Source: an uncultured Sphingorhabdus sp. (lineage in GTDB: Bacteria > Pseudomonadota > Alphaproteobacteria > Sphingomonadales > Sphingomonadaceae). Taken from it: 42,602 nucleotides of DNA. This document shows, in pieces, positions 1 through 42,602 of this stretch; position 1 is the stretch's first letter; each line of letters begins with the position of its first letter. The notes beneath the pieces were generated by a model. The model saw only the letters and a program-made list of their open reading frames with translations. It was not told where the DNA came from and searched no databases. The translations under genes were made by a program, and so were the position numbers. The stretch is from assembly GCA_905479715.1 (NCBI GenBank), contig CAJQNR010000106.1:1-42602 (forward strand), given 5' to 3'.

Positions 1-287
1 CGCTGCGCGGCACTTTTGGCAACTTCCACTTTCGCCTTGCCAATATCACCGTCGCTGAAAAGAACCTGCCGTTGCAGGTTGGAGAGCGAGACCACATCAT
101 CGTCGATGATGGTCAAACTGCCGATTCCCGCCGCCGCCAGATACTGGATTGCCGGGCAGCCAATGCCGCCGGCACCAACGATCAATATATGGCCATCAAG
201 AATCTTCTTCTGACCCGCTCCGCCAATATCGCGCAGGACGATATGACGGGCATAGCGGTCAAGCTGTTCGTCGCTTAGTGCACTCAT
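1..287 (-). CDS. MoeB/ThiF/HesA-family E1-like adenylyltransferase (3' part missing)
   Basis: The visible 95 residues are the N-terminal part of an E1-like ATP-dependent adenylyltransferase that activates the C-terminal glycine of MoaD/ThiS-type sulfur carriers. The start reads MSALSDEQLDRYARHIVLRD, typical of MoeB/ThiF proteins. A Rossmann nucleotide-binding loop follows (ILIVGAGGIGCPAIQYLAAAG, about residues 34-54), then the acidic IDDD motif and the SNLQRQ motif whose Asn, Gln and Arg belong to the ATP site. The catalytic cysteine and zinc ligands lie beyond the window edge, so MoeB and ThiF cannot be told apart. The ATG overlaps the TGA of the upstream gene by four bases (ATGA, 284-287), so it is probably translationally coupled as the last visible gene of the ubiE-ubiB-coaBC-dut run. 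Confidence 0.85.
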   Translation of the reverse strand, partial: MSALSDEQLDRYARHIVLRDIGGAGQKKILDGHILIVGAGGIGCPAIQYLAAAGIGSLTIIDDDVVSLSNLQRQVLFSDGDIGKAKVEVAKSAAQ

Positions 288-691
288 TCAGGCCATCGGT
301 AATTCATGGTGGTCCTGTACCATGTCTGCTTGTGATCCGGGGGAATAGGCGCGACTTTGCTCGCATATCGCGCGAGATGATTCGCGGTATATTGCTCGAG
401 TTCGGGGCAGCCGCTGTCGACCGGAACAATCTTGACAATTTCGCCTTCCGCCGAGACCAGAATAGCGGCATGGATTTTGGCAAAGACCCAGTTGGATACG
501 ACCGGTAACTCGCAATGGGCGGCCTTGGCGAGCCGTTCCGCTTTTCGCTCATGCTGTTCGCCATAGACTATTTTTTTTCGGAACTTGGCCATTTCCAAAG
601 CAGCAAAGTCGGTCGGTATGGCCAATTCCTGACTCTCTGCAGCCATTCCAGATGAGCCGGCCAGTGTGATCGCAAATATCAAATTGATCAT
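284..691 (-). CDS. small exported protein, possibly TonB C-terminal-like
   Basis: This 135-residue protein starts with a hydrophobic stretch (residues 1-18, ending near GMAAES) that looks like a cleavable signal peptide, so it is probably periplasmic. The start is well supported: AGGAGGG lies five bases upstream of the ATG. After a charged middle (FRKKIVYGEQHERKAERLAK) the C-terminal half has the rhythm of TonB C-terminal domains: a strand with an internal GEIVKI, a Cys-Pro-Glu-Leu helix start, and a final strand with WYRT and YRW. That resemblance is weak and is my inference; it lacks the proline-rich spacer and N-terminal anchor of a true TonB. It sits 29 bases after dut and overlaps the following moeB/thiF-type gene by four bases. 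Function unknown. Confidence 0.7.
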   Translation of the reverse strand: MINLIFAITLAGSSGMAAESQELAIPTDFAALEMAKFRKKIVYGEQHERKAERLAKAAHCELPVVSNWVFAKIHAAILVSAEGEIVKIVPVDSGCPELEQYTANHLARYASKVAPIPPDHKQTWYRTTMNYRWPE

Positions 692-720
692 GAAACCCTC
701 CTAATTGTCGTGCGGTCCCT

Positions 721-1167
721 CTATACGCCAGTCGAGCCGAATCCGCCAGACCCGCGTTCGGTGTCATCCAGATCATCAACCTCAACCAGATTTCCCCGCT
801 GCACCGGGGCGACCACGATCTGCGCAATCCGGTCGCCGCGCTCGACGATGAAATCCTCCTCGCCATGGTTGATCAGGATCACTTTCAGTTCGCCGCGATA
901 GTCGCTATCGATCGTGCCTGGCGTATTGGGGATGCTGATGCCTTTTTTCAGCGCCAGACCGGAGCGCGGACGGACCTGGATTTCATAGCCTGCCGGAATG
1001 GCAAAGGCGTAACCGGTTCCTGCCAGCGCGCGCTTGCCCGGCGCGATGGTCAGGGCTTCTGCGGCCCGGACATCCATGCCGGCCGAACCGCTGGTTTCAT
1101 AAGAAGGCAGCGGAAGTTCCCCGGCGTGATCCAGCCGTTTGACTGCAATATCAATGGGTTCGAACAT
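721..1167 (-). CDS. dut: dUTP diphosphatase (deoxyuridine 5'-triphosphate nucleotidohydrolase)
   Basis: Hydrolyses dUTP to dUMP and pyrophosphate, keeping uracil out of DNA and supplying dUMP for thymidylate synthesis; the family works as a cytosolic homotrimer. The 148-residue length is normal. All five trimeric dUTPase motifs are visible in order: AGMDVRA (about 29-35), [11 protein letters not shown] (66-76), [14 protein letters not shown] (80-93, with the catalytic Asp), [10 protein letters not shown] (about 108-117) and the C-terminal GSGGFGSTG lid. Its ATG shares one base with the TGA of coaBC (TGATG around 1165-1169), which indicates translational coupling. A coaBC-dut pair is common in proteobacteria, so the context agrees. 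Confidence 0.97.
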
Positions 1168-2432
1168 CAGGATATTTCCTCGCTGATTTTGGCAACCAGC
1201 CGCCGCGCGACTTCCGGCTTGGGCAGTTTCTCCCAGATTTCGCTGCCGGATCTGGTCATAATATGGACGCTATTGTCGGTGCCGCCCATCACGTCGCCGG
1301 ACACATCATTGGCGACAATCCAGTCACAGCCTTTTTTTGCGAGCTTGGCTTTCGCATGTTCGGCAATTTTCTCGGTTTCGGCGGCAAAGCCGATAAGCAG
1401 GCCCGGACGCTGCTGGTGCTGCGCGAGGCCGGCCAATATGTCCGGATTTTCGGTCAGTTTGAGTGGCGCGGGCGCAGCGCCCTTTTTCTTGATTTTCTGC
1501 CCTGATTGGCTGTCGGCGCGCCAGTCGGCGACGGCCGCCACCATGATCGCGACATCGGCGGGCAGGGCCTCGTGCACGGCCTTTTCCATTTCACGCGCGG
1601 TCTCGACATCGACCCGCATAACCCCCGCTGGCGTGGTCAGGTGCACCGGACCGGCGATCAGGGTAACCTGGGCGCCCGCTTCGGCGGCTGCGGCGGCAAT
1701 GGCAAATCCCTGACGCCCGGAAGAGCGGTTGGCGATATAACGGACCGGGTCGATCGGTTCGTGCGTTGGACCGGCGGTAATGAGGACATGTTTGCCGCGT
1801 AGCGGACGATGCGCGTCGGGAGCGAAGGCAGGCTGTCCGTCGAGAGGGTTTGAGCCGAGTTCATTTTCGCCGACCAAAGAGGCAGCGCCAGTTCCATTTT
1901 CCAAATGCCTGGTTATTTCTGCGAGGATCGCTTCCGGTTCCGGCAGGCGGCCCGGGCCAAATTCGCCGCATGCCATGGCGCCTTCATCGGGCTGCATGAC
2001 GAGGATTCCGTCTTCAGCAAGCTGTTTGATATTGCGCTGGGTGGCGGCGTGGGTCCACATCCGCACATTCATCGCCGGGACGGCCATTACCGGTGTATCG
2101 GTCGCGAGCAACAGGGTCGTCGCCAGATCATCGGCAATCCCGCCGGCCATCTTGGCGAGCAGATTGGCGGTAGCCGGACAGACAACCACCAGATCAGCTT
2201 CGCGGCTGAGCTGGATATGCCCCATTTCGGCCTCGTCTTTCAGACTCCAGAGCGTGGTATGTACTTCATTTTCGGAGAGCGCCGCCAGCGTCATCGGTGT
2301 CACGAATTGCGCTCCGGATTCAGTGAGCACGCAGCGGACGGTCATGCCGGATTTCCTGATCAGGCGGATCAACTCGCTGGACTTGTAGGCCGCTATGCCG
2401 CCGCCGATAATCAGAAGTATATGTTTGCTCAC
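1167..2432 (-). CDS. coaBC: bifunctional phosphopantothenoylcysteine decarboxylase / phosphopantothenate-cysteine ligase
   Basis: Carries out two successive steps of coenzyme A synthesis: CoaB joins cysteine to 4'-phosphopantothenate and CoaC, a flavoprotein, decarboxylates the product. The N-terminal CoaC half shows [34 protein letters not shown] with the catalytic His, the PAMN motif and the ACGEFGPGR substrate-clamp region. The CoaB half starts at about residue 215 with [20 protein letters not shown], followed by [17 protein letters not shown] and NDVSG. I place the start at GTG 2432 (421 residues), which has GGGGA nine bases upstream and lies four bases after the ubiB stop. An ATG at 2465 would add 11 unrelated residues and overlap ubiB. 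Confidence 0.95.
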
Positions 2433-2436
2433 CAAA

Positions 2437-3990
2437 CTATCCCCACATCCAAACTGCCCCTGCACCCGCTCCGGCAGCCACGATCATGGTTAGCGCATAG
2501 CGCCAGAAGTCGCCACTCTGCCGCTTTTTCCGCTTGTCCCAGATCAGTTCGATATCCGCTACCGGTGGTGGAGGTGGAGCACCACCTTTGCGGGGGAGCT
2601 GGGCATCGAGACGCCGGACGATATCGGGCAGCATCATGATGGTGTCCAGGTCATCATTGATCCGGTCGGCGATCGCTGCTTCCGGCCCCAGTTCGCCGCG
2701 GATCCACTGCTTTACATAAGGACCGCTGGCGTCCCACATGTTGATCGTCGGGTTGAGATCGGTGGCAATGCCCTCGACCATCACCATCGTCTTTTGCAGC
2801 AGCAGCAGATGTGGCTGGGTCTCCATGTCAAAATCGCGAGTGATCGCGAACAGCCCGTCGAGCATATCGCCGACCGACAATTCGCTGACCGGCTTGCCGC
2901 GCATCGGTTCACCGACCGCGCGCAAGGCCGTGGCGAAATCTTCCATGCTGTGATGGTCCGGGACATATTGCGCTTCGAAATGGATTTCCGCGACGCGTTT
3001 GTAATTGCCGGTGGTCAGGCCGTATAGAATTTCGGCCAGCCAGAAGCGGGCCTTCTTGTTGATTCGCCCCATGATGCCGAAATCGATCGCAACAATCGTA
3101 CCATCCGCTTTCACGAAGAGATTGCCCTGATGCATGTCGGCGTGGAAATAGCCGGCTTCGATCGCCTGCTTGAGGAACGTATGGACCAGACGACTGGCGA
3201 TATCATCAAGGTCATGACCGGCTGCGATCAGTCCCTCGCGATCCGATATTTTAATCCCGTCGACCCAGTCGAGCGTCAGCACCCGTCCCGATGTCCGGTC
3301 CCAGTCAATCGCGGGAATCTCATATTTATCGACCTGGGCCATATGTTCGGCCAGTTCCGATGCGCTGGCCGCTTCGCGCCGCAGATCCAGCTCGCGCATC
3401 GTCCAGCGGCGGAAATTGGCGATGACCAGCTGCGGACGGAGACGCTTCGCTTCACCACCCAAGGCTTCGAGATGGGCAGCTGCCCATTCGTAGGTTTCGA
3501 TATCCTGGTTGAATTTCTTGATGATGCCGGGGCGCAGGACCTTGACCGCAACGTCCCTGCCTTCGAGCGTGGTCGCGCGATGGACCTGGGCAATGGAAGC
3601 AGCTCCCACCGGGTCGGGATCGATGTGGCTGTATAATTCTTCCAGCGATTTGCCGAGACTGAGCTCGATTTCATCGCGGATCTGGTCAAACGGCACGGGC
3701 GGCAGGCTGTCCTGCAACTGCAACAGATCGCGCGCTGCTGCTTCACCAATCACGTCGGGCCGGGTTGCCAGCGTCTGGCCGAGCTTGATCGCCGCCGGGC
3801 CGATAGCCTGCAGCGCGGCGGAATAATTGGGTTCCTTCGGCTGGAACGTTCCGATCCGCGCGATGCGGAACAGACGCCGGACCTGCGGCGGTGTTGCTTT
3901 ATGCTTTTCCAGATCGCGCAGTGCGCCATGTTTGGCCAGCGTGCGGCCCCATTTGAGCAGGCGGAAAATATGGGTGCGGGCTTTGGTCAT
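2437..3990 (-). CDS. ubiB: UbiB-family atypical kinase for ubiquinone biosynthesis
   Basis: Member of the ABC1/ADCK/UbiB atypical kinase-like family, needed for ubiquinone biosynthesis and thought to act as an ATPase on lipid intermediates at the membrane. The 517-residue protein shows the KxGQ motif (IKLGQTLATRPD, near residue 70), the alanine-containing nucleotide loop (GAASIAQVHRA), the ion-pair lysine in VAVKVLRPG, FHADMHQGNLFV and the metal-binding AIDFGIMG. The C-terminus carries a hydrophobic helix (ALTMIVAAGAGAGAVWMW), the expected membrane anchor. It lies 13 bases after ubiE and four before coaBC, so these genes are very probably co-transcribed; ubiE-ubiB adjacency fits the shared pathway. 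Confidence 0.96.
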   Translation of the reverse strand: MTKARTHIFRLLKWGRTLAKHGALRDLEKHKATPPQVRRLFRIARIGTFQPKEPNYSAALQAIGPAAIKLGQTLATRPDVIGEAAARDLLQLQDSLPPVPFDQIRDEIELSLGKSLEELYSHIDPDPVGAASIAQVHRATTLEGRDVAVKVLRPGIIKKFNQDIETYEWAAAHLEALGGEAKRLRPQLVIANFRRWTMRELDLRREAASASELAEHMAQVDKYEIPAIDWDRTSGRVLTLDWVDGIKISDREGLIAAGHDLDDIASRLVHTFLKQAIEAGYFHADMHQGNLFVKADGTIVAIDFGIMGRINKKARFWLAEILYGLTTGNYKRVAEIHFEAQYVPDHHSMEDFATALRAVGEPMRGKPVSELSVGDMLDGLFAITRDFDMETQPHLLLLQKTMVMVEGIATDLNPTINMWDASGPYVKQWIRGELGPEAAIADRINDDLDTIMMLPDIVRRLDAQLPRKGGAPPPPPVADIELIWDKRKKRQSGDFWRYALTMIVAAGAGAGAVWMWG

Positions 3991-4003
3991 CGGATCAGGC
4001 TAC

Positions 4004-4744
4004 TCAGACTTTCCAGCCGCTATGGATCGCGACCAGTCCGCCCATCATCGGTTCGACTTTGGTCTGGCTGAATCCTGCGGCCTGAATCATGGAACGAAAT
4101 TCTTCCATCGGCGGAAATTTCGCGATCGATTCGGCTAGATAGCGATAGCTGGCTTCGTCATTTGCCACTGCCTTGCCGACCTTGGGCAGGATTTTGTGGG
4201 AATAGGTTTCATAGACTTTGTCAAAGCCGGGCCAATTCGTTTGCGAAAATTCCATGCAAAAGAAACGCCCGCCATATTTCAGCACACGATGGGCTTCCGC
4301 CAGAGTTTTGTCGATATGGGTGACATTGCGGATGCCGAAGACGATCGTATAGGCATCAAAATGCGCATCGGGAAAGTTCAGCTGCTCGGCATCTTGCTGG
4401 CTCCAGACCAGCCGGGTTTCGCCCTTTTCCAGCGCGCGTTCGACGCCGGCAGCCAACATGTCGGCGTTGATATCGGCGACCGTGATATTGGCGCCACTGT
4501 CGACCATACGAAAGGCAATGTCACCGGTGCCGCCGGCCATGTCGAGAATATTCTCGCCGGCGCGCGGTTTGACGCGGCGCACGAAGCGGTCTTTCCATAA
4601 CCGATGTGTACCGCCGCTCATCGCGTCGTTCATGATATCATATTTGGAGGCAACGCTGGAGAAAACTGCGCCAACCTTGCCGACCTTTTCGCTCTCGTCG
4701 ACCTCTTCATAGCCGAACGAGACGGTTTTGCTTTCGATAGCCAT
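4004..4744 (-). CDS. ubiE: demethylmenaquinone/2-methoxy-6-polyprenyl-1,4-benzoquinol methylase
   Basis: SAM-dependent C-methyltransferase of ubiquinone (and, where present, menaquinone) synthesis. The 246-residue protein has the class I methyltransferase SAM loop ILDMAGGTGDIAFRMVD, the UbiE/COQ5 signature with HRVLKYGGRFFCMEFS, and the C-terminal YRYLAESIAKFPPMEEF helix typical of UbiE. The start MAIESKTVSFGYEEV at 4744 has AGG about nine bases upstream; the frame stays open 127 codons further back, but that part antisenses mutM and looks non-coding. It is first in a leftward operon and divergent from mutM, with a 105-base shared promoter region. Confidence 0.96.
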   Translation of the reverse strand: MAIESKTVSFGYEEVDESEKVGKVGAVFSSVASKYDIMNDAMSGGTHRLWKDRFVRRVKPRAGENILDMAGGTGDIAFRMVDSGANITVADINADMLAAGVERALEKGETRLVWSQQDAEQLNFPDAHFDAYTIVFGIRNVTHIDKTLAEAHRVLKYGGRFFCMEFSQTNWPGFDKVYETYSHKILPKVGKAVANDEASYRYLAESIAKFPPMEEFRSMIQAAGFSQTKVEPMMGGLVAIHSGWKV

Positions 4745-4849
4745 TTTCTGCCTGTGCTGATTTTTCGTTGAAATCCCAAGTAGACGAGCCTTGGCAGCAC
4801 TGCAATCACTCTGTAGCTGCCCATTGGACCGTAACAGACAAGGACCCTC

Positions 4850-5662
4850 ATGCCCGAGTTGCCAGAAGTGGAAACGACCGTTGCCGGTTTGCGGCCGGTG
4901 CTCGAAGGGCAGCGTCTCGCGCTGGTCGAGCCGCGCCGTGCGGATCTGCGGCGACCGATTCCCGTGGATTTGCGGCAACGGATGACGGGTTCGGTGGTGA
5001 CCTCTCTCGGCAGACGGGCCAAATACGGGCTGATCGAAACCGATCGTGGCGACGTGATGATCTTTCATCTTGGCATGTCGGGCCGCTGGCGAATCGATCC
5101 GGCCGAACTGGAGAAACACGACCATCTGTTGCTCGAGACGGAAACCGGTCGCCGGCTCGTGCTGAATGATCCGCGTCGATTCGGTTCGCTGGATATCGTG
5201 CTTCTATCCGACATTGAAAAATATCCGCCGTTTGCGACCATGGGGCCGGAACCTCTCGGTGACGATTTCACCGGCAATTATCTGAAAGCCGTAACCAGGG
5301 ATCGCAAGGCCCCGATCAAACAGTTGCTGCTGGATCAGAAAATTGTTGCGGGACTCGGCAATATTTATGTTTGCGAGGCGTTGCACATGGCGGGCATATC
5401 GCCGCGACAAAAGGGCGGTGCCATTTCAAAACCGCGCTACGAACGGCTTGTTTTGGCGATCAAGCAGGTCCTGACCGCGGCGATTGCGGCAGGGGGTTCC
5501 ACCTTGCGGGACTTTGCCCGACCAGATGGAGAACTGGGATATTTTGCAAAGGATTGGCTGGTCTATGGCCGCGAAGGGGAGCCCTGTCATTGCGGTGCGC
5601 TGGTCCAGCGGCGAGTCGATAGCGGACGGTCGACCTTTTACTGTTCGCGATGCCAGAAATAA
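4850..5662 (+). CDS. mutM: formamidopyrimidine-DNA glycosylase (Fpg)
   Basis: Base-excision repair enzyme that removes 8-oxoguanine and formamidopyrimidines and cleaves the abasic site. The mature N-terminal Pro2-Glu3 (MPELPEVETT) provides the catalytic nucleophile and acid. The lysine of RRAKYGL matches the conserved DNA-phosphate contact, and DPRRFG is present. The helix-two-turn-helix region (QLLLDQKIVAGLGNIYVCEAL) lies near residue 165. At 270 residues the length is normal. The C-terminal zinc finger is slightly odd: the first cysteine pair is Cys-His-Cys (CxC) instead of the usual CxxC, while the second pair, CSRC, is normal. mutM-rpsT-dnaA order is common in alphaproteobacteria. Confidence 0.97.
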   Translation: MPELPEVETTVAGLRPVLEGQRLALVEPRRADLRRPIPVDLRQRMTGSVVTSLGRRAKYGLIETDRGDVMIFHLGMSGRWRIDPAELEKHDHLLLETETGRRLVLNDPRRFGSLDIVLLSDIEKYPPFATMGPEPLGDDFTGNYLKAVTRDRKAPIKQLLLDQKIVAGLGNIYVCEALHMAGISPRQKGGAISKPRYERLVLAIKQVLTAAIAAGGSTLRDFARPDGELGYFAKDWLVYGREGEPCHCGALVQRRVDSGRSTFYCSRCQK

Positions 5663-5678
5663 GCGGTTCACTAAGCTA

Positions 5679-5707
5679 TTGACGGGAATCGGCTGTCACG
5701 CTATTGG
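5679..5707 (+). promoter_or_regulatory. probable rpsT promoter
   Basis: TTGACG at 5679-5684 is followed after 16-17 bases by CTATTGG (5701-5707), a fair match to the alphaproteobacterial vegetative consensus TTGAC-N17-CTATAT. It lies about 70 bases before the rpsT start and downstream of the mutM stop. Inferred from motif and position only. Confidence 0.5.
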
Positions 5708-5774
5708 CCGCCGTCTTGAGCCGGAAGCGGTACATAACGTCCCGGCATTTAATTTCAGATTTTGAGGGTTTTTC

Positions 5775-6035
5775 ATGGCTAATACGCCGCAAGCAAAAAA
5801 ACGTATCCGTCGCAACACGCGGCGCACCGCGATCAACAAAAATCGCCTGAGCCAGATCCGCACCAAGATCAAAGCCGTAGACGCCGCTGTGGAGGCGGGC
5901 GACAAAGACGTGGCAGCCGCTGCACTCAAGGCTGTACAGCCAGAACTGGCGCGCGGGGTATCCAAAGGCCTGTATCACAAGAATACAGCGTCTCGGAAAT
6001 TCAGCCGTCTGACAAAGCAGGTCGCAGCGCTTTAA
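5775..6035 (+). CDS. rpsT: 30S ribosomal protein S20
   Basis: Primary-binding protein of the 30S ribosomal subunit that contacts the 5' domain and helix 44 of 16S rRNA. The 86-residue, strongly basic, alanine-rich sequence starts [20 protein letters not shown] and includes the conserved [13 protein letters not shown] and [20 protein letters not shown] segments. It is a single-gene unit here, with a candidate promoter upstream at 5679-5707 and a strong intrinsic terminator 24 bases past the stop. Adjacency to dnaA is the usual alphaproteobacterial arrangement, although a lipoprotein gene has been placed between them. Confidence 0.98.
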
Positions 6036-6058
6036 TCAGCCCTCCGATTGGAAACAGA

Positions 6059-6090
6059 AAAACCCGCCCGATTGTGGCGGGTTTTCTTTT
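6059..6090 (+). terminator. intrinsic terminator of rpsT
   Basis: A perfect ten-base inverted repeat, AAAACCCGCC (6059-6068) and GGCGGGTTTT (6076-6085), has a seven-base loop and is followed by CTTTT. Its position 24 bases after the rpsT stop fits a Rho-independent terminator. The 230 bases from here to the next gene hold no other feature I can support. Confidence 0.9.
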
Positions 6091-6321
6091 GGGCGCTCGC
6101 ATCTGGGTCCGTTTTTGATTCGTGCAGTGGCGAACGATCCGGCTACCGGTGGGTTGCTTGCCTATGCGGAGCCAGGCTGCCGGTCCTGTTTTTGCTTGTG
6201 CAGTTGGCCCAAAAGGGCTCAAGTCAGGCGCAGGGCGTCAATCTGACGCCGTTCAATACCGGTTCAGCCCGTCTTCTCTATCGTGGCAGTTCATGAAGGT
6301 GGGTAATCTGGAGGAAGTTAC

Positions 6322-6981
6322 ATGACTATTTTTGCTAAATCGGGCCTCACGCGAAAAGGCTTTTCGCTGCTTGCACCGCTTGCTCTCCTGACCCTTGCTG
6401 CTTGTGCAACGCCCTTCCGCGCCGACGTCCAGCGTTTTGTGGCGCTGCCAAACACCACCGGTCAGACTTTTGCGGTTGTCGCCGCTGATCCCGATTTGGC
6501 GGGCGGCCTCGAGTTCGGGCAATATGCCGCGCTGGTTGAACAGCGCATGCTGGATCTGGGCTATCAGCGCAGCGACGACCCCGCTGCGGCCGAATTAATT
6601 GTCAGTATGGATTATGATATCGACAAGGGACGGGACAAAGTCGTCGCCGATTATGACCCCTTTTATCCCTCCAGCCGATTCGGCGGATATTACGGACGTC
6701 ACCGCTATCTCTATGGTTTCAACGATCCATTCCTTTACGGAGGCTATGGCTTTTCCGGTTATGGCGGGGTCCGCAGCTTTACCGTTTATACTTCGGAGCT
6801 GGAGTTGAAAATTGATCGCGCGGTGGATGGCGAACGTCTGTTCGAAGGCAAGGCCGAAGCATTGTCACGGTCGAAGAACCTGACCTATCTTGTGCCCAAT
6901 CTGGTTGAAGCCATGTTTACCGATTTTCCGGGAAACAGCGGCGAACGAGTCCGGATTTCGGTCGCCCCCGAGAAGGAATAA
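6322..6981 (+). CDS. DUF4136-type lipoprotein
   Basis: A 219-residue predicted lipoprotein. The signal peptide (about residues 1-27) ends in the lipobox LAAC with Cys28 as the lipidation site. The mature part begins TPFRADVQRF and continues with the QTFAVV strand, the pattern of DUF4136 proteins, which are outer-membrane-linked lipoproteins of unknown function. A Tyr/Gly/Phe-rich insert (SSRFGGYYGRHRYLYGF and GGYGFSGYGG) sits mid-protein, followed by YTSELELKIDRA. Start support is good: GGAGG lies six bases before the ATG. It converges on dnaA with only 12 bases between the stops, spanned by an imperfect dyad (6985-7003). Confidence 0.85.
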   Translation: MTIFAKSGLTRKGFSLLAPLALLTLAACATPFRADVQRFVALPNTTGQTFAVVAADPDLAGGLEFGQYAALVEQRMLDLGYQRSDDPAAAELIVSMDYDIDKGRDKVVADYDPFYPSSRFGGYYGRHRYLYGFNDPFLYGGYGFSGYGGVRSFTVYTSELELKIDRAVDGERLFEGKAEALSRSKNLTYLVPNLVEAMFTDFPGNSGERVRISVAPEKE

Positions 6982-6993
6982 TCCGGGAAGCTC

Positions 6994-8439
6994 TCAGCTT
7001 TCCAACTGGCGGAGGAGCATCCGGACGTCATTGTCCATTTCGCTGTCTTCACCGCGAAGATGCTCTACGAGTTTTACAGCATGGATGACCGTGCTGTGGT
7101 CACGACCACCGAATTTCCGGCCGATTTCGGGATAGCTGCGCGGCGTCATCACCTTTGCCAGATACATGGCGACCTGCCGCGGGCGGGCCACGGCGCGGGC
7201 GCGGCGTTTTGAGGACATTTCATTGCGGTCGAGCCGGTAATATTCGCAAACCGTACGCTGGATCTCGTCGATCGTGATCCGGCGGCGGCAAGCGCTCAAT
7301 ATGTCGGACAATTGCTCTTCCGCCAGTTCGCGACTGATTTCGCGCCCGGTAAGCTGCGCATAGGCAAGAAGCTTGTTGAGACCGCCCTCCAGTTCGCGCA
7401 AATTGCGGCTGATCGTGCGGGCAAGAAACTCGACCACCTCTTCGGAGACATGTTGATGTGGCATGGAAGCCAGGCGATGCTTCAGAATGTCGCGGCGCAG
7501 TTCAAGGCCGGCCGACTGGATGTCGGCGACCAGACCCATTGAGAGACGCGAAAGCAATCGCTGGTCGACACCATCCAGTGCTTGCGGAGGACGGTCTGCA
7601 GCCACGACAACGCGCTTGCCCTGACTGATCAGCGAATCGACTGTGTGCAGGAATTCTTCCTGCGTGGAATTTTTGCCGACAATGAACTGGATGTCATCGA
7701 TCATCAGCAGATCGGCTTCGCGCAAGGATGCTTTGAATTCCATCCCCTCGTTGCGGCGCATCGCCGATACGAATTCGATCATGAACCGTTCTGCCGACAT
7801 GTAGATGATCGTCGAAGACGGAAATTCTTCCCGAAAGGCATGGCCGATCGCGTGCATCAAATGCGTCTTGCCCTGACCGGTCGAGGATTGAAGATAGAGC
7901 GGGCAGAAAAGAGGTTTTTCGGCAGCGGCCGTCCGCTGTGCAGCATTGAGCGCAAGAACATTCGAATGACCGGGGATAAACAGATCGAAGGTCATTCGCG
8001 GATCAAGATCCAGGCGAAATTTACTTTCCGGAATCGGGTTTTGCCGGTCATGCGACGTCGCACGATTGTCACCGGCGGAAAGGGATGTCTGCGCGATTTT
8101 TGCGGCCCCTGTCTGGGCTGCAAAAGCAAGCTCCTTGACCGCAGTATGATGGGCTTTCCAGGCCAGCAGCAACCGGTCGGAATAGCGATCCCGGACCCAG
8201 TTGGCGGCAAATTCCGAAGGGAGTATCAGCAGCATTTTGCCCGTGTCGGAATCAAAAACCGAGAGTTTGATCGGCTTGATCCACTGGCCGAAAATCTGCG
8301 CTCCCATATCACGCCGCAGGCCCGTACAGATTTTCTGCCAGACAGTTTCCAGATCAGCTGAAATAATATTCTCCGTTGCCACCGGCTGATTTTCAGGCAG
8401 GCTACCAACCCGCGCAGATATGATTTCGTTCACGAACAT
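6994..8439 (-). CDS. dnaA: chromosomal replication initiator protein DnaA
   Basis: AAA+ ATPase that binds DnaA boxes, opens the replication origin and loads the helicase. Domain I is seen in LETVWQKICTGLRRDMGAQ; the AAA+ core has Walker B LLMIDDIQFIVGK, sensor 1 VVVAADRPP and the arginine-finger region LLSRLSMGLVADIQ. Domain IV holds the basic helix-turn-helix and the signature GGRDHSTVIHAV. Walker A reads SSTGQGKT, so the first P-loop glycine is serine, unlike the usual GGVGLGKT. The start is ambiguous: I give ATG 8439 (481 residues), but GTG at 8433 is better spaced from the GGGGGA ribosome-binding site. Confidence 0.97.
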   Translation of the reverse strand: MFVNEIISARVGSLPENQPVATENIISADLETVWQKICTGLRRDMGAQIFGQWIKPIKLSVFDSDTGKMLLILPSEFAANWVRDRYSDRLLLAWKAHHTAVKELAFAAQTGAAKIAQTSLSAGDNRATSHDRQNPIPESKFRLDLDPRMTFDLFIPGHSNVLALNAAQRTAAAEKPLFCPLYLQSSTGQGKTHLMHAIGHAFREEFPSSTIIYMSAERFMIEFVSAMRRNEGMEFKASLREADLLMIDDIQFIVGKNSTQEEFLHTVDSLISQGKRVVVAADRPPQALDGVDQRLLSRLSMGLVADIQSAGLELRRDILKHRLASMPHQHVSEEVVEFLARTISRNLRELEGGLNKLLAYAQLTGREISRELAEEQLSDILSACRRRITIDEIQRTVCEYYRLDRNEMSSKRRARAVARPRQVAMYLAKVMTPRSYPEIGRKFGGRDHSTVIHAVKLVEHLRGEDSEMDNDVRMLLRQLES

Positions 8440-8559
8440 CCCCCGATACTTTACCCTCTGGCCCGCACGATAGCAGCACCAAAACTCGACTGCTGAATTC
8501 AAACGTCAGACCCTAAACTGCCCCCAGCCATGGGAATCCATCAGACGCGCGTAACCTAT

Positions 8560-8579
8560 GCTGAAAACACATTTTCAGC
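8560..8579. promoter_or_regulatory. perfect dyad upstream of dnaA
   Basis: GCTGAAAA (8560-8567) and TTTTCAGC (8572-8579) form an exact eight-base inverted repeat around a CACA spacer, about 120 bases upstream of dnaA. No T-run follows on either strand, so an operator is more likely than a terminator. The binding protein is unknown. Confidence 0.45.
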
Positions 8580-8771
8580 GGTCAGTTTCATTTTCATGTG
8601 AGGCCTGGAAATTGCATCCGGAGCCACCAGCCAAGATTTGTTATTAAGCCCGTCCGTCCGAGTCGATCAAGTGCGGCATCGTAAAAAAAGTGAAATATAT
8701 CGATTGACAGCGGTGAGCCGTCGTTTTTCCGAAATAACCTTTTAAGGTATTGATTAATAACAATAATATAC

Positions 8772-8780
8772 TGTGGATAA
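8772..8780 (-). promoter_or_regulatory. consensus DnaA box
   Basis: TGTGGATAA on the plus strand is the exact complement of the nine-base consensus TTATCCACA. It lies in A+T-rich DNA about 335 bases upstream of dnaA and would allow DnaA autoregulation or origin function. It is the only perfect copy I found in this intergenic region. Confidence 0.7.
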
Positions 8781-8974
8781 GAAGGTATAACAAGCGAATC
8801 GCGGAGTCAGCCTAGGTTCCGGCAAATGCGCAAATGATGCTGTTTGACTGGCGTCAGAAATCTGTCAGAGGAAATCTTGTTGGCGAACCGGTGCAAATAG
8901 ACTTGCCAAAGCCGCAATGTTTTGGCAGTGGCGCTCGCCTGACCCCGGCGATGCAATATGCATCATGTCATTGG

Positions 8975-9050
<76 letters not shown>

Positions 9051-9081
9051 TTTTCTTTCGATCAGGAATACCCGATTATCG

Positions 9082-9756
9082 TCAGCCGAAATTTGCCACG
9101 GCGAGCGTGCAGGCCAGCGCAATAATGGTAGCAGCGATCATCCGAATCGGACGCATCCGGTTTTCGGGCAATTGTTCGTCTGCAAAGTCCTTGCCGGATC
9201 GGCGGCCTGACAGCATCGGTCCGACAAGCTTCTCTTTCACGACAAATTGATAGATGGCGATTGCCGCTATATGAAGCCCGATCAGCGCTGCCAGCAGGTT
9301 GAAGTTAAATTCATGAATCTCAGCGAACTGTCGGCCTGTCTCGAAGGACACCATAATCGATAGCGGCCCGGATTCGAGACCATCGACATCGACGGAAAAT
9401 AATCCGGTCGTAATCTGGACGGTCAGCGCCAGCAACAGGGCAAAAACGCTGAGCACACCCAGAGGGCTATGGCCAAAGGTCGGGCGATATCCCCCAGCGC
9501 GCAATTTTGCGATATAGGATGGCAGCGATCCGATCCGCCGGATCATCGGGCCGAAGCGCGCCGTCCATGTTCCGATCAATCCCCAGAGAAGCCGGAAGAG
9601 GATCAGGCCGAACATCGTCAGCCCGAAGCTCTTATGCCATTCCATATGGCCCTCTTCTGCGGTCCACCAGAGGAGCGGGACCAGAACCACCATCAGCCAA
9701 TGAACCAGCCGGATAGCCCAGTCCCACACTAATATGCGTGCCGGATTGCCGGTCAT
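9082..9756 (-). CDS. cytochrome b561-type membrane electron-transfer protein
   Basis: A 224-residue integral membrane protein of the cytochrome b561/Ni-Fe hydrogenase b-subunit type. It starts with the family pattern RILVWDWAIRLVHW; further helices lie around residues 44-62, 98-120, 150-172 and 205-222. Candidate heme-ligand histidines are His19, His37 or His41, His148 and His162. It probably moves electrons between the quinone pool and a periplasmic c-type cytochrome, which fits its neighbour: the cytochrome c gene ends six bases upstream on the same strand, so the two form an operon. The electron donor and acceptor are not known. Confidence 0.88.
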   Translation of the reverse strand: MTGNPARILVWDWAIRLVHWLMVVLVPLLWWTAEEGHMEWHKSFGLTMFGLILFRLLWGLIGTWTARFGPMIRRIGSLPSYIAKLRAGGYRPTFGHSPLGVLSVFALLLALTVQITTGLFSVDVDGLESGPLSIMVSFETGRQFAEIHEFNFNLLAALIGLHIAAIAIYQFVVKEKLVGPMLSGRRSGKDFADEQLPENRMRPIRMIAATIIALACTLAVANFG

Positions 9757-9762
9757 GTCGAT

Positions 9763-10278
9763 CTAGTCGTCCAGACGATATTTGTCGTGGCAGGCCTTGC
9801 AGGTGCCGCCCGCGGTTTGAAAAGCGCTGGCAATTTCCGTGACATCGCCGCCCTGAGCAACCGTCTCGAGCTTAGCCGCCGCCTCCTGCAGTGCCACAAC
9901 CTTGTCATTAAAGTCCGCTTTGCTTTCCCAGATGATCGGCAGTGCTTCAGTTTTCACGCCTGCATCAGGCCCGGTTCCTTCCGGGAACCAGTCAGCCATG
10001 TCAGCCGATTCTTTGGGAACAATCGCAGCAGCAGCCTGAATCTCCGCCAGATCGGGGGTGCCCGCTTTCAACTGATCGCTGATCGTCTTGAATGCCTTGC
10101 CTATTTTCTTGAGTTGCGCTTGCCGTGCCTCGATCTGTTCCTTTACCGTCATGCCATTGGGCAGTTCAACGCTGGCTGCTTCGGAAACCGGGGCTGTTTC
10201 GTCATTCTGTCCGCAGCCAGAAAGCAGGGTCAATCCGGCAAGTACCGGGAGCATGATTTGGATTTTGCGAGGTTTCAT
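9763..10278 (-). CDS. class II (c'-type) cytochrome c lipoprotein
   Basis: A 171-residue protein with a signal peptide ending in a lipobox-like LSGC (Cys22), so it is probably a membrane-anchored lipoprotein facing the periplasm. The single heme-binding motif CKACH is at the extreme C-terminus (160-164), preceded by a helical region; this matches the four-helix-bundle class II cytochromes c'/c556. The start at 10278 is set by GGAGA five bases upstream; an in-frame ATG four codons earlier is less likely. It is the first gene of a pair with the b561 protein. In c'-type proteins the heme can bind NO or pass electrons, and the sequence does not decide between these. Confidence 0.85.
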   Translation of the reverse strand: MKPRKIQIMLPVLAGLTLLSGCGQNDETAPVSEAASVELPNGMTVKEQIEARQAQLKKIGKAFKTISDQLKAGTPDLAEIQAAAAIVPKESADMADWFPEGTGPDAGVKTEALPIIWESKADFNDKVVALQEAAAKLETVAQGGDVTEIASAFQTAGGTCKACHDKYRLDD

Positions 10279-10357
10279 TGAATTCTCCAATAAGCAAATG
10301 ATGCCCGAGAATAACGAGATTCACTATAAACACAAACGGTTCTGGTCTTTGCAAATG

Positions 10358-10397
10358 ATCGATTCGGATTCGCGTCGGATTTCCAGATCGAATCGAT
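10358..10397. repeat. dyad with three GANTC sites upstream of the cytochrome genes
   Basis: ATCGATTCG (10358-10366) and CGAATCGAT (10389-10397) form a perfect nine-base inverted repeat. Within it are three GANTC sites (10361, 10367, 10390). The element lies between the TlpA-like stop and the cytochrome c start, about 80 bases upstream of the latter, where a promoter is expected. Seen directly; a role in methylation-dependent control is inference. Confidence 0.45.
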
Positions 10398-10409
10398 GAA
10401 GATCGATGC

Positions 10410-10997
10410 TTAACCTCCGGCCAGCGTATCTTCCAGCAGGGTGGCAGCCTTGGCGCCATCCCAGTCCATCGCGCCGATCACCCGCCAGACTTCTTTTCCC
10501 TGTGCGTCATAGAGCACGGTGGTCGGCATCAGGCCGGAACCGAAACCGAAACTCAAACCGTTTTCCGGATCGACATAGGGTTCCAGTTCCTGATATTGTC
10601 CGCGTTCGAAAAAGGGCACTACTTTTTCTGCCCCCTGTATATCCTGCGATACGACCAGCACCTTGAGCCGGTCTTTTTCTCGCGCTGCGAGCTTGTCGAG
10701 CATCGGCATTTCGACGATGCACGGCGCGCACCATGTCGCCCAGACGTTCACCAGTACGGGATTCCCGATGAAATCGCTCAATTGCACCTTACTGCCGTCC
10801 GGTGCCTGAAACGACGTATCGATCATCGCTGTTCCGCGCTGGGAAATGTCGAGTTTCCCGACCAGGCCCTGACCACTCTCAATCGTCTCGCTTTCTTCTT
10901 GGCTTGCGGTGCCAGCAAATTCTTGCTCCGCTTCGCTCGAGCCTCTATCGCAGGCAGCCAAACCAACCAGCAAGATCAAGAACAGGACATTACGCAT
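10410..10997 (-). CDS. TlpA-like thioredoxin-fold lipoprotein
   Basis: A 195-residue protein with an N-terminal signal sequence ending in the lipobox LAAC (Cys16), an acidic linker, then a thioredoxin/AhpC-TSA-like domain. The redox motif is WCAPC (Cys90 and Cys93) in [18 protein letters not shown], and the cis-proline loop is MPTTVLYD. Such periplasmic proteins reduce disulfides, often for cytochrome c maturation; the adjoining cytochrome c gene agrees with that. I chose ATG 10997 because it begins directly with the signal peptide; an in-frame ATG at 11027 overlaps the argH start on the other strand. The Shine-Dalgarno is poor. Confidence 0.88.
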
Positions 10998-11025
10998 CAC
11001 AACAGGCACGAAAAATTCCAATATC

Positions 11026-12402
11026 ATGTGGGGCGGCAGATTTGCCGATGGCCCTTCATCAATCATGCGCGAGATAAACGCGTCGATCCCGTTCGACAAG
11101 AAGTTATGGCGGCACGATATTCGCGCGAGTCTGGCGCATGTCGCGATGTTGGCGGATCAAGGCATTGTCGAGTCGGAAGATGCGACGCAAATCATCAACG
11201 GCCTGAACCAGATTGCTCAGGAATATGAAAGCGATGGCGTTACCGAAGATCTCGACCTCGAAGACATTCATATGCACGTGGAAGCGCGGCTCGCAGAGAT
11301 TATCGGCCCGGTAGCCGGTCGCCTGCACACGGCGCGCTCCCGCAATGATCAGGTGGCCACCGATTTCCGGCTCTGGGTGCGCGCAGCAATGGATATGGTC
11401 GATGGCGCGCTCGCCGCTTTGCAAAAGGCGCTCGTGGATCGTGCCGAAGAACATGCCGATACGATCATGCCCGGCTTTACCCATTTGCAATCGGCCCAGC
11501 CGGTGAGCCTCGGCCATCATATGATGGCCTATTATGAAATGATCCGGCGGGACCGCTCGCGTTTTGCCGATGCGCGGAAACGGATGAATGAATCCCCCCT
11601 TGGCGCAGCGGCGCTTGCCGGAACGGGATTTCCGATTGATCGGGAAAAAACGGCGTCGATGCTGGATTTCGACAATCCGACAGCCAATAGTCTTGATTCG
11701 GTGTCTGACCGGGATTTCGCGCTCGATTATCTGATGGCGGCGACCCAGTGCAGCTTGCACCTTTCGCGGCTGGCAGAAGAATTTGTGATCTGGGCCAGCC
11801 AGCCGTTCGGTTTCATCAAATTGCCGGACAGTTTTTCAACCGGCTCGTCGATCATGCCGCAGAAGCGCAATCCCGATGCTGCCGAACTGGTGCGCGGTCA
11901 TTGCGGACGGATCGTCGGCGCCATGAACGCGCTGGTTATCACGATGAAAGGGCTGCCGCTCGCCTATTCCAAGGATATGCAGGACGACAAACCTCCCGTG
12001 TTCGAAGCCCATGACTTGCTCGGTCTGTCGATTGCCGCGATGACCGGGATGGTTGCCGAAGTCGAATTTAATGGCGACCGGATGCGCGCGCTTGCCGAAT
12101 CGGGATATTCGACTGCTACCGATTTTGCCGACTGGCTAGTGCGGGAGGCGAAGCTGCCGTTTCGCGAGGCCCATCATGTCACCGGCTCGGTGGTGGCGCT
12201 GGCGGAAGAGCAAAATTGTGGTCTGGCCGATCTCACGCTCGACCAGTTCCAGGCGATCGACAGCCGGATCAATGCCGATGTGTTCAGCGTGCTGAGCGTC
12301 GATGCTTCGGTCGCCAGCCGGTCGAGCTATGGCGGAACCGCGCCCGATCAAGTAAGGGTGCAAATCGCGAAAGCCCGGAAAACACCGGGGCTGGAGAGCT
12401 GA
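11026..12402 (+). CDS. argH: argininosuccinate lyase
   Basis: Last enzyme of arginine biosynthesis, splitting argininosuccinate to arginine and fumarate; a cytosolic homotetramer of the fumarase/aspartase superfamily. The start [11 protein letters not shown] is canonical. Conserved regions are seen in order: [37 protein letters not shown], and the superfamily signature [19 protein letters not shown] near residue 275, with the catalytic serine in the mobile loop. At 458 residues the length is typical. It begins only 28 bases from the divergent TlpA-like start, so the two promoters must overlap coding sequence. lptM and lysA follow closely, a frequent alphaproteobacterial set. Confidence 0.97.
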
Positions 12403-12403
12403 T

Positions 12404-12655
12404 ATGTATAAATTTCATTCGATCCTGTTGCTGACCGGGGCCACCGCCATTCTTGCCGCATGCGGCAATCGCGGTGCCTTGCAGCCGGCGAAGGGGGAAA
12501 CGCTGCCTCCGCCCGTATATGGTGAAATGAAAACACCCAGCGGCGAAGACCTGCTGGTTCCGTCGAGCCAGGCCATGCCGGAGCGCAGCGATGAACTGCT
12601 CCGCCGGTCGGAAAAGCGGCAGGACGACGAGTTTGACCTGCCGCCGCCTGGCTAA
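12404..12655 (+). CDS. lptM: LptM-like small lipoprotein
   Basis: An 83-residue lipoprotein: the signal peptide ends ILAAC (Cys20) and the mature start CGNRGALQP matches the LptM/YifL pattern (CGxxGxLxxP). In E. coli, LptM helps the LptD outer-membrane translocon mature; the same role is inferred here from the motif and place. The rest is low-complexity and proline-rich, ending DEFDLPPPG. It starts one base after the argH stop, with GGAG inside argH as ribosome-binding site, and is followed by lysA. The E. coli gene likewise precedes a lysine/diaminopimelate-pathway gene (dapF). Confidence 0.8.
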   Translation: MYKFHSILLLTGATAILAACGNRGALQPAKGETLPPPVYGEMKTPSGEDLLVPSSQAMPERSDELLRRSEKRQDDEFDLPPPG

Positions 12656-12686
12656 ATCAATTCCACAAGTTTGAAAGTATAAGATA

Positions 12687-13946
12687 TTGGACCATTTCCA
12701 GCTCAAAAATGGTGTTTTGCACGCGGAAGATATTCCGCTGTCGAAGATTGCGGAAGAAGTCGGGACTCCGGTCTACGTCTATTCGCGGGCGACGCTTGAG
12801 CGTCACGCGCGGGTATTTCGCGAAGGGCTGAAAGATGCCGGCAAGATTCATCTGGCCTTCGCGGTGAAAGCCAATCCCAATCTGGCAGTTCTCCGGATTT
12901 TGGCGAATCAGGGCTATGGCGGGGACGTGGTCTCCGGCGGCGAATTGCAGCGCGCTCTGGCCGCGGGAATGAAAGCGGAAGATATTGTCTTTTCCGGAGT
13001 GGGCAAGAGCCGCGAGGAATTGACGCTCGGCCTCGACGAAGGCATCGGCCAGTTTAATCTGGAGTCGGAAGAAGAAGGCGAGATGCTGGCGGAAATCGCT
13101 GCGTCTCGCGGACAAAAGGCATCGGCGACCCTGCGCGTCAATCCCGATGTTGACGCGGGAACCCATGCCAAGATATCGACCGGCAAGAAGGAAAATAAAT
13201 TCGGTGTCGGGATCAATGTCGCGCCGGATATCTACGCACGCCTCTCCGGACTCGAAGGACTGAACTTGCGCGGTGTCGCCGTGCACATCGGCAGCCAGCT
13301 GCAGAATCTTGCCCCCCTCGAGAAATGCTATGCGCGCATGGGTGACCTGGTCGCGCAGCTGCGCAGTGCAGGACATGTCATTACCCATGTCGATCTGGGC
13401 GGAGGACTGGGCGTACCGTACAAGCCGGACGACAATCCACCGAGCCCGGCAGAATATGGTGCCATGGTCGCACGGGTGACCCGGGATTGGGATGTCACGC
13501 TGATGTTTGAACCCGGACGGGTCATCGCCGGGAATAGCGGTGTCATGATCACCAAGGTGATCCGGATCAAACCGGGCGTGAACAGCGATTTCGTCATTGT
13601 CGACGCGGCGATGAACGATCTGATGCGACCAGCCATTTATGATGCCTGGCATGATTTTGCGGCGGTCGAACCAAGCGGCGAGACGATGGTCGCTTCGATT
13701 GTGGGACCGATCTGCGAAAGCAGTGATATTTTTGCCAAGGAACGGATCGTCGATCGCGTCGAGACTGATGATCTGGGGATATTTCGCACAGCGGGAGCTT
13801 ATGGTGCAACCATGGCGAATACCTATAACAGCCGGCCTTTGGTGCCCGAGGTTCTGGTTGATGGCGATCGCTATGCCGTGGTTGCCGAACGGATTGAACC
13901 GGCAACGATCATGGCTGCGGAACATGTACCTGACTGGCTGAAATAA
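12687..13946 (+). CDS. lysA: diaminopimelate decarboxylase
   Basis: PLP enzyme that decarboxylates meso-diaminopimelate to L-lysine. The 419-residue sequence shows the PLP lysine in FAVKANPN (Lys61), HIGSQ, the phosphate-binding GGGLGVPY, EPGR, and the CESSD segment supplying the active-site cysteine from the dimer partner. The protein starts at a TTG (12687): DHFQLKNGVLHAEDIPL matches the usual N-terminus, and no nearer ATG or GTG keeps it. There is no clear Shine-Dalgarno, so expression may rely on read-through from argH-lptM. Confidence 0.96.
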   Translation: MDHFQLKNGVLHAEDIPLSKIAEEVGTPVYVYSRATLERHARVFREGLKDAGKIHLAFAVKANPNLAVLRILANQGYGGDVVSGGELQRALAAGMKAEDIVFSGVGKSREELTLGLDEGIGQFNLESEEEGEMLAEIAASRGQKASATLRVNPDVDAGTHAKISTGKKENKFGVGINVAPDIYARLSGLEGLNLRGVAVHIGSQLQNLAPLEKCYARMGDLVAQLRSAGHVITHVDLGGGLGVPYKPDDNPPSPAEYGAMVARVTRDWDVTLMFEPGRVIAGNSGVMITKVIRIKPGVNSDFVIVDAAMNDLMRPAIYDAWHDFAAVEPSGETMVASIVGPICESSDIFAKERIVDRVETDDLGIFRTAGAYGATMANTYNSRPLVPEVLVDGDRYAVVAERIEPATIMAAEHVPDWLK

Positions 13947-13950
13947 TGCG

Positions 13951-13974
13951 CCATGCCCGCCGTAGCGGGGGTGG
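13951..13974. repeat. intercistronic hairpin
   Basis: CCATGCCCGC (13951-13960) pairs with GCGGGGGTGG (13965-13974) around a CGTA loop, with one mismatch and one G-T pair. No T-run follows. It lies between lysA and the siroheme synthase homologue and resembles small REP-like or RNA-stability hairpins. Confidence 0.45.
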
Positions 13975-13995
13975 CCAACTCTATCGGTGAATGTG

Positions 13996-14772
13996 ATGAA
14001 CCAATTGCCCATTTTCCTGAATTTGAAGGGTCGCAGGATCCTTCTTTTGGGAAGTGGTGAAATGGCGGAGGCCAAAAGACGGCTATACGAGCGAGCCGGG
14101 GCGGTCATCACCGATGATGAAAATGCTCGTGGCCTTGCGCTTGCTGTGGTCGCGCTGGAAGATGATGAGGAAGCGGTCGCGGCCGTCGCGCGCCTGAAAG
14201 AGCAGGGCCTGCTGGTCAATGCCGTCGACCGGTCTGCGCTGTGTGACTATACCACCCCTGCGATCATCGACCGGGACCCGGTGCTGATTGCTATCGGGAC
14301 CGGGGGTGCCTCGGCGGGGCTGGCCAAGGCGCTGCGGCAAAGGCTCGAGCAATTGCTGCCAGCCAGCCTCGGGATACTGGCGGAGGCGTTGCTCGCTGCG
14401 CGAGACCGAATCCAGCAGGTCTGGCCCGAGGGTGCCGCCCGGCGAAAGGCAATTGATGCCGCGCTCGATCCCAATGGGCCTCTCGACGTGATGACCGATC
14501 ATGCGGCGGAAGAGGTCGATGCATGGCTCGATCAGCCGCACGGGCAGGCCCGATCGCAGGTCATCGATCTCGAATTGACCAATCCGGACCCCGATGATCT
14601 GACCCTTCGCCAGGCGCGTTGGCTGGGGCAGGCTGATCAGGTTTTTGCGAGTGACGATGTGCCTGAAGAGGTGTTAGACCGAGTTCGTGCAGATGCGCAG
14701 CGTTTCTCGCTGTCGCTCTGGGATGAACGGCCGACGAACGGATTGACCTTGCGGATAAGGATGAAAATATGA
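13996..14772 (+). CDS. precorrin-2 dehydrogenase/sirohydrochlorin ferrochelatase homologue with a degenerate methyltransferase tail
   Basis: The N-terminal domain of CysG/Met8 type oxidises precorrin-2 and inserts iron to make siroheme. The Rossmann loop LLLGSGEMAEAKRRL (about 16-30) resembles GGGxVAxRK; LVNAVDRSALCDYTTPAIIDR carries the catalytic aspartate, and IGTGGASAGLAKALRQRLE matches the conserved serine loop. After about residue 190 there are some 60 residues (PDPDDLTLRQARWLGQADQ onward) that align with the first strands of the SUMT/CobA methyltransferase normally fused in CysG (GDPELLTLRA), but the rest is absent, so this looks like a decayed fusion. Start ATG 13996 has GGTGA five bases upstream. 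It overlaps the next gene by four bases. Confidence 0.85.
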   Translation: MNQLPIFLNLKGRRILLLGSGEMAEAKRRLYERAGAVITDDENARGLALAVVALEDDEEAVAAVARLKEQGLLVNAVDRSALCDYTTPAIIDRDPVLIAIGTGGASAGLAKALRQRLEQLLPASLGILAEALLAARDRIQQVWPEGAARRKAIDAALDPNGPLDVMTDHAAEEVDAWLDQPHGQARSQVIDLELTNPDPDDLTLRQARWLGQADQVFASDDVPEEVLDRVRADAQRFSLSLWDERPTNGLTLRIRMKI

Positions 14773-15233
14773 ACGGAATGACCGGCGGAGACATTGTCAC
14801 CGTTCTGCAAACCGCAATGGCGCCGGCGTTTCTTCTGGTCGGTATCGGGGCAATGCTGAACCTGTTTGCGGGGCGTCTGGCACGGATTATCGACCGTTCC
14901 CGTGATCTGCAGGCGCTCTACAGAACCACGACGGGTGTCGACCATGATCTGGTGGTTGCCGAACTCGGAGATTTGCAGGTGCGTCTGAGGGTCGTTAACA
15001 GCGCCATATTCCTGAGCGTTGTCAGCGCCATCATTGCCTGCATCCTGATCGGTATGCTGTTCATCATGGGGTTGACGGGCAGGGACCTTTCCCTCGCGGT
15101 CGCAGGGGCGTTCGTTGTTGCAATAAGTCTGCTTTCGATGGCGCTCATTCAATTCTTGCGGGAAGTGCGGATCGGCGTCCGCGATTTCATGATCCGCGAG
15201 GAATATCTCGAAAGATCGGAAGACGCCCAATGA
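14769..15233 (+). CDS. DUF2721 family membrane protein
   Basis: A 154-residue inner-membrane protein of the DUF2721 family, function unknown. Hydrophobic helices are at about 16-33, 78-103 and 106-126, with the family segment GRLARIIDRSRDL after the first helix and a charged C-terminal tail. Its ATG overlaps the TGA of the preceding gene (ATGA), so the two are translationally coupled, although I know of no functional link between DUF2721 and siroheme synthesis. Its stop codon touches the outer end of a large hairpin that belongs to the opposite strand. Confidence 0.85.
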   Translation: MNGMTGGDIVTVLQTAMAPAFLLVGIGAMLNLFAGRLARIIDRSRDLQALYRTTTGVDHDLVVAELGDLQVRLRVVNSAIFLSVVSAIIACILIGMLFIMGLTGRDLSLAVAGAFVVAISLLSMALIQFLREVRIGVRDFMIREEYLERSEDAQ

Positions 15234-15235
15234 AA

Positions 15236-15269
15236 AGAGGCTGCCGATCCAATCGGACCAACAGCCTCT
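15236..15269 (-). terminator. terminator of the minus-strand RNA candidate
   Basis: An eight-base outer stem (15236-15243 with 15262-15269) and five-base inner stem (15244-15248 with 15252-15256) are followed on the minus strand by TTTT. On the plus strand no T-run follows, so it serves the minus-strand transcript. Confidence 0.65.
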
Positions 15270-15316
15270 GAACATGGGTCAGCGGTAGGAAGTGCCGCTG
15301 CCGGGTTGCCTGATCG

Positions 15317-15376
15317 CTAGATCAGATTTGCCCCCCGAACGGATTTTTCCGACCCCTGTGCTGAACCATGAGACAT
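15317..15376 (-). CDS. 19-codon micro-ORF with near-perfect Shine-Dalgarno
   Basis: The frame ATG (15374-15376) to TAG (15317-15319) encodes MSHGSAQGSEKSVRGANLI. GGAGG (complement of 15384-15388) lies seven bases upstream within a much longer anti-SD match, the strongest ribosome-binding site I saw in the window. The stop codon is inside the loop of the CTGATC/GATCAG hairpin, so translation would melt the fold downstream. The peptide is polar with no run of one amino acid, so a classical amino-acid attenuator leader is unlikely, and no gene follows in the same direction. It could be a dual-function RNA or a ribosome-trapping RNA. Function unknown. Confidence 0.4.
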   Translation of the reverse strand: MSHGSAQGSEKSVRGANLI

Positions 15377-15538
15377 CGGACCACCTCCTTTCGCTTGTGA
15401 ATGTAATACGAACTGTTGCATTGAATTCTTCTCCGCTGTTCGACGATCCAAATGTGAATCAGATCCCGCCCGCGAACAAGCCTTGAATTTTTTTATTTTG
15501 CTGTCACAATTGCGCGTTCCGGCCTGATATCAAGCGGA

Positions 15539-16084
15539 TCAGGCCCGGCAATCTTCCACCACACGACTGAATTCGGGCCAGACCGGAATGGCGAGCGATT
15601 GCAGGCCACTGGTTTCGACGGCAAAGCGACCGCGACTATAGGCAATACGGTCCATCATCAGGTCGCCCGGTGATACTGAAATGGCAGCATATTGCGGCGA
15701 ACCACCACTGTTGCTGGCGGAATAGGATTGCAGGCCCGCACTGGCGCGTAACAGCATGGTGGCCTTGTCACCAACCGAGCCGGAGCGCGACAGGATTAAT
15801 TGACGGCGCGATTTGTCGCAGCGAATGATGAAAACAGCATCTCTGTCGGTCTCGCCGAATAGTGCGAGTGACCCGCGATTGTCTTTCCGATACACCCATT
15901 GGCCCGGGGTGATTGGCCAGTCCGTCCATAGGCCCTGCGGCTGTGCCGGTGGTGGAGGTGGAGGCGTTGTCGCGACGGGTTTGACCGGTTGCGGCGCGGG
16001 AGCCGGTTCTGGCGGCGCGGTCGAGCAGGATGTAAGTGCAAGCAAGAGCAGCGGAATGGACAGCGGTGCAGGAATGATTCTCAT
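15539..16084 (-). CDS. putative lipoprotein with proline-rich linker
   Basis: A 181-residue protein of unknown function. It has a signal peptide with lipobox LTSC (Cys20), then an Ala/Pro-rich linker with a run of six prolines, then a globular domain (GLWTDWPITPGQWVYRKDN onward) containing a possible disulfide pair in IIRCDKSRR and the C-terminal VEDC. The domain resembles uncharacterised sphingomonad lipoproteins; I cannot name a family. ATG 16084 is chosen because it begins the signal peptide; the open frame back to 16135 would overlap tlyA's start. It is divergent from tlyA with a 50-base gap. Confidence 0.75.
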   Translation of the reverse strand: MRIIPAPLSIPLLLLALTSCSTAPPEPAPAPQPVKPVATTPPPPPPAQPQGLWTDWPITPGQWVYRKDNRGSLALFGETDRDAVFIIRCDKSRRQLILSRSGSVGDKATMLLRASAGLQSYSASNSGGSPQYAAISVSPGDLMMDRIAYSRGRFAVETSGLQSLAIPVWPEFSRVVEDCRA

Positions 16085-16134
16085 GACAAAGGAATATGGC
16101 CAAAAGCGCGGCGCTAGGCTAGTCCTGATTTGCA

Positions 16135-16890
16135 ATGACCCAGTCTCAACCCAAAGCCGTGAAACAACGCGTTGACCAGATATTGGCTGACCGTGGCCTC
16201 GCCGAAAGCCGTGCCAAGGCGCAAGCCTATATCATGGCTGGTCTGGTGACCGTAGCGGGCAAAAAAATCGACAAGCCGGGGCACAAGATAGCAAGCGATG
16301 CCGCGATTGAGCTCAAGGGCAAGGATCATCCATGGGTGTCCCGCGGCGGCATCAAGCTGGATCATGCGCTGCGCCATTTTGATCTTGATGTCACCGGTCT
16401 GACCGCCATGGATGTGGGGAGCAGCACCGGCGGCTTTACCGATGTGCTGCTGACCGGCGGCGCGAAAAAGGTCTATGCCGTGGATAGCGGTACCAACCAG
16501 CTCGCCTGGAAGCTGCGGCAGGACGATCGTGTCGTGGTACACGAGCAAACCAGTGCCCGTATTCTTACCGATCAGCATATCCCGGAAAAGGTCGACATCA
16601 TTGTGTGCGACGCAAGCTTCATTTCGCTCGTCAAAGTGCTGGAGCGGCCTCTTGAATTTGCGAAAGACAAGGCGACACTGATCGCGCTCATCAAACCGCA
16701 ATTTGAAGCGGAACGCAATGATGTCGGCAAGGGCGGTGTGGTGCGGGACGATGCGATTCGTCAGGCGGTCTGCGACAAAGTGAGAGACTGGCTGGTTGCG
16801 ACCGGCTGGGACGTTCTTGGAATCACCGAAAGTCCGATCACAGGTCCAAAAGGCAATGTAGAATTTCTGATCGGGGCGCGAAGACGTTAA
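16135..16890 (+). CDS. tlyA: TlyA-family rRNA 2'-O-methyltransferase
   Basis: A 251-residue TlyA/YqxC protein with an N-terminal S4 RNA-binding domain (RVDQILADRGLAESRAKAQAYI) and an FtsJ-like SAM methyltransferase domain. The SAM loop is MDVGSSTGGFTDVLL (about 86-100), with YAVDSGTNQL and IVCDASFIS following. Characterised TlyA enzymes methylate ribose in 16S and/or 23S rRNA and affect capreomycin sensitivity; the old name haemolysin is misleading. Which rRNA site is used here cannot be told. Shine-Dalgarno is weak. The gene precedes a MscS channel on the same strand. Confidence 0.93.
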   Translation: MTQSQPKAVKQRVDQILADRGLAESRAKAQAYIMAGLVTVAGKKIDKPGHKIASDAAIELKGKDHPWVSRGGIKLDHALRHFDLDVTGLTAMDVGSSTGGFTDVLLTGGAKKVYAVDSGTNQLAWKLRQDDRVVVHEQTSARILTDQHIPEKVDIIVCDASFISLVKVLERPLEFAKDKATLIALIKPQFEAERNDVGKGGVVRDDAIRQAVCDKVRDWLVATGWDVLGITESPITGPKGNVEFLIGARRR

Positions 16891-16965
16891 ATCGAGCGGC
16901 TGGATGGAACCAGCATCGATCACACGGGTTGTTATTGTCCGCACTTGTTTCTAGCTGGAGTCCTA

Positions 16966-18132
16966 ATGATACAAATATCAGAGCCCGCCCTTATGCCTAC
17001 TGTGCCGGATATGGGCGCGTCCATACAGCGGCTGACTGTAGACGGATCACGCTGGCTGACCAGCCATTATGTGGAACTGATTTTTGCTATCGTCATCGGG
17101 ACTGCGATTTTTTTCCTGCTCGGCGCGATCAAGCGTTTTGGTTCGCGCTATGTTCGTAACAACAGCGGGCTAACCGGATATCGAACGATCATCGGCACGG
17201 CGATTTCCAGAACAAGCAAGTTTTTTATGTTGATGGTCTCGGCCGAGCTGGTCGTGAGCTTTGGTAGCGCGCCCTCCAGCTTCGAGCGTGTGGTGCATGT
17301 CCTGTTCACGATAGCCATGGTTCTGCAAGTTGCTATCTGGCTCCGCGAGATCATTCTCGGGTTGATCGTCCGCAAGACTTCGCAAGACCCCGACCAGCAC
17401 GAAACGCTGGAAAATGCGATGACATTGATCCGATTGCTGGTCACTTTCGTTCTCTTTGCAATCGCTGTGATCATGATCCTCGATAATCTGGGCGTGAATG
17501 TAACCGGACTGATCGCCGGACTCGGGGTCGGCGGCATCGCTATCGGTCTCGCCGCTCAAGGCATTTTTTCCGATCTGTTTGCCGCGCTTTCGATCATTTT
17601 CGACAAGCCCTTTCGGCGGGGAGAAACAATTACCTATGACAATACTATCGGAACCATCGAGAAAATCGGTCTGAAAAGCACGCGGCTAAGGGCTACTACC
17701 GGTGAAGAGATCATCATTTCCAACACCAATTTGCTGGACAAGGAAATCGTCAACATGACCCGCCTGGCGAGACGGCGGACGCGTTTTGGTATCGGAGTGA
17801 TTTATCAGACCAATCCGGACGAGGCGCGCCGGATTCCGGACCTTCTCAAAAAGATAGTCGAAGCCAATGATGCGGTGTTTGTCCGGTCGGGCTTTGTCGG
17901 CTTCGGTGATAGCTCGATTAATTTCGAACTGGATTTCGATATCATGAGTAGCGAATATGACGTGGTCTACCAAGGCCGGCATAAGATCGGGCTGGCGATA
18001 TTGCAGGCATTTAATGAAGAAGGTTTGGAATTTGCATATCCGACGCAAACAACCTTCACCGCAGCGCCAGACGGAGAGATGATTCTGCCCTATCCGGAGG
18101 GAGGCTATCCGGTCCCGCTCAGCAACGACTAG
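16966..18132 (+). CDS. MscS-family mechanosensitive channel
   Basis: A 388-residue membrane protein with hydrophobic segments at about 38-54, 86-103, 110-128 and 150-168, then the MscS pore helix and signature (GLIAGLGVGGIAIGLAAQGIFSD and beta-domain entry KPFRRGE). The glycine/alanine-rich TM3 and the downstream beta domain (IGTIEKIGLKSTRLR) are diagnostic; the C-terminal alpha/beta region follows. Such channels open under membrane tension to release osmolytes after hypo-osmotic shock. The start at ATG 16966 has GGAG five bases upstream; an in-frame TTG at 16945 is less likely. Confidence 0.92.
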   Translation: MIQISEPALMPTVPDMGASIQRLTVDGSRWLTSHYVELIFAIVIGTAIFFLLGAIKRFGSRYVRNNSGLTGYRTIIGTAISRTSKFFMLMVSAELVVSFGSAPSSFERVVHVLFTIAMVLQVAIWLREIILGLIVRKTSQDPDQHETLENAMTLIRLLVTFVLFAIAVIMILDNLGVNVTGLIAGLGVGGIAIGLAAQGIFSDLFAALSIIFDKPFRRGETITYDNTIGTIEKIGLKSTRLRATTGEEIIISNTNLLDKEIVNMTRLARRRTRFGIGVIYQTNPDEARRIPDLLKKIVEANDAVFVRSGFVGFGDSSINFELDFDIMSSEYDVVYQGRHKIGLAILQAFNEEGLEFAYPTQTTFTAAPDGEMILPYPEGGYPVPLSND

Positions 18133-18241
18133 CGTTCCGTAACGGCAGCGGGCCGCAGAAAAAATTCCTTGTTAAGTGACCGATTAACGGGGACAATGCG
18201 CCTCAAATTCGACTCCGATATTAATTGCAAAGGAATAGCAA

Positions 18242-19420
18242 ATGCGCGACGCAGTCATCGTTTCCACCGCCCGTACACCCATAGGCCGTGCCTATAAGGG
18301 GGCTTTCAACACGACCACCGGTGCAACGCTCGGTCATTATTCCGCGAAAGCGGCTGTCGAAAGAGCAGGCATCGATCCCGGCACGATTGACGATGTTGTC
18401 TGGGGCAGCGCGTTGCAGCAGGGATCGCAGGGCGGCAATCTGGCTCGTCAGGTCGCGTTGCGTGCAGGCTTTCCGATCGAAGTGCCCGGCATGACGATCG
18501 ACCGGCAATGTTCCTCTGGCCTGATGGCGATTGCCACAGCGTCCAAACAGGTTACGCTCGACATGATGGATGTCGTCGTTGGCGGTGGACAGGATTCGAT
18601 CTCGACCGTCCAGACACCGGAAATGCGCGTGCAGCCGGATCGCGAACTGCTCAAGATGTATGAAGATATCTACATGCCGATGCTGCAAACAGCCGAAGTG
18701 GTTGCCAAGCGCTACGGGATTGGCCGTGAAGAGTGCGACGAATATGCCCTGCAGTCGCAAATGCGCACGGCGGCCGCTCAGGAGGCCGGTCACTTTGATG
18801 CTGAAATCATCGAAGTGACGACCAGCATGGGCGTCCAGGACAAGGAAACCAAAGAGATTTCCCATGTCGAGGTTACGCTCAGCAAGGACGAAGGCAACCG
18901 TCCTTCGACTACGCTCGAAGGCCTGCAGTCACTGAAACCCGTGCTTGGACCTGACAATATCGTCACTGCGGGTAACGCATCGCAGCTTTCCGACGGTTCT
19001 GCTGCCAGTGTTATCATGGAAGCGAAAGCAGCAGAGAAGGCCGGTCTGAACCCGCTGGGCCGCTATGTCGGCATGGCTGTTGCAGGCACAAAGCCGGATG
19101 AAATGGGCATTGGTCCGGTTTTCGCAATTCCCAAATTGCTCGAACGCTTTGGCCTGAAAATGGACGATATCGGTCTGTGGGAACTCAACGAAGCATTTGC
19201 AGTGCAGGTGCTTTATTGCCAGCAGAAGCTCGGTATTCCGGGCGAGCTTTTGAACGTCAACGGCGGCGCGATCTCGATCGGTCATCCTTATGGCATGACC
19301 GGAGCACGCTGCACCGGCCACGCCCTGATCGAGGGCAAGCGGCGCGGCGCGAAATATGCCGTCGTCACCATGTGCATCGGCGGTGGACAGGGCGCAGCCG
19401 GATTGTTCGAGATTTTCTAG
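18242..19420 (+). CDS. acetyl-CoA acetyltransferase family thiolase
   Basis: Condenses or cleaves acyl-CoA units by a Claisen mechanism. The 392-residue protein has the whole thiolase triad at standard positions: nucleophile Cys90 in DRQCSSG, His348 in [12 protein letters not shown], and Cys378 in MCIGGGQG. The NEAF motif (LWELNEAFA) is also present. Whether it works in beta-oxidation (FadA-like) or acetoacetyl-CoA formation (PhaA-like) is not decided by sequence; no hydroxyacyl-CoA dehydrogenase gene is adjacent. AAGGAA lies six bases before the ATG. A hairpin terminator follows the gene. Confidence 0.94.
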
Positions 19421-19437
19421 AAATCGAAATTCTATGG

Positions 19438-19463
19438 GTCGGCGAGAAATCGCCGGCCTTTTT
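19438..19463 (+). terminator. hairpin terminator after the thiolase gene
   Basis: GTCGGCGA (19438-19445) pairs with TCGCCGGC (19450-19457) around a GAAA tetraloop, followed by C and five Ts. It stands 18 bases after the thiolase stop and 19 before the ABM start, so it may only partly separate the two genes. Confidence 0.75.
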
Positions 19464-19481
19464 CATCAAGGAGAGAATAAT

Positions 19482-19775
19482 ATGGCAGCAGTAGGCGTCA
19501 TCGCAACATTGACCGTGGCCGAAGGCAAGAACGCCGATTTTGAAGCAGTATTTTCCGAGCTGATGGCCGCTGTGCGGGCCAATGAACCGGGCAATGAATT
19601 TTATGCGGTGTTCCAGTGCAAGGACAATCCACAGCAATATAAGGTGCTAGAACGCTATGTCGATCAGGCCGCACTGGACGCGCACGGCAAATCGGAGCAT
19701 TTCCGGACGAGCGGTCCGAAACTGGCGCCATGTATGGCGGCGGCTCCGGTGATCGAATATCTCGACGGAATCTAG
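19482..19775 (+). CDS. antibiotic biosynthesis monooxygenase (ABM) domain protein
   Basis: A 97-residue single-domain protein of the ABM/YgiN dimeric ferredoxin-like fold: first strand VGVIATLTVAEGKNADFEAV, then NEFYAVFQCKDNP and ERYVDQAALDAHGKSEHF, the classic YVDxxALxxHxxSxHF pattern. Members include quinol monooxygenases and small stress proteins; the substrate here is unknown. AAGGAGAG lies seven to eight bases before the ATG. The last codons overlap the convergent epimerase gene, the shared bases being CTAG. Confidence 0.9.
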   Translation: MAAVGVIATLTVAEGKNADFEAVFSELMAAVRANEPGNEFYAVFQCKDNPQQYKVLERYVDQAALDAHGKSEHFRTSGPKLAPCMAAAPVIEYLDGI

Positions 19776-20752
19776 TTCGGTCTGCCTGCGGGCAATATTC
19801 TGCCGGATTTAAAATGGAAGGCATCGACGCGGTCCTTAGCGAGCAGCAGGGGCCCGTCGAGGTCAACCCATTGCGCTAGCTGTGCTAGAGCAAAAGCTGG
19901 CCGGATACCCAGCGATGTAGAGAGCATGCAGCCGACCATGATTTTCATGTCGCTGGCTTGGGCTGCATGGGCCATCGCCATGGCCTCGGTCAGGCCGCCT
20001 GCCTTGTCGAGTTTGATATTTACCACATCATAATAGGGCGCAAGACGTTCAACATCGGCGCTGGTGTGGCAGCTTTCATCGGCACAGAGCGGCACCGGTG
20101 ACCGGACCCCGGCGAGCAGATGATCCTGACCGGCGCTGACCGGTTGTTCGATCAGCTCAACGGAATATTGCGCAAGCTGTGCGGCTTCGGCGGCTATGTC
20201 GAGATCGTTCCAGCTTTCGTTGGCATCAACGATCAGGCGGGCATCGGGCGCGCCGCGATGGACGGCGGCAACCCGTTCACGATCGCTCTGGCCCGACAAT
20301 TTCAGTTTCAGAAGATCGTGCCCATCCTTTGCGGCCCGGCGAGCCTGCGCTTCCATGATCTCCGGTTTGCCGAGGGAGATGGTGAATGCGGTTGTCAATG
20401 GGGCAGGTTCGGGCAAGTCAGCGAGCTGCCACAGGGGCTTTTTCTGTTTCCGGCACGCCAGATCCCAGAGCGCGCAATCGAGAGCATTGCGGGCGGCGCC
20501 ACGGGCCATGTTCTGGAGCAGCACCGCATGGGTGAGATCGGGATATATGGCCGCAAAACCGGTGATTTCTTCGGCGCAGCGTTCGGCACTTTCACCTTCA
20601 TAATAAATCGGCGTTGCTTCGGCCCTACCCTTGTTGCTGCCATCAGAAATTTCACACAGCACGACATCGACGTGGGTTTTGGCGCCTCGGCTGATAATGA
20701 AGGAACCAGCGACCGGCCATCGTTCGATGGCGACAGAAACAGACAGAGTCAT
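19772..20752 (-). CDS. enolase-superfamily dipeptide epimerase (L-Ala-D/L-Glu epimerase type)
   Basis: A 326-residue protein of the muconate-lactonizing-enzyme subgroup. Visible catalytic features are the KLKL motif (LLKLKLSGQ, general base), the metal ligands Asp in IVDANESW, Glu in LIEQPV and Asp in CADES, and the second base lysine in NIKLDKAGG. This set fits L-Ala-D/L-Glu epimerases, which act on peptidoglycan-derived dipeptides, but specificity in this superfamily cannot be fixed by eye. It lies 35 bases after the O-antigen-ligase-like gene on the same strand and may be co-transcribed with it. Its stop overlaps the ABM stop. Confidence 0.88.
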   Translation of the reverse strand: MTLSVSVAIERWPVAGSFIISRGAKTHVDVVLCEISDGSNKGRAEATPIYYEGESAERCAEEITGFAAIYPDLTHAVLLQNMARGAARNALDCALWDLACRKQKKPLWQLADLPEPAPLTTAFTISLGKPEIMEAQARRAAKDGHDLLKLKLSGQSDRERVAAVHRGAPDARLIVDANESWNDLDIAAEAAQLAQYSVELIEQPVSAGQDHLLAGVRSPVPLCADESCHTSADVERLAPYYDVVNIKLDKAGGLTEAMAMAHAAQASDMKIMVGCMLSTSLGIRPAFALAQLAQWVDLDGPLLLAKDRVDAFHFKSGRILPAGRPN

Positions 20753-20787
20753 GCTGCGCTTTTACTGCGTATCGCCGAACGGGTCAC

Positions 20788-22200
20788 TCAGTTAGTGAAC
20801 GGACGGGGTGGTGGCGGCAAAGCTCCCGGTTTTGCGGCACTGGTAGTTTGTTTGGCGATCGGCTGCCACGCGGCTTCCGCTGAACGGCGCGCCATATATG
20901 TGTCGAGACCAATTTGCAGCGCCACCAGCATATAGACGAACGGCTGGTAAGCGATTCCGACGAACAATGCCCCGACGAGGAAGATGATATGCCCGTGCTG
21001 TAAGGCGATGGCGAGGGGAGCCACCCATTGCTCGCCTTCTTTTTTGGATTTTGAATATTTTCGCCGGAGTATCTCCATCCGCCACACGCCCCCGAAGTGG
21101 ATGAACAGCCACAGGATCAGACCGGGATAGCCCTGTTCTCCGAGCATTTCGAAATAGCTGCTGTGAAATGCGCGGGATTCATCTTCGACAAGCCTGGCGT
21201 CGACATCGTCGGGATCAATGCCCCAATCCTCATATTGTGCGACATCCACTTCCGACAATTCATAGGTCAGCTTGTTGATCCGGTAGACATCAAAACCGCC
21301 GCCGAACGGGTGCTCGCTGACATAATCCAGTGTCCATCGCCAGACGGCCAGCCGGGTGGATGCGGACTGGTCCGCTTCGTAATTTTCGATCGTCGCCATC
21401 CGTTCGGTGAAGCTTTGCGGGAGAAACGGAATCGACAAAAGGCCAATTGCCACGGCTATGCCGCCATAAATCAATCTGTGGCGCACGAAGCGCAGCTGCA
21501 GCACCGCCCAGACCCCGATGCAGACCAGGCCGGTCCGTGCCTGTGTCCCGATCGGGATAAGCAGGGCGGCGAAGATCAGACAATAAGCGAAAATTTTTAC
21601 CCGCCAGTCGGGCGGGAAAATCGTCCCGTAATTGGCGAGCCAGAGGATTAGCGGGATGATACAGATGGCGACCGTCGAGATGATTGATCCCTCATAGAGG
21701 CCACTATTATTGTCGACCAGCAACACCAGAACGCCATAGCCTCCGCCGGAGGCCAGTGTCTTGATTCCGCCGGTGATGATCAGGGTGGCAGCGCAGAGGA
21801 CCATGAACAGTGCCAGCGCTTCGAGCCGCAGTCGGGTCTTGAGAGTCAGCGGCAGGAATATCGCGAAGACCAGTGCTTTCCAGACCCAGTCCCATTTCTC
21901 CAGCGCGGCATCGGGAACCTCGGCCTGTACCGTTGTATAGCCGCAATAGATGAGCAGCAGGATCATCATCGCCTGACGAAGAGAGAAACGGCTGTCCTGC
22001 TTGTTGTCGGCAAGCAAATAGCCAAGAAAGGCGAGAGCGAAGACGATCAGCGACAGCGGGACCGAGTTGAGCATGAAATAGCTCAAACGCTGTGGTGCCA
22101 CGATATCGACATAGGCATAGATCAGGGTGAACAGAAATGGTCGTTTGAAAGCGATGAACAACAGCGCCACGAGATATCCGACAAAGACAAGATCACGCAT
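20788..22200 (-). CDS. exosortase A-associated O-antigen ligase-like (Wzy) membrane protein
   Basis: A 470-residue polytopic membrane protein with about ten hydrophobic helices and the large periplasmic loop of the Wzy/WaaL class (SASTRLAVWRWTLDYVSEHP with Arg, then GGGFDVYR and AFHSSYFEMLGEQGYPGL). This layout matches the putative O-glycosylation ligases that accompany exosortase A and PEP-CTERM polysaccharide clusters; the divergent glycosyltransferase supports that. It probably polymerises or transfers a lipid-linked glycan at the outer face of the inner membrane. There is no Shine-Dalgarno before ATG 22200; a 55-codon frame overlaps the start by eight bases, which suggests coupling, and an inverted repeat covers the start codon. 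Confidence 0.85.
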   Translation of the reverse strand: MRDLVFVGYLVALLFIAFKRPFLFTLIYAYVDIVAPQRLSYFMLNSVPLSLIVFALAFLGYLLADNKQDSRFSLRQAMMILLLIYCGYTTVQAEVPDAALEKWDWVWKALVFAIFLPLTLKTRLRLEALALFMVLCAATLIITGGIKTLASGGGYGVLVLLVDNNSGLYEGSIISTVAICIIPLILWLANYGTIFPPDWRVKIFAYCLIFAALLIPIGTQARTGLVCIGVWAVLQLRFVRHRLIYGGIAVAIGLLSIPFLPQSFTERMATIENYEADQSASTRLAVWRWTLDYVSEHPFGGGFDVYRINKLTYELSEVDVAQYEDWGIDPDDVDARLVEDESRAFHSSYFEMLGEQGYPGLILWLFIHFGGVWRMEILRRKYSKSKKEGEQWVAPLAIALQHGHIIFLVGALFVGIAYQPFVYMLVALQIGLDTYMARRSAEAAWQPIAKQTTSAAKPGALPPPPRPFTN

Positions 22201-22212
22201 CGGGGCGTGATC
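22191..22212. promoter_or_regulatory. inverted repeat covering the ligase start codon
   Basis: GATCACGC (22191-22198) and GCGTGATC (22205-22212) are exact complements around ATCGGG. The minus-strand ATG (22198-22200) lies at the stem-loop boundary, so an mRNA hairpin would hide the start until a ribosome on the upstream small frame opens it. Confidence 0.5.
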
Positions 22213-22360
22213 CGTTATTGCTCGGTCGCTTCAAAAAACCAGATGGCTCCGTGTCGCGTTCGGGCGGGGCTTCGACATCAAGATCGTCGCGATGGAGCAG
22301 ACGCCAAGCTGCGATCAGCAGCAAGCCATGCGTCACAGCGATAGAAAAATTGTCTATCAT
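22193..22360 (-). CDS. small 55-residue protein coupled to the ligase gene
   Basis: ATG 22360 to TGA 22193 gives 55 residues: a short hydrophobic N-terminal segment (MIDNFSIAVTHGLLLIAAW), then a charged tail (LLHRDDLDVEAPPERD) rich in Asp, Glu and Arg, ending RPDA. Its codons look like those of its neighbours, and its stop lies inside the first codons of the ligase gene. It could be a single-pass membrane peptide, or simply a translated leader that opens the start-codon hairpin of the ligase. I do not recognise a family, and the Shine-Dalgarno is weak. Confidence 0.5.
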   Translation of the reverse strand: MIDNFSIAVTHGLLLIAAWRLLHRDDLDVEAPPERDTEPSGFLKRPSNNGSRPDA

Positions 22361-22469
22361 CTACCCAATTCATCCCGGCACGAGCGGCAAACACACGCTC
22401 TTCTGATATCGCGCGATACAGACATTGGGTTGACGGGACGTTAATCCTTTTTTGGCAAGGCTTTGAGCC

Positions 22470-23702
22470 ATGACGCGTATTCTCCATATTCTTGATCACA
22501 GCCTGCCGTTGCACAGCGGCTATTGTTTCCGGACCCGCGCTATCATGAAAGCGCAAATTGCCAGCGGCCTGACCGTTGCCGGAGTCACCGGTGTGCGCCA
22601 GAATCAGCACGGCTATATTGCGAAAGAAATGCTGGAAGAGGCGGATGGTCTCCCGTTCTTCCGTACCCTCGCCCAGGTCCATGGGCCTTCGCCGGTACGC
22701 GAATGGCGCGAAGTAGCGGCGCTGGCCGAGCGGATCGATCAAGTCATCCGCGACTGGCAGCCGGACATATTGCATGCCCATTCGCCCGCCCTTAACGGAT
22801 TGGCGGCCTTGCGCGCCGCCGAAAAATCAGGATTGCCTCTGGTTTACGAAATCCGGGCTTTCTGGGAGGATGCAGCGGTCGGCAATGGTACGGGCAAAGA
22901 GAATAGTCCCCGTTACTGGTTGACGCGCCAATTGGAAAATCATGTGATCAATGGCGCCGACGCGGTTGCAGTGATCTGCGAAGGCCTGCGGTCCGATCTG
23001 ATGAGCCGCGGCGTTAAGTCGGAAAAAATAACCATCTCGCCCAATGGCGTCGATCTGGAACTGTTCGGGGCACCACCGGCGCGCGACGAAGATTTTCTGG
23101 ACGAATTGGGCCTGACCGGAAAGCCGGTATTGGGATTCATCGGCAGCTTTTATGATTATGAGGGGCTCGACGATCTGATCGCAGCGGTGCCGATGCTGCA
23201 GCGTTTTCATCCGGATGTACATCTGCTGCTCGTCGGCGGCGGTCCGATGGAGGATGCGCTGAAGGCGCAGGTGGATCAATTGGGAGTCGGTTCGGCCGTG
23301 ACCTTTACCGGTCGTGTGCCCCATGCCGAAGTGGAGCGCTTCTATGGGCTGATGGACATCATGGTCTACCCGCGCAAGGCGATGCGGCTCACCGATCTCG
23401 TAACACCGCTCAAACCGCTCGAAGCGATGGCGCAGGGCCGACTGGTGGCTGCATCGGATGTCGGCGGTCACCGGGAGCTGGTCACGGATGGTGTTACGGG
23501 CACGCTTTTCCCGGCGGGTGAACCCGAAAAAATCGCGGAAAAGCTGGCCAATTTGCTCGATAACACCGACTCATGGCCTCAAACTATTGAAACGGCACGA
23601 CAATTTGTCGAGGCGGATCGTAACTGGTCGTCAAACATTTTGCGTTACACTCCTGTTTACCAAAGGTTGATTGCGCGCAAATCCTACGAGCGCGCGGCCT
23701 GA
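22470..23702 (+). CDS. exosortase A-associated family 4-type glycosyltransferase
   Basis: A 410-residue GT-B fold glycosyltransferase. The start ILHILDHSLPLHSGYCFRTR is the hallmark of the exosortase A-associated glycosyltransferases of PEP-CTERM/EPS clusters. The donor-binding half has ISPNGVDLELF, GFIGSFYDYEGLDDL, the LLLVGGGP strand, and the retaining GT4 EX7E-like region (PLKPLEAMAQGRLVAASDVGG). It would add a sugar from a nucleotide-sugar donor to a lipid-linked exopolysaccharide intermediate on the cytoplasmic side. The divergent ligase-like gene belongs to the same system, yet no exosortase, PEP-CTERM substrate or other EPS gene is in the window. Confidence 0.88.
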   Translation: MTRILHILDHSLPLHSGYCFRTRAIMKAQIASGLTVAGVTGVRQNQHGYIAKEMLEEADGLPFFRTLAQVHGPSPVREWREVAALAERIDQVIRDWQPDILHAHSPALNGLAALRAAEKSGLPLVYEIRAFWEDAAVGNGTGKENSPRYWLTRQLENHVINGADAVAVICEGLRSDLMSRGVKSEKITISPNGVDLELFGAPPARDEDFLDELGLTGKPVLGFIGSFYDYEGLDDLIAAVPMLQRFHPDVHLLLVGGGPMEDALKAQVDQLGVGSAVTFTGRVPHAEVERFYGLMDIMVYPRKAMRLTDLVTPLKPLEAMAQGRLVAASDVGGHRELVTDGVTGTLFPAGEPEKIAEKLANLLDNTDSWPQTIETARQFVEADRNWSSNILRYTPVYQRLIARKSYERAA

Positions 23703-23718
23703 GATTGTGGAGAATGAT

Positions 23719-24744
23719 GTGGACCAGAGAGAGCAGGATATGGCTCGGTTTAAACAACCTGCGATGGCCGTCGCAGGAGGGGTCGCGGCTGCGCTCGTGG
23801 TTGCCACCTTGCCCCATGTCTATCTCGAAAACATCGTCGGTGCGACCGGACTGTCGGAAATCATACCCGCCGCTGCGCCACCCCTCGGCAATACGGCGCG
23901 AGGCCTGATTGCCTTGGTGACAGGGATGGTTTCGACTTCGGCACTTTATTTATTCTTGAACCATAAACCGAAATTTCCTGGAGGAGGCTCCAATATGAGC
24001 TTGGCAATTCGCAAAAACCTGACGACGGATGCAATTGATGACGGGGGAGAAGGCAAATCGCGCTTTGCCGTACCAAAATTGAACCTGTCGGTGAAATCCC
24101 TGACAAAATTTTTGAAGAAACCGAAAAAATCTGCCGGGCAGGTGACCGAACTGAAGGATCTGCCGGATATCAAGTCCGCGGACCGTCATCCAGATGCACC
24201 CGCTCGTCATCCGATCTTTGCGTCCTCGGATCTCGGTGCGCCGCTTGCGGAGAAAATCAAGCAATTCGACACGCCGGAAGCCGAGCAGGAAAGTGCAGAG
24301 CCGACAGAACAATCAGCACAGCCCGTCATAGCGGCTGCCGCATTCGTCGCCGACCAGACACCGGATTCGCTGCCTGAAGCAGACGCAACACCGGATCGGT
24401 CCGAAATTGTTGCGCCAGAAGAGAGTTCCGATACTTCTTGCGAGGATCTGGCCGCCTTGTCGCTTGCTCAGCTTGCTGACCGCCTGGAAGCCGGGATCCG
24501 TCGACTGGAAATGCTGGAAACGCGTGAACAGATAGCGCCGCCGGCGCGTGACCAATCGGCACCGATAGCCGAAAATACTGTGTCCCTTGCAGAAGTTACC
24601 GAAACACCCGCGCCGTCTGTCACACCAACATTACGGTCAGTTGATTCGGTCGAAACCGATGCGCAAAACAATCGGCAGGCGGATATGGATCTGGCGTTGA
24701 AGGCTGCGCTTGGTACTTTGGAGAGGATGACAGTCCAGCGTTGA
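23719..24744 (+). CDS. membrane-anchored protein with long acidic cytoplasmic or periplasmic tail
   Basis: Unknown 341-residue protein. Two hydrophobic segments (about residues 14-34 and 58-76) are followed by a basic stretch (KLNLSVKSLTKFLKKPKK) and then about 200 residues of low-complexity Ala/Glu/Pro/Thr-rich sequence with a short amphipathic region (LAALSLAQLADRLEAGIRRL), which could form a coiled coil. I chose GTG 23719 because GGAGA lies exactly five bases upstream; ATG 23740 (334 residues) is the alternative. It begins 16 bases after the glycosyltransferase stop, so the two probably share a transcript; a structural or scaffolding role in polysaccharide export is only a guess. Confidence 0.75.
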   Translation: MDQREQDMARFKQPAMAVAGGVAAALVVATLPHVYLENIVGATGLSEIIPAAAPPLGNTARGLIALVTGMVSTSALYLFLNHKPKFPGGGSNMSLAIRKNLTTDAIDDGGEGKSRFAVPKLNLSVKSLTKFLKKPKKSAGQVTELKDLPDIKSADRHPDAPARHPIFASSDLGAPLAEKIKQFDTPEAEQESAEPTEQSAQPVIAAAAFVADQTPDSLPEADATPDRSEIVAPEESSDTSCEDLAALSLAQLADRLEAGIRRLEMLETREQIAPPARDQSAPIAENTVSLAEVTETPAPSVTPTLRSVDSVETDAQNNRQADMDLALKAALGTLERMTVQR

Positions 24745-24747
24745 TCG

Positions 24748-25095
24748 TTATGGGGCCGCGGAATCCGGGACCGGATCGATGATCAAAAGGGCTTCGATCA
24801 GGCATTGCGTATCTGATTGTCCGGTGACCAGCATATCTGCGACAAAATAGCCGGGGATGGTAAATTCATGTTCCGCTGTTGCCGTTGCCAAATTGTCCCT
24901 GTCCTCCAGATTCGGCGCGGCCAGCCAATCGACCGCAAAAACATGCCGCGTTCCGGTGAAGGTGATACTTGCCCACGGACGTTCGCGTTTCAATGTGACG
25001 CGCGCCCGCCCTCCGGCCAGCGCCTCTATCTGGCTAGCAAGCAAGGAACCGGGGTCCCGCTGAGGGATTTTCAGACGGTCTGGATCAACCGGCAT
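24748..25095 (-). CDS. uncharacterised 115-residue protein
   Basis: No family recognised. The sequence has a charged N-terminal helix (SLLASQIEALAGGRARVTLKRERPW), then beta-rich segments (ASITFTGTRHVFAVDWL and EHEFTIPGYFVADMLV) and a hydrophobic C-terminal strand (CLIEALLIIDPVP). No signal peptide or membrane helix is evident, so it is probably cytosolic. Its ATG lies within the last codons of the upstream 62-residue gene (11-base overlap), indicating translational coupling. It ends three bases from the stop of the convergent gene. The pair is divergent from the S24 repressor and may be its target. Confidence 0.75.
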   Translation of the reverse strand: MPVDPDRLKIPQRDPGSLLASQIEALAGGRARVTLKRERPWASITFTGTRHVFAVDWLAAPNLEDRDNLATATAEHEFTIPGYFVADMLVTGQSDTQCLIEALLIIDPVPDSAAP

Positions 25096-25273
25096 GGTCT
25101 GTCCGCCACATGTTCATGAAATGTTCCACCCTGTTCGACACGGATTTTCCAGGTTGGCGTCCGTTGCGCAGATCCTCAACGAATCGTGGATCGCGGACGG
25201 ACAGGCGACCGAATTTGGTCCACGGCATGTTGGTTTCGTTCAGAAATATCTCGATTTTTCGTAACAATGGCAC
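25085..25273 (-). CDS. small helix-turn-helix-like protein
   Basis: A 62-residue basic protein, PLLRKIEIFLNETNMPWTKF followed by GRLSVRDPRFVEDLRNGRQPG. This resembles a widespread short alphaproteobacterial family of unknown role in which a helix, the Phe-Gly-Arg turn and the DPRFVxDLRNGR segment look like a compact DNA-binding helix-turn-helix; that reading is inference. The start is GTG 25273, placed seven bases from GGAG; an in-frame TTG at 25279 is too close to the same Shine-Dalgarno. It is coupled to the 115-residue gene and faces the operator array of the divergent S24 repressor. Confidence 0.7.
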   Translation of the reverse strand: MPLLRKIEIFLNETNMPWTKFGRLSVRDPRFVEDLRNGRQPGKSVSNRVEHFMNMWRTDHAG

Positions 25274-25322
25274 TGGCAATCTCCTTCTCGCTGCCGGTCG
25301 TGCGAAAGGCCGACTCGTTGAA

Positions 25323-25375
25323 TAGGGAAATTCCTATTTGAAATGTGATTTCCTACATGTCTAGGAAAAATCCTA
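25323..25375. promoter_or_regulatory. operator array of the divergent S24 repressor
   Basis: TAGGGAAATTCCTA (25323-25336) and TAGGAAAAATCCTA (25362-25375) are near-identical 14-base palindromes; a half-site TTTCCTA (25349-25355) falls between them, so the sites repeat at 19-20 bases, two helical turns on one DNA face. They lie between the two divergent genes and touch the -35 element of the repressor promoter. This is the layout of a lambda-like autoregulated operator. Confidence 0.7.
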
Positions 25376-25404
25376 TTGCCAGTTTCGGCCAGAGGGGCTA
25401 TGCT
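25376..25404 (+). promoter_or_regulatory. probable promoter of the S24 repressor gene
   Basis: TTGCCA (25376-25381), a 17-base spacer, and TATGCT (25399-25404) make a good vegetative promoter. Transcription would start near A25411, three bases before the GTG, so the mRNA would be nearly leaderless. Operator 3 abuts the -35 box. Confidence 0.6.
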
Positions 25405-25413
25405 AGCGCTATT

Positions 25414-26067
25414 GTGACCGATGATCCCCGCGCCAATTTGGAACAGCTGATTCGTGATAACGGACATGATTTTGCTGCGATCTCGAAGATGCTCGGCAAA
25501 AACCCGGCCTATATTCAGCAATATATTCGTCGCGGTTCACCGAGAAAACTGGATGAGGAAGACCGGCGGAGGCTGGCGGAATTTTATGGCGTCGAGGAAG
25601 GGGTTCTCGGTGCGCCTGCGGTTCGCGAATCTCGTCGGTCGGGCCCTGTCACCTCTGATGGCTTGCTGCGGATCAAGCAATTGCAGGTTGGCGCATCGGC
25701 GGGACCGGGATCATTGGCCGACGACGAATTTGCAGAATCCATGGGCTTTGGGCCCAAATGGCTGAGACGGCTCGGCATAGATCCCGCCAATCTTTCGCTG
25801 ATAGCCGTTGATGGCGATTCGATGGATCCCACATTGGGCGATGGTGATGACATCATGGTCGACCACGGTGCTTCGTCCCGTCCGTTGCGCGACGGCATAT
25901 ATGTGCTGCGCATGGATGATGTGCTGCTGGTCAAGAGAGTGGCCATGGGGCCGTCCGGAAGACTCTCGATCCGGAGCGACAATCCGCAATATCCGGATTG
26001 GGAGGATGTCAGCGCGGAAAGCGTCAATATCATTGGCAAAGTCGTCTGGACCGGACGGCGGCTTTAG
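25414..26067 (+). CDS. XRE/C1-like transcriptional repressor with S24 (LexA-type) peptidase domain
   Basis: A 217-residue two-domain regulator. The N-terminal helix-turn-helix (LEQLIRDNGHDFAAISKML to about residue 41, with GKNPAYIQQYIRRG as recognition region) is joined to a C-terminal S24 domain with the catalytic-type Ser136 in VDGDSMDPTLGDGD and Lys174 in LLVKRVAMG. Family members repress transcription as dimers; some self-cleave under SOS conditions. I choose GTG 25414 because upstream starts (ATG 25357, GTG 25345) lack a Shine-Dalgarno, would bury an operator in coding sequence, and add unrelated residues. The promoter predicts an almost leaderless mRNA. No phage genes are near. Confidence 0.85.
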   Translation: MTDDPRANLEQLIRDNGHDFAAISKMLGKNPAYIQQYIRRGSPRKLDEEDRRRLAEFYGVEEGVLGAPAVRESRRSGPVTSDGLLRIKQLQVGASAGPGSLADDEFAESMGFGPKWLRRLGIDPANLSLIAVDGDSMDPTLGDGDDIMVDHGASSRPLRDGIYVLRMDDVLLVKRVAMGPSGRLSIRSDNPQYPDWEDVSAESVNIIGKVVWTGRRL

Positions 26068-26123
26068 CACCTCTCCATTTTGGGGCCTTGCAACTTGCGC
26101 ATCGCGCCGCCAAATAGCCTGAT

Positions 26124-26786
26124 ATGACAGATGCACCCCTAAAGGCCGTGATTATTCCGGTCACTCCGCTCCAGCAGAATTGCACACTCCTCTGGTGCAC
26201 CAAGACCAACAAGGCCGCATTGAGCGACCCTGGCGGTGATTTGAACAGGCTGAAAGCGGCAGTCGAGGAGCATGGCGTTGATCTTGAAAAGATCATCCTG
26301 ACTCACGGCCATCTCGACCATTGCGGTCAAGCGGGCATGCTCGCCGAAGAACTGGGCATACCGATTGAAGGCCCGCACGAAGACGACCGGTTCTGGATCA
26401 ATCAACTGGAAGGTGATGGCGCGAAATACGGGATGCAGGCAAAAAGCTTCGAGCCGGATCGCTGGCTGAAGGACGGCGACCAGGTCACCGTCGGCGATCT
26501 GGTGCTCGATGTGATTCATTGCCCCGGCCACACGCCGGGTCACGTGATTTTCTATCATCAACCGTCAAAGCTGGCGGTGGTTGGCGATGTGCTGTTTCAG
26601 GGCTCGATCGGTCGTACCGATTTCCCGCGCGGCAATCATCAGGATCTGATCGACGCCATCACCCAGAAGCTCTGGCCGCTGGGCGATGACGTGACCTTCA
26701 TTCCCGGCCATGGTCCGACCAGCCAGTTCGGCTATGAGCGCAAGACCAACGCGTTTGTTGCCGATGATGTGCTGGCGGCGCGTTAG
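26124..26786 (+). CDS. GloB-like metallo-beta-lactamase fold hydrolase
   Basis: A 220-residue metal hydrolase of the glyoxalase II/YcbL group, which hydrolyses thioesters such as S-lactoylglutathione. The metal-binding THxHxDH motif is present as LTHGHLDHCGQ (near residue 60); further ligands are His in CPGHTPGH, Asp in VGDVLFQGSIGRTD and His in IPGHGPTS. The length (about 220) fits the short, YcbL-like subgroup lacking the C-terminal glutathione-binding extension of classical GloB. The ribosome-binding site is weak. It sits between the S24 repressor and a convergent MAPEG gene. Confidence 0.9.
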   Translation: MTDAPLKAVIIPVTPLQQNCTLLWCTKTNKAALSDPGGDLNRLKAAVEEHGVDLEKIILTHGHLDHCGQAGMLAEELGIPIEGPHEDDRFWINQLEGDGAKYGMQAKSFEPDRWLKDGDQVTVGDLVLDVIHCPGHTPGHVIFYHQPSKLAVVGDVLFQGSIGRTDFPRGNHQDLIDAITQKLWPLGDDVTFIPGHGPTSQFGYERKTNAFVADDVLAAR

Positions 26787-26792
26787 GGTCTT

Positions 26793-27185
26793 TTATCCCA
26801 GATAGGGAATCGCAATAGCATAGGCACCGAGGCCCAGCAGAGTCAGCATCGTAACGAGCGTACCAATCATCCGGCCTTTGCCAAATTTGCCATCGTCCAT
26901 CCCGATCCCGTGAGCGACCCGTCCCAGCAGATAGAGTCCGCCGACAATCCAGAGCCACGTCGGTGACGTGGGGCTGGCAAGCTCAATAAGGCCGACCAAT
27001 ATCAGCACGAATGGCGCGCTTTCGATATAGTTGCTGTGTGCACGCATGCGACGGATGACATTCTCATTGCCGCCGTCACCGATACTGACTTTCTCGCTGA
27101 CCCTGACCTGTCCCACGCGCATCATCAGCCAGATATTTATCAGCGCCGCAGCACCTGCTACGGTCAATGTTATCGGTAAAATCAT
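26793..27185 (-). CDS. MAPEG family membrane protein
   Basis: A 130-residue protein with four membrane helices (about 2-20, 56-74, 78-95 and 108-127) and the MAPEG signature VIRRMRAHSNYIESAPFVLI. The family covers membrane-associated glutathione-dependent and eicosanoid-type enzymes; in bacteria the substrates are mostly unknown. It converges on the GloB-like gene with seven bases between stops; both types can involve glutathione, but co-function is only a guess. No hallmark promoter was found for it in the 196 bases to rpmF. Confidence 0.85.
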   Translation of the reverse strand: MILPITLTVAGAAALINIWLMMRVGQVRVSEKVSIGDGGNENVIRRMRAHSNYIESAPFVLILVGLIELASPTSPTWLWIVGGLYLLGRVAHGIGMDDGKFGKGRMIGTLVTMLTLLGLGAYAIAIPYLG

Positions 27186-27331
27186 CTTGTCGCCCCAATA
27201 TGTTTAAATTATAGCCCGTCTATAGAAGCACAATGCTTGCAACGCACAGGAATTTCATTATACGCGCCACTTCGCGTGCAATCTGCTGAACCCCAACCAG
27301 GTGATTCTCCAAAAATGAGAAACTGGATTGT

Positions 27332-27360
27332 TTGGCTTGGATGCAGGCTTTTGATATTAA
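27332..27360 (+). promoter_or_regulatory. probable promoter of rpmF-plsX-fabH
   Basis: TTGGCT (27332-27337), a 17-base spacer, and TATTAA (27355-27360) precede the rpmF start by 21 bases, giving a leader of about 15 bases. Motif and position only. Confidence 0.5.
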
Positions 27361-27381
27361 ATATATAGAACAGGCTTAGCA

Positions 27382-27561
27382 ATGGCTGTACCAAAAAGAA
27401 AAACTACACCGTCGAAGCGCGGTATGCGCCGGTCTCATGATGCTTTGAAAGTCGAAGCATATCAGGAATGTCCGAATTGCGGTGAATTGAAGCGTCCGCA
27501 CCATATGTGCGGAGCTTGTGGCCATTATAATGGCCGTGAAGTCTTGGCCGCTGATCTTTAA
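27382..27561 (+). CDS. rpmF: 50S ribosomal protein L32
   Basis: Small ribosomal protein of 59 residues starting [20 protein letters not shown], with a zinc-ribbon pair of CxxC motifs: CPNCG and CGACG. It is basic and conserved across bacteria. The gene heads the usual rpmF-plsX-fabH cluster that links ribosome and fatty acid/phospholipid synthesis. The Shine-Dalgarno is weak (AGG within CAGGCTTAGCA), but a likely promoter lies directly upstream. Confidence 0.97.
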
Positions 27562-27607
27562 TCAGCTAGTCTTTCGACTTCTGACGCGCAATCAAGGGGA
27601 ATAACTG

Positions 27608-28657
27608 GTGGGAATGAGGCCGCGAATCGCGATTGATGCGATGGGCGGAGATGAAGGCCCGCGCGTCATGGTTGCAGGCGCGGCACTCGCGCGGCACCGT
27701 CATGCAGGTTTCCAGTTCCTTTTCGTTGGTGATGAAGCGCAGATCAGGGAAGCGCTCAAGGATCATCCCAATCTCAGCGCCGCATCCGATATTCTGCACG
27801 CGCCGGATGTCGTGTCCGGTGAAGACAAGCCGGGGCAGGCGCTCCGCAATTCCAAAACAACATCCATGGGCATGGCCGTCAATGCCGTGAAGAGCGGTGA
27901 GGTTAGCGCTGCTGTCAGTGCTGGCAATACCGGCGCCCTCATGGCTATCGCCAAGCTGGCCCTCCGTACGATGCCAGGTATTGATCGTCCCGCATTATCG
28001 GCGCTGCTGCCGACGATGAAGGAAACCGATGTCGTCATGCTCGACCTTGGCGCCAATACCGAATGCAACAGCCGGAATCTGGTGCAGTTCGCTGTGATGG
28101 GCGCTGCCTACAGCCGGATCATGCACGGTTTTGACTGTCCCAAAGTGAAATTGCTGAATATCGGTACCGAAGAAGCAAAGGGCACGGGTACGATACAGGA
28201 AGCCGCGGCTACGCTGAAAGATGCCGCTGGCCTGCATATGGAATTTCTCGGATTCACCGAAGCGGACAAGATCTCGACCGGCGAGGTCGATGTGATCGTG
28301 ACCGACGGCTTCTCCGGTAATGTGGCGCTCAAGGCGCTCGAAGGAACCGCGCGCTTTGTCACCGACTTGCTGAAGCAAAGCTTTTTAAGCAGCCTTCGTT
28401 CGAAAATCGGGTTTTTGATATCCCGACCGGCCACCGAGATGCTACGCGACCAACTGGACCCCAACAATCATAACGGTGCCGTATTTTTGGGTCTGAATGG
28501 TGTCGTGGTCAAAAGTCATGGCAGCGCAGATGCAAAAGGTGTTGCCAATGCGGTCGAAGTTGCCGCACGTCTGGTGGAGGACAGTATTTTGGAACGGATT
28601 AGCGAAGATTTGAAAAAAATCAGCGAAGCAGCCCCGGTCACAGAGGTGACGAAATGA
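27608..28657 (+). CDS. plsX: phosphate acyltransferase PlsX
   Basis: Converts acyl-ACP to acyl-phosphate, the first step of the PlsX/Y route to phosphatidic acid. The 349-residue protein shows the N-terminal [26 protein letters not shown], the [10 protein letters not shown] loop, [13 protein letters not shown] and [14 protein letters not shown] motifs. I use GTG 27608 because AAGGGGA lies seven bases upstream; ATG 27614 is possible. It overlaps the fabH start by four bases (ATGA), so PlsX and FabH are coupled. Confidence 0.97.
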
Positions 28658-29622
28658 GCGTCGCCGCCAAACGTTCGGTCATCAAGGGAACCGGTTCCGC
28701 TTTGCCGCGGACCCGAGTCTCCAACGCCGAACTGGCGGAGCGGGTGGACACGAATGATGAATGGATTGTCGAGCGCACCGGCATCCGGTTCCGCTATATC
28801 GCCGAGGATGACGAAACAACGTCCAGCCTGGCTATAGAAGCGGCTGAAAAGGCGGTACAGGCTGCAGGTTTGAATGGCGCTGATATCGACCTGGTTATCG
28901 TCGCGACAGCAACGCCTGACCAGACATTCCCCGCTACCGCCACAATTGTGCAGGATGCGCTCGGTTGTAACGGCTGTGTTGCCTTCGATATCGCGGCGGT
29001 TTGCTCGGGCTTCCTCTATGCACTTTCGGTAGCAGACAGCATGATCCGGGTCGGCAGCGCACGAAATGCGCTGGTGATCGGTGCAGAAACGTTCAGCCGC
29101 ATCCTGGATTGGGAAGATCGCGGCACCTGTGTACTCTTTGGCGATGGTGCCGGCGCGATTGTGCTCGCGGGCGAGAATAGTGAACGCGGGGTCCTTGCCA
29201 CACGCTTGCACGCTGATGGCGCGCATAATCAGCTGCTATATGTTGACGGTGGGCCCGGTACGACCGGAACGGTTGGCAAACTGCGTATGAAAGGCCGCGA
29301 GGTTTTTCGTCATGCTGTCGTCAATCTGACGTCCGTCTTGAAAGAGGTGCTGGACGAAGCCGGGGAATCGATCGACAATGTCGACTGGGTGGTTCCGCAT
29401 CAGGCCAATGCCCGGATATTGGATGCTACCGCCAGAAAGCTGAATCTCGCTCCTGAAAAAGTGATCAAGACCGTTGATATGCATGCCAATACTTCGGCAG
29501 CATCGGTCCCGCTGGCTCTCGATACCGCTGTGCGCGACGGTCGAATCAAGGTCGGAGATTTGCTGGTACTGGAGGCTATGGGCGGCGGATTTACCTGGGG
29601 GGCGTCGGTCATCCGCTACTGA
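28654..29622 (+). CDS. fabH: 3-oxoacyl-ACP synthase III (KAS III)
   Basis: Condenses acetyl-CoA with malonyl-ACP to start fatty acid chains. The 322-residue sequence carries the full triad: Cys117 in [11 protein letters not shown], His249 in VPHQANARI and Asn279 in [11 protein letters not shown]. The serine after the catalytic cysteine replaces the alanine of the usual ACAGF/ACSGF, a common variant. Its ATG overlaps the plsX stop. In many alphaproteobacteria ihfA and a MerR regulator follow fabH; here an AraC regulator follows instead, after a repeat-bearing promoter region. Confidence 0.97.
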
Positions 29623-29636
29623 ATATTCTGCTTTAG

Positions 29637-29681
29637 TTTACAGAATGATACAAAATTTACATATTCGTCGCCAATTTTACA
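29637..29681. repeat. three TTTACA boxes in the AraC upstream region
   Basis: TTTACA occurs at 29637-29642, 29656-29661 and 29676-29681, spaced 19 and 20 bases, within an A+T-rich stretch between fabH and the AraC gene. AraC-family proteins bind direct repeats about two helical turns apart, so autoregulation by the downstream gene is the likely meaning. Confidence 0.55.
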
Positions 29682-29734
29682 TTTTGATCGAAAGCCAGTT
29701 GAGCTCATTGCCGTCCCGGTCCTAGCTTGGCAAC

Positions 29735-30775
29735 ATGGACTATCCGATATCTACAAGTTTGACGATTTCCGCCCAATTTTTATACCGTGCCTATCTCGGT
29801 TGCCATGCTCTTGAGGCGCGCAAACCGCAGCTGTTGAACGCTCTGCAATGTTCCGAAGCGGAATTGCGAGACCCCGCCTTTCGGTTGCAGATTGAGTCGA
29901 TTGCTAGTCTTTGTGCTGCGGCGCGCGACGAACTCAACCGGGCAGACGTTCATTCGGCGATCGGTGAAAAAATGGTACCGCGCGGGTTTTCCGATCATGG
30001 CTTTTTAGCCTTTTTCCAGCCCAGTTTTGGCGAGGCCCTGATCCAGCTGGTGACGGAGCAGGGACTGGGTGGTGAACAGCCAATCGTCAAACTGATGCCA
30101 CTCTCTTCCGGTGACCGGCTTGTTTGGAACCACGACCGGGTGGTTGCGCCCGATCTGGTTCATATCGTCTTCGCCCTTATCTACTATTGCGGGGAATCGC
30201 TGGCGGAGGGACGCTTCCAAACCGTAAAAGCAGCGCATTTCGCGCATCCCAGGCCGGAAGGATTTACGGGATTTCCGGAAGGTAATGTGAAAGGCGAGTC
30301 GATCCCCTGCCATTTCAATCGGTCGTCCACCTATCTTGAATATCATCGGTCGGCGATGGCCAAGCCGGTACCGCGCGACAATCCCGCAATAGTTTCTGCT
30401 ATCCGGCGTCAAAAGGCGATTTTTGCGCGGAGGAGATTCGAACGGGAGAATCTCGCGAAACTGACCTATGAATATCTGTTATATCTCCTCGACAAATCCG
30501 GTCTCAGTCTCGACGCCGCCGCTGTAACCTTTGGCATGGCGGAACGGACATTGCGGCGCAAATTGGTCGCGGAAGGCATATCCTATCGGCAACTGCTGGA
30601 GCAGGTGCGGAGAGATACCTGTCATCTCTATTTTCTGGAGGGGACGCGGAACCTCTCCGAAATAGCCGCAAAACTGGGCTATAGCGAATTGAGCGCCTTT
30701 ACCCGCGCCTATACAAGCTGGTACGGCCACCCACCGAGTCAGGACAGCGGGGCCTCGACAGCGCTTGCCGCCTGA
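29735..30775 (+). CDS. AraC-family transcriptional regulator (ArgR/OruR-like)
   Basis: A 346-residue regulator with a long N-terminal arabinose-binding-like domain (about residues 20-190; DRLVWNHDRVVAPDLVHIVF region) and a C-terminal double helix-turn-helix (AERTLRRKLVAEGISYRQLL, then LSEIAAKLGYSELSAFTRAY and the GHPPSQ ending). This architecture matches AraC members of the ArgR/OruR type that often respond to amino acids or lipids; the ligand here is unknown. It is not part of the fabH operon: 112 bases separate them and hold three TTTACA repeats. Shine-Dalgarno is weak. Confidence 0.9.
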   Translation: MDYPISTSLTISAQFLYRAYLGCHALEARKPQLLNALQCSEAELRDPAFRLQIESIASLCAAARDELNRADVHSAIGEKMVPRGFSDHGFLAFFQPSFGEALIQLVTEQGLGGEQPIVKLMPLSSGDRLVWNHDRVVAPDLVHIVFALIYYCGESLAEGRFQTVKAAHFAHPRPEGFTGFPEGNVKGESIPCHFNRSSTYLEYHRSAMAKPVPRDNPAIVSAIRRQKAIFARRRFERENLAKLTYEYLLYLLDKSGLSLDAAAVTFGMAERTLRRKLVAEGISYRQLLEQVRRDTCHLYFLEGTRNLSEIAAKLGYSELSAFTRAYTSWYGHPPSQDSGASTALAA

Positions 30776-30795
30776 TCAGTAAATATCCTGGGAAA

Positions 30796-30870
30796 TGGTG
30801 GGCGTAGAGAGAGTTGAACTCCCGACCCCTTCGATGTCAACGAAGTGCTCTACCACTGAGCTATACGCCC
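30796..30870 (-). tRNA. tRNA-Val (anticodon GAC)
   Basis: A complete 75-base cloverleaf on the minus strand, with CCA at 30796-30798. Acceptor GGGCGTA pairs with TACGCCC; the anticodon stem CTTCG/CGAAG encloses TTGACAT, anticodon GAC. The T arm contains AGTTCAACTCT. It would read GTC and GTT, complementing the TAC isoacceptor at 8975. It precedes cpdR on the same strand end to end, with no other RNA genes near. Confidence 0.97.
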
Positions 30871-30913
30871 ACGCTGGAGGCCGTCTAGCCAGCCGCTTCG
30901 GCTGGCGCAAGAC

Positions 30914-31291
30914 TTAATTCAGGTCGCTGATACTGTCTGGCTCAAACAGCCGGTTTACCTCGAGAACCAGATCGCGCAAATGAAAGGGCTTCGACAATAT
31001 TTTGGCTTTCGGAACCGATTGCCCGGCGCGTAATGTAACGCCGGAAAAACCGGTGATAAACATGACCTGGGTTTCGGGACAAACCGAGGCGCAATGTTGT
31101 GCCAGTTCGATTCCGTCCATTTCCGGCATCACAATGTCCGTCAAAAGCAGATCGAATTTCTCCGATTCCAGCAACGGAACTGCTGCAGTTCCCCGGTCCA
31201 CGGCGACAACTTCATAGTTGGCTTTCTCCAAGGCCCGTGTAAGATGCTCGCGCATCGCTTGTTCATCTTCCGCGAGGAGAATCCTGATCAT
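30914..31291 (-). CDS. cpdR: single-domain response regulator CpdR
   Basis: A 125-residue receiver domain without output domain. The acidic pocket is in LLAEDEQAM, phospho-acceptor Asp52 lies in LLLTDIVMPEMDG, the signalling Thr in MFITGFSG, and the conserved lysine in SKPFHLRDLV. This sequence closely follows Caulobacter CpdR, which is phosphorylated through CckA-ChpT and, when dephosphorylated, guides ClpXP to degrade CtrA and others, so it is a cell-cycle regulator. Neighbourhood with an N-formylglutamate amidohydrolase gene (divergent) is typical. AAGG lies about nine bases before the ATG. Confidence 0.92.
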   Translation of the reverse strand: MIRILLAEDEQAMREHLTRALEKANYEVVAVDRGTAAVPLLESEKFDLLLTDIVMPEMDGIELAQHCASVCPETQVMFITGFSGVTLRAGQSVPKAKILSKPFHLRDLVLEVNRLFEPDSISDLN

Positions 31292-31429
31292 TTTATCGCG
31301 CCTTTCCGAATATGCCTGATTACAGACAGACTATTATGCCGAGGCCGGGATATAAGTGCAAATCGGTTAATTTTTTCCCGAAAGCGATCTTTTTTTCCGT
31401 GTTCCGCACCGGTTTTTCGGGGAGGGAAC

Positions 31430-32317
31430 ATGGCTAGCGCGAACTCCAACCAAAATTTGCCGGCAATGTCCGCTTTTTCTTTGTCCAACATAGAGGCGCT
31501 GAAATTTCCGGTACTGGTCAGTGTGCCCCATGCAGGTCGGGAATATCCGGTCGAGCTTCTTGATAACCTGAATGTGCCGGCATCCCATTTGCTCCGACTG
31601 GAAGATCGCTATGCAGACCGGCTTGCGGCATCAGTCATTGCTTCCGGATTCCCTGTGATCATGGCCCGCAAGCCGAGGGCATGGGTTGACCTCAATCGTA
31701 GCCGTACCGAAATCGATCCCGATATGATAGCCGGGATGGACCCGACCCAGACGCCCCGGATTAGCAGGAAAGTAAGGGGTGGTCTGGGGATTTTGCCGCG
31801 CCGTCTGCACGGCGCTGGCAATCTCTGGCGGGAAAAATGGCAATATCAGCATGTTCTTGATCGGATTGAGAAGGATCACGAACCTTATCACGCAATGGTC
31901 GAGCATATCCTCGGTCAGATACGATCCGTTTTTGGATGTGCGCTTCTCCTGGACCTGCACAGCATGCCATCGGTATTCGACGAGAATCGCTGCAAAATCG
32001 GGTTTGTTATCGGCGACCGTTTTGGCCGTAGTTGTGAATCGCGCTATGCCGAGTTGACTGCCGACCATTTTCAGGGGGAGGGCTATCATGTTCGGACGAA
32101 TCATCCCTATTCCGGTGGCTATATGCTGGAACGGCACGCCAGACCCGATCGCAATGTTCATGGATTGCAGCTCGAGGTCGATCGCTCCCTTTATCTCGAT
32201 GAAAGCCAGCGTGAGCTGAGCGCTGACGCGACGGATATTGCGGATCTGATTCGCCAGTGCTGCGTGATGCTCGCGGAACAAATGTCCGGTCGTCATCAAC
32301 TCGAAGCAGCAGAATGA
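31430..32317 (+). CDS. N-formylglutamate amidohydrolase family protein
   Basis: A 295-residue zinc-type hydrolase, family of HutG/N-formylglutamate deformylase, which releases formate and glutamate in histidine breakdown. The first metal site is VSVPHAGREYP (His34); other conserved parts are EDRYADRLAA, RAWVDLNRSRTEIDPDM, the LLLDLHSMP segment and the NHPYSGGY loop. No other hut gene is nearby, so the physiological substrate may differ. The start ATG 31430 has GGGGAGGG directly upstream. It is divergent from cpdR. Confidence 0.9.
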   Translation: MASANSNQNLPAMSAFSLSNIEALKFPVLVSVPHAGREYPVELLDNLNVPASHLLRLEDRYADRLAASVIASGFPVIMARKPRAWVDLNRSRTEIDPDMIAGMDPTQTPRISRKVRGGLGILPRRLHGAGNLWREKWQYQHVLDRIEKDHEPYHAMVEHILGQIRSVFGCALLLDLHSMPSVFDENRCKIGFVIGDRFGRSCESRYAELTADHFQGEGYHVRTNHPYSGGYMLERHARPDRNVHGLQLEVDRSLYLDESQRELSADATDIADLIRQCCVMLAEQMSGRHQLEAAE

Positions 32318-32326
32318 GAAAATCCC

Positions 32327-32360
32327 AATAAAAAACCACCTCGCCAGTTAGGCGAGGTGG
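32327..32360 (-). terminator. strong intrinsic terminator downstream of sapC
   Basis: CCACCTCGCC (32336-32345) and GGCGAGGTGG (32351-32360) are a perfect ten-base stem. On the minus strand it is followed by TTTTTTATT, so it ends leftward transcription from the SapC gene, more than 185 bases past the sapC stop. Confidence 0.85.
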
Positions 32361-32545
32361 CCAAGGTTCAGGGAGGTGGTATTTCAGAGAAACACCTGCA
32401 TAGATCCGATCGGGGGATGCGGACCCATACAACACATGATGTGGGCGCAAACGGGACGAGTTTCAAGTCCCTATCACCGGAATATTATTCATTTTCTGTT
32501 GTCCCGGTTCCCACGAACCGGGAGATGTTGATTCCCGCGCAGTGA
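32361..32545 (-). other. long structured 3' untranslated region of sapC or small RNA
   Basis: No protein gene is supported here. The stretch between sapC and its terminator contains a perfect hairpin CCCGGTTC/GAACCGGG (32503-32522) and the shorter stem GGGAC/GTCCC (32453-32457, 32467-32471), and on the minus strand CCACCTCCC, which could pair with Shine-Dalgarno sequences. A 3' UTR-derived small RNA is possible; no promoter inside was identified. Confidence 0.4.
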
Positions 32546-33331
32546 TCAGAGCTGTACGGACGGCGCTTCGGTCACTTGCGGCATTTTACCCGCGCCAACC
32601 TGCCTTGCGAAAACTTCGCGCATCAGCTGCAGCGAGAAGAGATGAGCGTAGATTAACGGCAACATGCCATTCTGGTTGATCTTGCGGAGTTCATCGCCGC
32701 GCATATCACGCAGTTTCTCTTCGTTGACCATTTTGAATCCGCGATAGACAAAAGGCTTTTCCACGCCGGTTTGCTGAATGGAAACTTCGCCATCCATCAA
32801 CAGGTCCATCTTTTCCAGTTCCTGGACAAACTGACCGGTCCGTTGACCAGCCTGTTCAAACTGTTCGCAGAAATTCAGGATATTCTTGGTGGTTTCGCTG
32901 GGCTGATCCTTGTCGAACAGAGGGTCGCCTTCTTTAAAATCGCCGATGGCATCGGTTGTCGGGTCGAAGCAGAGTGAAAGTTCTTCAGCATCCGGACGCA
33001 ATTTTGCAAGCATGAAGGGATAGCGTCGGACATAGGCAGGGACATAGGCGGGTTCGCTGAAGCGACCTTCATCATCCATGAAGGTGTTGACGCCTTCATT
33101 CAGGCCCATGAGAATCAGGGGAACGCTGTTCTCGCCAACCGAAAACACGATGGGATAATTGCGCGAGGCATTGGCGAATTCATCCGAGGTAATCGGAACG
33201 GCGTGCTGAGTTTGCATGAAAGATGCATTGTCGAGCCCTTTGACTTTCCAATTTGCATGTTCCTTGGAATTGAGCGGAACCAGGTCCTTGTAGAACATTG
33301 GTAGTGCTTGCGCGTCGGGCGTGGTCGCCAT
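32546..33331 (-). CDS. SapC family protein
   Basis: A 261-residue protein of the SapC family, named after a Campylobacter S-layer secretion gene but with no proven biochemical role here. Recognisable parts are the N-terminal PLNSKEHANWKVKG, the VPITSDEFANASRNYPIVFS segment, and the WPE-less middle region YVPAYVRRYPFMLAKL with CFDPTTDAI. It lacks a signal peptide. GGAGA lies eight bases before the ATG. It is the only gene of its transcript as far as seen, with a long 3' tail ending at a strong terminator. It converges on the N-formylglutamate amidohydrolase gene. Confidence 0.9.
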   Translation of the reverse strand: MATTPDAQALPMFYKDLVPLNSKEHANWKVKGLDNASFMQTQHAVPITSDEFANASRNYPIVFSVGENSVPLILMGLNEGVNTFMDDEGRFSEPAYVPAYVRRYPFMLAKLRPDAEELSLCFDPTTDAIGDFKEGDPLFDKDQPSETTKNILNFCEQFEQAGQRTGQFVQELEKMDLLMDGEVSIQQTGVEKPFVYRGFKMVNEEKLRDMRGDELRKINQNGMLPLIYAHLFSLQLMREVFARQVGAGKMPQVTEAPSVQL

Positions 33332-33382
33332 AGTCAGATTCTCCGAAAAATTACTGTTGAAACCGAATAGTTAACTTGCGCT

Positions 33383-34831
33383 TTAAGAGCCTGACTGGCT
33401 GGAAGCAAGAGGAACGAGTTTGCCGGGGTTCATAATGTTCTTTGGATCGACCGCCGTTTTTATTGCGCGAAGCATGGTCAGGCGGGCATCGGATGACAAC
33501 CGCTCCAATTCGGTGCGTTTGCTTTGTCCGATACCATGTTCTGCCGATATCGAACCGCCTGCTGCAATGACAAGGTCATGGACCAGTGGTGTTATCTGGT
33601 TGCCATATTCCGTTTCCCAAATCTTTGCTTGTGCGCCCGACGGCGCTTTGACGTGTAAATGGACGTTACCGTCTCCCATGTGGCCGAAGGCAGCAACCTT
33701 TGTCCCTGGAAATTTCGCTTCGATAACCGGAGCCGCGTCGTTGATGAATTGGGCCATGCCGGCCACCGGAACGCTTATGTCATGCTGCAGAGCCGGACCG
33801 TTGGCACGCTCTGCTTCGGAAATGGAATCGCGAATCTTCCAGAAATCTTCGGCCTGTTGTTCGCTGGTCGCGAGGGTTGCATCTTCGATCAACCCCCTTT
33901 CCAGGGCCACTGCGAGCAGGGCTTCGATAACCGATCGCGGGTCTTGTGCATCCGTCTGGTCGCGGACGATTTCGATCAGCACATGCCAGCGATGGGTGCC
34001 TTTCAATGGCGACCGGGTATCCGGAATGTGACGCAAAACCGAAGCCAGGCATGTTGCCGGGATAATTTCAAAACCTTCGAGTGACAGTGGTGCCCGGCTG
34101 TCGAGAAACCGGAACAGCTGATAGGCCTTGTCTGTGCTGTCAACAGCGGCCCAGGCAACGCAGCGATCGACCAAAGCGGGCACGGTTTTCAATGTCGCGG
34201 CGGTGACCACGCCCAATGTCCCTTCGCCGCCGACGAACAATTGCTTCAGATCATAACCGCGATTGTCTTTCTTGAGCGCGGCGAGCCCATCGAAAATGCT
34301 GCCATCCGGGAGCACGGCTTCAATGCCGGCCACCAGCGAGCGCATCGTGCCGTGGCGGAGTACCTGGGTGCCACCAGCATTTGTGGAAATAAGACCGCCG
34401 ACCGTAGCAGAGCCTTTGCCGCCGAGGGTTAGCGGAAATCTCTGTCCCTTTTCTGCAAGGGCATCGTGCAGATTCTGGAGAATCACGCCAGCCTCGCACA
34501 CAACCAAACGGTCTTCCGGCGCCATCGACCGGATCCGATTCATCCGGCGGAGAGACAAGATGATCGATTGGCCGGTCTCGTCAGGGGTCGCCCCGCCGAC
34601 CATCCCGCTGTTGCCACCCTGCGGGACGACGGGGATTGCGTTGTCGTTTGCAATTCTCAGTATTTCTGACGTTTCCTGTGTGGTCGCCGGGGAGAGCATG
34701 GCTGCCGCTGTCCCGGTGTATCGGCCGCGCCAGTCGGTGAGCCAGGGGGCCATATCATCACCGGCGCGGATAAATCCTTTTGGACCGACAACAGCCAGCA
34801 TCTGTTCCTGCCATTTTTCGTTCTCTGGCAT
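33383..34831 (-). CDS. FAD-linked oxidoreductase (D-2-hydroxyglutarate/D-lactate dehydrogenase type)
   Basis: A 482-residue flavoprotein of the VAO/PCMH fold. FAD-binding parts include VVPQGGNSGMVGGA, LGGKGSATVGGLISTNAGG and GYDLKQLFVGGEGTLGVVT. The C-terminal half has FGHMGDGNVHLHVK, whose histidines bind zinc in D-2-hydroxyglutarate dehydrogenases, and AEHGIGQSKR. Enzymes of this kind oxidise D-2-hydroxy acids; glycolate or D-lactate cannot be excluded. The second of two close ATGs (34831) is chosen because GGAG lies seven bases upstream; 34837 is too near. An upstream TGACA dyad may control it. Confidence 0.9.
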   Translation of the reverse strand: MPENEKWQEQMLAVVGPKGFIRAGDDMAPWLTDWRGRYTGTAAAMLSPATTQETSEILRIANDNAIPVVPQGGNSGMVGGATPDETGQSIILSLRRMNRIRSMAPEDRLVVCEAGVILQNLHDALAEKGQRFPLTLGGKGSATVGGLISTNAGGTQVLRHGTMRSLVAGIEAVLPDGSIFDGLAALKKDNRGYDLKQLFVGGEGTLGVVTAATLKTVPALVDRCVAWAAVDSTDKAYQLFRFLDSRAPLSLEGFEIIPATCLASVLRHIPDTRSPLKGTHRWHVLIEIVRDQTDAQDPRSVIEALLAVALERGLIEDATLATSEQQAEDFWKIRDSISEAERANGPALQHDISVPVAGMAQFINDAAPVIEAKFPGTKVAAFGHMGDGNVHLHVKAPSGAQAKIWETEYGNQITPLVHDLVIAAGGSISAEHGIGQSKRTELERLSSDARLTMLRAIKTAVDPKNIMNPGKLVPLASSQSGS

Positions 34832-34933
34832 AACCATACTCCTTTGCGATGGGCTGTTTGTTCGCTAACATGTCTTCCTATGCGCTATCCGGCTGGCGCT
34901 GTAACAGGCAAGTTTTCTCATGAGAATGATAAA

Positions 34934-34946
34934 TGACAATTTGTCA
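34934..34946. promoter_or_regulatory. TGACA-ATT-TGTCA dyad between divergent genes
   Basis: An exact five-base inverted repeat with a three-base spacer sits in the 170-base region between the dehydrogenase and the following divergent gene. GntR- or MarR-type regulators bind such short dyads; no such regulator is adjacent, so the protein is unknown. Confidence 0.4.
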
Positions 34947-35007
34947 GTTCATGCAATGTTCAATCGTTGCTGATATAGCGAAGACAAGGGTTAATTAAGG
35001 GATTTCG

Positions 35008-35514
35008 GTGAGTCTGTCACTTATTGCGATATTGCTGCTTTCTGTGCCGGATGCGCGCGGGATGCCGGTAGCGGACAATCTGTCTGCCGATACAGACACG
35101 GCTGGAACCTATGTGCCTGCGCGGCCGGATGTCTATGCACAGGTCCGGATCGAAAAGCGCGTGATCATCCGGGTGCCGCGCCGGAGGCCGAACGCATTGA
35201 CGCCGAAAGCGGATTTTTCACAGGAAGTGCCACGACAGAAATATAAGGAAAAGAAAATCGGCAAATGTCTGCCGATGGACAATATTCTGGGCGTGCAGAT
35301 GTTTGCTGATCAATATCTCGATCTGGTTACGCGGGACCGCAGGCGAATCCGGGCGCAGCTCGAAGACAATTGTCCGTCACGCAGCTTCTATTCCGGCTTT
35401 TACATGGAGAAGTCGAGCGATGGGAAAATTTGTACCGGTCGCGATATCCTGCACTCGCGGACCGGAGCCAAATGCGAAATTGAACGATTTCGCGAACTTG
35501 TCCCGCAACGCTAG
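35008..35514 (+). CDS. uncharacterised exported protein
   Basis: A 168-residue protein with a probable signal peptide (MSLSLIAILLLSVPDARGMP). The mature part has a basic region (RIEKRVIIRVPRRRPNAL) and three cysteines toward the C-terminus, in KCLPMD, EDNCPSRSF and GKICTG, with a fourth in AKCEIERF, so disulfides are likely. The last half has IGKCLPMDNILGVQMF and SGFYMEKSSDGKICTGRDIL. I know no family; similar proteins occur in sphingomonads. GTG start 35008 has AAGGGA five bases upstream. Confidence 0.75.
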   Translation: MSLSLIAILLLSVPDARGMPVADNLSADTDTAGTYVPARPDVYAQVRIEKRVIIRVPRRRPNALTPKADFSQEVPRQKYKEKKIGKCLPMDNILGVQMFADQYLDLVTRDRRRIRAQLEDNCPSRSFYSGFYMEKSSDGKICTGRDILHSRTGAKCEIERFRELVPQR

Positions 35515-35582
35515 ATCAAGCGAGAAAGCTTGACAAATTCGGGATATGCGACCATTGCCCGGCACGGCCGAGAGGCTAAGAC

Positions 35583-35610
35583 AGGATGCAAGGGTGCATC
35601 CTATATTTTT
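35583..35610 (+). terminator. terminator-like hairpin in the helicase leader
   Basis: AGGATGCA (35583-35590) and TGCATCCT (35595-35602) form a perfect stem with an AGGG loop, followed by ATATTTTT. It ends only 12 bases before the helicase ATG, so it either ends the upstream gene or, if the TTGACA at 35530-35535 is the helicase -35 box, acts as a leader attenuator. Confidence 0.6.
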
Positions 35611-35621
35611 CCGGAACCACT

Positions 35622-37016
35622 ATGAAATTTGCCGATATCGGCCTGTCTGAAGAACTGCTGAAATCCGTAGCCGAAGCTGGCTATGACGAACCGACGCCGA
35701 TTCAGGCGCAGGCTATCCCCTCCGTATTGATGATGAAAGATATCATTGGCATTGCCCAGACCGGCACGGGCAAAACCGCGAGTTTTGTGCTGCCAATGAT
35801 AGATATTCTGGCGCATGGCCGGTCGCGCGCGCGGATGCCGCGGTCGCTGATCCTGGAGCCGACCCGCGAACTGGCCGCGCAGGTTGCCGAGAATTTCGAG
35901 AAATATGGCAAGAACCATAATCTCAGCATGGCGCTGCTGATCGGCGGCGTTTCGATGGGCGACCAGATCAAGGCGCTGGAAAAAGGCGTTGATGTACTGA
36001 TCGCGACACCGGGACGTTTGATGGACCTGTTCGATCGCGGACGGATTTTGATGTCAGGCTGCGAATTGCTGGTGATTGATGAAGCGGACCGGATGCTCGA
36101 TATGGGTTTCATTCCGGATATCGAATCGATCTGTTCGAAATTGCCGGCGACGCGTCAGACCATGCTGTTTTCGGCGACGATGCCACCGCCGATCAAGAAA
36201 TTGTCCGACCAGTTTCTCAACAATCCCAAATATATCGAGGTCTCGCGTCCGGCAACGGCCAATACTTCGATCGATCAATCGCTGATCGAGGTCGCTCCAA
36301 AGGCCAAGCGCAAATTGATTGTCGACATATTGGACAATGAAGGCGTCGAAACCGCCATCATTTTCTGCAATCGCAAAACCGAAGTGCGGGACCTTTGCGA
36401 GAGCCTGCGCAAGGACGGCTTTGATGCCGGGCAGATTCATGGCGACATGGATCAGAGCGCTCGTCTCGCGGAGCTTGACCGGTTCAAATCGGGTGAAATC
36501 AACATATTATGCGCATCCGATGTCGCTGCCCGCGGGCTGGACATCAAGGGCGTCAGCCATGTCATCAACTATGATATTCCCTGGCATCCCGATGACTATA
36601 TTCACCGGATCGGCCGTACCGGCCGCGCTGGAGCGACCGGAGTTGCGATCACCTTTGTCACCCGCAGCGATGCGGAGCATGTCGAGAGCATTCAAAAGCT
36701 GACCGGGATGAAAATTCCCATCCGCAAGGAGCGCAAGGGAAAAGCGACCAGCAAGCCGGCGGAAAAGGCTCCGGACAAAAAGGATTCGGAAAATTCCGAG
36801 CCGGCAAAACGGAAAGCGCCCCGGCAAGAGGATGCTTCGAAGAGACCGCGGCAAAATGATCGGCCGAAAAAGCCTCGTCAGGATGATGCGCCGAAGAAGC
36901 CGGCCCATGCTGCGAAGGTTGAGGACGAAAAGCCACCTGTGGTTCAGGCAGATGATATCGATGACGGCTGGAACGGCCCGATGCCGAGCTTTCTGGGTGC
37001 CAAGTTAAACCGCTAA
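35622..37016 (+). CDS. DEAD-box ATP-dependent RNA helicase (RhlE-like)
   Basis: A 464-residue RNA helicase that remodels structured RNA and may help ribosome assembly or cold adaptation. All core motifs are present: Q motif (DEPTPIQAQAIP), I AQTGTGKT (about 45-52), Ia EPTRELA, II VIDEADRML, III FSATMPP, IV IIFCNRK, V ASDVAARGLDIKGV, VI YIHRIGRTGRAG. The C-terminal 80 residues are a Lys/Arg/Pro/Glu-rich low-complexity tail (RKGKATSKPAEKAPDKK), likely RNA-binding. ATG 35622 is chosen by the canonical MKFADIGL start and GGAA upstream. A terminator-like hairpin sits just upstream. Confidence 0.94.
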   Translation: MKFADIGLSEELLKSVAEAGYDEPTPIQAQAIPSVLMMKDIIGIAQTGTGKTASFVLPMIDILAHGRSRARMPRSLILEPTRELAAQVAENFEKYGKNHNLSMALLIGGVSMGDQIKALEKGVDVLIATPGRLMDLFDRGRILMSGCELLVIDEADRMLDMGFIPDIESICSKLPATRQTMLFSATMPPPIKKLSDQFLNNPKYIEVSRPATANTSIDQSLIEVAPKAKRKLIVDILDNEGVETAIIFCNRKTEVRDLCESLRKDGFDAGQIHGDMDQSARLAELDRFKSGEINILCASDVAARGLDIKGVSHVINYDIPWHPDDYIHRIGRTGRAGATGVAITFVTRSDAEHVESIQKLTGMKIPIRKERKGKATSKPAEKAPDKKDSENSEPAKRKAPRQEDASKRPRQNDRPKKPRQDDAPKKPAHAAKVEDEKPPVVQADDIDDGWNGPMPSFLGAKLNR

Positions 37017-37023
37017 TTTGCGG

Positions 37024-37629
37024 CTATTGCAGCGTCAAACTGTCCAGGATCGTCGCCGCCAGCGGATCCATTGTCTTGGATTGGTCGGCGGCATAGGTCA
37101 CTTCCGCTTTTACCATTGTGCCATCGGGCTTGCGGAGCAGCCGCTGGCTTGATCGCAGGCCATTGGTCAGAATCCCTGACGCGCGATAATCATTTTCACC
37201 GACCGGCGCGCCCTCCATCGCGACATTGCCATCCTCGATCGCCTGAACCGCTTTGTTCCAGGCGGCGTCTTCGCGATTTTCTACCCAGGTCACGGCGAGC
37301 TTTGTACCGCTGACCATTTCGGTAAACACCCGACCGTCGTCATCGCTGTCCGCTTGATCGACCGTCCAGCCACTCGGCACCATCAATGTATATCCGCGCA
37401 AGGCGTTGGTATAGCTTTCCATGCTGGTGAGATCGACCGGGGCTGCGTCGGCATCCCCTTCCGCACTGGCCGCTTCGTCGCGGATCGCCTGGCTTGCGGC
37501 ATCGGCTTGTTTCGCGAGTTCTTCGCTCGATGGCACATCGCCGACAGCTTCCTGTTTTCCGCAGGCAGAAAGGAGCAGTGCGAGCGTGAGGGCGGCACCG
37601 AATGGAAGATTTGGAAGCATGTTTTTCAT
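37024..37629 (-). CDS. putative lipoprotein
   Basis: A 201-residue protein with a lipoprotein signal peptide (lipobox LSAC, Cys23), followed by an acidic Ala/Glu/Asp linker (about 30-65) and a compact domain: ESYTNALRGYTLMVPSGWTV, LAVTWVENREDAAW and TMVKAEVTYAADQSKTM. The Met/Pro-SGW segment and strand order recall small uncharacterised periplasmic domains, but I cannot name a family. The initiation site at 37629 is the first ATG of the signal peptide; the Shine-Dalgarno is poor. It is convergent with the helicase. A repeat array lies upstream. Confidence 0.75.
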   Translation of the reverse strand: MKNMLPNLPFGAALTLALLLSACGKQEAVGDVPSSEELAKQADAASQAIRDEAASAEGDADAAPVDLTSMESYTNALRGYTLMVPSGWTVDQADSDDDGRVFTEMVSGTKLAVTWVENREDAAWNKAVQAIEDGNVAMEGAPVGENDYRASGILTNGLRSSQRLLRKPDGTMVKAEVTYAADQSKTMDPLAATILDSLTLQ

Positions 37630-37669
37630 GCAAGCAGACTTAAGGCCAGCGGCCGCAAACTTCAATGGC

Positions 37670-37743
37670 GATGTTGGATTTCGGGAATGGCCGAAAATGT
37701 CAAATCCAACATCTCGAATCCAACAGGCCAAATCCAACATGTC
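37670..37743. repeat. 14-base tandem repeat array with inverted copy
   Basis: AAATCCAACATCTC (37702-37715), GAATCCAACAGGCC (37716-37729) and AAATCCAACATGTC (37730-37743) are three tandem 14-base units. An exact inverted copy, GATGTTGGATTT (37670-37681), pairs with AAATCCAACATC (37702-37713). The array lies just upstream of the lipoprotein gene and overlaps no gene I support. It could be a regulator-binding array or an extragenic repeat. Confidence 0.6.
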
Positions 37744-37769
37744 CGGTCCGACAGAACGGGCCAGCCGGA

Positions 37770-39197
37770 TCATGCCGCGTTATCAATCCCCAGATCAGCC
37801 AGCTTGCGATAGAGGGTCGAGCGCCCAATGCCCAGACGCCGCGCGACTTCGGTCATGCGACCGCGATAATGGCCGATTGCAAGGCGGATCACATCGGCTT
37901 CGATTTCGTCCAGCGGCCGCAGATTGCCATCCTCGCGATAAAGCGTGATGCCGATACCTTCCGGACTGTTCATCAGATGCGGATCGGCATCGCCGGATTC
38001 GGCAACGAAGGACGCGATCTGTGGAAATTCGTCGCAGGTCAGGGCGTTGCGGTCGCACATGACCGCGGCACGGAACAGCACGCTTTGCAACTGGCGAACA
38101 TTGCCCGGCCAGCGATAGCTGCGCAGAAGGTTGAGCGCTTCGTCGGTGATGCCGAGGCTGCGCAGGCCCGGCTGGAGGGCGAGACGGGCAAGGAAATGGC
38201 GCGCCAGTGCCGGAATGTCGCCGGTCCGGTCGCGCAGCGGCGGGATCGTAAGCTGGACGACATTCATCTGATAATAGAGATCTTCGCGGAAATTGTCATT
38301 TTCGACTTCCCGCTGCAGCTTGCGGTTGGTCGCCGCGATGATCCGGACGTCGAGCTGGAAGCTGTTCGGGCTGCCGAGCGGCTGGATATCGGAATGTTTC
38401 AGGAAGCGCAGCAGACGGACCTGGGTTTCCGGCGGAATCCGGTCGACCTCGTCGAGGAAAATCGTGCCGCCCTCGGCCTGCTGAAGCAGACCGATCTTGC
38501 GGTCGAATGCACCGGTAAAAGCGCCCTTTTCATGACCGAAAAGGATCGAATCGAGGAGATTTCCGGTAATTGCACCACAATTCAGCTTCAACATCGGCAA
38601 TTTTGACCGCGGGCTTGCGGCATGAATGGCGTCGGCGATCACTTCCTTGCCAACCCCGCCTTCGCCTTCGATCAATACCGGAACGCGGGCGCGGGCGGCC
38701 TTGGCGGCGATCGCCAGCGCCGCGCGGAATGCCGGCGCAGCGCCGACAATTTCCTCAAATTCGAGCGGTACCGAGATTTTTTCGCTGAGCGGGCGCAGTT
38801 CGCCGGTATCCTTGGAGGATTCCACGGCAGCATTGAGCGCCTGGAGCATCAGCTCGGGGGCGACCGGCTTAATCAGATAATCGGTGGCGCCTGCCCGCAC
38901 CGCCTCGACCGCTTCCGAGATCGAACCGACCGCGGTGAGCATGAGCACCGGCAAGGCGGGCCGACGGGATTTCAGTTCGGCAATCAGGTCGGTGGCTTCG
39001 GAACCCGGCACCCAATGATCGAGGATGATGGCATCAAGCATCATCCCGTCCTGCGTACCCAGCGTCGCAATCGCGGTTTCCGCATCGCGGGCGACGATGG
39101 TACGGAATCCGGCCCGTGAGGCCAGTGCAGAAATCAGCCGGCATTGGGCAGGCTCATCGTCGATCAGCAGCAGTAATTTTGTGCCGTTTTGTGCCAT
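37770..39197 (-). CDS. NtrC-type sigma-54-dependent response regulator
   Basis: A 475-residue three-domain activator. The receiver domain has IDDEP, phospho-acceptor Asp60 in ILDHWVPG (Trp where Met is usual) and LIKPV. The AAA+ domain has GEGGVGKE (variant Walker A), the sigma-54 contact loop GAFTGA in FGHEKGAFTGAFDRK, GGTIFLDEVDRI and the PLRDR region. A Fis-type helix-turn-helix ends the protein (VARRLGIGRSTLYRKLADLG). ATG 39197 is chosen since GGGA precedes it by five to six bases; two further ATGs lie upstream in frame. No partner kinase is next to it. Confidence 0.93.
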   Translation of the reverse strand: MAQNGTKLLLLIDDEPAQCRLISALASRAGFRTIVARDAETAIATLGTQDGMMLDAIILDHWVPGSEATDLIAELKSRRPALPVLMLTAVGSISEAVEAVRAGATDYLIKPVAPELMLQALNAAVESSKDTGELRPLSEKISVPLEFEEIVGAAPAFRAALAIAAKAARARVPVLIEGEGGVGKEVIADAIHAASPRSKLPMLKLNCGAITGNLLDSILFGHEKGAFTGAFDRKIGLLQQAEGGTIFLDEVDRIPPETQVRLLRFLKHSDIQPLGSPNSFQLDVRIIAATNRKLQREVENDNFREDLYYQMNVVQLTIPPLRDRTGDIPALARHFLARLALQPGLRSLGITDEALNLLRSYRWPGNVRQLQSVLFRAAVMCDRNALTCDEFPQIASFVAESGDADPHLMNSPEGIGITLYREDGNLRPLDEIEADVIRLAIGHYRGRMTEVARRLGIGRSTLYRKLADLGIDNAA

Positions 39198-39289
39198 TTT
39201 TTTCCCGATTGTCCCAGAATGAAGCATATTCATAGCGCCAACCGGTAAAGAGCGGATTAAAGGACCGATAAATATTCTATCGAAAATGA

Positions 39290-39344
39290 CGGTGGGTAAC
39301 GCTTGAGCAGCGGCTTATATCGGGTTACACCTCCCACCGCTTTT
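39290..39344 (+). promoter_or_regulatory. large leader hairpin before the coxIV-pnt operon
   Basis: CGGTGG (39290-39295) pairs with CCACCG (39334-39339), and GTAAC (39296-39300) with GTTAC (39324-39328), forming a bulged stem followed by CTTTT. It lies 28 bases before the first gene, where it would be in the 5' leader if transcription starts upstream; it may be an attenuator-like or stability element. Confidence 0.45.
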
Positions 39345-39371
39345 GAACAAAATTGAAAATATGGGGAAGTC

Positions 39372-39494
39372 ATGACATCGAACAATAATTTTGGACCAGC
39401 ACAGGAATCATATAATCGCTTTCTGTCGCTGTTGAAAATCGGCACCATTGGTGCTGCGCTCGTGGTAACATTGGTGGTTATTCTTATTTCCTAA
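39372..39494 (+). CDS. aa3-type cytochrome c oxidase subunit IV-like small protein
   Basis: A 40-residue peptide: the charged N-terminus MTSNNNFGPAQESYNRFLSL leads into one membrane helix (LKIGTIGAALVVTLVVILIS). This matches the short family of bacterial aa3-type cytochrome c oxidase subunit IV, which attaches to the oxidase core and commonly stands before pnt genes in related bacteria. GGGGA lies four bases upstream of the ATG. It ends 16 bases before pntAA, so it belongs to that operon and links respiration with transhydrogenase. Confidence 0.8.
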   Translation: MTSNNNFGPAQESYNRFLSLLKIGTIGAALVVTLVVILIS

Positions 39495-39510
39495 CTGATT
39501 GGAATATTTC

Positions 39511-40638
39511 GTGAAAATCGCGGTTTTGAAGGAGCTCGCCGACGGCGAGACGCGCGTCAGCGCATCGCCAGAAACGGTCAAGAAATTCATCGCTCTGGGC
39601 GCATCCCTGGCCGTCGAGAAGGGCGCGGGCGTTTCGGCGTCGGTTGCCGACAAGGATTATCAGGAAATGGGCGCGACCATCGGCACGCGCCAGGCGGTTC
39701 TGAAAGATGCCGACATCGTCCTGGCGGTGCAGGGGCCTGATCCGGCGTCGTTAAAGGGTATCAAGAAAGGTGCCTGGCTGGTGGCCAGCCTCAATCCTTT
39801 CGGAGAACGCAAACGGGTCGATGCCTATGCCAAGCTCGGCATCGATGCGCTGGCGATGGAATTCATGCCGCGGATTACCCGCGCGCAGTCGATGGATATC
39901 CTCTCGTCGCAGTCCAATCTGTCGGGCTATAAATCCGTCATTCTGGCTGCCAATGAATATGGCCGCGCCTTTCCAATGATGATGACCGCAGCGGGCACGG
40001 TGTCCGCCGCGCGCTGCTTCGTCATGGGGGTTGGCGTTGCCGGATTGCAGGCGATTGCCACCGCACGGCGTCTTGGCGCACAGGTCAGCGCGACCGATGT
40101 GCGCAGTGCCACCAAGGAGCAGATTCAGTCGCTCGGCGCGAAGCCGATATTCGTGGAATCGGTCGAAGGGATCGAGGGCGAAGGTTCCGGCGGCTATGCC
40201 ACGGAAATGAGCGAGGAATATCAGAAGGCCCAGGCCGAACTGGTGTCCAGCCATATCGCCAAGCAGGATATCGTCATCACCACCGCGCTGATCCCCGGAC
40301 GCGCCGCACCGCGGCTGATTTCGGACGCGCAGATCGCGACGATGCGAACCGGCAGCGTGATTGTCGATCTCGCGGCGGAACAGGGTGGCAATGTCGAAGG
40401 TGCTGTTGCGGGCAAGACTGTGGAAAAACATGGCGTCAAGATTGTCGGCGCGCAGAATATTCCGGCGATGATGGCAGCCGACAGTTCGGCGCTCTTCTCG
40501 CGCAATCTCTATAATTTCCTCAGCGCCTATTGGGATGAAGAGGCCAAGCGGCCCGTATTGCCCGATGACGACGAGGTAACAATTGGCATACGCCTGACCA
40601 AGGATGGCAAGGTTGTGAACGAGCGGCTGATGGGGTGA
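39511..40638 (+). CDS. pntAA: NAD(P) transhydrogenase subunit alpha part 1
   Basis: NAD(H)-binding domain I of the proton-translocating transhydrogenase, which makes NADPH using the proton gradient. The 375 residues start MKIAVLKELADGETRVSASP. Conserved parts are RITRAQSMDILSSQSNLSGYKSV, the Rossmann motif VMGVGVAGLQAIATARRLGA, SATDVR and TTALIPGRAAPRLI. The start is GTG 39511, with GGAA about seven bases upstream; the TTG at 39499 is less likely. The membrane parts are encoded separately by pntAB and pntB, as in other alphaproteobacteria, but a PH-domain gene has been inserted between. Confidence 0.95.
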   Translation: MKIAVLKELADGETRVSASPETVKKFIALGASLAVEKGAGVSASVADKDYQEMGATIGTRQAVLKDADIVLAVQGPDPASLKGIKKGAWLVASLNPFGERKRVDAYAKLGIDALAMEFMPRITRAQSMDILSSQSNLSGYKSVILAANEYGRAFPMMMTAAGTVSAARCFVMGVGVAGLQAIATARRLGAQVSATDVRSATKEQIQSLGAKPIFVESVEGIEGEGSGGYATEMSEEYQKAQAELVSSHIAKQDIVITTALIPGRAAPRLISDAQIATMRTGSVIVDLAAEQGGNVEGAVAGKTVEKHGVKIVGAQNIPAMMAADSSALFSRNLYNFLSAYWDEEAKRPVLPDDDEVTIGIRLTKDGKVVNERLMG

Positions 40639-40648
40639 GGAAATAGCT

Positions 40649-41008
40649 ATGGGGCTGCTCAATGCAACAGCCGGTGAACCGGCAGATTTTATTGCGAAGC
40701 ACGGACATGCGCTGACCGATGGCGAAGACGTGGTAGTAGTTTTCAAAACTATTCGAGACTGGATTGCATTTACCTCTTGGCGGGTGATTTATGTGAATGT
40801 GCAGGGGATCACCGGTAGCAAAAAAGAATATTTAACCGTGCCTTATCGATCGATAACTGCATATTCGATTGAAAGTGCGGGAACTTTTGACCTCGATGCC
40901 GAGATCAAAATCTATCTTTCGGGTCGGACCCCGATTGAATTTAAAATCGGAAAAAACTCCGATGTAGATGCGATGCAAAAATTAATGGCAGACAAACTGG
41001 AACGATAA
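40649..41008 (+). CDS. bacterial PH-domain protein inside the pnt operon
   Basis: A 119-residue protein resembling the bacterial pleckstrin-homology fold (bPH_1 type): EDVVVVFKTIRDWIAFTSWR, then RVIYVNVQGITGSKKEYLTV, PYRSITAYSIESAGTFDLD and AEIKIYLSGRTPIEFKIGK, ending in a helix (DVDAMQKLMADKLER). No signal peptide. It has GAGGAA before ATG, and its TAA shares one base with the pntAB start, so it is a true member of the operon. Its G+C is low: 132 of 300 bases (44%) at 40681-40980, against 58-65% in lines of pntAA and pntAB I counted, a sign of later acquisition. Function unknown. Confidence 0.8.
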   Translation: MGLLNATAGEPADFIAKHGHALTDGEDVVVVFKTIRDWIAFTSWRVIYVNVQGITGSKKEYLTVPYRSITAYSIESAGTFDLDAEIKIYLSGRTPIEFKIGKNSDVDAMQKLMADKLER

Positions 41009-41304
41009 TGGACTTTATATCAATCTTATCAATTTTCGTGATGGCCTGTTTTGTCGGCTATTATGTTGTCTGGTCGGTGACCCCGGCCTTGCACACGCCG
41101 CTGATGGCGGTGACCAATGCGATTAGCTCGGTGATCATTGTCGGCGCGCTGATTGCAGCGGCTGCGGGATCGCAGGCGGATGGCGGGCAGACCGCCAAAT
41201 GGCTGGGTCTGGTTGGCGTTGTGCTGGCGAGCGTGAATATATTTGGCGGCTTTGCCGTGACCGAGCGGATGCTCGCGATGTACAAGAAAAAGGAGCGCAA
41301 ATAA
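41008..41304 (+). CDS. pntAB: NAD(P) transhydrogenase subunit alpha part 2
   Basis: Small membrane subunit (98 residues) with three hydrophobic helices at about 3-22, 32-55 and 66-85. Family marks are VVWSVTPALHTPLMAVTNAISSVI and VNIFGGFAVTERMLAMYKKK. It forms part of the proton channel (domain II) together with PntB. Its ATG overlaps the preceding TAA by one base and its TAA overlaps the pntB ATG, so three successive genes are tightly coupled. Confidence 0.95.
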   Translation: MDFISILSIFVMACFVGYYVVWSVTPALHTPLMAVTNAISSVIIVGALIAAAAGSQADGGQTAKWLGLVGVVLASVNIFGGFAVTERMLAMYKKKERK

Positions 41305-42602
41305 TGGGTGCTTCTTTTGATCGTTACCCCAGCGCAGGCTGTGGCCTGAACCAGGGACGCCGTATCGCATCGAAAGCGGGTTGGATCCCGGCCTTTGCCG
41401 GGATGACGGTTTTCGCCGCTTCGCCTGCGCTTGCGTCGTCCGGTGAACCGGTTAACCCATGGGTTGCCGCGGCCTATTTGCTGGCAGGCGTGCTTTTCAT
41501 TCTCGCTCTGCGCGGCCTGTCCTCGCCCGAATCGAGCCGTACGGGCAACCGTTTCGGCATGGCCGGGATGCTGATTGCCGTGGTCACCACCCTGTGGACC
41601 CACAGCGTCGCCAGCCTGCCGGAAATTGCCGGTGCCATCGCCATTGGTGGCGTGATCGGTTTTGTCACCGCGCGCCGCATTGCGATGACCGATATGCCGC
41701 AGCTGGTTGCGGCCTTCCACAGCCTCGTCGGCCTCGCCGCCGTACTGGTCGGTATCGCTGCCTATCTCAATCCCGGTGCCTTTGGCATATTGGATGCGAC
41801 GGGTGAAATATTGACCGTCAGCCGCGTCGAACTGGGCCTTGGCGTTGCCATTGGTGCGATCACCTTCTCCGGTTCGGTTATCGCTTTCCTCAAGCTCAAC
41901 GGCAATATGTCGGGCGCGCCGATCATGCTGCCGCTGCGTCATGTCATCAATCTGGGCGTACTGGCAGGGATCATCGGACTGACTGCCTATTTCGCTATTG
42001 CCCCGACCGTTGGTACGGGCGCGATATTCTGGACCATTGTCGGCCTCAGTTTCCTGATCGGTTTCCTGCTGATCATTCCGATTGGCGGTGCGGACATGCC
42101 GGTGGTTGTGTCGATGCTCAACAGCTATTCCGGCTGGGCTGCCGCGGCGATGGGCTTCACCCTCGGCAATACCGCGATGATCATCACCGGCGCGCTCGTT
42201 GGTTCGTCCGGTGCGATCCTGTCCTACATCATGTGCCGGGCAATGAACCGCAGCTTCATCAGCGTGATTGCTGGCGGCTTCGGGGCCGAAAGTGGCCCTG
42301 CCGACGGCGCAGAGAAAATCGACCGTCCGTGGAAACGGGGCAGCGCAGAAGATGCGGCGTTCCTGATGAAGCAGGCAGAAAATGTCATCATCATTCCGGG
42401 CTATGGCATGGCCGTGGCGCAGGCTCAGCATGCTTTGCGTGAAATGGGTGACCTGCTGAAAGAAGAAGGCGTCAACGTCAAATATGCCATTCACCCGGTG
42501 GCGGGCCGGATGCCGGGGCATATGAACGTGCTGCTCGCGGAAGCTAGCGTGCCATATGATGAAGTGTTCGAGCTGGAAGATATTAACAGCGAATTCGCCC
42601 AG
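41304..42602 (+). CDS. pntB: NAD(P) transhydrogenase subunit beta (3' end beyond window)
   Basis: Membrane domain II and NADP(H)-binding domain III; 433 codons are visible and the rest lies past the window edge. The membrane part reads VNPWVAAAYLLAGVLFILAL, LRGLSSPESSRTGN and RRIAMTDMPQLVAAFHSLVG, then SYSGWAAAAMGFTLGN. The start of domain III is visible as VIIIPGYGMAVAQAQHALRE and the HPVAGRMPGHMNVLLAEA loop. GGAG lies eight bases before ATG 41304. Codons 7-35 are unusual: they are a REPIN-like repeat (41322-41408) read in frame and absent from normal PntB. A later ATG at 41403 could start a conventional protein but has no Shine-Dalgarno. Confidence 0.93.
   Translation, partial: MGASFDRYPSAGCGLNQGRRIASKAGWIPAFAGMTVFAASPALASSGEPVNPWVAAAYLLAGVLFILALRGLSSPESSRTGNRFGMAGMLIAVVTTLWTHSVASLPEIAGAIAIGGVIGFVTARRIAMTDMPQLVAAFHSLVGLAAVLVGIAAYLNPGAFGILDATGEILTVSRVELGLGVAIGAITFSGSVIAFLKLNGNMSGAPIMLPLRHVINLGVLAGIIGLTAYFAIAPTVGTGAIFWTIVGLSFLIGFLLIIPIGGADMPVVVSMLNSYSGWAAAAMGFTLGNTAMIITGALVGSSGAILSYIMCRAMNRSFISVIAGGFGAESGPADGAEKIDRPWKRGSAEDAAFLMKQAENVIIIPGYGMAVAQAQHALREMGDLLKEEGVNVKYAIHPVAGRMPGHMNVLLAEASVPYDEVFELEDINSEFAQ
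41322..41408. mobile_element. REPIN-like palindrome pair inside pntB
   Basis: An 87-base segment has ends related as inverted repeats: it starts CGTTACCCC and finishes GGGATGACG. Each end is a REP-type hairpin: CCCCAGC/GCTGTGG (41327-41344, one mismatch) and a perfect ATCCCGGC/GCCGGGAT (41385-41404) with a CTTT loop. This is the layout of a REPIN (two REPs mobilised by a RAYT transposase). Its length is 29 codons exactly, and the pntB frame stays open, giving WIPAFAGMT, the familiar translated form of this repeat family. No RAYT gene is in the window. Confidence 0.65.

Follow-up and report, generated by a model that had tools for sequence, protein, structure and literature searches.

Layout and surroundings of the element

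In the window, that is, the whole stretch of 42,602 nt that we analysed, a compact minus-strand element lies beside a plus-strand DUF2721 gene (14769-15233). The initial annotation had placed here a short frame with a strong Shine-Dalgarno sequence (SD) at 7-nt spacing, and this was confirmed in the sequence: GAAAGGAGGTGGTCC occupies 15392-15378, ATG follows at 15376-15374, the gap from GGAGG to ATG is 7 nt, and the frame runs for 19 codons (MSHGSAQGSEKSVRGANLI) to a TAG stop at 15319-15317. The stop lies, as had been described, within the loop of the hairpin CTGATC-TAGC-GATCAG, and the further hairpin and terminator were likewise found, the former 3' of the stop hairpin (CAGCGG-CACTTCCTA-CCGCTG, 15300-15280) and the latter as a 15-bp stem (15269-15236) followed by TTTT. 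The gene past the terminator, said to point the other way, is the DUF2721 gene, which converges on the RNA. The features are as follows.

15232-15445, minus strand: probable transcript, with its 5' end inferred from the putative promoter and its 3' end from the terminator; conserved block
15378-15392, minus strand: 15-nt SD GAAAGGAGGTGGTCC, complementary to the 16S 3' tail with one G-U (computed duplex)
15317-15376, minus strand: 19-codon reading frame plus TAG stop (frame and stop comparisons)
15360-15370, minus strand: 5' strand of a long-range helix, CATGGTTCAGC, codons 3-6 (class-wide compensatory changes)
15310-15325, minus strand: stop hairpin, the TAG lying within the loop (sequence; genus alignment)
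15280-15300, minus strand: hairpin CAGCGG-CACTTCCTA-CCGCTG, whose loop can pair with the SD; apparent integration-site core in one relative (G007)
15273-15283, minus strand: 3' strand of the long-range helix, GCTGACCCATG, terminator foot (class-wide compensatory changes)
15232-15269, minus strand: intrinsic terminator (terminator scan; compensatory changes)
15474-15479, minus strand: putative -35 box TTGTTC (family-wide TTGW-GANTC element)
15456-15460, minus strand: GATTC, a GANTC (CcrM-type) site overlapping a putative -10 box CACATT (15456-15451)
15542-16135, minus strand: conserved upstream neighbour gene of unknown family, context only (homologue counts)

The 19-nt SD-start pattern, with up to three mismatches, occurred once in the whole window and in none of 100 shuffles, and folding of a 173-nt stretch gave z = -5.3 against 200 shuffles. 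Taken alone, the terminator scan was not significant (1 site versus 1.5 expected in shuffles). Rfam at its default cut-off returned two tRNAs and nothing else across the whole window.

A sigma-70 scan detected no minus-strand promoter at the RNA locus in the window. Upstream of 54 of the 103 family loci we found TTGW-N13..17-GANTC (mononucleotide shuffles: mean 1.3, largest 5), and the spacer measured 15 in 53 of 55 occurrences. A GANTC of any kind lay within 150 nt at 84 of 103 loci, against a shuffled mean of 44.5, and the GATTC at 15456-15460 was invariant in the 22-sequence genus alignment. The conserved TTGW-N15-GANTC element is the likelier promoter. GANTC is the CcrM methylation site in Alphaproteobacteria, so cell-cycle control of the RNA is a fair guess; the element suggests that DNA methylation (CcrM/GcrA) may control the RNA in Sphingomonadaceae.

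Gene neighbourhoods were compared in the 91 family contexts whose upstream flank spans 1.8 kb or more. A homologue of the 15542-16135 gene lies upstream on the same strand in 86 of these; the gene belongs to no Pfam or NCBIfam family and is a possible functional partner of the RNA. Beyond it, 16135-16890 encodes a TlyA-like rRNA methyltransferase (S4 and FtsJ domains) that points away from both the RNA and the upstream gene, and a tlyA homologue is nearby in 47 of the 91 contexts. On the downstream side, the DUF2721 gene recurs in just 5 of the 91; in 10 other contexts with a downstream DUF2721 gene, that gene converges on the RNA. Neither the upstream gene nor tlyA was seen near 28 loci from the class at large, within flanks of up to about 1.5 kb.

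Distribution and relationship to RF01867

By blastn the element was present in all 24 genomes of the genus (the source genome included) and matched in none of 16 other genomes of the order. The genus-specific novelty that the latter result suggested was overturned by a covariance model, R1, built from 22 genus copies, which matched 105 of 119 family genomes (85 of 96 genera), nearly always in one copy. Conservation in genus and family rules out chance or artefact as the origin of the element. R1 had no match in 14 of the 119 family genomes, and none was found in 83 genomes from seven sister families of the order; some lineages can therefore do without the element. The exact pattern occurred in at least 119 stretches of a named-genome collection, and the 80 matches listed included Sphingomonas, Novosphingobium, Sphingobium, Erythrobacter and other sphingomonad or broader group names. 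Searched across the class with up to three mismatches, the core was present in 41 of 289 alphaproteobacterial genomes (4 of them in the family), with a count of 0 for the reversed control. A phage or plasmid origin was considered and set aside: viral contigs held no exact match to the pattern and plasmids no blastn match.

The initial annotation had called the system undescribed. This did not hold, since the element is homologous to the Rfam family RF01867 (CC2171 sRNA), which matches the window end to end (positions 1-159, E = 3e-4), though at 28.6 bits, under the curated cut-off of 75. Below that cut-off, at E<=0.01, RF01867 was detected in 61 of 147 genomes of the order, all within the family (61 of 64), where most of the hits coincide with the RNA; above it, in 0 of the 147. 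Because 61 of 64 family genomes match and none exceeds the cut-off, the family appears to hold a missed, divergent branch. Class-wide, RF01867 matched 61 of 289 genomes (4 in the family), 9 over the cut-off, and when 12 class loci were run against Rfam, 5 matched RF01867 above it. Among 14 named control genomes, Caulobacter vibrioides exceeded the cut-off, and the distant Deinobacterium chartae matched at E<=0.01, below it. Stray second hits elsewhere reached 27.6 bits in one genome (G053) and 27.7 in another (G297), near the window's own score. With a score below the cut-off and stray hits this close, the homology rests on the family-wide pattern, namely agreement of place, core, frame and helix, and not on the window copy. 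Three genomes (G130, G245 and G249) carry both a main-type and a CC2171-like copy; in G130 the second, CC2171-like copy lies at C1:805104-805255. Some sphingomonads thus carry apparent paralogues.

CC2171 and the element share the GAAAGGAGGUGAUCC core followed by a RUGUCUCAU-type start, match each other end to end, and have in common a terminator and a long-range helix: the helix from start region to terminator foot that is drawn in the Rfam structure line is present in the element. They differ in loops, middle hairpins and helix letters (CAUGG/CCAUG in the element for CAUUG/CAAUG). Given homology to CC2171 and a failed curated test, we file the element as a variant; on sequence evidence it is a real and widespread RNA, a Sphingomonadaceae branch of the alphaproteobacterial CC2171 family.

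CC2171, an RNA family that was discovered in Caulobacter, was reportedly first described by Landt in 2008. Rfam classes it as an sRNA, and its description, as far as readable, mentions no frame. Excerpts of two papers name the family, one listing RF01867 among structures improved by R-scape (PMC11701678) and one assigning a Mesorhizobium sRNA to CC2171 (PMC5596092). Neither these excerpts nor those of PMC4117421, PMC12559287, PMC11005374 and PMC10117765 give a function or frame for CC2171. In a literature search by sequence, CC2171 and RF01867, the portions of papers covered likewise described no frame or SD; an earlier mention of translation may nevertheless exist.

Conservation of the SD, frame and helices

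The annotated near-complete complement of the 16S 3' end proved understated: it extends over 15 nt, with one G-U in the window's genus and perfect pairing in most of the family. The 16S tail was taken only from a relative (G087), whose 16S gene ends in GGATCACCTCCTTTCT and gives 15 of 15 pairs with the SD, because a tail was readable in 0 of 24 genomes of the window's genus, from which rRNA genes seem to be missing or masked out. Duplex energies were computed as -28.0 kcal/mol for the perfect match and -27.4 for the genus form with G-U, compared with -9.2 for AGGAGG. Retention of the SD was checked across the family and found throughout: exact GAAAGGAGGTGATCC occurs in 85 of 103 family loci and in 26 of 39 divergent or class loci, two sets that overlap by four genomes. 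The 15-mer, written with R for the variable A/G, has a single occurrence in 12 of 14 genomes; in G087 it has three, two of them 16S ends, and it is absent from G116, whose RNA copy has one mismatch. These counts leave 16S aside, as rRNA is apparently missing or masked in many of these genomes. The 15-nt pairing between SD and 16S appears to be new.

The frame was also retained family-wide. A ATGTCTCAT start is present at 96 of 103 family loci, the other seven having GTG or an altered third codon, and in all 96 the first in-frame stop falls at index 15-22 (79 at 18), with stops scattered in the other two frames. Outside the family, the 28 best-scoring of 57 class loci all place the stop at 20-30 (sd 2.1, versus 32 in each of the other frames). 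All three stop codons are in use among family and class frames, whose overall length is 15-30 codons. Among the 24 genus copies, the SD and codons 1-3 are invariant except for one A/G in the SD, and the stop varies between TAG, TAA and TGA, at codon 20 in 23 copies and at codon 18 in one with a one-base deletion.

The peptide is conserved far less. In codons 7-18, 98 nearest-neighbour pairs showed 51 synonymous versus 109 non-synonymous single-base codon changes, distributed 54/54/52 over codon positions 1/2/3, for a dN/dS-like ratio of 0.79, or 0.90 with transition weighting. Sequences added for this comparison were filtered on frame length, so length counts from them prove nothing; the 96-sequence family set and 28-locus class set were unfiltered on length. 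Codons 4, 5 and 9 are near or fully invariant, third base included, in 71, 69 and 72 of 72 distinct 18-codon frames (codons 1-3 being fixed by how the set was selected), which points to an RNA constraint. By these comparisons, selection appears to keep the frame and stop and hardly the peptide, and a conserved frame with a tightly placed stop under so little purifying selection looks new. The annotation had offered either a dual-function RNA with a microprotein or an RNA that binds ribosomes. Since codons 7-18 change about equally at all three positions, the microprotein half is weakened; binding of ribosomes is the better half, as an inferred property.

Covariation supports part of the predicted structure. 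In the genus alignment (22 sequences), 9 of 53 predicted pairs show pair-keeping changes on both sides, in the terminator and stop-hairpin region. Of the stems proposed for checking, these two are thus backed by compensatory changes, as is the long-range helix below; most other predicted pairs hardly vary and are uninformative. In the long-range helix, codons 2-6 pair with the segment preceding the terminator, the main branch using CAUGG/CCAUG, the CC2171-like branch CAUUG/CAAUG and further loci other letters. Over 32 distinct rows, in which the 3' strands of 36 of 39 loci had been positioned by eye, 81% of cells pair, versus a mean of 68% and maximum of 76% in shuffles (0 of 2000 reach 81%) and 25-40% in slid registers. 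Four loci (L339, L340, L341 and L346) pair poorly. An automatic test on 55 sequences gave true duplexes averaging -14.8 versus -12.3 kcal/mol for swapped ones; at single loci the swapped partner often equals the true one, and in about a dozen of the 55 the best pairing lies elsewhere. A helix joining frame start to terminator foot covaries across Alphaproteobacteria, and appears new.

Folded alone, the RNA hides its SD, with a mean unpaired probability of 0.22 and values above 0.5 in 3 of 142 sequences. The window RNA has an unconstrained fold of -87.2 kcal/mol; the best fold with the SD unpaired, at -75.8 kcal/mol, contains the long-range helix. A 30S subunit could pay this difference with the SD-16S duplex (-27.4 kcal/mol), so binding could flip the RNA. 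We had expected a conserved anti-SD loop to mask the SD. Of the hairpins at 103 loci, 61 could be parsed and 42 could not; 44 of the 61 have a CTTCC or CTCC loop, and distinct hairpin loops pair with the SD at -5.0 versus -3.7 kcal/mol when shuffled. Because loops vary and this support is modest, masking by a conserved loop is a possibility only.

Proposed ribosome capture and alternative readings

Taken together, the results support the annotated picture of a structured, self-terminated RNA that has an extreme SD and a short frame under selection. Comparison of sequences demonstrates homology to CC2171, the 15-nt match, conservation of frame and stop, weak selection on the peptide and covariation of the helix; transcription and translation of the RNA, and a role centred on ribosome occupancy, we infer. 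To our best explanation as a whole, in which a CC2171-branch RNA captures 30S subunits and is refolded by translation of a frame whose peptide hardly matters, we give somewhat short of even weight. The element would be a free-standing, terminated transcript of roughly 165-215 nt. With an SD able to form 15 pairs with the 16S tail, it should capture 30S subunits very tightly, with the start codon one nucleotide on. The short frame would exist so that ribosomes translate or occupy it and leave at a fixed point, whatever the peptide made. Their passage would open the helix between codons 3-6 and the terminator foot, so that ribosome supply would set the fold of the RNA and probably also its stability and pairing activity. 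Several observations count against this explanation: the RNA's own computed folds hide the SD, the score stays below the RF01867 cut-off and hardly above stray hits, some lineages lack the element, and a number of loci pair poorly or better elsewhere in the helix tests. According to excerpts of Schrader 2014 (PMC4117421), Caulobacter ncRNA regions are untranslated, though two earlier ncRNAs, whose names are absent there, are translated.

The conserved frame and its precise stop would also be expected of a small mRNA, whose product is the peptide of 18-30 residues and whose structure merely tunes expression, and some residues do recur within clades (HYR at the C-terminus in one branch). We consider such an mRNA unlikely: the dN/dS-like ratio is 0.79-0.90 in codons 7-18, with changes even over codon positions, peptides differ greatly between orders, and the invariance of codons 4, 5 and 9 down to the third base suggests a constraint on RNA. 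If the frame were instead incidental, the purine tract could act as a decoy or base-pairing sRNA that binds mRNAs or the C-rich anti-SD loops of other sRNAs such as alphaR8/SisA. Hiding of the SD by folding alone agrees with this, but the conserved match runs through GAUCC, which pairing with such a C-rich core does not need, and frame, stop and start codon are kept class-wide, making a non-coding decoy distinctly improbable.

The strong SD might also be a stability device only, a bound ribosome protecting the 5' end while the 3' half does the work of the sRNA. Promoter-like boxes that set the 5' end near the SD in some members, and the structured 3' half, would suit it; by itself, however, it leaves the narrow stop position and the helix from start to terminator foot unexplained, and we give it little credence. 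A same-strand gene upstream in 86 of 91 contexts could hint that the RNA serves a neighbouring gene in cis, as leader or attenuator. Yet it ends at a terminator of its own and probably starts from its own promoter, and the downstream DUF2721 gene is convergent here and in 10 other contexts; instead of the operon that directly follows a leader-peptide attenuator, the window has a convergent gene downstream. A cis-acting role is very improbable.

Like the element, rnTrpL/peTrpL and Spot 42 are small RNAs with a short frame, named as dual-function sRNAs in excerpts and references of PMC10117765. Their peptides are reported as functional, whereas the peptide letters of the element drift and no operon follows it in the window. 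Among alphaproteobacterial sRNAs, alphaR8/SisA-D and CrfA resemble it in involving SD-like or anti-SD-like tracts; they differ in that the excerpt of PMC12559287 describes for them no conserved frame and no 15-nt 16S match.

These results extend the orphan RF01867 family to most sampled Sphingomonadaceae genomes, where it had been missed at the curated cut-off, and give it a testable mechanism: in the members examined, the SD is close to the maximum and the frame is conserved in length and stop more than in peptide. If this is confirmed, the element would offer a natural example of an RNA that works through the act of translation and not through what is made. It might also report how many free ribosomes are available, in Alphaproteobacteria, which may otherwise use SDs sparingly; 24.6% of Caulobacter CDSs have SDs, according to an excerpt of PMC4117421. 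A broader and more doubtful proposal, for which we see perhaps a reasonable minority chance, is that RNAs of this kind hold and count ribosomes class-wide. With an SD almost as strong as the 16S tail permits they would compete for free 30S subunits, and translation of a disposable frame of set length would flip the fold and, through it, the fate or targets of the RNA. If ribosomes are counted in this way, a translation-capacity sensor of Alphaproteobacteria has long been filed as an sRNA of unknown function.

Insertions interrupt two copies of the element. In G021 (L024), some 53 bp of inserted DNA carrying inverted repeats lie directly after the stop, inside the loop of the stop hairpin, and leave the frame and the flanking stem letters intact. 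In G007 (contig C14; L366:203-275, L367:7050-7216), about 22 kb of DNA, bounded on one side by a tyrosine-type phage integrase, split the RNA gene. Both ends of this DNA carry a 24-bp repeat derived from the CACTTCC hairpin, so the hairpin looks like an integration site; after the 5' half of the RNA, a new hairpin is followed by T's.
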